Assembly: GCA_036268875.1 (NCBI GenBank)
Contig: DATATI010000014.1
Coordinates: 1 to 64,000, forward strand
Direction: 5' to 3'
Length of the DNA stretch: 64,000 bases
From: Polyangia bacterium
GTDB taxonomy: Bacteria; Myxococcota_A; Polyangia; Fen-1088
The notes under the pieces were generated by a model. That model was not told the origin of the DNA, ran no database searches, and worked only from the letters and a program-made list of their open reading frames with translations. The stretch's first letter is position 1. Every line of letters begins with the position of its first letter. Below, piece by piece: positions 1 through 64,000 of the stretch. The translations under genes were made by a program, and so were the position numbers.

Positions 1-338
1 CCTTGCGCGCAGGAGCGCAATCGCGCGGTCCACGGCGTCGGCCGAGCCCCCTGCGCTCCGCGCCGCGCGAAACGCCTACAGCGCTCGTCTCGATCTATCG
101 CCCAACTGTCCCAGGACGCCACCTTCCCATGATGCCTGTCCTCCGGCGAGTCATTCAAGCCGCACGCACAGTCGCAATGCGACAGAGTGCATAGCTTGCT
201 GGGCGACTGCCCTCTGTGCCTCGTCCCGACCGCGACACCAGCGTCCGGGTCAAGTAGGGGCGGCATGCACATAGGTCGATGGGCACGGGGTCTCCTCGAT
301 GGAACAGACCGTGCTTGCGGAGATAGAAGAGGAATCGA
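1..338. other. Left edge without a recognisable gene
   Basis: I see no open frame here with a recognisable domain or convincing codon pattern, and no RNA gene. A purine-rich stretch at about 326-334 lies just before the ATG at 339 and probably serves as the ribosome binding site of that gene. Confidence 0.4.
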
Positions 339-971
339 ATGGGAACCAAAATAGCTGGGTCGAAAATGAATGACGTCGCGTCGCGCGCGCCGAAAGCACA
401 CCGGTCAAGCGCGGCGACGCTGCTGACCGCGATTGTGACGATGGGCCTCGGATGTAGCGCGAGCGGAAGCTCCGTCGATGGTGGTGGCAAGAAAGATCTC
501 CAAGACGCGAGTGAAGTCCGAGCGGACCTAGACCAATCTGCGGACCTAGACCAATCTGATGATGCACTGACCCGTCCGGACGCTGCGGCGATGAGCGACG
601 CTGAAAGCTACCCGCAATGCCCGGACGTTTCCGGCCCGCGACTGCTGGCCCAGACGCTCTCCGGCGCCCCGACGATCGCGCGGGTGGACATTACCGGTGG
701 CTGCACCTTGATCGCGGTCTGCGTTCCGAGTGTCGAAAAGCCGTGCGAGGGGGTGGGGATCCTCGGCGGTTCCGGAACGAGCTGTGTACTGACCTTCACG
801 TCCGTGGACGGACGGTCGACCTCGACGACCGTCGCCGTAGTGTCCGACGGCCCGCCCTACCAATGCCAAGATCTCGCCGGCAGAGTTGAGACTACGGTCG
901 ACAGACATTTCGAACCCGCGTCGATCATCGTCGAATTCTCGGCGCCGCCCGCCGACAGCGGAACCGACTAG
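339..971 (+). CDS. Putative exported lipoprotein, function unknown
   Basis: This encodes about 210 residues. After a basic N-terminus there is a hydrophobic stretch (about residues 24-38) ending in a relaxed lipobox, MGLGC, with Cys39 as the likely lipidated residue. An Asp/Ala/Ser-rich linker follows, containing a duplicated ADLDQS hexapeptide. The C-terminal 120 residues carry five or so cysteines and look like a small beta-rich domain that I do not recognise. The ATG at 339 is chosen because an AGAGGA-like site sits about five bases upstream; an ATG at 366 is also possible. The next element downstream is an IS66-type insertion. Lipid anchoring is inferred; the function is unknown. Confidence 0.6.
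   Translation: MGTKIAGSKMNDVASRAPKAHRSSAATLLTAIVTMGLGCSASGSSVDGGGKKDLQDASEVRADLDQSADLDQSDDALTRPDAAAMSDAESYPQCPDVSGPRLLAQTLSGAPTIARVDITGGCTLIAVCVPSVEKPCEGVGILGGSGTSCVLTFTSVDGRSTSTTVAVVSDGPPYQCQDLAGRVETTVDRHFEPASIIVEFSAPPADSGTD
522..557 (+). repeat. 18-bp tandem duplication in lipoprotein linker
   Basis: Two adjacent, identical copies of an 18-base unit (522-539 and 540-557) encode ADLDQS twice in the linker of the first lipoprotein. Perfect identity suggests a recent slippage duplication. Confidence 0.85.
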
Positions 972-1063
972 CCGCAACGCCTGACCTATGTAGCCCACAA
1001 AACCCAGAAGGTCGTCATGACGGGATACGACGAGGCGTTACCGAAGAACAACTGCGACGTAAT

Positions 1064-1080
1064 CCATCCGCGAGAGGCGT
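1064..1080 (+). repeat. Left inverted repeat of the IS66-like element
   Basis: This 17-base stretch is the reverse complement of 3186-3202 except at two positions. It lies about 50 bases before the tnpA start, as expected for an IS66 left end. Confidence 0.5.
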
Positions 1081-1128
1081 GATGTAACCGAGGTCAGGGA
1101 AATGGCAGGAGGAGGCTGGAGGTGAAAG

Positions 1129-1494
1129 ATGCCACAGTCTCTTGCTCGAAAGTTCACAGGGCTGGCCGCGACGGCGGATCGGAAGCGATGGCGGGCCGAG
1201 GATGCGGCGGTAGTTTTGTCGCGGCTCGAATCTTCGGGGCTGTCAGTGCCCGAATTTGCCGCGCGGGAAAGGCTGGAGCCGCAGCGTCTGTATCGCTGGC
1301 GTGCGCAGGTTGAAGGCACGCTGGCCGCGGCCCGATCGAAGGCCGCCCCCTTCGTCGAGATCAAGACTGCGGCGACCGCTTGTATTGAGGTGGTTTTGCG
1401 TTCGGGCCATACGCTTCGTGTTCCTGCGGGATTCGACGGCGATACTTTGCGGCAGCTGGTGACCGTGCTCGAAGGAGGACCGCCCCAGTGCTGA
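1129..1494 (+). CDS. tnpA: IS66-type TnpA accessory protein
   Basis: This protein of about 121 residues has the organisation of IS66 TnpA: an N-terminal helix-turn-helix segment (around residues 18-60, with RWRAEDAA and PEFAARERLEPQRLYRWR) and a C-terminal portion with IEVVLRSGHTLRVPAGFD. In IS66 elements TnpA is a small DNA-binding helper needed for transposition. It is the only one of the three genes that is intact here. Its 3' end overlaps the start of tnpB by seven bases, the usual arrangement for translational coupling. Confidence 0.85.
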   Translation: MPQSLARKFTGLAATADRKRWRAEDAAVVLSRLESSGLSVPEFAARERLEPQRLYRWRAQVEGTLAAARSKAAPFVEIKTAATACIEVVLRSGHTLRVPAGFDGDTLRQLVTVLEGGPPQC

Positions 1495-1848
1495 GCTTGC
1501 CCCCGAGCGTGCGGCTGTTCGTGGCCAGCCAGCCCGTCGACGGCCGCAAGGGCGCCGACAGCTTGATGGTGATCGTGTGCGACGTATTCGGGCAGGACCA
1601 CTTGGTGGTCACCTGTTCGTGTTCTTCTCCAAACGTTGCGACCGGGTCCGCATCGTCTATTGGGACCGCAGCGGATTCGCCATGTGGACGAAACGCCTTG
1701 GAGTGGCCGATTTCGTCCCACGTTCTCGGCGGACGGCCGTCTCGCCTCGGTGGCCGTCGAAGCGGCCGAGCTGGCGTTGATCGTGGAAGGGATCGATCTG
1801 GCTGGCGCCCGCCGCCGTCGACGGTGGCAGCCAGGACGGGCGGCCTGA
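1488..1848 (+). pseudogene. tnpB: Frameshifted IS66 TnpB (Orf2)
   Basis: Three consecutive reading frames together rebuild an IS66 Orf2 protein. The first frame gives MLSLPPSVRLFVASQPVDGRKG, the second GHLFVFFSKRCDRVRIVYWDR, and the third SADGRLASVAVEAAEL followed by the typical basic end RRRRWQPGR. Frame changes fall near 1600 and 1705, each explained by a one-base indel. An intact copy would be about 115 residues, which fits the combined length. The product is presumably non-functional unless the indels are sequencing errors. Confidence 0.8.
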
Positions 1849-1914
1849 AAAAAACGTCGACATGTTCACTTCGTTTGATCTCTTTCCCGCCGCTCGTGGA
1901 ACCTATCATTACAG

Positions 1915-3167
1915 ATGAGCGAGCCCGCGGTGATCACCTCGCCCCACGCGCCGGACGTGGAGGACGTGCGACGGTGGATGGAGAAGATGATCGAGGCCAG
2001 CAAGCTCTTCGAGCTGGTGGCGGCGATCATCGCGCTCATCACGCGGCTGCGCGACATCAACACCGAGCTGACCAAGCGGCTCTGATTCGCGGCGGAAACG
2101 CCCACGGTCCGAAAAGCTCGGCCGTGTGGAGCGCGGCAAGCTGGGTACGACCCTGATCGTGGAATCGCTGGCGGACAAGTACCTTGAGCACCAACCGATT
2201 GAACGGCAATGCCTGCGGTGGTCGCGCACCGGAGTGGACATTGCGCCGCAGACGCTGGGACGCGCGGTCGGCGCCGCGTTGGACCTTCTGTCGCCGGCGG
2301 CGAAGATGATCGCGGAGCAGACGCGTGGTCCTGGCCTTCTGGCCACCGACGCCACCGGATTGCCGGTGCTGGATCGCGACGCACCGGACGGAATTCGAAA
2401 CGGAACCATGTGGTGCTGGACGAACGCGCGATGGGTGACGTTCTTCTACTCGCCGCAAGGTGATTCTGACAGCGTGCGACGGTTCCTGGGCGACGATGTT
2501 CGCCGGACTGTTCAATGCGACGGCACCAACATCACCACGTTTCTTGAGCGCGCCGGCGGTCCAACGCCCGGATGCTGGAGTCACGCGCGGCGCGGCCTGG
2601 TCGAAGCGGCCCGCGGCGGTGACAAGATCGCTTTGCAGGGCCTACGCATCATCGCCCGCCTCTTTGCTGTCGAACGACAGAGTGCCGTCGACGGCGACAC
2701 CGCCGCCCAGAGGCTGGCGCGCCGATCGGCGAATAGCCGACCGATTACTGACGAGCTTCGTCGATGGATCGATGAGAGACGAGCCAAAGTACCGCCAAAG
2801 ACGCCGCTCGGCGCCGCGCTCGGCTACCTGGATCGTCAATGGAAACGGCTGCTGCTTTTTCTGAACGACGGCAACATCGAGTTGACTAACAACCGCGTCG
2901 AACGAGAGTTGAGAAAACTCGTCCTCGGCCGCCGTTCATGGCTCTTCACTGGGAAGATCTCGGTGGCGAGCGGACCGCCAATATCCTCACCATCGTCGGA
3001 ACCTCGTCACCAACCTCATCATCAACGGCTGGCGACAAACCGATTTGCGCGCCTTGCTTCCCGATCGCCTCGCCCTCGTCCATCACGACCTCCTGGTGCG
3101 TGACGGCCCGATCCGAAGCCCCCTCCTTGGACTCGAAGATCCGGCTTTGCCGACTGCCTCTTCCTGA
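1915..3167 (+). pseudogene. tnpC: Frameshifted IS66 transposase TnpC
   Basis: The N-terminal part (1915-2085, 56 codons) has the leucine-rich segment of IS66 transposases and ends in a stop. The main body resumes in another frame near 2120, so the zinc-binding region expected between them is missing. The body keeps the DDE catalytic features: DATGLPVLD, the CDG triplet, CWSHARR, and NNRVERELR. A frame change near 2955 leads to LGGERTANIL, and a further one near 3000 to LVTNLIINGWRQTD, ending at the TGA at 3165-3167. At least three lesions make this non-functional as written. Confidence 0.8.
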
Positions 3168-3185
3168 TTTCGCAAGACGATTTTA

Positions 3186-3202
3186 ACGCCACTCGCGGAC
3201 GG
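3186..3202 (-). repeat. Right inverted repeat of the IS66-like element
   Basis: This is the reverse complement of 1064-1080 with two mismatches, and lies 18 bases beyond the end of tnpC. It is read as the right end of the insertion sequence. Confidence 0.5.
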
Positions 3203-3266
3203 GTCGGCAGCTTAGCCGATCTTCTTCGTCGCTGTTTTCTCCTGTTGCACCCGGGCTGAACCCAAT

Positions 3267-3583
3267 TTGCACGGGTCCGGATCGGGAAGGGGGAGAACCT
3301 TCCCTTTCGCGGGCGTGAGGTCAACAGCCGCGGGCGCTGATGCGGCGTCGCCCGATGCCGCCAAGATGGACGCGGCCAATCCAGACACCACCTCGCAGGA
3401 CGCCACCGTCGATCTGGGTGGTGCTGATGCGGACGTCAGGAAGTCTTCGTCGGGTGGCTGCGGCTGCAGCATGAGGATCGGGAGCGGTCGCCCGCGGCGG
3501 GAGCTTTCCTATCGCTTGTGGCGCTGGCGACGTTGCGTCGCCGTCGGCGGGCTCAGACGCTGCGCGGGCGGGGAATGTCGTAG
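3267..3583 (+). pseudogene. Frameshifted tail of a MYXO-CTERM-type surface protein
   Basis: The frame from 3267 reads an Ala/Asp-rich linker ending in SSSGGCGCS. A frame change between about 3465 and 3482 then gives PAAGAFLSLVALATLRRRRAQ and a stop at 3581-3583. A Gly-Cys-Gly-Cys box, a hydrophobic helix and an Arg cluster in that order form the MYXO-CTERM sorting signal that anchors many myxobacterial surface proteins. No recognisable upstream domain remains, so this is probably the end of a gene truncated near the IS66 element. The 3' end overlaps the convergent regulator gene by 31 bases. The indel could be a sequencing error, but the missing upstream part argues for decay. Confidence 0.55.
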
Positions 3584-5361
3584 CTCTTCAGGCGGGCGCA
3601 GAAGGTTCGGCGCGGCATACCCAGCAGACGGGCGGCCCGGGTCTGGTTGCCCTGGCAGCGGGCCAGGGCGTCGACGATGCGGGCGCGTTCTTCGTGATCG
3701 TGTTCGTCCAGCAGCGCGGGCGACGGTGTGTTGGCAGCGGACGCGGACGCCGGCTTGGTCAGTGCTGCCCGCGGCGTCGAGACGGCGGCCATCATCGTGG
3801 TCGGTCGAGCGGGCGGCGCGGCCGGCGCGGCGACGGTGCCGCGCATCTTGTCGACGGGCAAATGCTCCAGGTTCAGATGGTCGTCTTCACACAGCAGCAG
3901 CGCGCGCTCCATGGCGTTGCGCAGCTCGCGAATGTTGCCGGGCCACGAATAGGCGTGCAGCGCGCGCAACGCGGGCGGGGTCAGAATCGGCACCGGGCGC
4001 CCCAACATCTTTGCCGCTTGTTCCAGGAAGGATCGGGCCAGGCTTTCGATCTCCTCGCGGCGTTCGCGCAACGGCGGGATGACCAGCGAGATGCCGTTCA
4101 ATCGATAGTACAGATCCTGGCGGAAGGCCTTGCGGTCGACCTCGTCCTCCAGCACGCGGTTGGTGGCGGCCAGAAAGCGCACGTCGATCTCGCGCGGCTT
4201 CAGCGCGCCGACGCGCAACACCCGTCGCGTCTCGATCACCCGCAGCAGCTTGGCCTGCACGGGCAGCGGCAGCTCGCCGACCTCGTCCAGCAAGACGGTT
4301 CCGCCCTGCGCGGTCTCCAGCAGTCCGGGTTTGGCCTGGTGGGCGCCGGTGAAGGCGGCCCGTTCGTGGCCGAACAGCTCGCTCTCCAGCAACGTGGCCG
4401 AGAACGCCGCGCAGTTCAAACGCAGCAGCGGTTTCCCGGCGCGCGGCGAGAGCTGGTGAATGGTCTCGGCCATCACCTCTTTGCCCACGCCGGTCTCGCC
4501 CAAGATAAGGACGTTGATGTTGCCGGCGGCGGCGCGCGTGGCCAGGGTGTACAGGCGCCGCATCTCGGGCCCGAAGGCGCCGGCGCCCGACGATGCGGCG
4601 CTGGGCGCCTCGCGGCCCAGCACGCGCGCGCACGCCTCCGCGATCAACGCCTCCGCTGAACGCGCGTCGCTGGGGTACATGCCAAGGCCGCTGCTGGCGG
4701 CGGTGCGGCTGGCGGCCAGCACGCCGACGATGCTTTGCGCGGCGGCCTCGGCGCGCGCGCGGTCCGGCTCGAACAACAAGATCTCGTACTCGTTCGGACC
4801 GTACAGAGCCAGCACGTCGTCGGGGCCGATCACCGCCCCGGCCACATCGGCGACCAGGTCGGGCGCGGTGCCGGGCGCGACGTGCAGGCGGACCATGGCG
4901 AAGGCGCCGCCGGTGCGCTCGGCGCGCAAGCACTCTTCTTCCAGGCGCACTTCGAAATAGGCGTGCGTGGGCAGCCGGCGGGTGCGGGCGCTGGGGCGAC
5001 GGCGCTGCACCATCAAGGTCGCCCAGCCGATCGAGATGGCCTCGCCCGGCTGCACCGCCACGCGCTGGCCAGGGGAAAGCCGCACGCCGCGCACCAGCGT
5101 GCCGTTGGTGCTGCCCAGATCTTCGACCTGCAGCGTCGGCCCCACGTGCAGGCGCGCGTGGTGGCGCGAGGCGTTCGCTTCGTCGACGCGCACGTCGTCG
5201 GATTCGTCGCGCCCGATGGTGATGGTGCCTTGCTCGGGCAAGGGGTGCATGGCGAAGACGTTCGGCCCCATCACGATGAGGTGCAGGATGCCGGGATCGT
5301 CGGTGTACGCCTCCATGGCGCGCATGGTGCGCGCGCCGGGATCAGATGTTTCCGTGGCCAT
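3553..5361 (-). CDS. Sigma-54-dependent activator with FHA and GGDEF-like domains
   Basis: This is a 602-residue transcriptional activator. An FHA domain at about 28-118 (IGRDESDD, SRHHARLHV, LGSTNGT) should bind phosphothreonine. Residues about 130-250 resemble a degenerate GGDEF/nucleotidyl-cyclase fold without a GGDEF signature. The AAA+ domain at about 262-500 has Walker A GETGVGKE, Walker B LLDEVGE and FRQDLYYRLN. The sigma-54 contact loop reads AAFTGA instead of GAFTGA. A Fis-type helix-turn-helix ends the protein (NQTRAARLLGMPRRTF). A GGAGG lies only one or two bases before the chosen ATG, so an internal Met at residue 13 or 16 could be the true start. It sits 18 bases after the exported-protein gene and is probably co-transcribed with the upstream kinase, a likely source of the phosphothreonine signal (inference). 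Confidence 0.9.
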   Translation of the reverse strand: MATETSDPGARTMRAMEAYTDDPGILHLIVMGPNVFAMHPLPEQGTITIGRDESDDVRVDEANASRHHARLHVGPTLQVEDLGSTNGTLVRGVRLSPGQRVAVQPGEAISIGWATLMVQRRRPSARTRRLPTHAYFEVRLEEECLRAERTGGAFAMVRLHVAPGTAPDLVADVAGAVIGPDDVLALYGPNEYEILLFEPDRARAEAAAQSIVGVLAASRTAASSGLGMYPSDARSAEALIAEACARVLGREAPSAASSGAGAFGPEMRRLYTLATRAAAGNINVLILGETGVGKEVMAETIHQLSPRAGKPLLRLNCAAFSATLLESELFGHERAAFTGAHQAKPGLLETAQGGTVLLDEVGELPLPVQAKLLRVIETRRVLRVGALKPREIDVRFLAATNRVLEDEVDRKAFRQDLYYRLNGISLVIPPLRERREEIESLARSFLEQAAKMLGRPVPILTPPALRALHAYSWPGNIRELRNAMERALLLCEDDHLNLEHLPVDKMRGTVAAPAAPPARPTTMMAAVSTPRAALTKPASASAANTPSPALLDEHDHEERARIVDALARCQGNQTRAARLLGMPRRTFCARLKSYDIPRPRSV

Positions 5362-5379
5362 TCCTCCGGGCTGCGCTCC

Positions 5380-8300
5380 TCAGAACACCAACGTGATGCG
5401 CGTGGTGTGCACTTCGCCGTCCCCCAGATCGACGCGCAGCTGCCATCGTCCGGTCTGCATCGACAGCGTGTCTATCAGCAGATCATACTCGCCCAACAGC
5501 GGCAGCTGCTGAAACTGATTGCCCACGCCCGGCGGCAACCCGAAGGCCGCCCGCTCGACGCCCACGTGGCCTTGCGCGTCCAGCGGGGCGATGAACAATC
5601 GCGCCGGCAGGTTGTCGACGGTGGCGCTCGGTCCGGTCAGCCGGAAGCGCACCAGCACCGGCAGCCCGCGAATGAAGCGCGAGCTGTCGTCGACGATCGG
5701 GAACAGCAACCCCGACCAGGCCACCACGACGTGAACCTTGAAGCTGCCGTGCGATTGGTTGCCGCTGGCGTCGGTCGCGGTGCAGGTGACCACGGTGGTG
5801 CCGATGGGGAAAGTCGATCCCGACGGCGGCGCGCAGACCACCTTGGGGTGCGGATCGCCGTCGTCGGTGGCGGTCACCGTGTACGTCACCTTGGCGCCGG
5901 TGCGCTTGGTGACGGTGGCGGTGATGGTCCCGGGCAGCATCAGCACCGGCGGTGTGGTGTCGCCGACGGTGACGATGAATTGATCGGACGGCGATCGGTT
6001 GCCGTGCTTGTCGACGGCGAAACAGGTGACGGTTGTCTTGCCCAGGGGGAAGAACGATCCCGACGGGTGATTGCAAGTCACCGGATCGGCGCCGTCGACC
6101 ACGTCGGTGGCGCAGGTGGCGAAGCTGACGAGGGCGCCGCCCGGTTGATTGGCGTCGACGCGCTTGTCCGCCAGATCGCACAGCACCGGTGGCGTGGTGT
6201 CGCGCACGCGCACCACGAACGTGGCGGTCGTCGTCTGCATGGCGCCGTCGGTGGCCTGGCAGGAGACAGTGTTATCCTGATCCAGCAGGAACAGCGCCGG
6301 CGATCCCGGTGGGGCGGCGGGCGCGCACTGCACGGGCAACGGGCCGCTGACCGCGTCGCTGGCGGTGACGTCATAGCTGACGAAGGCGCCCAGGTTATCG
6401 GTGGCCTCGGCGTTGATGCCGCCCGGCGGGACGTTCACCACCGGGGGCTCGTCGACGACGGTGACGGAGAAGAAGCCGAGGCCGACGGCTTTGGTGACGT
6501 CGTCGATGGCCGCGCAGTCGACGTTGGTGGTTCCGACGGGGAACGTCGATCCCGAGACTGGCGTACAGATGACCTGCACCGCGGTCAAGCCGTTGGCGAA
6601 GACGCCGACGTTGTATGTCACCGGCGTGCCAGCGGGCCCGATGGCCGGCACGGTGATCGGCGCGGGAACGATCGGCGAGGGGCTTGCGCCCAGACTGCCC
6701 ACGCCGACGTCGTTGCTTCCCGACGGGCAGCTCTCGCTCCAGCCGCCGCCGGCGGGTGAATCAACCACCTGGGTCAGCGTCAGCTCCGAAAAACCAAGCG
6801 GGAAGGTCGGCCGGAATTGCCAGGCGCCGTTGGCATCGGCGCGCACGGTGAAAAGACGCGGGCCGATCTTGATGTTGACGTCGGCGAACGGGAACACGCA
6901 CTGCGGATCCGGCGCCGTCGTCCCGGGGCCGCACGGATTCACCTGGCCGGGCACCGGCGCCGGCGGGCCCAGGACGACTCCGTTCGGCGTTTTCAAGATC
7001 ACCGTCGGATCAGGGAAGGACGGCGGGATACGGAAGGGCGGCACGGTGATGGTGATGCGGCTTCTCGGCGTGGTGGCGGCGATGGCGGCGAAGTCGCGCA
7101 CGTGGGCCAGGATCTGCGCCGGCGTGGAACCCGCTGGCGGCGTGGGAAGCTGGAAGAAGTTCACCAGGTGCTTGCCCGACCCCAACCCCAGCGCGTGGGC
7201 GTTGAAGGGAAACGATACCGTTCCGTCGGGGTTGGTGACGGGCGGACCGACGGTCAGCGCGCGCACCGCCACCGGGCGGATGGTGCTGGTGCCGGTCTCC
7301 TCGGTGAAGAACAGCTTGCCGAAGACGGTCGGGTCATACGGGAAGGTGCCCTTCGCTTCGACGATCGGCTGATCGGGTTTGGTGCAGTCGATCTCCGCCT
7401 CGGTGCGCGGAAACTCGACGGTGGGCGGCTTGATGCCGACGCTGACGAAGACATTGGTGGCCGGCCCGCCACCCTGCGAGAAGGCCAGCTTGTGCCAGCC
7501 AGGGTTGGCGTCTTTCGGCGTGCCCGGGCTCAGCGTGACGACGCCGGAGAAGTTTCCGTCGCCGCCCACCGGCAGTTGATTGGGCGTCATGGTGTGTCCC
7601 GGACCGCCCAGGTCGGCGATGTCCAGCGGAACGTTCGGCACGCCGTGGCCGACCACCAGGAAATTCGTGATGGTGGGATCCAGGCTTGCCGTCGGATCGC
7701 GCGGCGAAATGATGGTCGGCGCCGGCGCCGTGGCCGGATCGGCGCTATCGGCGGTGAACGCCCAGTCGAGCGGCTTGCTCTGTGCGCACAGCGCGGGCGC
7801 CACGCAGCCGCCGCCGGTGAACGTCCGCTGGATAAAGTGCAACGTGTGCCGACCGGTTGATCCCACCGCGATCGCGCCGGAGAAATTTCCGCTGGCGTCG
7901 ATGGGAATTTCGGTGCTGGCCAGACTGGCGTCGACGGTGACCGTGACCGAGCCGCCGCGCACGCCGCCGATACCGCTGACGGTGACGGCTAACGATCCGC
8001 CGACGCCGACGGCGTGGCCGTTATACGCCGGCACCACCACCGCTGGACGCGGCGGCGCACCAGCGATGGGATCATCGGTCGCGGCCAGGACGTTGATCTG
8101 CGGCAGGCCGTTCGCTCCCACCGGTGGGCTGGTCGACAGATCCGGCACCGACGATGACGCCAGCAGCGTGTTCAGATCGGCGACGGTGGTGCCGCCTTGC
8201 TGCTTGGTGGCGAAGGTGACCACGTTCAGGCCGGCGCCGCGATTGGCCGGCGGGCCGCTGGGGAAAAGCTGGCCGGCGGGGATGACCTGCTTGTTTTGCG

Positions 8301-11300
8301 AAGGGCTTGACCACTGCAACTGCAGCTTGGCGTTCACCGACGCCACCGAGGAGAACGTCAGGGTGATGTGGTGGCGCACGCCCGCCTGCAGCGGGATGCC
8401 GGCGGTCTGGTGTTGGGTGCCGATGGGATTCGGTGGCGGGCGCTTGCAGTCGACGTGGCAGATGCTGGCCACCTCGGCCACGCACTTGGCGTCCCACTCG
8501 GGCTCGCTCGAGTAATAAGACAGATAGCCGCCGTTGCAGCAGTACGGATCGGCGGTCGGGCTGGCCGGGTTGCAGATGGCGTCCACGCAGGGATTGCAGG
8601 CCGGCTCGGCCAGCGAGCTGGCCGCCAGCTTCTCGCCGATGTCGCAGATGTCGTGCGAGCAAGCCGGCGGATCGTTGTTGGCCGGCGGATCCGGCAACAG
8701 CACCGACGTGCCGTCGATTTTCAGATCCGGGCCGCCATCGCCGATCACGTCGAACGTGAACGTGTCGTCGACCGCCGCCACCACGTCGCCTTGCCAGGTG
8801 ACGGTGAACGGCGCCACCACGCTCTCCGGCACCGGCGTCTTCGACGAGAAATCGATGTCGGGATCGACGCTGGTGGTCGTGAAGGGAAAGCCCATCGTCG
8901 TGGTGTACTGGCCGAAGAGGCCGCTGCCGATGCCGGGCGCCACCTTGTAAAGCAGCGACGCCGGGATCGCCGTCTGGGCGCCGGCGCCTGGCAACTGCCA
9001 GGTCAGGCCGGCGGTGGACAGCGACGGATCGGGCGCGCTTTGAAAGCGATCCCAGCGCAAGGCGTACTTGCCGCCCTGAACCAGCTCGATCGTTCCCTGC
9101 GTGGTGCCGGGCGCGGTGAACCAGTCGAAGACCTTCACGCCGTTGATGAACAGGCGGCTCGGCTGGGTGGCCGATTGAAAGGTGAACGTGCCGCTGGCGG
9201 GCGCTTCGATCCAGCCGGTGGTGGCGGCGGCGAACGCGTAGCCGTCGGTGGCGGCGGAGGCGTCGGTGGCGCTGCAACTCTCGGCGGCGGCGGTGCAGGC
9301 GTCGGTCCAGCCGACGGTGCAGCAGTCGCCCAGGCCGCCCTTGCCACAGACGTTCGCCGCGCACGCGCTGCACGCGGGAGCGAGCGCGTCGCCGTTCATG
9401 TGTTCGCTGTGCGCGCAGGTCGGCACGCGCACGATCCCGTTGCGCAGCAGCGACGGCGGCGCGGCCGGTCCGTCAGCGGTGGCGGCGTCGATCGCGTAGG
9501 CGAACACGTTGCCGGTCAATCCCGTCGGCAGCAGGAAGGAAAACCCGTGGCGCGCGCTGGTCAGGTTGGTGCCGTCGCAGGCGGCGCTCACTTCCAAGGC
9601 CAGTGGCGCGGCCAGAGCCTGATCGGCGTAGACGCGTCCGAGCGGAACGCTGCCCGCCTGCCCGAGCGGTGCGCCGCTGTACAGATCGACCGACACGGCG
9701 GCGCCCGACCACTCCGGATCGCACGCCCAGCCCAGCACCGTCGCCGCGGACGCGCCGGTGCTGACGCCGTCGATGCGCTCGACGACGCCGCCCGCGCCCT
9801 GCAAGAACTTCGTCGAGCGGGCGGCGTTCACTGGCTCGTCGTCGGGCCACACGTGGCCCACGGGCCAGCACGGCCGGGTGGACGCGGGCGTGTCGTCGCA
9901 GGTGGTGACGCCGTCGACGACGTCCTGGCAGACGAGGGCGCGCTTGGACACGCAGGCCGCCGTCCAACCCGCGGCGCCCGGGCTGTTGGAGCAGCACTCG
10001 GGGTTGGTGCGGCAAACCGCTTTGGTGCACGGGCTGCAATCCCAGGGCAGCCCTTCACCGACGGCGTCTTCATGGTGCGTGCAGTAGTTCGGCGAGAAAA
10101 CTTGAATGCGCGGCGTGCCGGTCAGCGGGTTGGCCCAGCGGCCGTCTTCAAAATGGTCGTGCTCCAGGCGATCGATGTCGGCCAGATCGGCGCAGTCGCC
10201 GACCGGCGACAGCTCGCGGTAACGCGTGCGCTGCAACGCAGACGCTTGCATGGTCGGCGCCCCGGTGGCCGGATCGAATGAGACGAAATATTCCTGCGCC
10301 ATCATCCACAGCGAATCGGGGTTGGCCCTGTCGAACGGATTTTCGATGGCGTTCGGCCAGATGATCTGGCGCGTGTCGAAGAGATCGACCAGCGTGCCGG
10401 CCTTGGTGAAGCTCTTGCCGTCCTGGCAGTAACCGGCGCGCGCGGCGATCTTGCAGACGTTGTAATAGTCCTTGAGGCCGAAGGTCTGCTCGGCCCAGTC
10501 GGTGCCGCCGAAGACCCAGGCGGTGGTGTTTTGCCACGGGCGATAGCCCCAGTTGCGTGTGCACTTCGACGCCACGCCGGTGGCGGTGCAGGCGAAGACG
10601 AACTTGTTCGGGTTGACGAACGGATCCTCGGGAATGGCGATGGCCGAGGCGTCGTTGGTCAGCGGGTTGAACGGACACAGCGAATACCATTGCCCGCTCC
10701 ACTTGTGAAAGTAATAGACGGTGTAAAGCGTGACGTCGTTCTGTTGTTCCTCGGCGCGGTGAAACAGGTTGGGGCTGGGATCGGGGCGTTCGCTGGCGAT
10801 GTAAAGGTCGATGTCCTCGGCCGGATTGTTTGACGGATCCAGCAGGTGCGCCACCGCGTAGTGACCGACCGCCGACCTGCCGGCGACGGAGATGTAGTCG
10901 CCCGGCCCCGAGCTGATGTTCGCCCCATCCGTCAATTCATAAGGAACGATCGGGCTGGCGATGTCGGTGCCGCGAATATCGACCGAGCCGATGGTGGTGC
11001 CCTTCAGCGACGCGGCGACGACGTCGGTGCCTTGCACGACCACGCCCTGGGCGGTCAGCCCCTGCGCGGTCAATCCCTGGGCGGTCAGTCCTTGCGCGGT
11101 CAGCCCTTGTGCCGTGAGACCTTGCGCGGTCAACCCTTGGGCGGTCAGTCCCTGGGCGGTCAGCCCCTGCGCGGTGAGACCTTGGGCAGTCAAACCCTGA
11201 GCAGTCAACCCCTGCGCGGTCAGCCCCTGGGCCGTCAACCCCTGCGCCGTCAGACCGGCGCGTCCCTCGTGTGGCACCGCCAGCAGCAGGGCCAGAAAAC

Positions 11301-11337
11301 CGATCACCAAAATAAGATTCAGTCGCAGAAGTCGCAT
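5380..11337 (-). CDS. Giant exported ADYC/PA14/HYR-type protein with GLTAQ repeats
   Basis: This 1985-residue secreted protein begins with a signal peptide (about 1-25). Fourteen GLTAQ pentapeptides follow (28-97), then an ADYC-like domain (about 120-400) recognised by FACTATGVASKCTRNWGYRPW-type sequence and AGYCQDGKSFT, where the eponymous ADYC reads AGYC. Three copies of a myxobacterial Cys motif (CxxC, CC, W..C) occur near 435-470, 655-690 and 890-945. Two PA14-like segments lie between about 690 and 1010. Several Ig-like units and three HYR-type repeats (DTTPPVL, FPIGTTVVTC, DASGN) occupy about 1550-1870. A beta-rich tail ends the protein. Its ATG directly abuts the TAA of the kinase gene (TAAATG), so the two are translationally coupled. 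A cell-surface adhesive or matrix role is inferred only. Confidence 0.85.
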   Translation of the reverse strand: MRLLRLNLILVIGFLALLLAVPHEGRAGLTAQGLTAQGLTAQGLTAQGLTAQGLTAQGLTAQGLTAQGLTAQGLTAQGLTAQGLTAQGLTAQGLTAQGVVVQGTDVVAASLKGTTIGSVDIRGTDIASPIVPYELTDGANISSGPGDYISVAGRSAVGHYAVAHLLDPSNNPAEDIDLYIASERPDPSPNLFHRAEEQQNDVTLYTVYYFHKWSGQWYSLCPFNPLTNDASAIAIPEDPFVNPNKFVFACTATGVASKCTRNWGYRPWQNTTAWVFGGTDWAEQTFGLKDYYNVCKIAARAGYCQDGKSFTKAGTLVDLFDTRQIIWPNAIENPFDRANPDSLWMMAQEYFVSFDPATGAPTMQASALQRTRYRELSPVGDCADLADIDRLEHDHFEDGRWANPLTGTPRIQVFSPNYCTHHEDAVGEGLPWDCSPCTKAVCRTNPECCSNSPGAAGWTAACVSKRALVCQDVVDGVTTCDDTPASTRPCWPVGHVWPDDEPVNAARSTKFLQGAGGVVERIDGVSTGASAATVLGWACDPEWSGAAVSVDLYSGAPLGQAGSVPLGRVYADQALAAPLALEVSAACDGTNLTSARHGFSFLLPTGLTGNVFAYAIDAATADGPAAPPSLLRNGIVRVPTCAHSEHMNGDALAPACSACAANVCGKGGLGDCCTVGWTDACTAAAESCSATDASAATDGYAFAAATTGWIEAPASGTFTFQSATQPSRLFINGVKVFDWFTAPGTTQGTIELVQGGKYALRWDRFQSAPDPSLSTAGLTWQLPGAGAQTAIPASLLYKVAPGIGSGLFGQYTTTMGFPFTTTSVDPDIDFSSKTPVPESVVAPFTVTWQGDVVAAVDDTFTFDVIGDGGPDLKIDGTSVLLPDPPANNDPPACSHDICDIGEKLAASSLAEPACNPCVDAICNPASPTADPYCCNGGYLSYYSSEPEWDAKCVAEVASICHVDCKRPPPNPIGTQHQTAGIPLQAGVRHHITLTFSSVASVNAKLQLQWSSPSQNKQVIPAGQLFPSGPPANRGAGLNVVTFATKQQGGTTVADLNTLLASSSVPDLSTSPPVGANGLPQINVLAATDDPIAGAPPRPAVVVPAYNGHAVGVGGSLAVTVSGIGGVRGGSVTVTVDASLASTEIPIDASGNFSGAIAVGSTGRHTLHFIQRTFTGGGCVAPALCAQSKPLDWAFTADSADPATAPAPTIISPRDPTASLDPTITNFLVVGHGVPNVPLDIADLGGPGHTMTPNQLPVGGDGNFSGVVTLSPGTPKDANPGWHKLAFSQGGGPATNVFVSVGIKPPTVEFPRTEAEIDCTKPDQPIVEAKGTFPYDPTVFGKLFFTEETGTSTIRPVAVRALTVGPPVTNPDGTVSFPFNAHALGLGSGKHLVNFFQLPTPPAGSTPAQILAHVRDFAAIAATTPRSRITITVPPFRIPPSFPDPTVILKTPNGVVLGPPAPVPGQVNPCGPGTTAPDPQCVFPFADVNIKIGPRLFTVRADANGAWQFRPTFPLGFSELTLTQVVDSPAGGGWSESCPSGSNDVGVGSLGASPSPIVPAPITVPAIGPAGTPVTYNVGVFANGLTAVQVICTPVSGSTFPVGTTNVDCAAIDDVTKAVGLGFFSVTVVDEPPVVNVPPGGINAEATDNLGAFVSYDVTASDAVSGPLPVQCAPAAPPGSPALFLLDQDNTVSCQATDGAMQTTTATFVVRVRDTTPPVLCDLADKRVDANQPGGALVSFATCATDVVDGADPVTCNHPSGSFFPLGKTTVTCFAVDKHGNRSPSDQFIVTVGDTTPPVLMLPGTITATVTKRTGAKVTYTVTATDDGDPHPKVVCAPPSGSTFPIGTTVVTCTATDASGNQSHGSFKVHVVVAWSGLLFPIVDDSSRFIRGLPVLVRFRLTGPSATVDNLPARLFIAPLDAQGHVGVERAAFGLPPGVGNQFQQLPLLGEYDLLIDTLSMQTGRWQLRVDLGDGEVHTTRITLVF
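11047..11256 (-). repeat. Fourteen tandem 15-bp units encoding GLTAQ
   Basis: This 210-bp array within the exported-protein gene encodes GLTAQ fourteen times without an amino acid change, although the DNA units differ from each other at several synonymous positions. That pattern indicates selection on the peptide instead of recent DNA amplification. A Leu every fifth residue recalls pentapeptide-repeat beta-helices, and degenerate pentads (VVVQG, LKGTT, DIRGT) continue just after it. Confidence 0.95.
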
Positions 11338-13980
11338 TTACGGTCCCCCCTCAGCGTCGGCGCACAGGCGAAAGCCGGTGGCCATATCCCGAAACGAACT
11401 TGGAACTCTTTCTCGGTTGGTGATGCGTCCGTTGACGGCCGCGAAGTAATACGCGCCGCCCCGGATCACCGTCTCGTTGGCGCTTTCCGACGAGACCAAA
11501 AGCTCGAATACGTTGCCGGTCATGTCGTCGAGGTCGAACGGGCTGCGCGACGACGGATGCGCGCCCACCTCGTCCGGGCCGTAGGCCGAACTCACCCGGC
11601 CGTAGGTGACGTCGATGTTGGCGTCGTCCGGGTGAACCTCGTCGCCGTGCGGGAACAGGCGATCGTCCGCGCCGCGGGCGGCGCGCTCCCATTCCAGTTC
11701 CGTGCAAAGCCGGGCACCGCGCACGCGGCCGGTCTGGCGCAGCCACGCCGTGTACGCGCTCGCGTCCTCCGGCGAGATGCCGGAAACCGGGAAGCGCGAC
11801 CAATCTTGGCGCGCCCGCCGATCGCGTCCGCTGTACTCAATCGGCGCGCCCGAGACCGCGGTGTACTTGCTGGTGGTCGGCTGCAACGTCAGCTGCCACT
11901 GGCGATCGCCGGCCAAGGGCCGCAAGCGCACTGATCCGCGCAGCGATGTGTACACGTCCGGTAAGTGAGGCGCGCGCTCGGCCGGCGGCAACGCGGACAA
12001 GAAAGCGATCCAGTCGGCGTAGGTGGTTTCGTGGCGGGCGATCAAATAGGCAGGTGTCTTGCGCGGGTGGATCGGCACGGTGCCCAGGAATTCCTTGCGC
12101 AGGCGCTCGTCGGCGTCGCCGAACCAGAACGATCCGGCCGGGACATAGGCGAAATCCGCCGGCACGGCGGCGGCCGCTGGCACGGTGAAGGCCACCGTCA
12201 CCGCCTGGGACCGCCCCACCTCGAACGGATAGTCCACCGTCGCCAGGCCGGGGCCGTCGACAACCAAACGATACGATCCTGCCGGCAGCGCACGCGTGGC
12301 CTCCGTGGCATTCAGCGCCGTCACCCGCACCGCGCGCAGCAGGCTGGTGGCGGCATCGGGCTGGTATTGCTCCAACGTTACGTGCGCGGACGCCGGCTGG
12401 AGGTTGAGCTGCAACGATCCCGGCGCGTTCAGCGCGGCGCGCCGGTGGCCGTCGACGTCGTGCGTGCCCAGGCGACTGGCCAGCCCTTCGCGGCCTGGCT
12501 GGCGGAATTCGTCCAGCCACAAAAGGTGCGCGAACAAGGCATCCGCTAGCTGCGCGCGCACGTCCGTGCGCGACGAGTCCAAAACCAGCGCCGCTTCCAG
12601 CGACTGCTCACCGTGTTCGGCCGCCGCGGACAGGGCGGGGAACGCCGCCACGGCTTCGGCCCACAGGGCCTCGCCGCGCGCGCCGTCCATGGCGTCGAAG
12701 GCGGCAAACGCCTGGCCGCGCCGGTCGCGGATCTTGGCCGCGGTGGCGCTGGCCGCCTGACCGCTGGTCGTCGCGTCGTCGAGGTTGCGCGCGATCTGCC
12801 GGTCCAGCTCGCGCCGCTTGCGCGCCACCATCTGCTCGGCGACAAACAGGCTGGCCAGCACCACGCCCGCCAGGCCGGCAGCGATCAGCCGCCGTCGCCG
12901 CTTGATCGCCGGATCATCCTCCAGCGCACCGATGAGCCACGCCATCGACGGAAACCGATCGACCGGGTTCGGGCGCAGGCCGCGCAGGATGGCCCGCCGC
13001 ACCCAGGTCGGCACGCCGCGATCCTTGGGCAGCGCACGCACCTGGCCCTCGGTCACGCTGACCGACAAGCTGATGAGGTCGTCGCCGGCGAACGGGCGCT
13101 CGCCGTACAGCGCTTCGTACAGGGCCACGCAAAAACTGAACTGATCGGTGCGCTCGTCGGCGCGCTCGCCCAGAAATTGTTCGGGCGCCATGTACGCCGG
13201 CGTTCCCATCAGCGCGCCGGTGCGGGTCAGGGTTTCCAGATGGCCGCCCCCGGTGCGGCTGCCCATCGCGGCGGCGCTGGCGGCTGCCACCGCCGCCGCG
13301 TCCACCGTAATCTCATTCGCCGCGGCGCCGCCGCCCAGGCTGGCGCTTTCGTCTTCGGTCGTGCTGCCCGATTCGCGCGCCAGGCCGAAGTCGACCACGC
13401 GCGGGCGCCCGTCTTTGTCCAGCAAGACGTTTTCAGGCTTGAAATCCCGGTGAACCAGCCCGGCCGCGTGCGCCGCCGCCAGGCCGCGGCCGGCCGCAAT
13501 GAACACGTCCAGGATCTGGCGCCACGATCGCTGTTCGGTCTGCAGCCAGCGGCGCAGCGTCCCGCCGGCCAAAAATTCCATGGCCAGAAAAACCTGCTCG
13601 TCGACCAGGCCGACGTCGTGGACCGCCACCACGTTCGGATGAGCCAGGCGGGCCATCGCTTTCGCCTCGCGCAAAAGGCGCGCCGAGGCGCCTGGCTTGT
13701 GCGCGCCCCCGCGCGGTTTCAGCAACAGCTTGAGGGCGATCTTGCGATCCAGCTCGGGATCGTACGCGCCGTAGACGACGCCCATGGCGCCGCTGCCCAC
13801 GCGCTCGAGGATCACGTAACGGCCGATGTGCGCGCCCGTGACCCGGTTGTCGACTGTCGGCGGCGACGCAGATCGCGGCCCAGCGTCCTGCGAGGCAGGG
13901 AGGCGCGCCGGCGAACCATCGTTTTCACGAGAGGGAGCGACCGACGACTCGGGTTGGTCGGAGCGCTCGACTTTGGTCAT
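11338..13980 (-). CDS. Transmembrane Ser/Thr kinase fused to an FGE-like domain
   Basis: This is an 880-residue Hanks-type kinase. The kinase domain spans about 54-350: GSGAMGVV loop, catalytic Lys in IALKLL, HRDFKPEN, DFGLA and APEQ. The DFG-to-APE segment is about 66 residues, roughly twice the usual length, because of an Ala/Gly/Ser/Thr-rich insert. One transmembrane helix lies at about 364-381. The extracytoplasmic half holds a helical region, a short PEGA-like strand region and an FGE/SUMF1-like domain at about 610-878 (YVPAGSFWFG, LCTELEWERAARG, DMTGNVFELL, RGGAYYF, GFRLC). The cysteine pair needed for formylglycine formation is absent, so the fold probably binds instead of catalyses. 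The ATG at 13980 is preferred to a TTG one codon earlier. It heads the unit with the giant exported protein and the FHA activator. Confidence 0.9.
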   Translation of the reverse strand: MTKVERSDQPESSVAPSRENDGSPARLPASQDAGPRSASPPTVDNRVTGAHIGRYVILERVGSGAMGVVYGAYDPELDRKIALKLLLKPRGGAHKPGASARLLREAKAMARLAHPNVVAVHDVGLVDEQVFLAMEFLAGGTLRRWLQTEQRSWRQILDVFIAAGRGLAAAHAAGLVHRDFKPENVLLDKDGRPRVVDFGLARESGSTTEDESASLGGGAAANEITVDAAAVAAASAAAMGSRTGGGHLETLTRTGALMGTPAYMAPEQFLGERADERTDQFSFCVALYEALYGERPFAGDDLISLSVSVTEGQVRALPKDRGVPTWVRRAILRGLRPNPVDRFPSMAWLIGALEDDPAIKRRRRLIAAGLAGVVLASLFVAEQMVARKRRELDRQIARNLDDATTSGQAASATAAKIRDRRGQAFAAFDAMDGARGEALWAEAVAAFPALSAAAEHGEQSLEAALVLDSSRTDVRAQLADALFAHLLWLDEFRQPGREGLASRLGTHDVDGHRRAALNAPGSLQLNLQPASAHVTLEQYQPDAATSLLRAVRVTALNATEATRALPAGSYRLVVDGPGLATVDYPFEVGRSQAVTVAFTVPAAAAVPADFAYVPAGSFWFGDADERLRKEFLGTVPIHPRKTPAYLIARHETTYADWIAFLSALPPAERAPHLPDVYTSLRGSVRLRPLAGDRQWQLTLQPTTSKYTAVSGAPIEYSGRDRRARQDWSRFPVSGISPEDASAYTAWLRQTGRVRGARLCTELEWERAARGADDRLFPHGDEVHPDDANIDVTYGRVSSAYGPDEVGAHPSSRSPFDLDDMTGNVFELLVSSESANETVIRGGAYYFAAVNGRITNRERVPSSFRDMATGFRLCADAEGGP

Positions 13981-14152
13981 CAAGAACCAATGCGGTCGCG
14001 TCCGCTCAGCAACGCAGCGGCAAAGTTACGGTCCTGCACTCATTCCCCCCCGAATGGCTCAGGAAAAAAACTCTTCTACCTCAGCGAACGCCGGGGCCGC
14101 TGCAATATTCCGGTGGCAGGACGGAAACGGATGCCACTCCGGCCGCTGCGCG

Positions 14153-15184
14153 TCAACGCGCGCGATAGCGTCCGGTTGCTCGGCGAATGAACGAACGCAA
14201 CTTGCCTTCCGTCTCGGGCGGCGCGGGCGTCGGGGAGGGCGGCGTCGGGGCCGGCGTCTCGGTCCCGGTCAGCGCCGCGATCAACGCCGGTCCACGCTGA
14301 TACCGTCGCGCCGGCTCCCGTTCCAGACAGCGCAGGATCACCGCCTCCCAGCGCGGATCCAGATTGGGTCGCACCGAACGCGGCGACGCCGGCGCTTCCC
14401 GCACGCGCTTGAGCGCCATGACGGTGATCGAATTGCCTTTGAACGGCAACTCGCCGGTGACGAGCTCGTACATCACGATACCCAGCGCATAAATGTCCGT
14501 GGCCGGCGTGATCGGCTGCTGTCCCGCCACCACCTGCTCCGGCGCCATGTAAAGCGGGGTGCCCAGCGCTTCGCCGGTGTGGGTCAGCGCTTCGTCTTCC
14601 AGGCGATGGCGCCGGGCCAGACCGAAATCGGTGATCACCACGCGGTAGCCGCCACCCAGGGCGCCGGTTTCGTCGGGGACCAGCACCAGGTTGCCGGGTT
14701 TAAAGTCGCGGTGAATGACGCCGGCGGCGTGCGCGCCTTCCAGGCCAGCGGACATCTGTTTGATCAGCGGCAAGGCCTCGGCCTCGCTCATCGGGCGATT
14801 CATCTCGCGGATGTGCTGGGCCAGGCTTTTGCCGCGCAAAAGTTCCATGGTCAGGAACGACACCACGGTGTCGCCGGCCAGCACGTGGCGCCCGAGATCG
14901 TAGACGCGGCACACGTTTTCGTGCGTGACCTTGCGGGCCAGCAAAAGCTCGCGGCGAAAACGTTCGACGGTGATGCCGTCGGTGGCGCGCTGGGCCTTCA
15001 GCGTCTTCAGCGCCACCGGTTCGGCCAGCGCCTCGTCGTAGGCTTCGTAGACTTCGCCGATGGCGCCGGCGCCGATCAGGTCGACGATGCGGTAGCGGCC
15101 GGCCACCGTCTCGCCCGGTGCGAAGCGATGGTCGTCGCCCGGAATGCCGTCGCTGCCCGCGACCTGGGGCTTGTCGTCATCCAC
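14153..15184 (-). CDS. Cytoplasmic Ser/Thr protein kinase
   Basis: This protein of about 343 residues is a Hanks-type kinase with the domain at about 29-290: GAGAIGEVYEAYD, VALKTLK, HRDFKPGN, DFGLARR, and a TPLYMAPEQ activation loop of normal length. A Pro/Thr-rich tail and a basic C-terminus (RRATGRYRAR) follow; no transmembrane helix is visible, so it is probably soluble. The start is a GTG at 15184. It is separated from the membrane kinase gene by about 170 bp in the same direction, so it may have its own promoter. Substrates cannot be told from sequence. Confidence 0.9.
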   Translation of the reverse strand: MDDDKPQVAGSDGIPGDDHRFAPGETVAGRYRIVDLIGAGAIGEVYEAYDEALAEPVALKTLKAQRATDGITVERFRRELLLARKVTHENVCRVYDLGRHVLAGDTVVSFLTMELLRGKSLAQHIREMNRPMSEAEALPLIKQMSAGLEGAHAAGVIHRDFKPGNLVLVPDETGALGGGYRVVITDFGLARRHRLEDEALTHTGEALGTPLYMAPEQVVAGQQPITPATDIYALGIVMYELVTGELPFKGNSITVMALKRVREAPASPRSVRPNLDPRWEAVILRCLEREPARRYQRGPALIAALTGTETPAPTPPSPTPAPPETEGKLRSFIRRATGRYRAR

Positions 15185-15292
15185 TTGTGCTCATGCCCCT
15201 GCGTGGTCGATTTTTTTGACAATGCTCCGGCCTCTCCGCGCTGTCAAACCGCTGCACGCTCCCATACCGGTTTTTCTCGGGGCGTTTTGTTC

Positions 15293-15613
15293 TCAGGCGC
15301 TGATGGCGGCCAGTGCGCCTTCGATCTCGCCGCGCGCGTGGGCGTCGCCGCGCCGGACGCAGACATCGATCCCGCGCCGGTAGACCTCGGCCGCGGCGGC
15401 CTTTTCGTCCAGCGCCACCAGCGTGTTGCCGGCGTGCAGATAGGCCGCGGTGTAATCGGGACAGACCGCCAGCAATGATTCAAACACCGAGCGCGCCTCC
15501 GGCAGGCGACCGGCGTTCTTGTGTTCCATCGCCAGGGCGTAACGGGGGAACGGATCCTGCGGCGACTGCGCGATGAACTTCAGCAGCGCATCGACCCGAG
15601 ACAAGGCGGCCAT
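15293..15613 (-). CDS. Small TPR-repeat protein
   Basis: This encodes 106 residues starting [13 protein letters not shown]. Three tetratricopeptide-like helical pairs are visible (PRYALAMEHKNAGRLPEA, YTAAYLHAGNTLVALDEKAAAAEVYRRG, AHARGEIEGAL). TPR units bind partner proteins; this one has no other domain or export signal. Its ATG overlaps the panD stop codon in TGATG, so it is translated in the panD operon. The ATG at 15613 is chosen because of this overlap and because the TPR pattern begins there. Confidence 0.8.
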   Translation of the reverse strand: MAALSRVDALLKFIAQSPQDPFPRYALAMEHKNAGRLPEARSVFESLLAVCPDYTAAYLHAGNTLVALDEKAAAAEVYRRGIDVCVRRGDAHARGEIEGALAAISA

Positions 15614-16014
15614 CAGACCTGGCGCAGGCGGCGCTGCGGGCCGGGCAGCTCGGCGGCCGGTCCCTCTTGCAGACGGTTCTGGCTGTCGACCCACACCACG
15701 CGCGGCTGCCAGGCCCGCGCCTCGGCTTCCGTCTCGGCGTCGGCGAAGGTGGCGATGATGACGATGTCGCCTGGGCGGGCGTGATGAGCGGCGGCGCCGT
15801 TCACGCAGATGACGCCTGAATGAGCCGGCCCTTCCAGGGCATACGTCTCAAGGCGGCTGCCGTTGCTGACGTTCCAGATGTGGACGCGTTCGTAGGGGAG
15901 AATGTCCGCCGCGCGCATCAACGTCTGGTCGATGGTCACCGAGCCTTCGTATTCGAGATCGGCTTGGGTGACGGTGGCGCGATGGATCTTCGACTTGAAG
16001 AGGGTCCGGCGCAT
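15613..16014 (-). CDS. panD: Aspartate 1-decarboxylase
   Basis: PanD converts L-aspartate to beta-alanine for pantothenate and coenzyme A synthesis in the cytoplasm. The protein is synthesised as a proenzyme and cleaves itself between Gly24 and Ser25 to form a pyruvoyl group. Here YEGSVTID places Gly-Ser exactly at 24-25 when translation starts at the ATG at 16014. That start also sits seven bases after a GGAGG, whereas the ATG at 16020 is too close to it. Further family motifs are [26 protein letters not shown] and the N-terminal KIHRATVT. The gene is coupled to the TPR gene downstream. Length, about 133 residues, is normal. Confidence 0.95.
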
Positions 16015-16134
16015 GTTCATTCCTCCGTCCCGGCCGGAAGATCCGGTCCAGGCGTGGTTTCACAAACATACGGTCGTCGCGCGGCCAAGTCAAAGGTTGA
16101 CGGCCTGGCGTCGATCCCGCACGCTGAAACCACC

Positions 16135-17025
16135 GTGAACGGGCGCAATTTCACCCATATCCTGGGCGTCGACCTGGGTGGTGGCAAAGGGAAGAAGACC
16201 GCCTTCGCCACCTTGCGGGTCGAGGCCGCGGGCGGCGCCACCGTCGTCGAGATCGCCCCACGCGCCGGTGGCTTGCCGCTTTACGACGGCGCCCTGGTCG
16301 AGGCTATCCGCCGGGTCGAGGGCGCGCCGCTTCTGTGCATCGATGCCCCGTTGACCTTGCCGCCGTGCCTGCGGTGCGCGGTGCCGGTGTGCCCCGGGCA
16401 AAGCGCCTGCGTGGATCCGGCGGTGCTCGAGATGCGGCGCCTGGCCGCCGGCGATCCCGACGACCCGAACGTCATTCACGTCCGCGCCGATCGCGACGAG
16501 CGGCGCGGAAAGCCCTCCGTCACGCCCTACACCCAGCGTCCGACCGAGGTCTTCTGGGCCACCCGCCTCGGCATCGTTCCGCGCGAGGCGCTGGGGCAGG
16601 GCACCGGTCCCCTGGCCGCGCGCGCCGCCTACGTGACCCGCGCGCTGGCCGATCGCTTCACGCTGAATCACAACCTGCTGGAGGTTTATCCCAAGGGCAC
16701 GCTGCACGCGCTCGGCTTTGCGCGGCCGTACAAGAAACACCTGCACGAACGCGAGACCCGCGCGGCGATTCTGGAGGCGCTGTCGACCGAACTGCATTTC
16801 GGCCCCGGCGTCTGGCGAGAGGTCTGCATCCAGAGCGACCACCTGTTCGAGGCGGTGATCTGCGCCTTCACCGGCTATCTGTGGGCCCGCGACGCCTGGA
16901 CCGCCCCCGCCCCCGACGGCGTCGACCGCGCAGAGGGCGTCTCGCACCACCGCCCCGACGGCTGGATCTGGATTCCACCAGTCACCGCCGACGACGTCTC
17001 GGAGCCGACGGCGGCGGAAGGCTAG
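16135..17025 (+). CDS. DUF429 family protein (predicted RNase H-like fold)
   Basis: This encodes about 296 residues starting at a GTG (VNGRNFTHILGVD); the open frame extends further upstream, but the domain begins here. The N-terminal HILGVDLGGGKGKKTAFA is a ribonuclease H-like first strand with an acidic residue, and LLCIDAPLTLP and EVYPKGTLHAL match the conserved blocks of the DUF429 family, which has been predicted to be a nuclease. A Cys-rich loop (CLRCAVPVCPGQSAC) is a possible metal site. It is divergent from panD, with 120 bp between the starts, and convergent with the HAD gene. No biochemical role is established. Confidence 0.75.
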   Translation: MNGRNFTHILGVDLGGGKGKKTAFATLRVEAAGGATVVEIAPRAGGLPLYDGALVEAIRRVEGAPLLCIDAPLTLPPCLRCAVPVCPGQSACVDPAVLEMRRLAAGDPDDPNVIHVRADRDERRGKPSVTPYTQRPTEVFWATRLGIVPREALGQGTGPLAARAAYVTRALADRFTLNHNLLEVYPKGTLHALGFARPYKKHLHERETRAAILEALSTELHFGPGVWREVCIQSDHLFEAVICAFTGYLWARDAWTAPAPDGVDRAEGVSHHRPDGWIWIPPVTADDVSEPTAAEG

Positions 17026-17061
17026 CGTTGGTTCGAAGGGGGCGTGGCCCCATCGCAATGA

Positions 17062-17907
17062 TCACCCGAGCCCGCGCATCGTGAACGTCGGTCGCCCCTG
17101 GCTGGCCGCCAGATCGGCGACGCGCCCAACCCCGGTTTCAACCAACACCGAATCGATGCCGAAGCGGTTCGCGCCCAGGATGTCGGTCGCCAGTTGATCG
17201 CCCACCATCACCATGCGCCGCCGATCCGGATCGCCCAGCCGCCGCGCCGCCGCTTCGAACATCGGGGCGTGCGGTTTGCCGAGCGGCACGAAACGGCCGG
17301 CGCCTTCCGGGTGGCGCACGCGCAGCACCAGTTCAATCAGCGCGGCGATGGCGCCCGCGGTGATGCCGAAAGCGCCTGGGCGCATCGGGAAGATCAGGTC
17401 GGGGTTGGGCAGCACCAGGGCCGTCTCCTCTCCGCGCGACATCCGTCGCAAAAGCACGCTGATGGTTTCGTTCACCGTCTCCAGAAACGGATAGCCGTCA
17501 TCGTCGCCCACCACCACCACCCGGGCGCGATCGTCGTCGGGCGGCACCACCACGCCGCCGGCTCCGCGCACGTAGGCGCAAGAATCTTCCGTGCCGAGCA
17601 CGATGGTCTCGGCGCCGATCAACCCGGCGCGCGCGTAGTGGTCAGCGATGAGCAAGCCAGAGGTCAAGATGCGATCCTCGTCGATGGGCAAGCCCATGCC
17701 GCTGTAACGAACCTGCGACGTGCCGGGCGCGCGCGAAGCGTCGTTCGACACGATCAGATACGACTTGCCGGCCGCGCGCAGGCGGTGCAGGAACGCCGCC
17801 GCGCCCGGCAACGCGCCGCTGCCGCTGACCAGCACGCCGTACGCGTCCAGCAGGAAAAAATCGTAGCGCTGCAAAAGCGCGTCGACCGTGGTCACCGCGG
17901 CGTTCAT
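17062..17907 (-). CDS. HAD superfamily (class IIA) phosphatase
   Basis: This protein of 281 residues is a NagD/4-nitrophenylphosphatase-like hydrolase. The nucleophile motif reads LLDAYGVL, so the second Asp of DxD is Tyr, a kind of variation known in class IIA members that carry D-x-W or D-x-Y. Motif 2 is IVSNDAS, the class IIA cap lies between, and motifs 3 and 4 are GKPHAPMFEAA and MVGDQLATDILGA. It should dephosphorylate a small sugar phosphate or nucleotide, but the substrate is unknown. The ATG at 17907 overlaps the TGA of the upstream oxidoreductase (ATGA), placing the gene at the end of a three-gene operon. Confidence 0.85.
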   Translation of the reverse strand: MNAAVTTVDALLQRYDFFLLDAYGVLVSGSGALPGAAAFLHRLRAAGKSYLIVSNDASRAPGTSQVRYSGMGLPIDEDRILTSGLLIADHYARAGLIGAETIVLGTEDSCAYVRGAGGVVVPPDDDRARVVVVGDDDGYPFLETVNETISVLLRRMSRGEETALVLPNPDLIFPMRPGAFGITAGAIAALIELVLRVRHPEGAGRFVPLGKPHAPMFEAAARRLGDPDRRRMVMVGDQLATDILGANRFGIDSVLVETGVGRVADLAASQGRPTFTMRGLG

Positions 17908-18890
17908 CGGGGCGACGCCAGGATCTGATCCATCACCCACGACGTGCGCGCGCCGCTTTCGCCGGTGCTGGGCGAGACGCCGCCGATGGTCAGCGCGTCG
18001 ACCACGGTCTGGATCATCGGCTGCTGGATGTGCGGCGGGTGCGGGATCTCGAGCGTCGCGCGCTCACCGTCGCTGATCACCGTCAGCGGATCGTCGCCGA
18101 AAGTGGCGAAGGTGATCGTTCCGCGGCTGCCGACGATCTCCACCCGATCGACCGATTCACCGGCGGCGAATCCCCAGATGCCCACGCCGTGCACGCCCGA
18201 CTGAAAGACGAAATGCGCGGCGACCACGTCTTCCGCGTCGTAAAGACCGGCTTGATTGTCCGGGTGGCCGGCGGCGCGCGCCATCGGTCCCAGCAGAAAA
18301 TCGAGCAGGTCCAGCGTGTGACAGCCGAGATCGACGAACAGGCCGCCGCCGGCGATGGCCGGCACCACCCGCCACGGCGGGTTGCCGCGCTGGTCGTCCG
18401 CACGGGCCGGCTGCCACAGCGCCACCGTCACCAGGCGAATCACGCCGATGCGGCCGCTGTCGATGAGCTCCTTCACTTTGAGAAAACGCGGCAGGGCGCG
18501 CCGATAGTAGGCCACGAACAACGGCACGCCGGCGGCGGCGCAGGCGTCGATCATTGCCTGGCATTGGGCGTGATTGAGGGCCATCGGCTTTTCGACGTAG
18601 ACCGGTTTTCCGGCGCGCGCGACGCCGAGGACGTGATCGTGGTGCGACGACGGCGGCGTGGCGACGTAGACGGCGTCGACCTCGGGATCAGCGATCAGGG
18701 CGGCGGCGTCGTCGTAAAAGCGCGGGACGTGGTGGCGGCGGGCATAGTCCTCGGCGCGGGCGCGATCGCGCCGCATGACCGCCACCAGGGCCGAGCGGGC
18801 GGCACGCTGAAAACCCGGGCCGCTCTTCACTTCGGTGACGTCGCCGCAGCCGATGATGCCCCAACGAATGATCTGCTTCGCTGCCGTCAC
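17904..18890 (-). CDS. Gfo/Idh/MocA family NAD(P)-dependent oxidoreductase
   Basis: This encodes 328 residues starting at GTG. The N-terminal Rossmann fold begins WGIIGCGDVTEVK; AVYVATPPSSH and YVEKPMALN carry the EKP motif with the conserved Lys, and VDLGCHTLDLLDFLLG contains the conserved His of the C-terminal domain. These enzymes oxidise or reduce sugars and cyclitols. It lies 29 bases after a large glycosyltransferase gene and overlaps the HAD phosphatase gene, so a role in sugar or glycan metabolism is likely. Confidence 0.9.
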   Translation of the reverse strand: MTAAKQIIRWGIIGCGDVTEVKSGPGFQRAARSALVAVMRRDRARAEDYARRHHVPRFYDDAAALIADPEVDAVYVATPPSSHHDHVLGVARAGKPVYVEKPMALNHAQCQAMIDACAAAGVPLFVAYYRRALPRFLKVKELIDSGRIGVIRLVTVALWQPARADDQRGNPPWRVVPAIAGGGLFVDLGCHTLDLLDFLLGPMARAAGHPDNQAGLYDAEDVVAAHFVFQSGVHGVGIWGFAAGESVDRVEIVGSRGTITFATFGDDPLTVISDGERATLEIPHPPHIQQPMIQTVVDALTIGGVSPSTGESGARTSWVMDQILASPR

Positions 18891-18919
18891 CGGCGCAGTC
18901 TAGCAGCGTGTACCGGTGT

Positions 18920-21226
18920 TCAGTGGACGGCGGCGCCGAAGGCCCGCTGCGCGGCTTGCCGGGCGCGCGCGCGTTCGCCGGCCTCGGCCAGGATCTCGGC
19001 GCGGCGTTCGTCGGCGGCGCGGTTCTGCGGATGCATGCGGGCGATCCGCGCCAGCAGCTCGCAGGCGGCGTTGACGTTGCCTTCGGTGGCGAAGACGTCG
19101 GCCAGGGCCACCACCACCTCCGGCACCTGCGGCGCCAGGTCCACACCGCCGGTCAGGATCTGCCGGGCGCGTCCCACCTCGCCCTGGACGAAGGCCGCCT
19201 GGGCGCGGGCCAGCAGATCGTACGCCCGCTGCGCCGGTGTGGCGCCCACCGGCAGCGCCGGTGCCGGCGCCGGCGCCGTCGGAACGATCACGCCTTCGCG
19301 GGCGTTCTGCTGGCGGGCCAGCACCTCGGGATGCCGGGCGGCCAGATCTTTATAGCGTTCGTGGATGACGGCCAGCGTGTGGCGGAAATCGTCGCGCCGT
19401 CCGCTGGTGGTGCTGCTGCCGTCTTCGCGCCAGGAGATGGCGGCGGTCAGCTTGCGCACCTGGGCGAAGGCGAAATGGTGGGCCAGGCGAATCAATAGAT
19501 CCCAGTCTTCGTGCGTGCCCAGGGTCTCGTCGAAGAGACCGACCTCGTCCAGGCACGATCGCTGGTGCATCACGCACAGAATGGGAATGTCGTTGTAGAC
19601 CAGCAGCCGTTCGCGGTTGAACGGCAGGGACATGCGCATGATCTGATCGCCCGGCGTGTAGTGGCCGTTGGTTTTCTGTTCGCTGATCAGCACCGCCTCG
19701 CTGAACGCCACCTGGTGCCGCCCGTCGCCGAGGGCGTCGACCAGCGTCTGCAAGTGGTCAGGCAGGTAGCAGTCGTCGTCGTCCAGATAGGCGATGAGCT
19801 GGCCGCGCGCCACCCGGATGCCGGCGTTGCGCGCCGCCGAGCGATCGCGGTTGCACGCCTGGCGCACGTACGTGATGGCCAGCCGGTCAGCGTAACCGTC
19901 CAGCAGCGTCTCGATGGGCGCGCCGGCGTCGTTGACCACCACCACTTCGAAATCGTTCAGCGTCTGCCTGGTCAGGCTGTCCAGCGCGCGGGTGAGAAAC
20001 GCAGGCCGGTTGTACGTCGGCATGATCACCGAGACCAGCGGCTGCTTCGACGACGTTCGGTTCGCGGTTGGCGCAGGCGCGGACGCCGGAGCCGTCGTCT
20101 GACGAACGTCGCCATAGCGGCGCTGGATTTCAATCGTCTCGACGGCCGTGCGCTCGCCCGACGCATATTCCAGACCGGTGCCGTTCTGGTAGTAAAGGCC
20201 CAGGACCTCGGGCACGCGCAGGAATTTCTCGTCGCGTCCGATGCGCAGCCAGAATTCGTAGTCGCCGGCGACGGCGAAACCGGCGTCGAAAAGTCCCCAG
20301 CGATCGTGCAACGACCGCCGCCACATTGGCTGCGGCCCGATGATGCAGCGCTGTTGCAGGGCCGCAAAGCTGAAGGCCGGCCAGTCGAAACGCGTGCTGG
20401 CGGAGTTGCGCGCGAAGGTCTCGTTCGGCCGCTTGGTCACCGCTTGATCGGCGTAGACCACGGCGACGTCGGGGTGCGCGTCCAGGGTGGCGGCCAGAAT
20501 TTCCAGCGCGTCGGGGCGATGGCGATCGTCGGTGTTGGCGCTGGTCAGGTAGGCGCCGCGCGCCAGCGCCACGGCGCGGTTCCAGGCCGCGTACAGGGTC
20601 TCGCGCTCGGTGCGCACGTGATGGATGGCGGGATAACGAAGCTGCATCTCGCGCACGATGTCGCCTTCGTTTTCGGGCGAGCCGCTGTCGATGACGATGA
20701 TCTCCAGCAGGCCCTTCGCGTACAGCGTCTGTCCGACCAGATCGTCCAGGCAGCCGCGCATGAACACCGCCGATTTGTAGGTCGAGACGATGGCGGTGAC
20801 CTTGGGCGCGCCGGTGGCAGCGGACATCTGCAAGCGCAGGTCGTCGCCGGTGGCCACCATCGGTCGGCGCAGCTCGGTGAGGCGCCTGCGGCGGGCCGGC
20901 TCCAGCGACGACGGAACCAGCAGCACGGTGGTGATGGTCGGGGCCAGCGCCGCCCAGCCGGCGTCGTCCAGCGGCTCGTTCACCAGCAGCACGTCGACGT
21001 CGGCGTCGGCGCCCAGCGCGCCGACGAAGGCCGCCTCCAGCGCGCGCGTGGCTTCGGCGATGGGCGGGTCGACGGTCTCGTCGTGGCGCAGGTACAAGCG
21101 AACGTCGGTTCGATTGGCCAGCGCCGGACCGAAGATCTGGGCCAGCGTCTGCAGGTCGCCCGCCTGGTCGTATCGGGGCCAGGCGAACAGCCGATGTGGT
21201 TTCGTGGCGTCGATCGGTTCGGGCAT
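18920..21226 (-). CDS. Double GT2 glycosyltransferase with C-terminal TPR region
   Basis: This 768-residue protein has an N-terminal region of unknown fold (1-140), then a GT2 domain at about 143-385 (VTAIVSTYKSAVFMRGCLDDL, TSANTDDRHRPD), a second GT2 domain at about 400-620 (VSVIMPTYNRPAFLTRALDSL, YLDDDDCYLPDHL), and a helical TPR-like tail from about 680. Family 2 transferases move sugars from nucleotide donors; the second domain has a full DDDD metal-binding cluster, the first a weaker NTDD. Two fused GT2 domains suggest alternating or processive addition to a cell-surface glycan. It is first in an operon with an oxidoreductase and a HAD phosphatase. No transmembrane helix is visible. Confidence 0.88.
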   Translation of the reverse strand: MPEPIDATKPHRLFAWPRYDQAGDLQTLAQIFGPALANRTDVRLYLRHDETVDPPIAEATRALEAAFVGALGADADVDVLLVNEPLDDAGWAALAPTITTVLLVPSSLEPARRRRLTELRRPMVATGDDLRLQMSAATGAPKVTAIVSTYKSAVFMRGCLDDLVGQTLYAKGLLEIIVIDSGSPENEGDIVREMQLRYPAIHHVRTERETLYAAWNRAVALARGAYLTSANTDDRHRPDALEILAATLDAHPDVAVVYADQAVTKRPNETFARNSASTRFDWPAFSFAALQQRCIIGPQPMWRRSLHDRWGLFDAGFAVAGDYEFWLRIGRDEKFLRVPEVLGLYYQNGTGLEYASGERTAVETIEIQRRYGDVRQTTAPASAPAPTANRTSSKQPLVSVIMPTYNRPAFLTRALDSLTRQTLNDFEVVVVNDAGAPIETLLDGYADRLAITYVRQACNRDRSAARNAGIRVARGQLIAYLDDDDCYLPDHLQTLVDALGDGRHQVAFSEAVLISEQKTNGHYTPGDQIMRMSLPFNRERLLVYNDIPILCVMHQRSCLDEVGLFDETLGTHEDWDLLIRLAHHFAFAQVRKLTAAISWREDGSSTTSGRRDDFRHTLAVIHERYKDLAARHPEVLARQQNAREGVIVPTAPAPAPALPVGATPAQRAYDLLARAQAAFVQGEVGRARQILTGGVDLAPQVPEVVVALADVFATEGNVNAACELLARIARMHPQNRAADERRAEILAEAGERARARQAAQRAFGAAVH

Positions 21227-21539
21227 TCACTGCCTCAAAGCAAGCGATGGGCCACGGAAAACCCGGCCCTCCGGCGAAAAACCGGGCGTTCACCGCTGAG
21301 GGCGCGAGCCGGGCGCGTCAGAATCATGACGACGTCAGACTTTTGGCGCCGGTCCGTGCCGGGCGTCGTTCGTCCCCGGCTCGTTTTTTTGCCGCTGCTC
21401 GGCGCAGCAAAAAATGCGCCCCTCGCCGCAAGGCCGGCTCTGGCGATCTATGATGACGGCCACGACCTGGCCTTCGAGCTGCCGATCACCGCGCCCTGGA
21501 TGTTCTCGAGCAGGTGGCGGCTGGGTCGTCGGCCGCGCA

Positions 21540-21800
21540 CGCCGAGAACGTCGTTTGTCGGCGCCGGGCTACCAACCGGAAGAACAATCGGTCGTGCCGG
21601 GCAAGGATCTGATCGTCCAGCTCGGCATGCAAAAAGAGAAGGAAGCCGTCGCCCTGCCCGCGCCGCCTGCGCATCGGCCCGGCCATCACGGCGGCGAAGG
21701 CCGCGGGTCCGGCAAAGCAAAGTCGGACAAGAATATCGTCACCGATCTGTACACGCCACCTGGCCGAGTGCCAGTTGATGCCCGTCGGGATCGCGGATGA
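21540..21800 (+). pseudogene. Possible remnant of a PEGA-type protein tail
   Basis: Between the glycosyltransferase start and about 21740 there is no intact gene. One frame here contains PGYQPEEQSVVPGKDLIVQ followed by a Lys/Glu run, resembling the end of PEGA domains that follow Ser/Thr kinase regions in this group. The preceding part of the domain is not readable in the same frame, and no start is evident. The rest of 21227-21540 shows nothing recognisable. Confidence 0.25.
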
Positions 21801-21837
21801 CGAAGTCGTGGTTGCCCCACGGCCCGTCGGCGGTCAT
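21739..21837 (-). pseudogene. VOC/glyoxalase-family C-terminal fragment
   Basis: Thirty-two residues, starting at an ATG that overlaps the stop of the upstream gene (ATGA), match only the final strand pair of VOC-fold proteins (PWGNHDFVIRDPDGHQLAL). The rest of the domain, including the metal ligands, is absent. It is probably a leftover of a deleted glyoxalase-like gene joined by chance to the end of the HEAT-like gene. Confidence 0.55.
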
Positions 21838-22751
21838 CGCACCCGCCGTGATTGTTTGCCGCGACCCTGGCCGGGACGGATGCGCGTCGGATCGCGCGGC
21901 GGTTTTGCGCTGCCTTGCAAGGCAGCGCGCAGACGTTGGGCGGCCGTCTCACTGAGACCTTCGCCTTTGGTCTGCAAGCGAACGACGGCGTCGGAAAGCA
22001 CGGCGCGCACGTCGGTGCGCTGCGCTTGCCGGCACTCGTTCTCCAGCCAGTCGATCGAGCGATCGCCGGCGGCAAAGGCGATCACCGTCGCCGCCAGCGT
22101 CTTCGGCAACGCCAGCATCAAGCGGCGCCGCGTGTCCGACCGCTCGGCCGAGCGGGGCGCGTCGGCGGCGGCGGCGATGGCCTGCGACAGAAAATCCATC
22201 AGCGCGGCGCCGTTGCCCGCCAGCGCCAGCACCTGCTTGTCCGCTAACACCTCGATGGCGCTGGCGGCGGCCCCGAAGCCAAGTTCCCGATCCCCATGCT
22301 GCAACCATTCGCTGGCGTGGGTGGTCAGGGCGCGGGCGCCGCCGCCCCGGGAGGCGAAGGCCTGCAAGGCGTCCATCGTCGCGAAACGCACGGGCGGGCG
22401 TTCGTCGCCGCCGAGCTCTGCCAGCGCCGCCCAGGCTTGCGCGCTGTCGCGATCGGCGCGCAGCCGACCCACCCAGCCGTAAGCGGCGGCCATGGGCAGG
22501 AACACGCGCGGGGTGTCCGGCGCGGCGTCCTCGCCGCCCAGGCGGGTCAGCAGCGCGGCGGCGCCGGTTGGTTGCGCTTGCATCTCGACGCCGAAGGCGG
22601 CGCCCAGGCGCAGGTTGGGGCGGGTGTCGTGGCCGCCGCCGTAGCGACAGAACAGTTCTTCCAGCGCCGCTGGCCGGCCGGCCAGCGCGGTGGTCAAGGC
22701 CGCGCGCAACGCTTCGCTCTTCAATCCTTCGCTGGCCGTCGCTGCTTTCAT
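21834..22751 (-). CDS. Helical HEAT-like repeat protein, function unknown
   Basis: This encodes 305 residues from MKAATASEGLKSEALR. It is almost entirely alpha-helical and Ala/Leu-rich, with repeating pairs such as DERPPVRFATMDALQAFA and ELGFGAAASAIEVLAD that recall HEAT repeats, and a basic Gly/Arg-rich tail (PGQGRGKQSRRVR). No enzyme motif is seen. Its ATG overlaps the mutM stop (ATGA), so it is translated with the DNA repair gene; whether it acts with MutM is unknown. Confidence 0.7.
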   Translation of the reverse strand: MKAATASEGLKSEALRAALTTALAGRPAALEELFCRYGGGHDTRPNLRLGAAFGVEMQAQPTGAAALLTRLGGEDAAPDTPRVFLPMAAAYGWVGRLRADRDSAQAWAALAELGGDERPPVRFATMDALQAFASRGGGARALTTHASEWLQHGDRELGFGAAASAIEVLADKQVLALAGNGAALMDFLSQAIAAAADAPRSAERSDTRRRLMLALPKTLAATVIAFAAGDRSIDWLENECRQAQRTDVRAVLSDAVVRLQTKGEGLSETAAQRLRAALQGSAKPPRDPTRIRPGQGRGKQSRRVR

Positions 22752-23629
22752 GTCGCGCTCGGCGGCAGAGTACAAGCGGGACAAAAGAACGTCGAGCGTC
22801 CGGCCTGCACGAAACGCACGATCGTGCCCGGGCGCCGGCGCGGGCAGCGCTGCCCGCCGCGGCCGTAAACCAGGAACGGATTCGGCGTGCCGGGCTCTTC
22901 GACGTACCGGATATCGGCGGCGTCAGAGTCGGCGCCGTCGTCGGTGAAGCGTTTCAGCGTGAAGGCGATCGACGCCAGGATGCCCTGCCGCAAGCGTCGC
23001 ACCTCGGCCAGGGTCAGGGTGCGCGCCGGGCGCCGCGGATCCAGGCGGGCGCGGAACAGCGCCTCGCTGGCCTGGATGTTTCCCACCCCGGCGACGATGG
23101 TTTGATCCAGCAGCGCCACCTTGATCGGCGTCTTCACCGATTGCAGGCGCTGGTGCAAGGCGCCCGCGTCGATGCCGTCGTTCAGCGGATCCGGTCCCAG
23201 CGCCGCCAGCTCGGGTACGTCGGAGAAACGCCCGCCGGCGATCACCTGAAAGCGACCGAAGAGGCGCATGTCCACGTAGTGCAGCGATCGATCGTCGTCG
23301 AGGGCCAGCGACACGCGGGCAAACCGCGGCGCCGGTTCGGCCGTCGGTCGGCACAACCATTTGCCGGTCATGCCGAGGTGCGACCAGACCCCAAGATCAG
23401 TGGCGGCGTCACGGCGGGCGCCACCGGATCGCCGCAAGGTCAGCAACAAGTTCTTGCCGGCGCGCCGGACGTCGGTGATCTGCGCGCCAACCAGCGTCGC
23501 CGCCGCCCGGGCCGAGCGCGGCCGAAACAGCCGGGCGGCGCCGCGGGTGGCGATCCGGCGAACGGTCCGTCCCTGCGCCCAGCGACGCAGGTTGCGGGCG
23601 GCGGTCTCCACTTCAGGCAGCTCGGGCAC
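22748..23629 (-). CDS. mutM: Formamidopyrimidine-DNA glycosylase with altered zinc finger
   Basis: MutM/Fpg removes oxidised purines such as 8-oxoguanine and nicks the abasic site. The N-terminus MPELPEVET gives the Pro nucleophile (after Met removal) and Glu; GKNLLLTL carries the conserved Lys; the helix-two-turn-helix region includes DQTIVAGVGNIQASEALF. The C-terminal zinc finger normally has four Cys (C-x2-C then C-x2-C). Here it reads RCPRRRPG then FCPAC, so the second Cys is Arg. Zinc binding may be weakened or another ligand used. At 293 residues it is slightly longer than Escherichia coli Fpg. It heads an operon with the HEAT-like gene. Confidence 0.92.
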   Translation of the reverse strand: MPELPEVETAARNLRRWAQGRTVRRIATRGAARLFRPRSARAAATLVGAQITDVRRAGKNLLLTLRRSGGARRDAATDLGVWSHLGMTGKWLCRPTAEPAPRFARVSLALDDDRSLHYVDMRLFGRFQVIAGGRFSDVPELAALGPDPLNDGIDAGALHQRLQSVKTPIKVALLDQTIVAGVGNIQASEALFRARLDPRRPARTLTLAEVRRLRQGILASIAFTLKRFTDDGADSDAADIRYVEEPGTPNPFLVYGRGGQRCPRRRPGTIVRFVQAGRSTFFCPACTLPPSAT

Positions 23630-23691
23630 GACAGGCGGTTTCTACCGCTTTTGTTGCCTCATGGACCGATGGGTATGAACACCACCACTCT

Positions 23692-23844
23692 TTACGCCAC
23701 GGTGAGGCTGGCGCCGGGGTTGCGGTAGCCGTGTTTCTGATCGCCGCGGAAGACCACCACGTCGCCCGGGTCCAGCAGGAAGGTGACGCCGCTGATCGTC
23801 GACGGTGTGCGGTCCGGGACGCCCGCCGCCGCCGAGACGCACTT
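23692..23844 (-). pseudogene. Cupin-domain C-terminal remnant
   Basis: Fifty codons between two stops read LLDPGDVVVFRGDQKHGYRN and end NPGASLTVA, typical of the last strands of cupin domains in regulator-type proteins. No start codon lies in this frame. A second frame upstream on the same strand (beginning near 23990, MPVVELDSAF) could be the broken N-terminal part, joined by a frameshift. The 380-bp stretch between mutM and the DUF4388 gene holds nothing else I can identify. Confidence 0.45.
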
Positions 23845-24011
23845 TCACCTGCGGGCGGCCTTCGCCGGCTCGGCGCTGCTGGCCGCGCCGGAGGCATTTG
23901 CGAGCGCCCGGGAATTCACCACCCACGAGCTGGGCGACGCGATGCTGGTCTTGCCAGGCAGCCGGCAGTGATTTTTTTGCGGCAAACGCCGAGTCGAGTT
24001 CAACTACCGGC

Positions 24012-24440
24012 ATGTCCCAGCCTCCCACTCGGAGACCGCCCGCGCCGCCCCGCTCGATCGTGCCGGGGACGCGCAGCTCGGCGTCGCACATGTCTGAATG
24101 CCGGGCCAGCCTGCACGGCGGCCTGGATCAAATCGGATTGGCCACGCTGCTGACCCTTCTGGATATGGAGCGCCGGTCCGGCGTCCTGCTGATTCGGCGC
24201 CGCGGCGAGCTTGGCCGCTTGTGGCTGCGCCGAGGCAGCGTGGTGCGCGCCCGCGTCGACGGCTTGACCGCGCGCACCGGCAAACCCGCCATCTACTATC
24301 TGATCGGGTGGAACGACGGCCGTTTCGAGCTGACCGCCGGTGACGTCGACGCCGCCGATGAAATCGAAACACCAACGACTTATTTGCTGATGGAGGCCGC
24401 CCGTCGCAGCGACGAGGCAACCGCCGCCGCGCCCGGCTAG
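24012..24440 (+). CDS. DUF4388 (PatA N-terminal-like) protein
   Basis: This protein of about 142 residues (from the ATG at 24012; an ATG at 24090 would give 116) carries a DUF4388 domain: LTLLDMERRSGVLLIRR, LWLRRGSVVRARVDG, AIYYLIGWNDGRFEL and the closing helix TTYLLMEAARRSDE. The domain is widespread in myxobacteria, often beside receiver or FHA modules, and was first noted in the cyanobacterial PatA regulator; its molecular job is not settled. Here it stands alone after a Pro/Arg-rich leader. Neither start has a clear ribosome binding site. Confidence 0.75.
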   Translation: MSQPPTRRPPAPPRSIVPGTRSSASHMSECRASLHGGLDQIGLATLLTLLDMERRSGVLLIRRRGELGRLWLRRGSVVRARVDGLTARTGKPAIYYLIGWNDGRFELTAGDVDAADEIETPTTYLLMEAARRSDEATAAAPG

Positions 24441-24512
24441 CGGCTCGTAAAACCGGTCGACTGCTGATAAGTATCGGGTGCGACGCCCTCCGAAGGCGAC
24501 CCCAGGAGCACC

Positions 24513-25748
24513 ATGATGCGCATTTCTTCCGGGCGATTGACCACAGCTTTGGCTATTGGTTTGTTCGCGGTCGTTGGGTTGGTCGGGTGCGGCGGAGGCG
24601 GATCATCGGGCGGGGGGACCGGTGGGACGACCAGCGGAACGGGCGGGACGGCGACCGGCACGGGCGGCGCTTCGCCGGGAAGCGGCGGCAGCACGGCCAG
24701 CGGCACTGGCGGCTCCGGGCAGACCGACGCCGGGAGTGGGTCGGGTGGCACGCCCGCCATGGGGTCCGGCGGAACCGCCGGCAGCGGCACGGACGCCGCG
24801 ACCGACGCTGGCAATGACACCGGTTCGGGGACCCTGCACGGTGGAACGTCGGGCGCCTATATTTGCCCGGCGGCCGGCAATTACGCCGGGATGGTTCCGA
24901 CGATGTCCGGCACGTTCACCATGTCGACCGGCGCGAACACCAACAACGGCGAAGGGCCGGTCTGGGTGGGGCCGCTGGGCGCGCTGATCTTCAGCTCGAA
25001 GTTTGCCGTCGGCGGCGACGCCGATGATTTCCGGCAGATCTGGAAGCTGGCCCCGCCCAACGCCGCGCAAGTGTCGGTCAAGAGCAACGTCGGCAACAAC
25101 GGCATGACCCTGGACAACGACGACAAGATCGTCTCTGCGAACCATCAGCTGTCCGCGATTGTGCGCATCGACCCGGCCACCGGCGAGATGATCGACACCA
25201 TCGCCGAGAAGTACATGGGCAACTATTTCCAGTCGCCCAACGACGTCATTGTGCGCGGGGACGGAAACATCTACTTCAGCGATCCGGCCTATTTCGCCTC
25301 GCAGGGCAAAAAACCCAAGACCGCCACCACTGCGTTTTATCGCATCTCGCCCGCCAAAGTGGTCTCGGTGGTCGAGGACGAAGGCACGAAGGATCCGAAC
25401 GGCGTGGCGTTGTCGCCCGATGACAACACGCTGTACACCTTGGTGACAGCGGACCAGCAGGTAAAGAAATGGGCGCTCGGCGCCGATGGGTCGATCAACG
25501 GCGCCGGCGCCAACTTCGTCAAGACTGCGTCGACGCCTGATGGAATGTGTGTCGATTGCGCAGGCAACCTTTACGTGTCGACGCTGAGCGGGGTGCAGGT
25601 GTTCAGCCCGGCCGGCCAGATGGTGGCCACCATCGGCGGCGGCAAGGCGATCAACTGTTCGTTCGGCGGCGCCGACCACAAGACGCTGTTCATCACGTCG
25701 GACACGCACGTCCGGTACGGCACGATGAACATCCCCGGGTTGCCCTAA
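24513..25748 (+). CDS. SMP-30/gluconolactonase-like lipoprotein
   Basis: This encodes 411 residues. A lipoprotein signal (LFAVVGLVGC, Cys about 26) is followed by a Gly/Thr/Ser-rich linker of about 80 residues. The remainder is a six-bladed beta-propeller of the SMP-30/gluconolactonase type: NGEGPVWV at the start, NNGMTLDNDDKIV, SPNDVIVRGDGNIYFSDP with the metal-binding Asn and Asp, NGVALSPDDNTLY, and TPDGMCVDCAGNLYV. Relatives hydrolyse sugar lactones. An AGGAG four bases before the ATG at 24513 supports this start. It is probably anchored at the cell surface or in the periplasm. Confidence 0.88.
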   Translation: MMRISSGRLTTALAIGLFAVVGLVGCGGGGSSGGGTGGTTSGTGGTATGTGGASPGSGGSTASGTGGSGQTDAGSGSGGTPAMGSGGTAGSGTDAATDAGNDTGSGTLHGGTSGAYICPAAGNYAGMVPTMSGTFTMSTGANTNNGEGPVWVGPLGALIFSSKFAVGGDADDFRQIWKLAPPNAAQVSVKSNVGNNGMTLDNDDKIVSANHQLSAIVRIDPATGEMIDTIAEKYMGNYFQSPNDVIVRGDGNIYFSDPAYFASQGKKPKTATTAFYRISPAKVVSVVEDEGTKDPNGVALSPDDNTLYTLVTADQQVKKWALGADGSINGAGANFVKTASTPDGMCVDCAGNLYVSTLSGVQVFSPAGQMVATIGGGKAINCSFGGADHKTLFITSDTHVRYGTMNIPGLP

Positions 25749-25762
25749 CGATCAGGGCGGCG

Positions 25763-26563
25763 ATGCGGGGTTTCGCGCGGCGGGCTATTCTGGTGGTGCT
25801 GCCGGCGCTGGCGGCGATCGTCTCGGCCGGGTGTCAGGCGGCCGATCCGTACTATCGATTGGCCACGGCGCCGGGCGGCGGTGCCGGCCCTGGCGGCGAC
25901 GCGGGCCCCGGGAGCGAAAGCGACGCTGGCGGTAACGGCGTCGATCGACGCCCCGATAACATAGTCACCAAGGTGGATGCCGCCGATGAAGGCAGCGACG
26001 CGGGCGAGCCGAACGACACGAAATTTCTTGCTGACGCCGCCGGCAGTGACGGTGACGACGCGGGCGGCTGCGGCGACTGCGCGCTGACCGTCCTTTACTG
26101 GTGCGAGGGCACGGAGGCGAACACCATCAGGGCGACGTTCTCGCTGGTCAACGACACCGGCACCAACGTCTCGCTCAGTGAGGTGACCGTTCGTTACTGG
26201 TTCACTGGCGGCCCCGCGGGCGCGCCCTGGGACTTCGCCTGCGACAATGGCATGCTGGGCGTTACGCCGGACAACGTTGATGTCACCGTTGACGTCACCA
26301 ACGTCTTCCGGCGGGTGACCCCGTCACGGCCCGGCGCCGATATGTTTTTCGAAGTAGGGTTCACCGCCGCCGCCGGCGACTTGATGCCCGGCCAGCAATC
26401 GCTGTTTCGTACCCGCGTTTTTCGCGACGATTACAGCACCATCAACCAGAACGACGACTATTCGTTCGGACCCCAGAACATGCCGAGATTCAAGCCGTGG
26501 TCGCACGTCACGCTGTACCGCAACGGCACGTTGATCGACGGTGTCGAGCCGCCCGCGCGCTGA
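25763..26563 (+). CDS. Lipoprotein with CBM3-like cellulose-binding domain
   Basis: This 266-residue protein starts MRGFARRAILVVL, has a signal ending in the lipobox VSAGC and an Asp/Gly-rich linker of about 85 residues. The C-terminal 150 residues match family 3 carbohydrate-binding modules: LTVLYWCEG, SEVTVRYWFTGG, a FACDN segment, FFEVGFTAAAGDLMPGQ, YSTINQNDDYSFG and a closing VTLYRNG. Such modules bind crystalline cellulose or related polymers. There is no catalytic domain. It begins 15 bases after the SMP-30-like gene, so the two are likely co-transcribed. Confidence 0.85.
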   Translation: MRGFARRAILVVLPALAAIVSAGCQAADPYYRLATAPGGGAGPGGDAGPGSESDAGGNGVDRRPDNIVTKVDAADEGSDAGEPNDTKFLADAAGSDGDDAGGCGDCALTVLYWCEGTEANTIRATFSLVNDTGTNVSLSEVTVRYWFTGGPAGAPWDFACDNGMLGVTPDNVDVTVDVTNVFRRVTPSRPGADMFFEVGFTAAAGDLMPGQQSLFRTRVFRDDYSTINQNDDYSFGPQNMPRFKPWSHVTLYRNGTLIDGVEPPAR

Positions 26564-26636
26564 CGGCGCGCAGCTGTCCGGTCGGGCCGGCGATCCCTCT
26601 TGTGCGAGGTTCGGCCCTCAATTAAGAATCGGGGCC

Positions 26637-27098
26637 ATGACGACACGAAAGCTGGGCATGGTGGTGGTGACGGTGGCCGTTTTGACGGCGGGGTTGGGTC
26701 GGTCGTTGCCGGTTTCGGCGCGTGACGACCATCTGAAATTTCCCATCGCCGCGGCACTGGGGACGGCGGACGCCAAGGTCAAGCTGGATCCGCACATCGC
26801 CCTTTATTTCGGTAAGTCGCCGGCGCCGTCGGGCCAGGACATGGGCACGTTCACCACCAACAAGAAGACCAGAGCTTTCGGCAAGGACGATCAGACCGCC
26901 TGCGAGTGGGTGTTCTTGTCGGCAGTGCTGGCCCTGCAGGAACGGGCGCGCCAGTTGCAGGCCACCGCGGTGGTGAACATCCAGAGCGTCTACAAGAACG
27001 AGCCGTTCTCCAGCGAGAAAGAGTTCATGTGCGGCGCCGGCACCTTCATGTCCGGCGTGGCTCTGAGCGGCAAGTTCATCAAGACCGGAGCGAAGTAA
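26637..27098 (+). CDS. Small conserved exported protein
   Basis: This encodes 153 residues with a signal peptide (MTTRKLGMVVVTVAVLTAG, cleavage probably near SARDD). The mature part has KVKLDPHIALYFG, TNKKTRAFGKDDQTACEWVF, RQLQATAVVNIQSVYKN and EFMCGAGTFMSGVAL, blocks I know from a family of small secreted proteins that databases often label excinuclease ATPase subunit, although no ATPase motif exists. The two Cys may form a disulfide. Function is unknown. Confidence 0.75.
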   Translation: MTTRKLGMVVVTVAVLTAGLGRSLPVSARDDHLKFPIAAALGTADAKVKLDPHIALYFGKSPAPSGQDMGTFTTNKKTRAFGKDDQTACEWVFLSAVLALQERARQLQATAVVNIQSVYKNEPFSSEKEFMCGAGTFMSGVALSGKFIKTGAK

Positions 27099-27130
27099 TT
27101 CCGGTCGTTGCCGGCCGATAATTGCCGGCC

Positions 27131-27294
27131 ATGACTGTGGGCTTCGGGAACGGCGATCGCCTGCGCGCCGGCCAGCGCTTGCTGGCGGATCTGCTGCCGC
27201 CGGCGCAGGTGCTGGAGATCCCGGCGGGCACGACGGGTCGACCGGGAAAACACTGTGGCAGCGCCTGTGGTCGGGCGCGCCGCCGAAGGGGTAG
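27131..27294 (+). pseudogene. Esterase-like C-terminal remnant, frameshifted
   Basis: One frame reads GDRLRAGQRLLADLLPPAQV and, after a one-base shift near 27225, the next reads PGGH and KTLWQRLW before a TAG at 27292-27294. A late Gly-Gly-His followed by a Trp-containing helix is the end of a family of putative alpha/beta-fold esterases. The nucleophile region is missing, so the gene is truncated as well as shifted. Confidence 0.45.
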
Positions 27295-27330
27295 CTTTGC
27301 CGGCCGCCGACCCCTATGCTCGGGGCCCCG

Positions 27331-28602
27331 ATGCGCACCATCGACCGCTCGCAACCGGATTTTCAGCAGACGCTGGGGGCTTTGAGCCGCCGCAGCGCCA
27401 GCGTGCCGGAGCAGATCGAAGCGACGGCGCGCCAGATCATCGCCGAGGTGCGGGCGGGCGGCGACGCCGCGGTGCGGGCGCTGACCGCGCGTTTGGAATC
27501 GCGCACGCTGACTGATCTGGAATTGCCGCGTGCCCGCTGGCGCGCGCTGGCGGCCCAGACCGCGCCGGCGGTGCGCGCCGCGCTGGAGCACGCCGCCCGT
27601 CGGATACGCGCCTTTCACGAACGCGAGCGTTACGAATCCTTCGAGATCGCCGAGGGCGGGATGCGCGTCGGCCTGCGCGTGTCGCCGCTTTCGCGGGTGG
27701 GGCTTTACGTGCCGGGCGGAACAGCGCTGTATCCGTCGACGGTGCTGATGACCGCGGTGCCGGCCAAGGTGGCGGGCGTCGGCACCATCATCATGACCAC
27801 GCCCGGTCCCTCGCCCGAGACGCTGGCCGCGGCGGAGATCGTCGGCGTCGATCGGGTCTTCGTCGTCGGCGGCGCGCAGGCGGTGGCGGCGATGGCCTAT
27901 GGCACCGAGAGCATCCCGCGCGTCGACAAGATCGTGGGCCCGGGCAACGCTTACGTCGCCGCGGCCAAGCGGCTGGTGTTCGGCGACGTGGGCATTGATT
28001 CGGTGGCCGGCCCGACCGAGGTGGTGATCGCCGCCGACGACAGCGTCGACCCGGCGTGGATCGCCGCTGATCTGCTGGCCCAGGCCGAGCACGACGTGCT
28101 GGCGGTGCCGATCCTGATCGCCGTCGGCGCGGCCGTCGGCACGCGCGTCGCTGTCGAGGTCGAGCGCCAGCTGGCCGTGCTGCCGCGGAAAAACATCGCC
28201 GAGAAATCCTTGCGCGACTTTGGCGTCATCATCGTCGTCGCCGACGCGGCGGAAGCGGCCGCGGTGATGAACCTGCTGGCGCCCGAGCACGGCATGCTGG
28301 CCTTGCGCGACGCCCGTCGCGTGGGCGAAGGGATCACCACCGCCGGCGCGCTGTTTTTGGGCGCGCAGACGCCCGAGTCCGTCGGCGATTACATCGCCGG
28401 ACCGAGTCACGTGTTGCCGACCGGCGGCAGCGCGCGCTTCGCCTCGCCGCTGGGCGTTTCCGACTTCGTCAAGCGCACGTCGATCATCGAGTACGACGCC
28501 GCGGCGCTGCGCGCGCAGGGACCGGACATCGAACGAATGGCCGAGGTGGAAGGCCTGCACGGCCATGGCCGCGCCGTCAGCATCCGCACCCGAACGGCCT
28601 AG
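27331..28602 (+). CDS. hisD: Histidinol dehydrogenase
   Basis: HisD carries out the last two steps of histidine synthesis, oxidising L-histidinol to L-histidine with two NAD+. Family blocks are clear: YVPGGTALYPSTVLM, IVGPGNAYVAAAKRLVFG, GPTEVVIAADD, LLAQAEHD, the catalytic Glu-His pair in NLLAPEHGML, and GPSHVLPTGGSARF. The protein is about 423 residues from MRTIDRSQPDF; an ATG five codons earlier (27316) is also possible. It lies alone among his genes and is followed after only 8 bases by eutB. Some HisD relatives act on other amino alcohols, so a role linked to ethanolamine cannot be excluded, though the sequence looks like ordinary HisD. Confidence 0.93.
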   Translation: MRTIDRSQPDFQQTLGALSRRSASVPEQIEATARQIIAEVRAGGDAAVRALTARLESRTLTDLELPRARWRALAAQTAPAVRAALEHAARRIRAFHERERYESFEIAEGGMRVGLRVSPLSRVGLYVPGGTALYPSTVLMTAVPAKVAGVGTIIMTTPGPSPETLAAAEIVGVDRVFVVGGAQAVAAMAYGTESIPRVDKIVGPGNAYVAAAKRLVFGDVGIDSVAGPTEVVIAADDSVDPAWIAADLLAQAEHDVLAVPILIAVGAAVGTRVAVEVERQLAVLPRKNIAEKSLRDFGVIIVVADAAEAAAVMNLLAPEHGMLALRDARRVGEGITTAGALFLGAQTPESVGDYIAGPSHVLPTGGSARFASPLGVSDFVKRTSIIEYDAAALRAQGPDIERMAEVEGLHGHGRAVSIRTRTA

Positions 28603-28610
28603 ACGCGCCC

Positions 28611-29972
28611 ATGAACCTCGCTGCCACGCTGCGCGGGAACACCTACCGATTCAAGGACGTCAAAGACGTCTTGGCCAAGGCCAATGAAGAAAAATCCGGC
28701 GATCGCCTGGCCGGCGTGGCGGCGGCGTCGGTCTCCGAACGCGTGGCGGCCAAGCGCGTGCTGGCCGAGCTGACCCTGCACGACCTGCACGAAAACCCGG
28801 TGGTGCCGCCGGAGAAGGACGCGGTGACGCGCCTGATCCTGGACGATCTGCAGCGCCCGGTCTACGAGTCGTGCAAGTCATGGACAGTGGCCCAGCTGCG
28901 CGAGCACGTGCTGTCCGATCGCACCACCGGCGCCGATCTGCTGCGGCTATCGCGAGGATTGACCAGCGAGATGATCGCCGCCTGCGCCAAGCTGATGACC
29001 AACCTGGATCTCATCAGCGCGGCCCGAAAGATCCGGGTGGTGGTGCACGCCGCCAACACGCTGGGCCTGGAAGGCCGGCTGTCGACGCGCCTGCAGCCCA
29101 ACCACCCGTCCGATTCGGTGGAAGGGATCTTGGCCTCGCTGCGCGACGGGCTGTCGTTCGGCAGCGGCGACGCGGTCATCGGCATCAACCCGGTCACCGA
29201 CAATCCCGAGCAAACCACGGCGATCCTGAACTCCAGCGGCGATTTCATGCGGCAGTGGCGCATCCCCACGCAGAACTGCTGCCTGGCCCACGTCACCACG
29301 CAGATGAAGGCGTTGGAGGGCGGCGCGCAGCTGGGCCTGATGTTCCAGTCCATCGCTGGCACGGAAAAAGCGTTGAAGAGTTTCGGCGTGACGTTGTCGC
29401 TGCTCGACGAGGCGCACGACATGACGCAGAAGCTGGGACAGGTGCAGGGACCGAACGTCATGTACTTCGAGACCGGGCAGGGCTCGGCGCTGTCGGCGGA
29501 TGCGCACGAGGGCGCTGACCAGATGACAGTGGAGGCGCGCAACTACGGTTTGGCTCGCCATTACAAGCCGTTCCTGGTGAACACCGTCGTCGGCTTCATC
29601 GGGCCCGAGTATCTATATGATGCCCGGCAGATCACGCGCGCCGGGTTGGAGGATCACTTCATGGGCAAGCTGCACGGGATCCCGATGGGCTGCGACGCCT
29701 GCTACACCAACCACGCCGACGCCGACCAGAACGATCTGGAAAGCCTGGAAGTGTTGTTGGCCACGGCGGGCTGCAACTTCTTCATGGGCCTGCCCATGGG
29801 CGACGACGTCATGCTGAACTATCAATCGACGTCGTTTCACGACGGCGCGGCCTTGCGCCAGTTGCTGGGATTGCGACCGGCCCCAGAGTTTGAAGCATGG
29901 CTGGAAGAAATGGGCATCATGGAGAACGGCAAGCTGACCGCTCGGGCCGGCGACGCGAGCTTGTTCGCATGA
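28611..29972 (+). CDS. eutB: Ethanolamine ammonia-lyase large subunit
   Basis: EutB forms the TIM-barrel catalytic subunit that, with EutC and adenosylcobalamin, splits ethanolamine into acetaldehyde and ammonia. The 453 residues match the usual EutB length. Recognisable blocks are YRFKDVKDVLAKANEEKSGD, RLQPNHPSDSVEGIL, IGINPVTDNPEQT, QNCCLAHVTTQM, MYFETGQGSALSA, and MGCDACYTNHADADQND. The gene starts 8 bases after hisD, and its stop overlaps the next start (ATGA). No cobalamin riboswitch is visible ahead of it. Confidence 0.95.
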   Translation: MNLAATLRGNTYRFKDVKDVLAKANEEKSGDRLAGVAAASVSERVAAKRVLAELTLHDLHENPVVPPEKDAVTRLILDDLQRPVYESCKSWTVAQLREHVLSDRTTGADLLRLSRGLTSEMIAACAKLMTNLDLISAARKIRVVVHAANTLGLEGRLSTRLQPNHPSDSVEGILASLRDGLSFGSGDAVIGINPVTDNPEQTTAILNSSGDFMRQWRIPTQNCCLAHVTTQMKALEGGAQLGLMFQSIAGTEKALKSFGVTLSLLDEAHDMTQKLGQVQGPNVMYFETGQGSALSADAHEGADQMTVEARNYGLARHYKPFLVNTVVGFIGPEYLYDARQITRAGLEDHFMGKLHGIPMGCDACYTNHADADQNDLESLEVLLATAGCNFFMGLPMGDDVMLNYQSTSFHDGAALRQLLGLRPAPEFEAWLEEMGIMENGKLTARAGDASLFA

Positions 29973-30958
29973 CCCGCGGCGCGCTTTCGCTTTCGCTGCC
30001 GCTGATCAGTCTGACGATGATGGCGTGCGCGTCGGAGCCACCGCCGCCGCCGCAGGTGGCGGCGCGCCCGGCGCCGCCGCCGGTTCCTGAACCGTCGCCG
30101 CCAGCGGAGGAAGCGGCGGCAGAGGCAGCGGCCCTGGCCGCCGCGCCGACGCCGGTCGACGGGGTGGTGACGGCGCTGGGCGTGCAGCGAGCTGATCTGG
30201 TGTGGAGCCCGGCGAAAAAAACCTTCGCCGTTGTCGTGCCGACAAAAGTCGACACGACAGGGGTGCCGCATCGCCGCCGCGCAAAACGGCCGCCACCGGC
30301 GACCATCGCCCTCTACGCGTCTGATGGCGAACCGCTGGGCAGCTATCGCGCCTTGAGCGTCGGCGCCATCAGCGACCTGCGTTTTCTCGGCGAGGAACGC
30401 CTGTTTTATTTGCTGCCCGCCAGACCGGCGCCGTCCGTTCGCGCGCACGGCCGCGGCATCGTGCTGCCGCCGCCGCTGCGGTACGCGCTGCAGCCGTTGA
30501 AACCGGGCGCGCGGCCCGTCGCCTGTACCGGGCGATCGTTCGTCTTCTCGCCGGCCGGGGATCACGTGGCGTACTTGACCGGCGATGCCAAGCGCCAGCG
30601 TCTCTTCGCCGATGGTGAGGCGGCGTATCCGCGGCGCGGCTTCACCACCATCCAGGGCGAAGCCGCCTGGTCGCTCGACGGCGCCAGCCTGGCCCTGATC
30701 GAAAGCGGCCCGCACCCACGGCTGGTGGTCCTGGTCGAGTTCGACAACCCCAGCGGCGACAACACCTGGCCGCTGCCGCCGGAAGCCGCCGTCGATTCGT
30801 CGCTGCACGTTTACTGGGCGGGTCAGGGCAAGCTGGTGGTTGGCCCGTCGCTGACCAAGCCGCTGTTCGCCACCTCGTTTCATCGTGATCCGGCGCCGGT
30901 GGTCAGCATGCCCGCCGAATCGCCGGCCGCCGTCGCGTCGCCCGCCGAGCGTCCCTGA
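29969..30958 (+). CDS. Lipoprotein gene embedded between eutB and eutC
   Basis: This encodes 329 residues. MTRGALSLSLPLISLTMMAC is a lipoprotein signal with Cys20, followed by a Pro/Ala/Glu-rich linker. The rest has recurring strands such as LVWSPAKKTFAVVVP, FVFSPAGDHVAYLTGD and AAWSLDGASLALIESG, the W-S-P/D-G pattern of TolB or WD40-like propellers. The start overlaps the eutB stop by four bases (ATGA) and the stop overlaps the eutC start (TGATG), so all three are translationally coupled. Lyase subunits are cytoplasmic, so an exported partner between them is odd; it could sense or bind a substrate, or be a chance insertion. No known Eut protein matches. Confidence 0.75.
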   Translation: MTRGALSLSLPLISLTMMACASEPPPPPQVAARPAPPPVPEPSPPAEEAAAEAAALAAAPTPVDGVVTALGVQRADLVWSPAKKTFAVVVPTKVDTTGVPHRRRAKRPPPATIALYASDGEPLGSYRALSVGAISDLRFLGEERLFYLLPARPAPSVRAHGRGIVLPPPLRYALQPLKPGARPVACTGRSFVFSPAGDHVAYLTGDAKRQRLFADGEAAYPRRGFTTIQGEAAWSLDGASLALIESGPHPRLVVLVEFDNPSGDNTWPLPPEAAVDSSLHVYWAGQGKLVVGPSLTKPLFATSFHRDPAPVVSMPAESPAAVASPAERP

Positions 30959-31800
30959 TGCTGATCGATCGCGCCCGCATCGAAGAGATGGTCCGGCAAG
31001 CGCTGACCGGCGCGGGCGGCGAGGGTGCGGCGGCGCGCCCGGTGGATTCAGCCGGCGGCCTTTTGTTGACCCCCGATCGCGGCGTGAACCTCGGCGAGCC
31101 GTTTGATCCGCGCGCCATGATCGGCATCCTGGCGGCCACCCCGGCGCGCATCGTCGTTGGCCGCAGCGGGGTTCGTTACCGCACCAACACCATGCTGCGC
31201 TTTCGCGCCGACCACGCCGCCGCCAAGGACGCCGTGCTGTCGGAGGTGGACTCGGCGCTGCTGTCGCGCCTGGGTTTGTTCGAGGTGATGTCGCGCGCGC
31301 CGGACAAGCCGACGTTCTTGCAGCGGCCCGATCTCGGACGCGCCCTGTCCGACGCGGGCAAGGAAGAGATCTCTCGCCGCATCGGGCGGGCGCCGACGCT
31401 GGTGATCATCTACGGCGACGGTCTGTCGGCGGCGGCGCTGAACCAGAACCTGCCCGAGTTTCACGGCGCGCTGCTGCCGGCCCTGGCCTCGCGCGGGATC
31501 CAGCACGCGCCGCCGTTCTTCGTGCGCTACGCCCGGGTGAAGATCATGGACGAGATCGCGCGCCTGACCGCGGCCCAGGCCGCGCTGTTCGTGTGCGGTG
31601 AACGGCCGGGGTTGGGCTTTGCCGATTCGTTGTCGGCATATTTCATCTACCAGCCGGCCGAGGGCGCCACCGACGCCGATCGCGAGGTCATCTCGAACAT
31701 CAACCCGCGCGGCCGCGTCCCCGCCGAGGCGGCGCGTGACGTGGCGGCGGCCATCGAGCGCGTGCTGCGTAACAAGAAATCAGGCGTGGCCTTTCCCTAA
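30958..31800 (+). CDS. eutC: Ethanolamine ammonia-lyase small subunit
   Basis: EutC caps the EutB barrel and helps bind adenosylcobalamin. The 280 residues include TMLRFRADHAAAKDAVLSEV, TLVIIYGDGLSAAALNQN, VKIMDEIARL, LFVCGERPGLGFADSLSAYF and ADREVISNINPRG, all typical. The start overlaps the stop of the embedded lipoprotein gene in TGATG. It is followed 18 bases later by the EutL-adenosyltransferase fusion. Confidence 0.95.
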   Translation: MLIDRARIEEMVRQALTGAGGEGAAARPVDSAGGLLLTPDRGVNLGEPFDPRAMIGILAATPARIVVGRSGVRYRTNTMLRFRADHAAAKDAVLSEVDSALLSRLGLFEVMSRAPDKPTFLQRPDLGRALSDAGKEEISRRIGRAPTLVIIYGDGLSAAALNQNLPEFHGALLPALASRGIQHAPPFFVRYARVKIMDEIARLTAAQAALFVCGERPGLGFADSLSAYFIYQPAEGATDADREVISNINPRGRVPAEAARDVAAAIERVLRNKKSGVAFP

Positions 31801-31818
31801 GGCAGCCGAGCGTGCGCC

Positions 31819-33174
31819 GTGAAGCTGGATCTGCCACCCGTCAAGCCTCGCGCGCTTTCGGTGCGCCGCATTCCGGAAGCAGCGCCGGCGCTGGCGGCGT
31901 CGCTGGGGTTGCCAGCGGCGCGGCGCTCGCTGGGGATCATCACCGCCACGTCGGACGACGCGCTCTTCGCCGCCTTGGACCAAGGGACCAAGGCGTCGCC
32001 GGCCGACGTCGTCTACGCCAAGTCGTTCTATGCCGGCTCCGGCTATCCGTCGGGCCCGCTGTCGGGCGAGTGCATCGGCATCTACGCCGGCGTCGATCCC
32101 GCGGAGGTCGACGCGGCGCTGGCCGCCTGTCTTGGTTATCTGGAAAACGAAGCCTGGTTCTACGCCGTCGAGACTGCGGAGGATCCGACGCGGCCGGTGA
32201 TCTTTTTTCCGCACGTGATCGCCTCGCTGGGCCGGTATCTGGCGCCGCTGGCGGACGTGCCGGAGGGCAGCGCGATGGCGTACCTGATCGCGCCGCCGCT
32301 GGAATCGATCGTCGGCGTCGACGCCGCTTGCAAGGGGGCGCCGGTGCGCCTGGCGAAATGGTTCGGGCCGCCGTCGGAGACCAACTTTGGCGGCGGTTAT
32401 CTGGCGGGCGATCTGCCGGCCTGCGAAGCGGCGGCGCGCGCCTTTGCCAGCGCGGTGATCGACGTCTGTCAGGCGCCGCTGCACGCCCGGGCCGCGCGCG
32501 GCGGCGGCGAGCTGGGGCCGGCGGCGACGGCGGTGCGCGCGGCGGGCGGGGCACCGTCGGGAAAATTTCAAGCGCTGGACACCGGCCAGCGGTTCAATGA
32601 AAAGCCCGATCACCTGACCCACCTGGTCGATGACCAGACGCTGGTGCGCAAGACACACCCTCGCATCATCGCGCGCGGCAAGCTGGATCTGCTGCAAGCG
32701 GCGTTGCTGGACGCGCAGGTGGCCGCCGACGCCGAGGAAGCACGGGCGCTGGTCGGCGAGCTCGGCGAATTGCTGGAGCTGGCGCGCGCCCTGGTCGGCG
32801 CCGAGGTCACCGGCCGCCCGCTGGCGCCAGTGCGCCTGTTCGGGATGAGCGGCCTCGAGATCCGCGACGCCACCCACCACACGCGCGAGCTTTACGGGGT
32901 GCCGTTCATGTACCCCGACGTGCGGCAGGGACCGCTCATCGCCAAGCTGAACCTGGCCCGGGCCATCGCACGCGAGGCGGAAGTGTCCGTGCTGCAGGCG
33001 TTCCCCGCGGCGACCGGCGGACCGACGGCACCGCCCGCGCGCGCGGATCTGGCCGAGGCGCTGAATCGGGTCTCATCGGCGTTGTACCTTCTGGCCTGCA
33101 AATACGTCGCTGGCCGCTATGAAGGCAACCGCCGCCCGAAAGGCCCGGTGCGCGGCTGGCGGCCGCCGGCGTGA
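31819..33174 (+). CDS. EutL shell protein fused to EutT-type cobalamin adenosyltransferase
   Basis: Residues 1-220 of this 451-residue protein match EutL, the trimeric tandem-BMC shell protein of ethanolamine microcompartments: RSLGIITATSDDA, VVYAKSFYAG, MAYLIAPPLESIVGVDAA, PPSETNFGGGYLAGD and ACEAAARAF. After a linker (about 221-258), residues 259-440 match EutT cobalamin adenosyltransferases: KPDHLTHL, a THPRI helix start, RALVGAEVTGRPL, AKLNLARAIAREAEV and ALNRVSSALYLL. The HX11CCXXC metal motif of enteric EutT is absent. EutT makes adenosylcobalamin, the cofactor of EutBC encoded just upstream. The start is GTG at 31819, 18 bases after eutC. I know of no described fusion of this kind. No other shell gene is in the window, so whether it joins a compartment is open. 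Confidence 0.85.
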   Translation: MKLDLPPVKPRALSVRRIPEAAPALAASLGLPAARRSLGIITATSDDALFAALDQGTKASPADVVYAKSFYAGSGYPSGPLSGECIGIYAGVDPAEVDAALAACLGYLENEAWFYAVETAEDPTRPVIFFPHVIASLGRYLAPLADVPEGSAMAYLIAPPLESIVGVDAACKGAPVRLAKWFGPPSETNFGGGYLAGDLPACEAAARAFASAVIDVCQAPLHARAARGGGELGPAATAVRAAGGAPSGKFQALDTGQRFNEKPDHLTHLVDDQTLVRKTHPRIIARGKLDLLQAALLDAQVAADAEEARALVGELGELLELARALVGAEVTGRPLAPVRLFGMSGLEIRDATHHTRELYGVPFMYPDVRQGPLIAKLNLARAIAREAEVSVLQAFPAATGGPTAPPARADLAEALNRVSSALYLLACKYVAGRYEGNRRPKGPVRGWRPPA

Positions 33175-33236
33175 AGCACGGTCTTGCAGCGGCGCGGCCC
33201 GAATGGAATGGTTCCCGGTGAGGATCGCCGCGCGCC

Positions 33237-36148
<2,912 letters not shown>

Positions 36149-36163
36149 ATCGCCGCCGGTTCG

Positions 36164-36556
36164 TCAGTGAACCGTTTCGTTGGTCGTCGGTTCGTCGTCG
36201 GTGTACATGCGCACCGTCTCGAACAGCTTGTCCAAAGCCAGCGGCTTGCGCAGAAACGCGCGCGCGCCGGCGGGGGTCTCGCGGGCGATGGCGCTGATGA
36301 CGATGACGGGGATGCCGGCCAGCGCATGATCGCGTTGCATCACTTCCAGGACTTGTTTGCCGTCGATGAAGGGCATCATCAGATCAAGGATCACCAGTCG
36401 CGGTCCACGCGAACGATTCTCGGCCAGGAACTGCAGCGCCTGGCGTCCGTTGCCCGCCGGCACCACGTCATAACCCTCCGCTTCGAGCAGGTCTTGCAGA
36501 ATGTCGCGAATCTCGAAGTCGTCTTCAACAAGCAAGACCGTCTTACCTGGCGCCAT
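36164..36556 (-). CDS. Single-domain response regulator receiver protein
   Basis: This 130-residue CheY-like receiver has acidic residues in LLVEDDFEIRD, phosphoacceptor Asp in LVILDLMMPF, the conserved Ser in VIVISAIA and Lys in FLRKPLALDKL. No output domain follows, so it acts through protein contact. The ATG at 36556 has a strong GGAG six bases upstream, so the longer open frame is not used. It diverges from the MinD-PilZ gene with about 200 bp between starts. Confidence 0.92.
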   Translation of the reverse strand: MAPGKTVLLVEDDFEIRDILQDLLEAEGYDVVPAGNGRQALQFLAENRSRGPRLVILDLMMPFIDGKQVLEVMQRDHALAGIPVIVISAIARETPAGARAFLRKPLALDKLFETVRMYTDDEPTTNETVH

Positions 36557-36759
36557 CCGATCTCCTTTCGCCGTCTTTCTACGGTGAGGTTGGTCGGCAG
36601 TTCCGTCAAGCATCATTGCGGGAAAAACTGCCGGTACCTGACCTTACATAGGCGACATAGTAGAAAAAATCCTGGCCTCGTCGCGAGCCTGTTTTGCCGC
36701 CGATTTTGCCTGCCTAAAGTTACGTCAGAACTTTGACGATAGCCGCGGGTGAGGGTCCC

Positions 36760-38100
36760 GTGAAATCTCCGACGCAGCCAAGTTCAGCTACCCGGATCAT
36801 CACCATCGGTGGTGGAAAAGGTGGCGTAGGAAAAAGCATTGTCTCGTCCAACCTGGCGGTCGCGATGGCGCAGAACGGCCATCGCGTGGTCCTGGTGGAC
36901 TGCGATCTCGGCGCCGCCAACCAGCACGTCCTGTTCGGCATCGATCGGCCGTTGCCGGGCTTGCAGGCGCTGATTGATCGCAAGATCGATTCGCTGACGC
37001 CGGCCATGACGCCGACCGGATTGCCCAACCTGCACCTGGTGGCGGGGACGGGCGCGTCGGTGGGCGCGGCCAACATCAGCCACGGCGAAAAACAGCGCAT
37101 CATGAAAAAGATCCGCGGGCTGGACGCCGACGTGGTCATCGTCGACGTGGGCGCCGGCGTCAGCTTCAATGTTCTGGATTTTTTCGAGCTGGGTTCGCAG
37201 CGCCTGCTGGTGGTGACGCCGCAAGTGACGTCGATCCAGACGGCGTATTCGTTTCTGAAAGGCGCGGTGATGCGCACCCTGCGCCACCACGCCGAAAAGA
37301 CGGACGAGATCGAGCTTTTGGAACCGGCCATCACCAGCCGGGAGAACGAAAAGGTCGCCACGCTGCTGAACCGTCTGCGCGAACAGCACCCCGCGTTCGG
37401 CGAGGCGATCTTCCAGATCCTGGCGCGATTCAACGCGCAGATCGTCGGCAATCAAGTCTTCGAAGAAAACCAGACCGGCATCTTTCACGCGGTGTCGCGC
37501 ATGATTCAGGATTTTCTGGGCATCAGCGTGCCGATCCTGGGCTACGTCGGCGTCAGCCGGCGCATCCGCGAATCGGTGAACCAGCGGCGGCCGATGCTGC
37601 TTGGCGGGCAGAAGGACGAGAACGCCAAGATCTTCAGGGAAATGGCCGAAAATTTGTTGATGGAAGATGTCTCGATCGATGATCTGCTGATCGACGAAGA
37701 CGATGGTGAAGCCGCGCCGGCGCCAGCCCAGGCGCCGCCGGCCGCGGGCGAGGTCGGCGCCGGCAAGTTGCAGCCGGAGTACACGCCCTATGCGCGCAAG
37801 CATCTGCGTCACGCCGTCGACTGGAAGGTCACGGTGAAGACCGCGGGCGGCGATGTGCCGGTGCGGGTGGTGGAGATTTCCGCCGGCGGCCTGGCGCTGG
37901 AGAGCGGGGCGCGCTTTGAGATCGGCGAGCAGATGACCGTGGTGTTCGACAACCTGCCTGATCACGCCACCGCGGTGGTGACAGTGGCGCGGCGAATTCC
38001 GCGCGGCTATGCCGTCGAGGGCGTGATGCCGGCTCCGGTGGCGGCCCTGGCCTCGTCCGGCGACGTCAGCAGCAGCAGCACCAACCGTCTGGCTGGCTGA
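36760..38100 (+). CDS. MinD/ParA-family ATPase fused to a PilZ-like domain
   Basis: This encodes about 446 residues. The N-terminal 250 residues form a MinD/FlhG-type P-loop ATPase: deviant Walker A GGGKGGVGKS, VLVDCDLGAANQH, and VVIVDVGAGVSFNVLDFF. A Pro/Ala-rich linker follows (about 310-335), then a C-terminal PilZ-like domain with RKHLRHAVDW and VEISAGGLAL, which in PilZ proteins bind cyclic di-GMP. The combination suggests second-messenger control of polar placement or motility machinery (inference). The GTG at 36760 is preferred because GAGGG lies just upstream; a TTG at 36733 is possible. Confidence 0.85.
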   Translation: MKSPTQPSSATRIITIGGGKGGVGKSIVSSNLAVAMAQNGHRVVLVDCDLGAANQHVLFGIDRPLPGLQALIDRKIDSLTPAMTPTGLPNLHLVAGTGASVGAANISHGEKQRIMKKIRGLDADVVIVDVGAGVSFNVLDFFELGSQRLLVVTPQVTSIQTAYSFLKGAVMRTLRHHAEKTDEIELLEPAITSRENEKVATLLNRLREQHPAFGEAIFQILARFNAQIVGNQVFEENQTGIFHAVSRMIQDFLGISVPILGYVGVSRRIRESVNQRRPMLLGGQKDENAKIFREMAENLLMEDVSIDDLLIDEDDGEAAPAPAQAPPAAGEVGAGKLQPEYTPYARKHLRHAVDWKVTVKTAGGDVPVRVVEISAGGLALESGARFEIGEQMTVVFDNLPDHATAVVTVARRIPRGYAVEGVMPAPVAALASSGDVSSSSTNRLAG

Positions 38101-38133
38101 GCGACCGGCGCGCCGCTCCGCTATGCTGGGCGC

Positions 38134-38844
38134 ATGGCGAAGAAGGCGCCGCCCGGATTCAACACGCCGTTTCGCGGTTTGAAACCGCCGGCCGCTCCGC
38201 CTGTGGCCGCCCCGGCTCCGGCGAAGGCGTCCCTGAAGCATGCGGCGCCGGCCGCACGCACCGCCAGCGCGCCCAGCGACGACGATCGATTGTTCGAGCA
38301 AGCCATGCGCGGCGTGACGCCGCTGTCGTCGGCCGAGCGCTCGCGGCGCGCCGCGCCGGCGGGGGCGCCGGCGGTGGCCCCGTCGCGGGCGACCCTGCGC
38401 GCCCGGGCCCGACGCGAGGACGCCTTGGCCGACGCTGATCTGGTCGAGCTGGTGGCCAAACCCGGCCATCTCACCATCGAGGAAAACGGCGAGTCAATGT
38501 TTGGTTTCGGCGCAGGGGTCGACCGGCGGTTGTTGCGGCGACTCGGCGCCGGCGACTACCCGATCGACGCCGAGCTTGATCTGCACGGCCTGCGCCGCGA
38601 CGCCGCCATCGCCGCCTTGGAGCGGGCGATCAAGCACGCGCGCGCGGCGGGCCAGCGCTGCTTGCTGGTCATTCACGGCCGCGGGTTGAACTCCGGCGAC
38701 GAGGGCCCGGTCCTCAAGCGAACGGTGGCCGAAGCGTTGGCGGACGGGGCGCTGTCGCGGCTGGTGCTGGCCTTTGCCTCGGCGCCGCCGTCGGCCGGCG
38801 GGCCAGGCGCCACGTTGGTCTTGCTGCGCAAGCCATCGCGCTAG
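38134..38844 (+). CDS. Smr domain protein
   Basis: This 236-residue protein has a Pro/Ala-rich N-terminal half with KKAPPGFNTPFRGLKP and a C-terminal Smr domain: AELDLHGLRRDAA with the LDLHG motif, LLVIHGRGLNS with HGRG, and a terminal GGPGATLVLLRK. Smr domains of this stand-alone type have nicking endonuclease or RNA-binding activity. The gene begins 33 bases after the MinD-PilZ gene on the same strand. Confidence 0.85.
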   Translation: MAKKAPPGFNTPFRGLKPPAAPPVAAPAPAKASLKHAAPAARTASAPSDDDRLFEQAMRGVTPLSSAERSRRAAPAGAPAVAPSRATLRARARREDALADADLVELVAKPGHLTIEENGESMFGFGAGVDRRLLRRLGAGDYPIDAELDLHGLRRDAAIAALERAIKHARAAGQRCLLVIHGRGLNSGDEGPVLKRTVAEALADGALSRLVLAFASAPPSAGGPGATLVLLRKPSR

Positions 38845-38868
38845 AAGCGCCGCGCCGACGGCGTCATT

Positions 38869-38899
38869 TTGCTTTGCAGTCTGTCCGGGGTCATATAAA
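38869..38899 (+). promoter_or_regulatory. Possible sigma-70-type promoter of the GAPDH gene
   Basis: An AT-rich patch in this GC-rich region contains TATAAA at 38894-38899 with TTGCTT 19 bases or TTTGCA 15 bases upstream. Neither spacing is ideal. It lies about 60 bases before the GAPDH start. Confidence 0.35.
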
Positions 38900-38930
38900 T
38901 ACGGCTTTGGTGCACAAACGCCGGCGCTGA

Positions 38931-40010
<1,080 letters not shown>

Positions 40011-40019
40011 CGCTGGCGG

Positions 40020-40048
40020 TGCGCGCCGTCGTTCAGAGACGGCGCGCA
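40020..40048. terminator. Perfect 11-bp hairpin between convergent genes
   Basis: TGCGCGCCGTC pairs exactly with GACGGCGCGCA around a 7-base loop. There is no T-run on either side, and it overlaps the last codons of the opposite RarD gene, so it could only be a weak or Rho-assisted terminator. Confidence 0.4.
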
Positions 40049-40926
40049 TACGCGGCGCGGATGCCGTCGCCGGCGAAGATCGCCAGCGCCAGCCAGATCA
40101 TGGCAAAGCCAACCCAGCGCGCCGGCGGCATGGTCTCGTTGGTGACGAGGACACCGCACAGAAACTGCAGCGTCGGCGCGATGTATTGCAAAAGGCCGAT
40201 CGCCGTCAGGGGAATGCGGATCGCGGCGGCGCCGAAGGCCAGCAGCGGCAGCGCGGTGATCACCCCGCTGCCCGCCAGCAGCAAGGCGTGTCCGGTGCCG
40301 TGGCCGCTGAAAGAACTCGACCGGTGCTGGTGCAGCCAGCCGAGGTAGCCGAGCGCCGGAAGAAAAAGAACCAGCGTTTCGATGGCCAGGCTCTCGACGG
40401 CGCCGATCTGGGCCGTCTTCTTGATGAGACCGTAAGTGCCGAAGCTGCCCGCCAGCGCCAGGGCGATCCATGGCGGCCGTCCGTGATTGACCGTCAACAC
40501 CACCACCGCCGCCGCCGCGCACACCGTGGCCAACCACTGTGCGGTGCGCAGCCGCTCGCGGAAAATCAGCACGCCCAGCAGCACACTGACCAGCGGATTG
40601 ATGAAATAGCCGAGCGCGCTCTCCACCACCTGCGCGCTGTTGACGGCGTAGATGTAGACGCCCCAGTTGATCGACACCAGTGCCGCCGCCAGGGTCAGCA
40701 AGAGGAGCTTGCCCGGCGCGCGCAGGAGGCGCGGAAGCCACGACCACCGCTGGCGAGCCGCCAGGATCGCCAGCACGGTGGCCAGCGACCAGACCATCCG
40801 ATGGGCCAGGATCTCCAGCGCGCCCGCCGGTTTCAGCAGAGGCCAATAAAGCGGAAACAACCCCCACATGGCATAGGCGCCGATGGCGTAAGCGGTTCCG
40901 CGGCCTCTTTCTGATTCGTGCACCAC
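40033..40926 (-). CDS. rarD: RarD/EamA-family inner-membrane transporter
   Basis: This 297-residue membrane protein has about ten hydrophobic helices in two EamA repeats. The N-terminus GTAYAIGAYAMWGLFPLYW, SINWGVYIYAVNSAQVVE, SALGYFINPLVSVLLGVLIF and LLQYIAPTLQFLCGVLV are characteristic of RarD (chloramphenicol-sensitivity protein) within the drug/metabolite transporter superfamily. Substrate is unknown. The start is a GTG at 40926 or the adjacent codon. Confidence 0.9.
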   Translation of the reverse strand: MVHESERGRGTAYAIGAYAMWGLFPLYWPLLKPAGALEILAHRMVWSLATVLAILAARQRWSWLPRLLRAPGKLLLLTLAAALVSINWGVYIYAVNSAQVVESALGYFINPLVSVLLGVLIFRERLRTAQWLATVCAAAAVVVLTVNHGRPPWIALALAGSFGTYGLIKKTAQIGAVESLAIETLVLFLPALGYLGWLHQHRSSSFSGHGTGHALLLAGSGVITALPLLAFGAAAIRIPLTAIGLLQYIAPTLQFLCGVLVTNETMPPARWVGFAMIWLALAIFAGDGIRAAYARRL

Positions 40927-40983
40927 CGCTTGATTTAACCAGCGGTCGATTCGCCGCCGGTGGTGAATCTCATCGATCCATTC

Positions 40984-42348
40984 TCATTGATCCATCTTGG
41001 GCACCGGCACAGTGCTGTCGGCGGCGGCGCCGCAGAAGTTCACCTTCTTGATCATCGGCGGCGGGTTGGCGCGCTCGCGCTTGGCGGTGGCCTTGCGCGT
41101 GTTGTACGTGCGCTGGACGTGTTCGTTGGACTTGCTGATCGCTGTTTGCAGCGCCTTCCAGGCCGCCTGAGCCTTCGGGTCGGCGCCGGCCACCGGATCG
41201 GGGACCATCGCCACCAGCGAGACCAGGTCTTCGATCAACGTCGCCGGCGATTTGGGATCGGCCAGGGCCAGGGCGGTGGCCGGCACCAGCACGTTGTCGC
41301 GGAACTCGGCCAGGTCGTCGGCGTCGACCTGACACCACAGGATGCGCGAATGAAACGCCGCCAGGGCCGGACCAGCCTCGGCGCGCGGCTGGTGCAAGAG
41401 CTTCTTCAGCGGCTCGTCATAGTCACCTTGCGCCTCGCCGTACGAGCTCAGCATGACATCGACCAGCTTGCCGCGGCACTCTGGATCGCAGGTGACGCCG
41501 CCCAGATACGACACCAGCCAGCGCCGGTGATCGCCGTGAAATTTTTCCAGCGCCGCGGCCTCGCCGCCGGTGACCAGCTCGCCGGTGCGCGCGGTGGCTA
41601 AAACCAGCGCGGCGACCAGGCGGGCGCCGACGGACGTCGCCTCGAATTTTTCGATTTCCTTCCATTGTCGACGTTCGTAAAAATCTTGTAATACCGGCTC
41701 GAACAGCCAGGACATGGTGCCGGGATGGGCCTGCACCTCGCGCTCGTCCTTCAGCAGCACCATCGGTCCGCTGCCCACGGCGCCAGCGTCGACGGCGGCG
41801 GCGGTCTCGTCCTGGATCACCTGGGCGATGGAGTCCGACCGATCGGACAGCTTGTCGTCCTTGCAGATCTCCGCCGCCCGCTGCACGCCGAAACGCTGCA
41901 GGCAGGTCAGCCTGAAGGCCTGGGCCAGCTGCAGATAATTCTTGTTGGCGGTGCTGGCCAGGACGGCGCGCATGTACCCGGCGTTGTCCTTGCCCAGCTC
42001 CAGCGCGTACGACACCGCCAGCTCGGGGTCGATGATGTTGCCGCGGGTCAGCGACAGCAGCACGCCGAACCGCTGGTCCGCCGACGTCGGGCCCTGCGAC
42101 GAAAGCACGTTCAGGTTCTTGGACAGGATCTCGGCGCGGGCGATGCGCCAGTCGTTGTCGGCCTTGGTGCGGGCGATGGCCTGTTCGGAGCGTCCCGTCT
42201 CGGCGGCGGTCAGCGACTGCCGGTATTGCCAGATCGACGTCGCCACCAGCCCCGCCACGCCGATGACAAAGCTGGACAGAAAGCTCGAGTACGTCTGGAT
42301 GAATCGCCCGATCTTCGAGAGCTCCTCGGTCGCCGTTGGTTTGTCCAT
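40984..42348 (-). CDS. Single-span membrane protein, function unknown
   Basis: This encodes 454 residues from MDKPTATEELSK. One transmembrane helix is visible near the N-terminus (about 17-37, FLSSFVIGVAGLVATSIW); the remainder is mostly helical and soluble, with scattered Cys and a Lys/Arg-rich C-terminal region. I recognise no domain. The ATG at 42348 is chosen because it begins just before the membrane helix; the open frame extends 56 codons further without features. It is divergent from the CPBP gene, with about 70 bp between starts. Confidence 0.65.
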   Translation of the reverse strand: MDKPTATEELSKIGRFIQTYSSFLSSFVIGVAGLVATSIWQYRQSLTAAETGRSEQAIARTKADNDWRIARAEILSKNLNVLSSQGPTSADQRFGVLLSLTRGNIIDPELAVSYALELGKDNAGYMRAVLASTANKNYLQLAQAFRLTCLQRFGVQRAAEICKDDKLSDRSDSIAQVIQDETAAAVDAGAVGSGPMVLLKDEREVQAHPGTMSWLFEPVLQDFYERRQWKEIEKFEATSVGARLVAALVLATARTGELVTGGEAAALEKFHGDHRRWLVSYLGGVTCDPECRGKLVDVMLSSYGEAQGDYDEPLKKLLHQPRAEAGPALAAFHSRILWCQVDADDLAEFRDNVLVPATALALADPKSPATLIEDLVSLVAMVPDPVAGADPKAQAAWKALQTAISKSNEHVQRTYNTRKATAKRERANPPPMIKKVNFCGAAADSTVPVPKMDQ

Positions 42349-42421
42349 CGGACGCCGAAGATAGCTCGTCTGTCGCGCGATTGTCTGGTAATGGTTGCCC
42401 TTCGCTTCGGGGCGTGGCGCG

Positions 42422-43456
42422 ATGAAATGGCTTGAGCTCCCGCAGATCAAATGGGCGGTGCCGATCCCGCTTCTGCTGGCGCTGGCGCCGCTGGTCTGGT
42501 GGTTTTTTCGCGACACCTGGCGCGGCTTGGACGAAGACGCCTTCGAATACCGGCGCGACCTCCACGCCCGCGGCGCGGTCGACTATCGCCCGCTGCTGGC
42601 GCTGACACTCGCGGTGCTGGTGCTGACCATCCAGGAGTACTACAGCCGCTACGATTTCTACCTGCACGTGCTGCACAAGTGGCTGCAGGCGCGCGAGGAC
42701 GTCAACCCCAGCGGTTGGGTGAACCTGTCCGTCTACGACGAGCTTTACCTGCGCACCTTCTGGGGGATCTTGCGCGTCGCCGGCTACGCGCTGCCGCTTT
42801 TGGTGTGGCCAATTTTTTTTCGCGGCGATCGCTTCATCGATTTCGGCCTGCGCCCGCAGGGATTCCGCGACCACGCCTGGATCTATGCGATGTGCGTGGT
42901 GGTGATGGTGCCAGTGCTCTTGATCGTCAAGCGGCAGCCGGACTTCGGCGCCTATTACCCGATCTACAAGCTGGCCGGCCGTTCGTGGTTCGACTTCTTT
43001 GCCTGGGAGGCGATCTACCTGGCCCAGTTCGTCGGCCTGGAGTTTTTCTTTCGCGGCTTCTGGCTGCGCGCCACGCGCGCCTTCGGGGCCGGGGCCATCT
43101 GGTCGATGGTGGTGCCGTACTGCATGATCCACTACGGCAAGCCGTACCTGGAAGCCTGGGCGGCGATGGCCGGCGGGGTGGTGCTGGGATCGCTGGCGAT
43201 GCGCACGCGCAGCATCTATGCCGGTCTTTTGCTGCACGGCACGGTGGCGATCTTGATGGACATCCTGGCGCTGGATCGCCGTGGTCAGCTGCCCTCGCTG
43301 CTGGCGCCGGGCTCGTCGCGGCGGTTCATCTTTCTTTACTGGCACGCGCTGATCTGGATCGCCTGGGCCTTGGCCCTCGGCGTGCTGGCGCTGGAGCTCC
43401 GGCGCCGCCGGCGGGCGCGCTTGCCACAAAGCGCGCGCGAGGCCGAGTCGACTTAA
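42422..43456 (+). CDS. CPBP-family (CAAX protease-like) membrane protein
   Basis: This protein of about 344 residues from MKWLELPQIKW has six to eight hydrophobic helices. LEFFFRGFW corresponds to the EExxxR motif of CPBP intramembrane metalloproteases, but only one Glu remains before the Arg, and MIHYGKPYLEAWAA matches the following FxxxH/His-containing motif. The final helix and a basic tail end the protein. With an altered glutamate pair, proteolytic activity is uncertain. A strong intrinsic terminator overlaps the stop codon. Confidence 0.82.
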   Translation: MKWLELPQIKWAVPIPLLLALAPLVWWFFRDTWRGLDEDAFEYRRDLHARGAVDYRPLLALTLAVLVLTIQEYYSRYDFYLHVLHKWLQAREDVNPSGWVNLSVYDELYLRTFWGILRVAGYALPLLVWPIFFRGDRFIDFGLRPQGFRDHAWIYAMCVVVMVPVLLIVKRQPDFGAYYPIYKLAGRSWFDFFAWEAIYLAQFVGLEFFFRGFWLRATRAFGAGAIWSMVVPYCMIHYGKPYLEAWAAMAGGVVLGSLAMRTRSIYAGLLLHGTVAILMDILALDRRGQLPSLLAPGSSRRFIFLYWHALIWIAWALALGVLALELRRRRRARLPQSAREAEST

Positions 43457-43477
43457 CCCGGCCTCGCGCGTTTTTTT
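43434..43477 (+). terminator. Rho-independent terminator after the CPBP gene
   Basis: CGCGCGAGGCCG (43434-43445) pairs perfectly with CGGCCTCGCGCG (43459-43470), a 12-bp GC-rich stem with a 13-base loop, followed by seven T. The stop codon of the CPBP gene (43454-43456) lies inside the loop. Confidence 0.92.
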
Positions 43478-43495
43478 CCGGTCAACGGTCTGTCG

Positions 43496-43741
43496 TTACT
43501 TGGTGGCGGGCGCGTCGGCCTTGGGGGCGTCGGCCTTCACGTCGCCTTTGGTCGCGTCCTTGGCTTTCTTGGTGTGCTTCGTCTTCTTCGTGTCCTTCGC
43601 GTCTTTCGGCGCGGTGCCGTCGGCAGCGGGGGCCTGCGCGACGATCTTGTTCGGCGTGTTGTGCTTCGCCATCGGAGCGGCGAAGGCGCTGGCGCCCGAC
43701 AGAGCCAAGAGAGACAGACCGAGCATGGTGTTGCGAATCAT
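43496..43741 (-). CDS. Small exported Lys/Ala-rich protein
   Basis: This encodes 81 residues. MIRNTMLGLSLLALSGASAFA is a clear signal peptide. The mature part is low complexity, with repeated KDAK/KTKHTKKAK and ADAPKADAP units, giving a strongly basic middle. GGAGG lies seven bases before the ATG, so expression is likely. Similar short basic secreted proteins are common in this phylum; no function is assigned. Confidence 0.75.
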   Translation of the reverse strand: MIRNTMLGLSLLALSGASAFAAPMAKHNTPNKIVAQAPAADGTAPKDAKDTKKTKHTKKAKDATKGDVKADAPKADAPATK

Positions 43742-43968
43742 AGGAATCCTCCGGGGTGAACAGTTGTGGTTGCTTGCTTCTTCTGGCACCGCCGGCGATC
43801 CGTCGGTGTGTGTTGCTGTTCCCTGGCTATTGCAGCCCCGGTGCCAGTTGCCACCGCTGGCAAAGGCCCGTGTTTGGCGGCCGTCCCCGCTGGTGCGCCT
43901 CGGCGTGGGGCGTTTTCGTGTGCGCGCGCTGCAAAAGCGCGACGTAGGCGCGCGCAGCGTCGCGACCG

Positions 43969-46635
43969 CTAGCCCCACCAGTACGACAGCTTCAGCATGA
44001 TGACGTCCGCCGCCGACGACGAGCGCGACAGCCGTCCCAGATCCAGCGTGCCCACGCCCGTGGTCAGCGTGGTCAGCGGCGTCTGGGCCCGCGTGTAGAC
44101 CAGATACGCGGTCGAGCCGAGGCGATATTCCCAGCGCAGGACGATGTTCACGTTCAGCGCCGCTTGCGCGATGTCGGGATCGGGCGGGGCATCGCCGATC
44201 GCCAGCGGCTGTAGTTGATCCAGGTAGACGCGGCCGCGCGTCGCCGTCTTTGGCGCGACGGCGAAGTCGGTGTAGTGCCGCGAGGCCAGAAATATCTGCG
44301 CGTACGCCTGCAGCGAAAGCTGCGGGGTGAAGGTGTAGCTGCCGCGCGCGGTGAGGCCGACGCTGCGGGCCAGCATGCGCCCGTAGATCGGATCGCCGCC
44401 GCTGGTCGTTGTATAGCCGACGTAGCGGGGCTCGCCGCTGGACGAGGTGAACGTGGGCAACAGATCCAGCTCCAGCTGCGGCAGGAGGCGCAACGTCACT
44501 TGCCCGCGCAGGTCGACGTGGGTGCCGTTGGTCAGGCGCTGCACCTGCCCGGACAGGTATCCGGTCAGCCGCCGCCGCGGATCGCTGGAGACCGACAGAT
44601 CCACGCCGCACATCCCGGCCCGCTCCAGCGCGGTGCTGTCGCCCACCTCGCGATCGTCAAAGTGCGTGCCGCGACAATTCACGTCGACGTAGTAGGCCCA
44701 GTAGCTGCGCAGGTTGGCCCAGGTCTCAAGCTGAACGAAGTTGTCCAGGTTGATCCCGTCCAGCGTCTGGCGATAGTTGATGGTCAGCGCCGAACGCGAC
44801 TCCAGCGTCTGCCACCAGGGATCGGTGCTGCGATAAACCAGATCGGCGTTCAACGTGTAGTCGTTCTTGCGATCCAGATAGCCAAGGTCGTTGATCTCGA
44901 ACTGGCGGCCGGAAACATTCTGCGAGACGTCCCACAGCCAGCGCCGGCCGCCTTGCTTGCCCACCCACAACGAACCGCCGCCCGACGGTGTGCCCGGGTG
45001 GATGGCGATGCCGTCGGCGGACGCGCGCGGTGGGCCGTTTTCCAGCAGCGACGCCGTGGCCTGCGCCAGCGCCGCGTAGGCGCCGGTCTTTGATCGCCAG
45101 CGTCCGTCGACGCTGGCCACGTACGCGTCGCTGAGGCAGCGGCCGTTCGTCACCTCGGCCACGCCGCTGACCGGACAAAGCGCGTCGCCCGGCAGCAGCG
45201 GTTCAAAACGCTTGGTGGCGGTGGCCAGCGCGCCCAGCTCGGTTCCCGGCGCGATCAGCTGGCGGATGCGCGCAGCGCCGAACACGGTCAGCGGATCAAC
45301 CAGGCGCTGGACTGGCAGCGTGATGGCAGAGGTCTGCACGTCGACGTTGTTGGCGCCCGTCACCGCCGTCAGCAAGCCCAGCGTCGTTCGCCCGCCGATG
45401 GTTCCGGTCAGCTTTGCGGCGCCGTAGATGGGCGAGGGCTCCGGGTGATCGTACAGCTTCTCGCCCGCGGCCAGCGTTGGTTCAGGCGGCTGGCGGCCGA
45501 TGCGTCGGGTGTAGACCAGCGTCGACTGCACGTTCCACAGGTCGCTGCCCTCCAGAAAAAACGGGCGTTTTTCCGGGAAAAACGTCTCGAACGTCGAAAG
45601 ATTCAGCACCACCGTGTCGGCCTCCACCTGGCCAAAGTCGGGAGCCACCGCCAGATCCAGCGTCAGCTCCGGCGTCACGTGGGCCTTGGCGTCCAGGCCG
45701 GCGGCAAGGCGCCAGTCCTGTCCTTGCGCGATGGTGGGGTCGGCGGCGTCCAGGCGGCGGGAGCGAAACCGTTCCAGCACGAACGGCCGCAGCTCGAACG
45801 GCCAGCCCGGCGACAGACCGGACAGTCCTTCCAGCCGTCCGAAATAGCGCACGTAGCCGGCGGCGTTGCGCGGGTAGAACGCCCAGTCGTCATACTCTTG
45901 CTTGGCGTCGATGAACCGCCGCACCTGCAGGCCGAAGTCCTGCGTCGGCAGGGCATCGAAGCGCAGCACGCGCAGCGGGATGCGAAACTCGGCCGAATAT
46001 CCCTGCTTGGTGTCGGCCACCCGCGCCTCCCAGGTCTCGTCCCAGGTCGACGAATAATCGACGTCGTTGAAGTGAATGGCGTCGATCATCGACCCGGCGG
46101 CGTTGATGCCAAAATGAAAGGCGCTGACGCCGTCGCGCCGGCTGTCGATGTCCAGCCACACGCCGTCCGACGGCAACTCGCGATCGCGCCGCATCAGCCG
46201 GCGGACCACCGGCGCGTGCAGCTGCGGACAGTCGATGCCGATGTAGATGGCCTCGTCGTCGTAAAGCACGCGCACCTCGGTGCGTTCGGTGGGCGGCGCG
46301 CCTTCGTCGGGTTGGTGCTGGGTGAAGATGTCGGAGGGGATGGCCTGTCGCCAGGCCGCATCGTCCAGCTTGCCGTCGATGACGATGGGCAACCTGGTGC
46401 GCACCGCCTTGAGGTGCGGACGTGGGCCCAGCAGCGGCGGCAGGGGCGGCACCACTTGCGGCGCGACGGTGGCGCTGGCGGTGGCGACCGGCGCGGGCGG
46501 CCGCGCGGCGGTCACCGGCAGGGCCTCTGCCAGCGGCAGCAGCAAAGCGACAAAGGCGAAAGAGGACGTCACGAGCCGGGGCCGCAAGCCTAGACCGAAG
46601 CGGCGACAAAGGCGAAAGAGGGGGCGCGCCTTCAC
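43969..46635 (-). CDS. DUF5916-type outer-membrane protein with CBM9-like domain
   Basis: This protein of about 888 residues has a signal sequence (LVTSSFAFVALLLPLAEA), then a CBM9/DOMON-like domain at about 75-260: LPIVIDGKLDDAAW, EVRVLYDDEAIYIGI, GYSAEFRIPLRVLRF. A DUF5916 region follows (LAVAPDFGQVEADT, FETFFPEKRPFFLEGS), and the C-terminal 400 residues alternate in the manner of an outer-membrane beta-barrel, ending KLSYWWG. Such proteins are found beside TonB-type or glycan systems, with unknown activity. The GTG at 46635 is preferred; an ATG at 46683 would overlap the start of the divergent argE-like gene. Confidence 0.82.
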   Translation of the reverse strand: MKARPLFRLCRRFGLGLRPRLVTSSFAFVALLLPLAEALPVTAARPPAPVATASATVAPQVVPPLPPLLGPRPHLKAVRTRLPIVIDGKLDDAAWRQAIPSDIFTQHQPDEGAPPTERTEVRVLYDDEAIYIGIDCPQLHAPVVRRLMRRDRELPSDGVWLDIDSRRDGVSAFHFGINAAGSMIDAIHFNDVDYSSTWDETWEARVADTKQGYSAEFRIPLRVLRFDALPTQDFGLQVRRFIDAKQEYDDWAFYPRNAAGYVRYFGRLEGLSGLSPGWPFELRPFVLERFRSRRLDAADPTIAQGQDWRLAAGLDAKAHVTPELTLDLAVAPDFGQVEADTVVLNLSTFETFFPEKRPFFLEGSDLWNVQSTLVYTRRIGRQPPEPTLAAGEKLYDHPEPSPIYGAAKLTGTIGGRTTLGLLTAVTGANNVDVQTSAITLPVQRLVDPLTVFGAARIRQLIAPGTELGALATATKRFEPLLPGDALCPVSGVAEVTNGRCLSDAYVASVDGRWRSKTGAYAALAQATASLLENGPPRASADGIAIHPGTPSGGGSLWVGKQGGRRWLWDVSQNVSGRQFEINDLGYLDRKNDYTLNADLVYRSTDPWWQTLESRSALTINYRQTLDGINLDNFVQLETWANLRSYWAYYVDVNCRGTHFDDREVGDSTALERAGMCGVDLSVSSDPRRRLTGYLSGQVQRLTNGTHVDLRGQVTLRLLPQLELDLLPTFTSSSGEPRYVGYTTTSGGDPIYGRMLARSVGLTARGSYTFTPQLSLQAYAQIFLASRHYTDFAVAPKTATRGRVYLDQLQPLAIGDAPPDPDIAQAALNVNIVLRWEYRLGSTAYLVYTRAQTPLTTLTTGVGTLDLGRLSRSSSAADVIMLKLSYWWG

Positions 46636-46681
46636 GTCGCTGTCGACGGCGCGGGCCGATGTTTGTAAAGATGGTGGTCCC

Positions 46682-47776
46682 ATGTCGCTTGCCGGTCGCC
46701 TGGCCACTCTGGTCTCGTTCGATACCCAGAACCCGATGGGCGACGAACGTCCCCTGCTGCGCACGCTGGCCGCCGAGCTGACCGCCCTGGGCGCGTCGCT
46801 GGTGGTGACCGAGGACGTGACGCCCCGGCAAGGTTTCGTCTACGCCCGCTTCGGCGAAAGCGCGCCGCGCTTGCTGCTGAACGCCCACGTCGACACCGTG
46901 CCGGCCAACACCGGCTATTCGGCGCCGCCGCACCAGCTGGTGGAACGCGACGGCCGCCTTTACGGCCTGGGCGCCGCCGACACCAAGGGGGCCATCGCGG
47001 CGATCTTGGAAGCGCTGGCCGGCACGCGCGGCGGAAGGATCCCCTCCGAGGCGCCCAGCGTGGGCGTGCTGTTCTCCGGCGACGAAGAAAAGAGCGGCGC
47101 CTGCATGCACGCCTTTCTCGACAGTCCGCACGCGCAAGGTCTGCAACAAGCAATCGTCTGCGAACCGACCGGTTGTCGCCTGGGCTGGCGCCACCGGGGC
47201 ATCGGCGCCGCTGAAGCGGTGGTCGTCGGGCCGGGCGGGCATTCGTCGTTGGTCGACAAGCTGGTGAACCCGATGGCGGTGCTGGCGCGCGCGGCGGTGG
47301 CCCTGGATGACCTGGGCATCGCTTATCGCGGACGCGGGCCGGAGGGATTTCCCGGGATTTGCATGAACGTGGCCGGACTGTCCGGCGGCATTGCTTTCAA
47401 CGTGGTGCCCACGCGCGCGGCGCTGACGTTCTCGGTGCGGCCGCCGCCTGGCACGGCGGTGGCCGGCGTGCTGGCGGAAGCCGAGGCGTGCGTGCGCCAG
47501 GCCGCCGCCCCGCACGCCATCGAGTGGACGGTGGTGTCGGATCGGCCGCCATTTCAGACCCAGGCGCTGGAGATCTTCGGGCGTCGGCTGGGGGCGCGCG
47601 TGCGCAACCCTATCGACCTTGGCTTCTGGACCGAGGCGGCGCTGCTCAGCCAGCGCGGCATCGACGCGGTGGTCTTCGGTCCGGGCGACATCGCCCAGGC
47701 CCACGCCGCCGACGAGTTCGTCACCCTGGCCGATCTCGAGACCGCCCGCGCCGCGTTCGTCGACGTGCTGTCGTGA
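46682..47776 (+). CDS. argE: M20 deacetylase, N-acetylcitrulline/N-acetylornithine type
   Basis: This 364-residue zinc hydrolase removes acetyl groups in arginine synthesis. Metal-site motifs are LLLNAHVDTVPA with His and Asp, GLGAADTKGA, the catalytic Glu pair in FSGDEEKSG, and CEPTG. The C-terminus, GFWTEAALL and VVFGPGDIAQAHAADEF, closely resembles what I recall of the Xanthomonas ArgE-prime enzyme acting on N-acetyl-L-citrulline. Its stop overlaps the start of an N-acetylglutamate synthase gene in TGATG, which supports an arginine role. Whether citrulline or ornithine is the true product cannot be settled from sequence. Confidence 0.87.
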   Translation: MSLAGRLATLVSFDTQNPMGDERPLLRTLAAELTALGASLVVTEDVTPRQGFVYARFGESAPRLLLNAHVDTVPANTGYSAPPHQLVERDGRLYGLGAADTKGAIAAILEALAGTRGGRIPSEAPSVGVLFSGDEEKSGACMHAFLDSPHAQGLQQAIVCEPTGCRLGWRHRGIGAAEAVVVGPGGHSSLVDKLVNPMAVLARAAVALDDLGIAYRGRGPEGFPGICMNVAGLSGGIAFNVVPTRAALTFSVRPPPGTAVAGVLAEAEACVRQAAAPHAIEWTVVSDRPPFQTQALEIFGRRLGARVRNPIDLGFWTEAALLSQRGIDAVVFGPGDIAQAHAADEFVTLADLETARAAFVDVLS

Positions 47777-48945
47777 TGGAGCCGGAGATCATTCAACGCT
47801 TCTTGGAAAGCGTTGGAAACAAGGCGGACGTCGATCTCTATCTGAAGCTGTTCCGCGCCCAGAAAAAGGAAAGCTTCGCCATCATCGCCGCCGGCGATCA
47901 GATCGTGAAGCACGCGCTGGATCCGGTGCACTTCGACCTGCGCATCCTGGCCGGGCTTGGTCTTTCGCCGGTGGTGCTGCTGGGTCTGTACGAAGGGCGC
48001 GAGGCCGACAGGCAAGCGGTGCGGGTCAAAGATTGGCTGGTCGAGGACGCCGTCCCGGCTCAGATCGTGTCCTGCGGACCTGACGTTAACGGCGCCGCGC
48101 TGGGGGCCATCCGCGGCGCCATCCAGGCGGGGGAGATCCCGCTTGTGTCATTGGAAGCGGCCAAGGACGTCACCCCCGAGGGCCGCTTTCGCTTGCTGGC
48201 CACCATGGCGGAGGCGCTGGAGACTCGCAAGCTCATCTACCTCAGCCGGCGATCGGGACTGGAACAGCAGAACGGCAAGCCGCTGTCGATGGTGAATCTG
48301 ACCATCGACTACGAACCGCTGTTGATCAGCGGCGTGCTGTCGCGGCGGCAGGCCTCGCTGCTGCGTCAGGTGAAGCAGCTTTTGGAACATGTTCCGCACC
48401 GCATGAGCGTGGCGGTGGTGAACCCGCTGCATCTGCTGCGCGAGCTTTTCACCGTCAACGGCGCCGGCACGCTGATCCGCCGCGGCACGCGCATCGATCG
48501 CTATCCCGATCTCGATCGGCTGGATCATGGGCGGCTGCTGGCGCTGTTCGAATCGGCCTTCGGGAAGAAGCTTCGTGAAGGGTTCCTGATCGAAACGGTG
48601 GATCGAGTCTACGTCGAGGAGGCCTATCACGGCGCTGCTCTGGTGCGCGCCACGCCGGTCGGCGTCTACCTGACCAAGTTCGCCGTCGACCGCCCGGCGC
48701 AAGGCGAAGGCATCGGCACCGAGCTGTGGTCAGCGATCACCCGTGACTATCCGTCGTTCTTCTGGCGCGCCCGGCCGACCAACAGCATCGGTCCTTGGTA
48801 CGTCAAGCAGTGCGACGGGATGATTCGCTTTCCCGACTGGCATGTCTTCTGGCGTGGACTGTCAATCGAGCAGATTGAACCAGCGGTTCGTTATGCGTTG
48901 TCGGCGCCGGTTGATTTTCTCCCGGCTTTACCAGTTGGTTCTTGA
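47776..48945 (+). CDS. argA: Vertebrate-type N-acetylglutamate synthase (kinase-like plus NAT domain)
   Basis: This 389-residue protein has an N-terminal amino-acid-kinase-like domain (about 25-235, with LAGLGLSPVVLLGLYEG) and a C-terminal DUF619-type acetyltransferase domain (about 245-380): YLTKFAVDRPAQGEGIGTEL, FFWRARPTNSIGPWYVKQ and WHVFWRGL. This architecture belongs to animal, fungal and Xanthomonas-type N-acetylglutamate synthases or synthase-kinases, unlike Escherichia coli ArgA. It makes N-acetylglutamate, the first arginine intermediate. The kinase domain lacks an obvious Gly-rich ATP loop, so kinase activity is doubtful. It is coupled to the deacetylase gene. Confidence 0.85.
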   Translation: MEPEIIQRFLESVGNKADVDLYLKLFRAQKKESFAIIAAGDQIVKHALDPVHFDLRILAGLGLSPVVLLGLYEGREADRQAVRVKDWLVEDAVPAQIVSCGPDVNGAALGAIRGAIQAGEIPLVSLEAAKDVTPEGRFRLLATMAEALETRKLIYLSRRSGLEQQNGKPLSMVNLTIDYEPLLISGVLSRRQASLLRQVKQLLEHVPHRMSVAVVNPLHLLRELFTVNGAGTLIRRGTRIDRYPDLDRLDHGRLLALFESAFGKKLREGFLIETVDRVYVEEAYHGAALVRATPVGVYLTKFAVDRPAQGEGIGTELWSAITRDYPSFFWRARPTNSIGPWYVKQCDGMIRFPDWHVFWRGLSIEQIEPAVRYALSAPVDFLPALPVGS

Positions 48946-49017
48946 CCGCGTCCGCGCGATCGGGCGAATACTGTAAAGCCGTTTTCGATTTGGGGGCGAT
49001 CGCGGCACAGGGAAATC

Positions 49018-51702
49018 ATGATTCCTGCCGATCGCTCATCACCGACGATTGTTGTCGCGCCTTCCGTGCCCGGCTTCAAACGCCTCTTGTGGCGAGCGAT
49101 GCTGCTGCCGCTGTTGACGTTGGGGATCCTGGCCGCTGTTCTTCTGTGGCAAGTCAACGAGCTCATCGCCACGACCGACTGGGTTGATCACACCGACCAG
49201 GTGATCTCGCAGATTGAGCTGGTGGACAAGCTGATGCTGGAGATGCGCGCCGGCATCCACGGGTTCATCCTCACCGGCGACCCCAGCTTCCGCGATTCCT
49301 TCGACCACGCCCGCGTGCAGCTGGAAGCGGAGATGGTGCGGCTGTCCGGTCAGATCGGCGACAACCGGGTACAGGCCACGGCGGTGGCCGAGTTGACTGG
49401 CGCGGTGGCCGACTGGCGGGCGTCCGCTCAGCAGATCACCGCCGCCCAGCCGGGCAGTCGCCCCGACACCGAGCTGATCGCGCTGGTGCGCACGTCGCGC
49501 GATCAACTGAACGGCCTGCGCGCCCGACTGGCGACGTTGGTGCAACGCGAGGAGGCCCTGCGCAAGACCCGCGCCGCCGCCAGCCAACAGCGAGCGGCGT
49601 GGGTCTATCGCACCGGCTTTTTTCTGCTGGTGCTGGGCGGCGGCTTGCTGGCGTTGCAGGGCCGGCGCCAGCTGATGGCTCTGTCGCAGCTGTTTTCGCG
49701 CCAAAATCATCATCTGCGCGAGCAGGCGCAGTCCCTGGTGCGCAGCGAGCGGAACCTGGGCACCACGCTGGACAGCATCGGCGACGCGGTCATCGTCACC
49801 GACGCCCGCGCCCGGGTGACGCGTCTCAACCCGGTGGCCGAAGCGCTGACCGGCTGGCGCAGCAGCGAGGCCCACGGCCGCGCGTTGGACGAGGTCTTCC
49901 GCATCATCAACGAAGAGACGCGCCAATCGGTGGAAAGCCCGTCGGTGCGCGTGCTGCGCGAAGGGATCGTCGTGGGCCTGGCCAACCACACGGCGCTGGT
50001 TTCCAAGACCGGCGCGGAATTTCCCATCGCCGACAGCGGGGCGCCCATCCGCGACGACGCCGGCAACGTCATCGGCGTGGTCCTGGTGTTCCGCGACCAG
50101 AGCGCGGACCGCCAGAAAGAAGAGAAAGTGCGGGCCACCGCCCGTCGCTTTCGGGCCCTGGTGCAGTACAGCGCCGACGTGGTGATGCTGCAGGAAGCGG
50201 ATCGCACCATCAACTACGTCAGCGCTTCGTGCGATTCGGTGCTGGGCCACAGCAGCGCCGACCTGGTCGGGCAGACGCCGCAGACGCTGGTTCACCCCGA
50301 CGATCGCCCGACGCTGGAGGCGCTGTTCGCCCGCCTGATGGAGACGCCGGGCCAGGCGCTGGCGGCGCAGTTTCGCATGCGGCATCGGGACGGCAGCTGG
50401 CGCTGGATGGAAGGCCACGCCGTCAATTTGATTGGCGACCGCGACGTCAGAGGCATCGTCACCAACATCCGCGACGTCACGCAACGGCGAGGCCTGGAAG
50501 ATCAGCTGCTGCAGGTGCAGAAGACCGAAGCCATCGGTCGGCTGGCCGGCGGCATCGCCCACGACTTCAACAATCTTCTCACCATCGTCATCGGCAACTG
50601 CCACGTGGTGCTGAGCGATCCGGCCTTTGCGAATTTCCCGCGCCAGGAGCTCGAAGAGATCAAAGACGCCGGCGAGCGGGCGGCGGCGCTGACCCGCCAG
50701 CTCCTGGCCTTCGGTCGCCGCCAGGTGCTGATGCCCGAGCTTCGTCCGGTCAACGGCCTGGTCGGCGAGGTGGAAAAACTGCTGCGCCGGGTGCTGGGGG
50801 AGCAGATCGAACTTTCCGTGCGCCTGGGCGTCGACGCCGGCACGATCAAGGTCGACCCCGGCCAGTTCGAGCAGGTGCTGCTGAACCTGACCATCAACGC
50901 CCGGGACGCCATGCCACACGGCGGGCGCCTGACCATCGAGACGCAAGTGGTGGAGCTCGACGACGAATACGCGCGCCAGCACCCCGGTGTCACGCCCGGG
51001 CCGTATGTGATGGTGGCTGTCTCCGACACCGGCACCGGGATGGATCTGGATGTGCAGCAGCACGTCTTCGAACCGTTCTTCACCACGAAAGAGAAAGGCA
51101 AGGGCAGCGGCCTCGGCCTGGCCACGGTGTATGGCATCGTTCGCCAGACGCGCGGACACGTCTCGTTTTACAGCGCCGTCGACCACGGAACGGTGTTCAA
51201 GGTGTATTTCCCGCGCGCCTATCAGGCCAGCGTCAGCCTACCGGCGCCGCGCCAGTCAACAGCGCCGCCGCCCGGCGGCCGCGAGACCATCCTGGTCATC
51301 GAAGATGACACTTCGCTGCGCCGATTCACTTGCCGCATCTTGCGCGACCTCGGCTACACCGTGGTCGAGGCGACGCGCGGCGAGGAAGCGCTGACCTTCC
51401 TCGGCAATACCGCCGAGCGCGTCGACCTGGTGCTGACCGACGTGATCATGCCCGGCGTGACCGGGCGCGCGCTGGAGCAGCGGCTTTTGTCGGCCGCGCC
51501 TCATCTGAAGATCGTCTTCACCTCGGGCTACACCGACGATGCCATCGTTCATCACGGCGTGCTGGACGAGGGGACCTACTTCATTCAAAAGCCGTTCACC
51601 CCCGCCGTCCTCGGCGCGAAGATCCGCGCCGTGCTGGACGGCACCGCCGATGAGCCGCAGGTTGAACGGCGAACGCCGCCCGGACAGATGGGCTCGGTCT
51701 AA
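49018..51702 (+). CDS. Hybrid sensor histidine kinase with CHASE3 and PAS domains
   Basis: This 894-residue membrane sensor has two transmembrane helices (about 24-44 and 198-218) bracketing a CHASE3-type periplasmic domain (HTDQVISQIELVDKLML, GIHGFILTGDPSFRD). Two PAS domains follow (about 245-370 and 375-490, the second with a PAC-like RMRHRDGSWRWMEGHAV). The dimerisation domain carries the phosphorylated His in GGIAHDFNNLLT, then an HATPase domain (GQFEQVLLNLTINARDAM, SDTGTGMD, KGSGLGLATVYG), and a C-terminal receiver with Asp in LVLTDVIMPG. Signal and output are unknown; no dedicated regulator gene adjoins it. Confidence 0.95.
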   Translation: MIPADRSSPTIVVAPSVPGFKRLLWRAMLLPLLTLGILAAVLLWQVNELIATTDWVDHTDQVISQIELVDKLMLEMRAGIHGFILTGDPSFRDSFDHARVQLEAEMVRLSGQIGDNRVQATAVAELTGAVADWRASAQQITAAQPGSRPDTELIALVRTSRDQLNGLRARLATLVQREEALRKTRAAASQQRAAWVYRTGFFLLVLGGGLLALQGRRQLMALSQLFSRQNHHLREQAQSLVRSERNLGTTLDSIGDAVIVTDARARVTRLNPVAEALTGWRSSEAHGRALDEVFRIINEETRQSVESPSVRVLREGIVVGLANHTALVSKTGAEFPIADSGAPIRDDAGNVIGVVLVFRDQSADRQKEEKVRATARRFRALVQYSADVVMLQEADRTINYVSASCDSVLGHSSADLVGQTPQTLVHPDDRPTLEALFARLMETPGQALAAQFRMRHRDGSWRWMEGHAVNLIGDRDVRGIVTNIRDVTQRRGLEDQLLQVQKTEAIGRLAGGIAHDFNNLLTIVIGNCHVVLSDPAFANFPRQELEEIKDAGERAAALTRQLLAFGRRQVLMPELRPVNGLVGEVEKLLRRVLGEQIELSVRLGVDAGTIKVDPGQFEQVLLNLTINARDAMPHGGRLTIETQVVELDDEYARQHPGVTPGPYVMVAVSDTGTGMDLDVQQHVFEPFFTTKEKGKGSGLGLATVYGIVRQTRGHVSFYSAVDHGTVFKVYFPRAYQASVSLPAPRQSTAPPPGGRETILVIEDDTSLRRFTCRILRDLGYTVVEATRGEEALTFLGNTAERVDLVLTDVIMPGVTGRALEQRLLSAAPHLKIVFTSGYTDDAIVHHGVLDEGTYFIQKPFTPAVLGAKIRAVLDGTADEPQVERRTPPGQMGSV

Positions 51703-51762
51703 GGGCTCGTCCCAGGAACCCAGTCCCTGCGATGAGGTCCTAAGCGGTCTGATCTTGGCGGC

Positions 51763-52521
51763 TCAGCTTTGGCTTTTCTTCAGCCGCGCCGCCAGCGCGC
51801 GCATGGTCGCCTGCGTCTCGCTGGAAAACCAGATGTCGACGATGGCGTCGTAGTCGCGGTCGTTCATGTCGTCGAAGACCGAGGCGATCTCGCGCCGCGC
51901 TTGCCGGCGGGTGGCGTTCATGGCGGCGCGCGGGCGGGACAGCAATTCGCTGGCCCAGGCCACCGCGCGCGGCACCACCGCTTCCACCGGCGCCAGCTCG
52001 TCGACCAGGCCGCAGCGAAGCGCTTCCGCCGGTCCGATCAGCAAGCCGCCCACCGCCAGCCGTTCGGACTGGCGCGCGCCCACCAAATACGTCAGCGCCC
52101 GCAACAGCGGCGCCGGCACCGGCAAGCCGACCTGCACTTCGTTGAGGCCCATGACGAACGGTCCGTCGGCCAGCACCCGGTAATCGGTGAACAGTGCCAG
52201 CACCGTGCCGCCCGCCGGGCTGTGGCCGGTCAGCGCCGCCACCGTCGGGATCGGCGACGCCGCCAGGTCGCGCATCAATCCGAAGAACGTCTTCCAGGTC
52301 TCGCGGATCTCGTCTCGCCCCAGGGTCAGCAGGAATGGCACGTCCAGCCCGCCGGAGAAACGCCCGGCCGCCCCCGACAGCACCACCGCCTCGCGTCCGG
52401 CGGCGCGCGCCCCCGCCAGGCCGGCGCGCAACGCCGCCAGCAGCAGCGGATCCAGCGCGTTGACGGGCGGGCGGCAAAGGCGCAGCTCGCGAACCGCGCC
52501 GTGATCGATCGTCTCAAGCAT
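51763..52521 (-). CDS. Enoyl-CoA hydratase/isomerase family protein
   Basis: This 252-residue crotonase-fold protein has AGRFSGGLDVPFLL (oxyanion hole) and ALTGHSPAGGTVLALFTDYRV. The surroundings, including TWKTFFGLMRDLA and FVMGLNEVQVGLPVP, resemble mitochondrial-type delta3,delta2-enoyl-CoA isomerases more than hydratases, which carry a second catalytic Glu. It would move double bonds during breakdown of unsaturated fatty acids. It lies 47 bases after lysA on the same strand and about 4 kb from the thiolase operon. Confidence 0.85.
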   Translation of the reverse strand: MLETIDHGAVRELRLCRPPVNALDPLLLAALRAGLAGARAAGREAVVLSGAAGRFSGGLDVPFLLTLGRDEIRETWKTFFGLMRDLAASPIPTVAALTGHSPAGGTVLALFTDYRVLADGPFVMGLNEVQVGLPVPAPLLRALTYLVGARQSERLAVGGLLIGPAEALRCGLVDELAPVEAVVPRAVAWASELLSRPRAAMNATRRQARREIASVFDDMNDRDYDAIVDIWFSSETQATMRALAARLKKSQS

Positions 52522-52568
52522 GAAAGTCAGCTCCGTTCAGGTGAGGTCGTTCGAAAAAAATCCGTGGC

Positions 52569-53855
52569 TCAGGCGAGCGGCTCGTCGCACTCCGTGCGGA
52601 CGATGTCTTCCAGCAGCTCGCGACGGGCGATCAGCGTGGCCTTGCCGTCGTCCCAGAACACCTGCGGCACGCGCCCCTGCGACACATAGTTCGAGCTCAT
52701 GGCCGCGCCGTAGGCGCCCGCGTCGTGTAGCACCAGCAGATCGCCGACGTCGGGCCGGCCAAGGGCCCGCGGCACCAGCAGCTCTTGATCGTCGCGCGTG
52801 AACACGTCGCCGCTTTCGCACAGCGGGCCGGCCACCACGAACGGCTCGGCGGCGCGCGTGGCGCCCGCTCCGACGATCGAGATGTGGTGATACGACCCGT
52901 ACATCGCCGGGCGAATGAGATCGGCAAAGCCGGCGTCGACCATGATGAAGCGGTGGCCGGGACCCTTGCTGTTGGTCTCGGTCTGCTTGAGGTCCTTGAC
53001 CCGCGCGACCAGCAAGCCCATGCCGGCGACGGGAAAGCGCCCGGGTTCGATCTCCACGCGGATCGGCCGGCCGGCGATCCCCGACAGGTGCTTGGCCGCC
53101 TCGATCAGCACCGGGCGATACCAGGCGAGATCGTACGGCGGGCTGTCGGGACGATACGGATGCGGGATGCCGCCGCCAAAATTCACCGCCTCGACGTCGG
53201 GAAAATCGGGAAGCAGGCCCGCGTAGACCTCGGTCAGCCGGCGCATGTTCTGATCAAATTCGCGGATCTGCGGCCCGGTGCCGATGTGTGCGTGCAAGGC
53301 GACGATGGGTAGGCGCGCGTCGGCCGCCTGCGCGCGCGCGTCGGCCAGCCCTTCGTACCAGATGCCGTGCTTTGAAGACGGCCCGCCGGTGTCGCACGAC
53401 TGGACATGTCCGTGACCGAACCCGGGGTTGAGGCGCATGGCGATCGGTCCGTGGTAACCGGCGCCGCGCAATTCGGCGATCATTCCCGGCGAACCGACGT
53501 TCGGCAGGACGTTGTGTTCCAGCACCGCGGTCAGCGCGTTGTCGCGAAAAACGTCCGCCGTCCACATGATCACCGGCGGCCTGGACCCGGTGACGAAGCC
53601 GGCGCGCCGGGCCCGCAACACTTCGTTGCCGCTGACCGCGTCGATCCACAAACCGGCGGCCCGCACTTCGGCCAGCACCTTCCACGATGAGTTGGCCTTC
53701 ATCGCGTACCGCGCCTGCAGCGAAGGTCCGTCGGTCAGCGCGCGCAGCTCGCCGAGGCGCGTCCGCAGGATGGCGGCGTCGTACAGATAAAACGGCGTGC
53801 CGATTTGATCGGCCAGGCGCGCCAGCGGGTACCGGGTCAGATCTGGCAAAGGCAT
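52569..53855 (-). CDS. lysA: Diaminopimelate decarboxylase
   Basis: LysA decarboxylates meso-diaminopimelate to L-lysine with pyridoxal phosphate. The 428 residues start MPLPDLTRYPLARLADQIG. The PLP-binding Lys is in ARYAMKANS, the phosphate-binding region includes NFGGGIPHPY and ALHAHIGTG, and the second active-site Cys is in VAGPLCESGDVF. The Gly-rich GRFPVAGMG and DAGAYGAAMSSNY are also typical. The ATG at 53855 begins the conserved region; a longer open frame upstream has no homology. Confidence 0.93.
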   Translation of the reverse strand: MPLPDLTRYPLARLADQIGTPFYLYDAAILRTRLGELRALTDGPSLQARYAMKANSSWKVLAEVRAAGLWIDAVSGNEVLRARRAGFVTGSRPPVIMWTADVFRDNALTAVLEHNVLPNVGSPGMIAELRGAGYHGPIAMRLNPGFGHGHVQSCDTGGPSSKHGIWYEGLADARAQAADARLPIVALHAHIGTGPQIREFDQNMRRLTEVYAGLLPDFPDVEAVNFGGGIPHPYRPDSPPYDLAWYRPVLIEAAKHLSGIAGRPIRVEIEPGRFPVAGMGLLVARVKDLKQTETNSKGPGHRFIMVDAGFADLIRPAMYGSYHHISIVGAGATRAAEPFVVAGPLCESGDVFTRDDQELLVPRALGRPDVGDLLVLHDAGAYGAAMSSNYVSQGRVPQVFWDDGKATLIARRELLEDIVRTECDEPLA

Positions 53856-53910
53856 TGCGGCGACTATATCAACGAACGTCCGCGCCACCCCGCCCCCAAT
53901 CGATTGCGGG

Positions 53911-54177
53911 GCTGGCCGCGCGCGACGCCTTCGCGCAAGGGACCGGCCAGTCGTTCGCCGAGCCGCCGCCGCCGCCGGCGCCGCGACTGACCAAGCCGGC
54001 GGTCCTGCTGACGCCACCCCAGCCGGTGTACCCGCCGCAGGCGCTGGCCGAAAAGGTGTCCCCGACGTGACCCGGCAGATCGAAATCGACGCCGACGGCC
54101 AGGTGACCGCCGCGGTGGTCACCGCCCCCGGGTCGCCCGAAGGGTGTATGGTGAAGCGACGGGGGACAAAGACATGA
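53911..54177 (+). pseudogene. Frameshifted TonB C-terminal-like fragment
   Basis: One frame reads a Pro-rich stretch, then RLTKPAVLLTPPQPVYPPQA; after a shift near 54058 the next reads VTRQIEIDADGQVTAAVV and ends at a TGA. Together they match the start of the TonB C-terminal domain as found in myxobacterial TonB proteins and receptors. The rest of the domain is missing, so it is both shifted and truncated. It shares its last bases with the start of the Cys-rich protein gene. Confidence 0.6.
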
Positions 54178-54575
54178 CGAGATCCTTTGCCAGGGTGCTC
54201 ATCATCTTCGCCGCACAGTTGTTCATCGTCGGCGCAGGCGGTGGTCAAATCGCGGCAGCCAAACCCGCCAAGCAAAAGCAGGGCGACGCGAACGCCGGCG
54301 CGTCGGGCAATCCGGTGAACGCCTGTGGTTGCTACAGCACCGGGCAAGGCGCCTGCTTCTGCGCCAAGAAAGGCAAGTGCGGCTGTCCCGGCGAGTGTGA
54401 GCCGAAAGGCTGCGAAGAAAAGCGCGAGAAAGAACTGGAGCGCGAGATGGCCGCCGAAACCAAGAAGGCGGCCGAGGCGGATCGGAAACAGCGCAAGGCC
54501 TCAGCCGACGCCGAGAGAGCCAGGAACAAGGCCGACGACGAGCCGGCCACCAAGCCGTCGGCGAACAAACCCTAG
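54174..54575 (+). CDS. Small secreted Cys-rich protein with charged helical tail
   Basis: This encodes 133 residues. A signal peptide (MTRSFARVLIIFAAQLFIVGAG) is followed by a 35-residue core with nine Cys in C-G-C, CFC, CGC and C-x3-C spacing, suggesting metal or disulfide clusters, and a long Lys/Glu/Ala-rich helix (about 82-120) likely to be a coiled coil. No known metallothionein signature fits exactly. The stop codon overlaps that of the opposite gene in CTAG. Metal handling in the periplasm is a guess. Confidence 0.7.
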   Translation: MTRSFARVLIIFAAQLFIVGAGGGQIAAAKPAKQKQGDANAGASGNPVNACGCYSTGQGACFCAKKGKCGCPGECEPKGCEEKREKELEREMAAETKKAAEADRKQRKASADAERARNKADDEPATKPSANKP

Positions 54576-55396
54576 CGAGAGTTTGTTTCCTGGCGGTGCC
54601 GGCGGCGGCCGAGAGAGCTGGTCGATTTCGCCGACGGCGACTCGGCGCTGGCGACGACGGGCGGGATGCTGAAATTGCAGCGCAAGAAATGGCCGGGCAG
54701 GGTGGCGGACATGTGCCACTTCTGAATGGTGTGCACGATGCAGTCACCGCGTCCTTCGTCCAGCGGCGAGGCGCCCGACAAGCCCACCGACCCGACCAGA
54801 CCGTTCGGCTCGATATAAAAGATCGCCGCCACCGGCGCGGTCGCCGGCGATCCGCAACCGGCCAACTGGTGCCTCTGTCTCGACAGATCGTGTTCGACCT
54901 TCAGGCCGTCCAGGTTCAACACCGGCGCCTGTCCCGACGCACGAAATTCGATCGGGTAATCGAACGAAGTGGCCTTGTGGCCCTCCGGCGGCTTGAAGGC
55001 GATGTCGCGGCCGACGTGGACCAGGCAGCGCTCGACGCTGTAGTTCCCCAGATCCGACTCGGCCACCAGGACGTCGTCCGGTTTTCCCGTCGGCCCGACC
55101 AGAAACCGCAGCAGCACCCGGCCGCCGGCATAGCGCTGGGCGCGGCCGGCGTGTCTGTAACATCCTCGTAAATTCTCGAAGTGGTCGGCGATGGTCTCCT
55201 CGACGTCCGCGGTTTGCAGCACACCGAGCTCGCTGTCGACCTTGATCTCCGTCCCCGGCGACGAATCGTTCGGCCCCTGGCCAGGCTTCCCGGCGCGATG
55301 TCCGCGGCTCGCCAGCGCCTGGTCATCATCTTTTTTCTGCGCGTGCCCGCACCCGACGACCATCCCCGCCAACAAAACAGCCGTGGCCTTCTTCAT
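54572..55396 (-). CDS. AgmX/PglI-type lipoprotein
   Basis: This 274-residue protein has a lipoprotein signal (MKKATAVLLAGMVVGC, Cys16), a charged linker and two copies of a TonB-like/AgmX C-terminal unit: the first with IADHFENLRGCYRHAG, VLLRFLVGPTGKPDDVLV, the second with AAIFYIEPNGLVGSVGLSG and a following Cys-containing helix. AgmX in Myxococcus is linked to gliding motility, but this domain is widespread in the phylum. The ATG at 55396 is chosen over a GTG one codon before. The C-terminus is basic. Confidence 0.78.
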   Translation of the reverse strand: MKKATAVLLAGMVVGCGHAQKKDDDQALASRGHRAGKPGQGPNDSSPGTEIKVDSELGVLQTADVEETIADHFENLRGCYRHAGRAQRYAGGRVLLRFLVGPTGKPDDVLVAESDLGNYSVERCLVHVGRDIAFKPPEGHKATSFDYPIEFRASGQAPVLNLDGLKVEHDLSRQRHQLAGCGSPATAPVAAIFYIEPNGLVGSVGLSGASPLDEGRGDCIVHTIQKWHMSATLPGHFLRCNFSIPPVVASAESPSAKSTSSLGRRRHRQETNSR

Positions 55397-55569
55397 CACA
55401 ACAACCTCTCGCTACAAGTGCCGGTCGGTCTCCAAATCTTCTATCGCAACCCGTCGTCCAGATTTCCGTTGGCGAAAGCCCACTATTCCAGTCGGGAGGC
55501 GAGCTCTGCGCGGCCGGCTCGCCTTCCGGAGACGGGGTGGGCCGGCAGAAGGTTCCAGCCCTACGCCCC

Positions 55570-56022
55570 CTAGTAGGCGGGTTCGAACCGGTACTCGTAT
55601 TGCATCGATCCGCGGTTCGGCAAGGTCGGGTAGTCGAACTCTTTTAGCTTTTCCACCAGGCAGCTGCCCACCTCTGGGTTGTTCAAGGTGCCACCCACCA
55701 CCCTGACGTCGGCGGCGCGACCGTTCGGGTCCAGCGTCAGCATCACAAAGACCGAGCCCTTGAAGGCGCGATCGTGCTTGTCGTTCAAAACGTCCTGGTA
55801 ACATTTCAGCGTCGAGGTGTCTCGCTGCTGCAGCAACAGCTGAATCTCCGCTTGTTTATCAGGCGGAATCCCACCGATCGGCGGCGCCGGCTCGTCGCTT
55901 TTGAGCACCGTGACCCGCCGTTCGCCACTCTGGGTCTCCGCGCAGCCCGCGCCCGCCGCCGAACCCAGGCCGAAAACCAGCAGGACGTAAAACAGATTGC
56001 TAACCAGGGTGGCGCGTCGCAT
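55570..56022 (-). CDS. Short AgmX/PglI-type TonB-like lipoprotein
   Basis: This encodes 150 residues. The signal ends with a possible lipobox AGAGC (Cys27). The remainder is a single AgmX/PglI-like domain: TSTLKCYQDVLNDKHDRAFKG, VFVMLTLDPNGRAADVRVVG, VGSCLVEKLKEFDYPTLPN. GGAGG precedes the ATG at good spacing. It is about 170 bp ahead of the longer AgmX-type gene on the same strand, suggesting related roles. Confidence 0.82.
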   Translation of the reverse strand: MRRATLVSNLFYVLLVFGLGSAAGAGCAETQSGERRVTVLKSDEPAPPIGGIPPDKQAEIQLLLQQRDTSTLKCYQDVLNDKHDRAFKGSVFVMLTLDPNGRAADVRVVGGTLNNPEVGSCLVEKLKEFDYPTLPNRGSMQYEYRFEPAY

Positions 56023-56076
56023 GGAACCTCCGTTGCGGAGTTGTCGAAGACCTGCCGGCGAAACTTAGCGTCAGAT

Positions 56077-57219
56077 TCAGTCCTTCAGCAAGGCTGACGC
56101 GATGACCAGCCGCTGAATCTCGCTGGTGCCCTCATAAATCTCGGTGATCTTCGCGTCGCGAAAATGCCGCTCGACGGGAAAATCGGTCAGGTAACCATAC
56201 CCGCCGAAGATCTGCACCGCTTCCTTGGCGGCGCGGTTGGCAGCTTCCGAAGCGAACAGTTTGGCCATCGCTGCTTCGCTGGTGTACCGGGCGCCGCTGT
56301 CTTTTTTCACCGCCGCGCGCCAGACCAGCAAGCGGGCGGCGTCGATCTCCGTGCACATATCGGCCAGCTTGAACTGAATGGCCTGGTGCTCGGCGATCGG
56401 CTGCCCGAAGGTCTTGCGCTCGAGGGCGTACTTGGTGGCGTCTTCAAACGCGGCGCGCGCGATGCCCACCGCCTGCGCGGCGATGCCGATGCGTCCGCCG
56501 TCCAGCGTGGACATCGCCACCTTGAAGCCCTCGCCCGGCTTGCCCAGCATTGAATCGGTGTCGACGGCGCAGTCGGTGAAAAAGATCTGCGACGACGGCG
56601 CGCCCCGGATGCCCAGCTTGTCGTCGGTGGCGCCGATCTTCAGGCCAGGCGCGTTCGTCGGCACCACGAACGCCGAGATGCCGTGGGCGCGCTTGCCCGG
56701 TTCGGTGGTGGCGAACAACAGGACCACGTCGGCCACCGGCCCGTTGGTGATGAAGTTCTTGGTGCCGTTGATGATGAAGCCGGCTCCGCTGCGCACGGCG
56801 ATGGTTCGTTGCGCCGACGCGTCCGAGCCGGCCTCCGGTTCGGACAGCGCGAAACATCCCAGCGTCTTGCCGCTGGCCAACCCGGGCAGCCAGCGCTGTT
56901 TTTGGGCGTCGGTGCCGTAGCGCAAGATCGGATCACACACCAGCGAGTTCAGCACCGACATGATCACGCCCGTCGACGCACAGGCGCGCGAGATCTCTTC
57001 CAGGGCCAGCGCGTAACTGACGGTGTCCATCCCGGCGCCGCCCCAGGACTCCGGAACCGCCACGCCCATCAATCCCAGCTCGCCCATCTTGGCGACCAGC
57101 TCTTTCGGAAAGCGATGCTGCTTATCGATGGCCGCCGCCGCGGGCAAGACTTCTTGCGTGGCGAAGGCGCGCGCGGTGTCGCGTATCAGTTTCTGTTCGG
57201 GGGTGAGATCCAGATCCAT
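56077..57219 (-). CDS. Acyl-CoA dehydrogenase
   Basis: This 380-residue flavoenzyme introduces the alpha,beta double bond into an acyl-CoA, passing electrons to electron-transferring flavoprotein. [68 protein letters not shown] and [17 protein letters not shown], with the catalytic Glu in IYEGT, are all family motifs and resemble short-chain (butyryl-CoA) dehydrogenases. It is the last gene of a three-gene operon with thiolase and hydroxyacyl-CoA dehydrogenase. Confidence 0.93.
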
Positions 57220-57236
57220 GGGTCGCCTATCTTATG

Positions 57237-58109
57237 TCAGGTCGGCGCGCTGCCAGCCGGCGGGTAGTTGTAAAAACCGCGCCCGGTCTTGCGCCCCAGC
57301 CAGCCGGCGGCGACGTATTGCCGCAGCAACGGACACGGCCGGTACTTCGGATCGCCGAGATCGCGGTGCAACACTTCCAGGATGGCCAGCGTGGTGTCGA
57401 GGCCAATCAAATCCATCAACGCGCACGGCCCCATCGGGTGGTTGAGACCCAGCGTGATGGCCACGTCGATGTCTTTCTCGACGGCGATCCCTTCGTAAAG
57501 GGCAAAACACGCCTCGTTCAACATCGGCATCAGGATGCGGTTGACGATGAACCCCGGGATGTCGCGCGAGCTGACCACCGTCTTGCCCAGATGTTCAGCC
57601 AGGGCGCGGGTGGTTTCGTAGGTGGCGTCCGACGTCGGCAGGCCGCGGATTATCTCCACCAGCTTCATCAGCGGCGGCGGATTCATGAAGTGCATCCCGA
57701 TCACCCGGTCGGGTCGGGTCACCGCCGCGCCGATGCCGGTGATGCTGATCGATGAGGTGTTCGTGGCCAGGATGACGCCGGCCCGGCAGCTTTGATCGAG
57801 GGCGGCGAAGATCTCGCGCTTGGTGTCGGGGCGTTCGGTGGCGGCTTCCACAACGAAGTCGACCGCCTCCAGATCGCCGCCATAAAGATCGGCCGGCTGG
57901 ATGCGCGACATGATCTGGTCGCGCTCCTCCGGGGTCAGCTTTTTCTTCTCGACCAGCTTGGCCAGCTGGGTGGCCACCGTGCTGCGGCCTTTGTCGGCGA
58001 TGCCGCGGGTGCTGTCAATCAGCGTGACGCCCAGGCCGTGCGCCGCCGCCACGTGGGCGATGCCGCGGCCCATCTGCCCGGCGCCAACGACGCCCAGGTG
58101 TTCGATCAT
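57237..58109 (-). CDS. 3-hydroxyacyl-CoA (3-hydroxybutyryl-CoA) dehydrogenase
   Basis: This 290-residue NAD(P)-dependent enzyme interconverts 3-hydroxybutyryl-CoA and acetoacetyl-CoA. The N-terminal Rossmann motif is [17 protein letters not shown]; catalytic residues appear in [18 protein letters not shown], and [19 protein letters not shown] and [18 protein letters not shown] are typical of the C-terminal domain. The ATG at 58109 is chosen; a GTG precedes it. It is flanked by thiolase (13 bases upstream) and acyl-CoA dehydrogenase (17 bases downstream). Confidence 0.94.
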
Positions 58110-58122
58110 CACGTCGGCACCG

Positions 58123-59301
58123 TCACAGCCGCTCGATGGCCACGGCGATCCCTTCGCCGCCGCCGATGCACAGCGAGGCGACCCCGCGCTTCTTGCCCGC
58201 CGCGGTCAGCGCCGCCAGCAACGTCACCAGCACCCGCGCGCCGCTGGCGCCGATGGGATGGCCCAGCGCCACGGCGCCACCCCACACGTTCACCCGCGCC
58301 GGGTCCAGTCCCAGCATGCGGTTGTTGATCACCGAGACCACGGCGAACGCTTCATTGATTTCCCAAAGATCCACTTCGGCCGTCTTCCAGCCAATTTTTT
58401 TCAGCAGCTTGTCGATGGCGCCGGCGGGCGCGGTGGTGAACCATTCGGGCGCCTGGGCGTGGCCGGCCGAGCCGACGATGCGGCAGAGCGGCTTCCAGCC
58501 GTTGCTCTTGGCCAGCTCGGCGCTGGTCAGCACCAGGGCCGCGGCGCCGTCGTTGATCGACGAGGCGTTGCCGGCGGTGATGGTTCCGTCTTTTTGAAAC
58601 GCCGGCCGCAGACTGGGCAGCTTTTCGATGTCGCCGCGCTTGGGTTCTTCGTCCTCGCTGACGATCTTGGGCGGGCCTTTGCGTTGGGCGACCTCGACCG
58701 GCGCGATCTCGCCACGAAAGCTTCCCTCCGCCTGCGCGCGCAGAGCCCGGCGATAGGATTCGGCGGCAAAATCGTCCTGGTCCTTGCGCGAGACCCCTTT
58801 TTCCTTCGCGCACAGCTCGCCACAGTCGCCCATGTGGACGTTGCCGTAGGCGTCCCACAGACCGTCCTGAATCAGCGAATCGATCACCTGCGCGTGGCCC
58901 AAGCGCAGTCCCTCGCGCGCCTTGGGCAAAAGGTAGGGCGCATTCGACATCGACTCCATGCCGCCCGCCACCACCACCTCGTGTTCGCCGGTGGCGATGG
59001 CGTTCGCACCCAGAACGACAGCCTTCAAACCCGACCCGCAAACTTTGTTGACGGTGACCGCGCCGACCGATGGGGGAACGCCGGCGGCGATCGACGCCTG
59101 GCGCGCCGGTGCCTGACCGATGCCGGCGGGCAAAACACAGCCCATGTAGACCTCGCCCACGCTGGCGGGCGGGACGCCAGCCCGTTCCAACGCCGCCTTG
59201 ATGGCCACAGCGCCCAGTCGTGGCGCCGATACACTGGCCAGTTCGCCCTGGAACGACCCAATCGGGGTCCGCGCCCCGCTGACGATCACCACGTCTTTCA
59301 T
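58123..59301 (-). CDS. Acetyl-CoA C-acetyltransferase (thiolase)
   Basis: This 392-residue thiolase condenses two acetyl-CoA or cleaves acetoacetyl-CoA. The acyl-accepting Cys is in [25 protein letters not shown] follows, and the C-terminal His and Cys motifs are [22 protein letters not shown] and [13 protein letters not shown]. The start [13 protein letters not shown] fits the family; an ATG four codons earlier is unlikely. It is first in the operon with the hydroxyacyl-CoA and acyl-CoA dehydrogenases; no crotonase gene is in the operon. Confidence 0.95.
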
Positions 59302-59383
59302 GGCGAAAATCATAGCGCGTTCGCGGCAACCCGTCGCCGGCGAGAATGTAGACTTTTATCTTACATATGCAACGATAGCCTTC

Positions 59384-60007
59384 ATGTCGTTATTGCTGCC
59401 GGGTGAGAGACGATCGATTTCGGTCTGGGAAACGGCGCTGGCGGTCGGATTGGTGCTGGGGCTCTGCGCGTTCGGTTGCGCCACGCCGGGGCACGGGCGT
59501 CACGCGCGCCCGACGGTCCTCGAAGCCGCACGCCGCGAGGCCCACGCGCTGGAACAACACGCCCCCCAGCCGGGCGGCGACGAGAGCGCGATCCTGGTCG
59601 CCCGCGCCCTGCGCGACACCGGCCTGCGCTTCGGGACCGATGGCAGCGCGCGCGCCCTGTGGGGTTATTTGCGAACCAGTCACCAGGTGGTCGCCGCCAG
59701 CCGCGCGCGCCCGGGCGACGTCGTCTTCTTCGACACCGTCGGCAGCGCCGAACGCCCACCCGAATGCGCTGACCACGCCGGCATCGTCACCGACGTCGAC
59801 GCCGCCGGGCGTATCGCTTTTCTGGAGATGCGCGACGGCCACATGCGCACAAGCTATGCCCACCCCGGGATGCCGCTGGTGCGTCGCGACGCCAGCGACC
59901 ACGTGTTGAACTCGTTCATGCGACCGAAGAAGATCGACGACCCGCCGGATCGCCGCTATTTCGCCGGCCAGATGCTGTGCGCGGTGGCTCGGGTCTCGCG
60001 TCTGTGA
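59384..60007 (+). CDS. NlpC/P60-like lipoprotein without the catalytic Cys
   Basis: This 207-residue protein has a lipoprotein signal (LAVGLVLGLCAFGC). The body resembles NlpC/P60 or CHAP amidase folds: AILVARALRDTGLRFG, RARPGDVVFFDTV, and CADHAGIVTDV with the expected His. Where active enzymes have Asp-Cys-Ser, this one has GTDGSARALWGY, so the nucleophile is absent and it may be a binding relative of cell-wall amidases. It is divergent from the thiolase operon, with about 80 bp between starts. Confidence 0.7.
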   Translation: MSLLLPGERRSISVWETALAVGLVLGLCAFGCATPGHGRHARPTVLEAARREAHALEQHAPQPGGDESAILVARALRDTGLRFGTDGSARALWGYLRTSHQVVAASRARPGDVVFFDTVGSAERPPECADHAGIVTDVDAAGRIAFLEMRDGHMRTSYAHPGMPLVRRDASDHVLNSFMRPKKIDDPPDRRYFAGQMLCAVARVSRL

Positions 60008-60221
60008 GGCCGCGGCCGCGCAAACCTTGTTGCGTACAACTGACAACTAGATTGCCGTTTGTTCAACCGCCGGCCCGGCTTTGCAAGGGCTTGCGCTGGA
60101 ACGGGCCTTGCGTTGGCCCATGACTGCACGATTGCAGGGAGAACGGAATCTCACCTATACTCAGCCGGTTTCCCCGGCACTCCCCAATCTGGTTCGACGA
60201 ACGTTTCCCAGGAGGATCCCC

Positions 60222-61667
60222 ATGACCGGTCTTTTGCCGCTGCGTTGGCGCCACGTTCGATGGGTTCTGGCCGCCGCGGCGCTGCCCGTTATCTGGGCCT
60301 GCACTTCGCCCCCGCTGTCGCCGCCAAACCCGGCGCCGGAGCGGACGCAAAACCAGGTGTTTCAGGCGGCGGTGAATCGCGACATCGACATCGTGTTCAT
60401 GATCGATAACTCGCTGTCCATGATGCCCCTTCAGGACAAGCTGGCGGCCAACTTTCCGATCTTCATGAACACGCTTTCGAGCCTCCCCGGAGGGCTGCCA
60501 AACGTGAATATCGGGGTCGTTTCGTCCAGCCTGGGCGCGGGGCCAATGGCGAATGTCGCTAATTGCCCGCTCGGAGGCGATCAAGGCCAATTTCAAAGCG
60601 CGCCTCAGGGCAACTGCATGACCGGGTTGGCCGCTGGCCAGCATTTTCTGTCTTCCATCGGCGGGATGAAAAACTTTACCGGCGACATCGCCACGGCGTT
60701 CTCGTGTATGGCCAAATTGGGCGATCAGGGATGCGGCTTCGAACACCAGTTTGCTTCCGTTTTGCAAGCGCTTGAACCTGGGCCCAATTTCCCCGCGACC
60801 AACGCCGACTTTCTTCGTCCCAATGCGTTCCTTTCGATCATTTTGATCACCAATGAAGATGACTGCTCGGCGCCGCCGGACACTGACCTTTTTGTGCCCA
60901 CCGGCTCAGCAACTGACCCAATGGGTTTGATGTCGCAGCTCGGCCCGCAGGCTTCGTATCGCTGCAACGAATTTGGTCACCTCTGCAATGGACAGAAGCC
61001 GCCACGCACCCCGGCCGTGCAGACCAACTGCACGTCTGCCGAGGACGGTCGGTTGCTGAAGGTGGCGGATGTTGTCGCGCGAACCAAGGCCCTGAAGAAC
61101 AACGATATGAGCAAGATTATTGTTGCCGCCGTTACGGGAGCACCAACTCCGTATGAGGTGATCATTCCCGACAATTCTGACCCCAGCTACACGGCGGGGA
61201 TTCCGAATATCAAGCATTCGTGTGTCGCCAAAGACGGCACCTACGCCGACCCATCCGTTCGAATCAAGCAATGGGTGGACGCTTTTAAGGGCACCTTCGT
61301 TTCCATCTGCGACGACACGTTCGAGCCGGCCCTCAAGCAAATCGCCGACGCCATCGGACAGGCCATCGGCCCGCAATGTGTGACCGGCCAACTGGTCGAT
61401 TCCGATCTCACCACCGCCGGCGTTCAACCGGACTGCACCGTCACTGACGTGACCACCAACGCCCAGGGCGCCGAGGTCCAGACGGCGGTGGCTAACTGCG
61501 CAAAAAATGGAGGCACCATGCCCTGCTGGGATGCCGTCCCGAACGACACGAGCTGCCCTGGCAAGACACTGATTGACGTCAAGCGCGCGGACAAGCCATC
61601 GAACCTGAAAACCGACGTGGCGTGCGCCGTCTGCATCGATGGCGTGACGAACCCAGGCTGCAAGTAA
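60222..61667 (+). CDS. VWA-domain lipoprotein
   Basis: This encodes 481 residues from MTGLLPLRWRHV, with a GGAGG site six bases before the ATG. A signal peptide ends in VIWAC (probable lipidated Cys about 24). A von Willebrand factor A domain begins DIDIVFMIDNSLSM, which holds the DxSxS metal site, and continues through FLSIILITNEDDCSAP, to about residue 385. The C-terminal part is Cys-rich. Such lipoproteins are numerous in myxobacteria and bind proteins at the surface. Codon third positions are less GC-rich here than in neighbours. Confidence 0.85.
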   Translation: MTGLLPLRWRHVRWVLAAAALPVIWACTSPPLSPPNPAPERTQNQVFQAAVNRDIDIVFMIDNSLSMMPLQDKLAANFPIFMNTLSSLPGGLPNVNIGVVSSSLGAGPMANVANCPLGGDQGQFQSAPQGNCMTGLAAGQHFLSSIGGMKNFTGDIATAFSCMAKLGDQGCGFEHQFASVLQALEPGPNFPATNADFLRPNAFLSIILITNEDDCSAPPDTDLFVPTGSATDPMGLMSQLGPQASYRCNEFGHLCNGQKPPRTPAVQTNCTSAEDGRLLKVADVVARTKALKNNDMSKIIVAAVTGAPTPYEVIIPDNSDPSYTAGIPNIKHSCVAKDGTYADPSVRIKQWVDAFKGTFVSICDDTFEPALKQIADAIGQAIGPQCVTGQLVDSDLTTAGVQPDCTVTDVTTNAQGAEVQTAVANCAKNGGTMPCWDAVPNDTSCPGKTLIDVKRADKPSNLKTDVACAVCIDGVTNPGCK

Positions 61668-61784
61668 CAGCATTGTTGGCGGGCTGATCTGGCGATCGAC
61701 TGGCGATCACTGAATCTGCGCCGTCGCTTTCAGTCCGGCGCGGGGGACAAGGCGCCGCTGTCAATCGCCGGCGATGGGCGAGGC

Positions 61785-62531
61785 GTGCTGTGCCTGCACG
61801 GGATTACTGGCACGCCGTACGAAGTCCGTCCGATCGCCGAGGCGGTGGCCCGCGCCGGCTGCAGCGTCGAATCGCCGATGCTGGCCGGCCACGGCCAGAC
61901 CCTGCGCGCGCTGGCCGCCACGCAATGGCCCGATTGGCTGCACACCGCCGAGGACAGCATGAACGCGCTCTCGGCGCGCGTCGGCGAGCGGCCAATCGCC
62001 GTGGTCGGCTTCTCGATGGGTGGACTTCTGGCCTTGCGCCTGGCCCGGCTTTATCCCGAGCGCATCGCCGCTCTGGTGATCATCGCTGCGCCGCTGCGCC
62101 TGCGATCATTCCAGGTGCGTGGCGTGCGCGCGCTGTCGCGGTTGCCGGTGAATTTTCGCCGGCTGCCGTTCGCGGCGGTGCCCAAGCTGAACGGCTCCGA
62201 CGTGTCGGATCCGGTGGTGCGCTATGAAAACCCCGGCCTGCGCGCCTTCCCGATCTCGGCGGTGAGCAGCCTGCTCGATCTGATGGACACCGTGCGCGCC
62301 GACCTGCCTTTCATCAAGACGCCGACGCTGGTGGTACACGGCCGCAACGACCACACGGTGCCGATGGACGATTCGCTGGAGCTGACCGGGAGCTTGGGCT
62401 CGGACGTGATCGAACGGTTGTGGCTGGATCGCTCGTTCCACATCGTCACCATGGACGTCGAGCGCCCGCTGGTGGTCGAGACGGTGACGAAGTTTCTGCT
62501 TCGGCACGCCGGCTGGCCCGAAGCACGATAA
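61785..62531 (+). CDS. Alpha/beta hydrolase (carboxylesterase/monoacylglycerol lipase-like)
   Basis: This protein of about 248 residues has the oxyanion motif LCLHGITGTPYEV, nucleophile elbow VGFSMGGLLAL with Ser, acid residue in LVVHGRNDHTVP, and a late His in RSFHIVTMD. It resembles bacterial carboxylesterases and monoacylglycerol lipases. The GTG at 61785 lies inside the first conserved strand, so the true N-terminus is probably about 20-30 codons upstream, perhaps at a CTG near 61689; no ATG exists there. It is next to glycerol kinase, which would fit release of glycerol from lipids (inference). Confidence 0.85.
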   Translation: MLCLHGITGTPYEVRPIAEAVARAGCSVESPMLAGHGQTLRALAATQWPDWLHTAEDSMNALSARVGERPIAVVGFSMGGLLALRLARLYPERIAALVIIAAPLRLRSFQVRGVRALSRLPVNFRRLPFAAVPKLNGSDVSDPVVRYENPGLRAFPISAVSSLLDLMDTVRADLPFIKTPTLVVHGRNDHTVPMDDSLELTGSLGSDVIERLWLDRSFHIVTMDVERPLVVETVTKFLLRHAGWPEAR

Positions 62532-62577
62532 CCGGTCCCGGCGCCACCGGGCCCAGCAGTGGTAGGCTGCGCGCCGC

Positions 62578-64000
<1,423 letters not shown>

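What the first reader, a model, noticed from the sequence alone, without database searches (positions are those of the whole stretch)
31819..33174. EutL microcompartment shell protein fused to a cobalamin adenosyltransferase
Residues 1-220 align with EutL blocks and 259-440 with EutT blocks in one uninterrupted frame. Tying a pore-forming shell trimer to the enzyme that regenerates adenosylcobalamin would place cofactor supply at, or in place of, a shell. I know of no report of this fusion. The gene sits directly behind eutC, so the link to EutBC is strong.
Basis: partly seen in the sequence, partly recalled or inferred. Interest (0 to 1): 0.88.

Follow-up and report, generated by a model that had tools for sequence, protein, structure and literature searches.

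The report
Organelle shell tile fused to B12-activating enzyme
In a large group of myxobacteria-like bacteria, the gene for a wall tile (EutL) of a protein-shelled organelle has been joined into one gene with the enzyme that makes the active form of vitamin B12, so the organelle appears to carry its cofactor workshop on its own wall.

Summary
The fusion is real. One uninterrupted 451-codon frame at 31819-33174(+) encodes EutL (residues 7-222; NF011934 241 bits, cut-off 198), a disordered linker (about 223-256) and a EutT-type cobalamin adenosyltransferase core (about 257-430; PF01923 46.8 bits, cut-off 24). It is not an assembly artefact: I aligned 27 full-length orthologues from separately assembled genomes, and 19 of 284 Myxococcota genomes sampled evenly carry it. 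Both domains are under purifying selection. The residues that bind ATP and AdoCbl in human MMAB are kept (R381, R385, E388, S419; N416 is also invariant). The gene follows eutB and eutC, and EutC starts with an encapsulation-peptide-like helix. The genome holds a Haliangium-type (HO) microcompartment elsewhere. All 26 other fusion genomes searched have pentamer (BMC-P) genes. The locus type, an 'EUT module' satellite of HO microcompartments, is published (PMC8217296); I found no report of the fusion. The fused enzyme lacks the N-terminal module of free-standing EutT, which I find homologous to the part of EutQ that binds the shell. Best reading: covalent tethering to the tile replaces non-covalent docking, anchoring AdoCbl regeneration at the shell beside EutBC. 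Which face carries the enzyme, and its activity, are not shown.

The parts
31819..33174 (+). eutL::eutT fusion gene, 451 aa, GTG start
   Evidence: 26 further full-length orthologues
31837..32484 (+). EutL domain (tandem BMC shell domain, residues 7-222)
   Evidence: fold match to EutL 3u27, TM 0.88 by target length
32485..32586 (+). linker (residues 223-256), disordered in part (223-245 pLDDT <50) and fast-evolving
32587..33108 (+). EutT-type ATP:cob(I)alamin adenosyltransferase core (residues 257-430); invariant D290, R381, R385, E388, N416, S419
33109..33171 (+). C-terminal tail (residues 431-451) with GPV[KR]GW[KR]P motif, kept throughout the window's sub-clade (GPL or GPI at the third place in a few), absent from the other fused sub-clade and from free EutT
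30958..31800 (+). eutC, ethanolamine ammonia-lyase small subunit
   Evidence: PF05985 E=9e-74, NF003971 above cut-off
30958..31017 (+). N-terminal encapsulation-peptide-like helix of EutC (MLIDRARIEEMVRQALTGAG; E. coli EutC MDQKQIEEIVRSVMASMG)
28611..29972 (+). eutB, ethanolamine ammonia-lyase large subunit
   Evidence: PF06751 E=6e-211, NF011649 above cut-off
29897..30958 (+). lipoprotein-like ORF between eutB and eutC (true start probably near the eutB stop); related ORF in only some relatives; role unknown
   Evidence: no Pfam family above cut-off; related ORFs in L008, L009, L011
33237..34058 (+). class I methyltransferase-like gene, conserved behind the fusion in most of the window's sub-clade
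   Evidence: PF13649; synteny

Best explanation
The protein is a shell tile that carries its own cofactor enzyme. The EutL half forms the usual trimeric pseudohexamer and enters the facet of an HO-type microcompartment encoded elsewhere in the genome. The C-terminal half is an active EutT-type ATP:cob(I)alamin adenosyltransferase, held at the shell by a flexible linker. It regenerates AdoCbl for EutBC, which is recruited by the encapsulation peptide on EutC. In free-standing EutT, docking to the shell would be provided by an N-terminal EutQ-like module; in the fusion that module is gone and a covalent link to EutL takes its place. Shown here: the fusion, its conservation, intact catalytic residues, co-occurrence with shell genes, loss of the N-terminal module, and homology of that module to the shell-binding part of EutQ. 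Inferred: insertion in the shell, the face on which the enzyme sits (luminal favoured, about 0.65), catalytic activity, and any direct hand-over of cobalamin from EutL to the enzyme.
For: Domains and frame. AF2 model: mean pLDDT 85.5, residues 223-245 disordered; Foldseek finds EutL (TM 0.88 by target length) and PduO-type adenosyltransferase 3ci1. The adenosyltransferase core modelled alone has pLDDT 89.9, pTM 0.86, and its best matches are PduO-type adenosyltransferases. R381, R385, E388 and S419 align with residues that bind ATP/AdoCbl at the MMAB homotrimer interface (PMC9262797); adenosyltransferase and EutL trimers thus share threefold symmetry. dN/dS about 0.12-0.34 in both halves. BMC-P genes in 26/26 and BMC-H in 24/26 other fusion genomes; among 59 relatives BMC-P in 18/18 EutL+ against 10/41 EutL- genomes, Fisher p=2e-8 without correction for kinship. 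Own genome: BMC-H and BMC-T(dp) best matched to H. ochraceum shell proteins, an aldehyde dehydrogenase with an encapsulation-like N-terminus, and four BMC-P domains. Encapsulation-peptide-like helix on EutC in nearly all fusion loci whose EutC N-terminus is present. The EutT N-terminal module aligns with EutQ's N-terminus (hhalign probability 92, pairwise E=6e-7) and is absent from fusions; EutQ residues 9-41 bind the shell (PMC12487888). EutL has been crystallised with cobalamin (Thompson 2014; title read as reference 55 in PMC12487888).
Against: No activity, localisation or oligomer data. The coenzyme could be supplied by the free PduO-type enzyme of the same genome, so the fused enzyme may not be essential. 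Many related Myxococcota keep EutL alone beside eutBC, and L031 seems to have lost the enzyme half secondarily, so the fusion is useful but dispensable. The luminal position rests on shell topology from other BMC proteins, not on a model of this trimer. The EutT-EutQ homology is a pairwise comparison of small, hand-picked sets.
Confidence: 0.66

Rival explanations
1. The fusion works outside any shell: EutL serves only as a trimerisation scaffold and cobalamin/ethanolamine sensor for a soluble EutBC-adenosyltransferase complex in the cytosol.
For: The locus has no other shell gene, and the shell genes lie on other contigs. Ethanolamine use without a metabolosome is known in Acinetobacter (PMC9426561).
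Against: All 26 other fusion genomes have BMC-P genes; in the window's family the fusion occurs only in the four genomes that also have BMC-P; EutC keeps an encapsulation-peptide-like helix.
Confidence: 0.14
2. The C-terminal half no longer catalyses adenosyl transfer; it is a cobalamin-binding lid or chaperone that stores or passes on AdoCbl at the EutL pore, while the free PduO-type enzyme makes the coenzyme.
For: A separate PduO-type enzyme exists in the genome. EutL itself has been seen with bound cobalamin (reference). The score against the EutT equivalog model is low.
Against: The residues binding ATP and AdoCbl in MMAB are kept in all 25 aligned fusions, and dN/dS is low across the half.
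Confidence: 0.12
3. The enzyme half faces the cytosol, on the outer side of the shell: AdoCbl is made outside and passed inward through the EutL pore.
For: Which face of EutL carries the C-terminus in this shell was not determined here. Shell pores may restrict ATP (discussed in PMC12487888), so an outer enzyme would have easier access to it.
Against: EutL is a circularly permuted BMC protein (called BMC-T(sp) in PMC8217296); moving the permutation point in PduA was used to bring termini to the convex side (PMC6109187), and the convex side faces the lumen (PMC11157265). EutBC is predicted to be luminal.
Confidence: 0.07
4. Assembly artefact or sequencing error that joins two adjacent genes.
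For: Metagenome-derived contigs; adjacent separate eutL and eutT genes exist in Thermincola and a related Bacillota MAG, so a lost stop could mimic a fusion.
Against: The same fusion, with the EutT N-terminus missing and a conserved linker end, is found in 26 further orthologues from other assemblies.
Confidence: 0.01

Closest known systems
EUT-module satellite loci of HO, SPU3 and SPU6 microcompartments (Sutter et al. 2021, PMC8217296)
   Same: eutB, eutC and a EutL-type shell protein in a locus apart from the main shell locus, here of an HO-type shell
   Different: EutL carries an adenosyltransferase domain, and no EutA was found in the genome; the paper's text mentions EutA/B/C and no fusion
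EutL (E. coli, C. perfringens, L. buccalis structures)
   Same: full-length EutL domain, 36-47% identical in structural alignment, TM 0.85-0.93 by target length
   Different: about 230 extra C-terminal residues with an enzyme domain
EutT cobalamin adenosyltransferase (E. coli; Bacillota forms next to eutL in Thermincola)
   Same: KPxxxTH...LVxKxHP...GxxDxL core, R-x3-R-x2-E and NRxS motifs
   Different: N-terminal EutQ-like module missing and replaced by EutL; the CC..C cluster of E. coli EutT is absent, as in the Thermincola-type forms
PduO-type adenosyltransferase / human MMAB
   Same: helical-bundle fold and the ATP/AdoCbl residues at the trimer interface
   Different: no N-terminal GD.G ATP-binding segment; only 15-24% identical to the best PduO-type matches by fold
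Sporomusa EutT-PTAC fusion (L039)
   Same: EutT joined to another Eut protein
   Different: partner is a phosphotransacylase, not a shell protein

Membership tests
EutL (BMC-T shell protein) | Match to curated EutL model and EutL fold | tested here: met
   NF011934 241 bits over cut-off 198; TIGR04502 254 bits, below its strict cut-off of 300; TM 0.88 to 3u27
EutL (BMC-T shell protein) | Trimer that tiles into a shell facet | not testable with these tools
   only monomer models available
EutT | Adenosyltransferase core with EutT-type KP...TH and RGxxD motifs and catalytic R/R/E/N/S | tested here: met
EutT | EutT equivalog score and N-terminal module | tested here: not met
   NF011595 62.9 bits against cut-off 226; match begins at EutT position 85; N-terminal module profile finds nothing in fusions
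EutT | ATP:cob(I)alamin adenosyltransferase activity | not testable with these tools
   needs an assay
PduO-type adenosyltransferase fold | Helical-bundle fold with trimer-interface active site | tested here: met
   best Foldseek matches of the core are PduO-type enzymes; oligomer not tested
EUT-module satellite of an HO microcompartment | EutB, EutC and EutL-type shell gene away from the main locus | tested here: met
   shell genes on contigs C88 and C90
EUT-module satellite of an HO microcompartment | EutA reactivase (named in the published description) | tested here: not met
   only a 42-residue match, in FtsA; no full-length EutA in 24 fusion genomes searched
HO-type microcompartment (main locus of the genome) | BMC-H and BMC-T(dp) closest to Haliangium ochraceum; BMC-P present; aldehyde dehydrogenase | tested here: met

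The most novel reading that the evidence does not exclude
EutL is a cobalamin-handling tile and not only a substrate pore: in this lineage cobalamin bound at EutL is handed to the adenosyltransferase fused to it, so the shell facet itself is the site of coenzyme repair, and covalent fusion has replaced a general EutQ-like docking module used by Eut cargo enzymes (EutT, EutQ, PTAC).
Probability: 0.3. Interest if true: 0.88.

Novelty: new variant of a known kind. Interest (0 to 1): 0.76.

Why it matters
Shell proteins are treated as wall and pore. A conserved natural fusion of a shell tile with a cofactor-regenerating enzyme is direct genetic evidence that B12 recycling belongs at the shell, and gives a reason for the cobalamin seen in an EutL crystal structure. 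It turns the question of where AdoCbl is regenerated in microcompartments into an assay on one protein, and offers a natural example of fixing an enzyme to a shell facet for engineering. It also helps to assign a function to the EUT-module satellites of HO microcompartments, a shell type whose assembly has been solved but whose substrate is not settled.

Tried and rejected
Artefact: rejected, orthologues agree. EutA loss as a partner of the fusion: rejected as fusion-specific, since EutA is equally missing in Myxococcota and Bdellovibrionota with unfused EutL and present in the Bacillota and Desulfosarcina-type genomes; the apparent PF06277 match read out in full is FtsA. hisD next to eutB as part of the system: rejected, it is the only hisD in the genome. 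B12 riboswitch control: none found by Rfam in the window or the two shell loci. Single origin: fused adenosyltransferases form one clade (97/97, against only six others, several on long branches and one a fragment), but fused EutL domains fall in two groups and one clade is weakly rejected (p-AU 0.026, a group named after seeing the tree); one fusion with later losses in EutL-only lineages is the simplest reading, not shown. A first adenosyltransferase tree was discarded because several domain slices were wrong. The cobalamin-EutL paper was not held. A literature search for ethanolamine microcompartments in Myxococcota metagenomes gave nothing.

Full report
Observation. The frame at 31819-33174(+) is open over 451 codons (GTG start, 18 bases behind the eutC stop) with no internal stop. 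Pfam finds BMC and Cob_adeno_trans above their cut-offs. NCBIfam finds EutL over residues 7-222 (NF011934 241 bits, cut-off 198; TIGR04502 254 bits, below its strict cut-off of 300) and EutT over 257-427, the latter far below its equivalog cut-off and only from EutT position 85 onward. In PDB sequences the first half matches EutL at E=9e-57.

Genome context. Upstream are eutB and eutC. Between them lies a lipoprotein-like ORF without a family; a methyltransferase-like gene follows. The genome (6.15 Mb, 95 contigs) has one further BMC region on contig C88: BMC-H, a BMC-T(dp), an aldehyde dehydrogenase and a BMC-T(s). BMC-H and BMC-T(dp) have Haliangium ochraceum HO shell proteins as best natural PDB matches; the BMC-T(s) is nearer to PduT-type proteins. 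Four BMC-P domains lie on contig C90. The aldehyde dehydrogenase begins VEEARIQEIVDRVVARIG and EutC begins MLIDRARIEEMVRQALTGAG, both like the encapsulation peptides of E. coli EutE and EutC. This is the 'EUT module' satellite arrangement reported for HO microcompartments (PMC8217296). That paper's main text names EutA/B/C and EutL and no adenosyltransferase fusion. Supplementary files could not be read.

Conservation. A scan of GTDB genomes gave 22 full-length fusions (L005-L025 and L027 without L026, 44-76% identical) and many EutL-only loci. Whole-genome searches added four from relatives (L092-L095) and showed 19 fused genes among 284 Myxococcota genomes drawn evenly, in the anonymous family groups f1, f3, f33, f40 and f55, with f4, f5, f16 and f20 from the earlier search. 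One locus is from a genome labelled Oligoflexales. EutL alone is commoner (about 57 of 77 EutL-bearing genomes; one further genome, G020, has the two halves on different contig ends). Substitution patterns show purifying selection in both domains (dN/dS about 0.12-0.34) and faster amino-acid change in the linker. The window's sub-clade also shares a C-terminal GPV[KR]GW[KR]P tail.

Shell link. All 26 other fusion genomes have BMC-P genes and 24 have BMC-H or further BMC genes besides the fusion; the other two are a fragmented and a 2.6 Mb partial genome. Among 59 relatives BMC-P is present in 18 of 18 EutL-bearing and 10 of 41 other genomes (p=2e-8, not corrected for kinship). Within the window's family only the four fusion genomes have BMC-P.

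Enzyme half. The core has the EutT signature KPxxxTH...LVxKxHP...GxxDxL. R381, R385, E388 and S419 align with Arg186, Arg190, Glu193 and Ser217 of human MMAB by spacing and by the alignment to the genome's own PduO-type enzyme; these contact ATP and AdoCbl at the interfaces of the MMAB homotrimer (PMC9262797). AF2 models the core at pLDDT 89.9, and its best Foldseek matches are PduO-type adenosyltransferases, with modest TM (about 0.5-0.64 by query). The whole protein models as two domains joined by a disordered linker, with EutL 3u27 at TM 0.88 by target length. Fusion members lack the CC..C cluster of E. coli EutT, as do the Thermincola-type forms; a metal-independent EutT class is known from Listeria (title cited in PMC9426561).

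What was lost. Free-standing EutT proteins begin with a module of about 50 residues (VITEAxLR...LPxGxxLTPSAxxFL). A profile of it finds PTAC-type and PTA-type enzymes of other eut loci and, weakly, EutQ; profile comparison with EutQ N-termini gives probability 92 and pairwise E=6e-7. In Salmonella, EutQ residues 9-41 are needed for binding to the shell, and EutQ contacts EutL and EutM (PMC12487888). The module is absent from the fusions. I infer that a non-covalent shell adaptor was replaced by covalent union with the shell protein. In Thermincola and a related Bacillota MAG eutT directly follows eutL as a separate gene and has the most similar linker end and core, a plausible ancestral order.

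Trees. Fused adenosyltransferase cores form one group (97/97) against a small outgroup. Fused EutL domains form two groups; holding them together is weakly rejected (p-AU 0.026). One EutL-only gene inside a fused group (L031) still carries the linker start SARGAGERL, so the enzyme half was probably lost there. One ancient fusion with losses is my preferred history; two origins or transfer are not excluded.

Mechanism. EutL and PduO-type enzymes are both trimers, so one threefold axis can serve both halves (inference). Termini of permuted BMC proteins can lie on the convex side, as in the PduA redesign (PMC6109187), and the convex side faces the lumen (PMC11157265). EutL is classed among permuted tandem BMC proteins, so a luminal enzyme is favoured but not shown. 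ATP supply to the lumen would then be needed. A cobalamin-bound EutL structure is known (Thompson 2014, cited), which makes hand-over conceivable.

Novelty. Each half belongs to a known family and the locus type is known; the architecture and its wide conservation appear unreported in the held library. The library lacks most subscription journals, so priority is not certain.

Noticed in passing
L026, L039, L041, L044, L048, L050, L058, L064, L074, L078, L083; E. coli L114: A common N-terminal module (VITExxxR...LTPSAxxFL) occurs on EutT, EutQ, PTAC-type and PTA-type enzymes of eut loci; it may be a general shell-docking module.
   Followed up: partly
L039:10527-11870: Sporomusa malonica has EutT fused to a PduL-type phosphotransacylase (PF01923 + PF06130).
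   Followed up: no
G000 and 24 fusion genomes: No EutA reactivase in any Myxococcota EUT-module genome tested, fused or not; how ethanolamine ammonia-lyase is reactivated there is unexplained.
   Followed up: partly
window 33109-33171: C-terminal GPV[KR]GW[KR]P tail kept in one fused sub-clade only; possible partner-binding motif.
   Followed up: partly
L112:9901-11097 (contig C90): Four BMC-P domains in a row, next to a DUF711 gene and, on the other side, a small lysine-rich protein without a family.
   Followed up: partly
L104:7709-11910 (contig C88): HO-type shell locus with an aldehyde dehydrogenase bearing an encapsulation-peptide-like N-terminus; a 162-aa protein of unknown family (8698-9186) lies between BMC-H and the dehydrogenase.
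   Followed up: partly
L008:7718-7987: Small Cys-rich (zinc-ribbon-like) ORF between eutC and the fusion gene in one relative.
   Followed up: no
window 29897-30958: Lipoprotein-like gene between eutB and eutC, related ORFs in only three other loci; an envelope protein inside this operon is unexplained.
   Followed up: no
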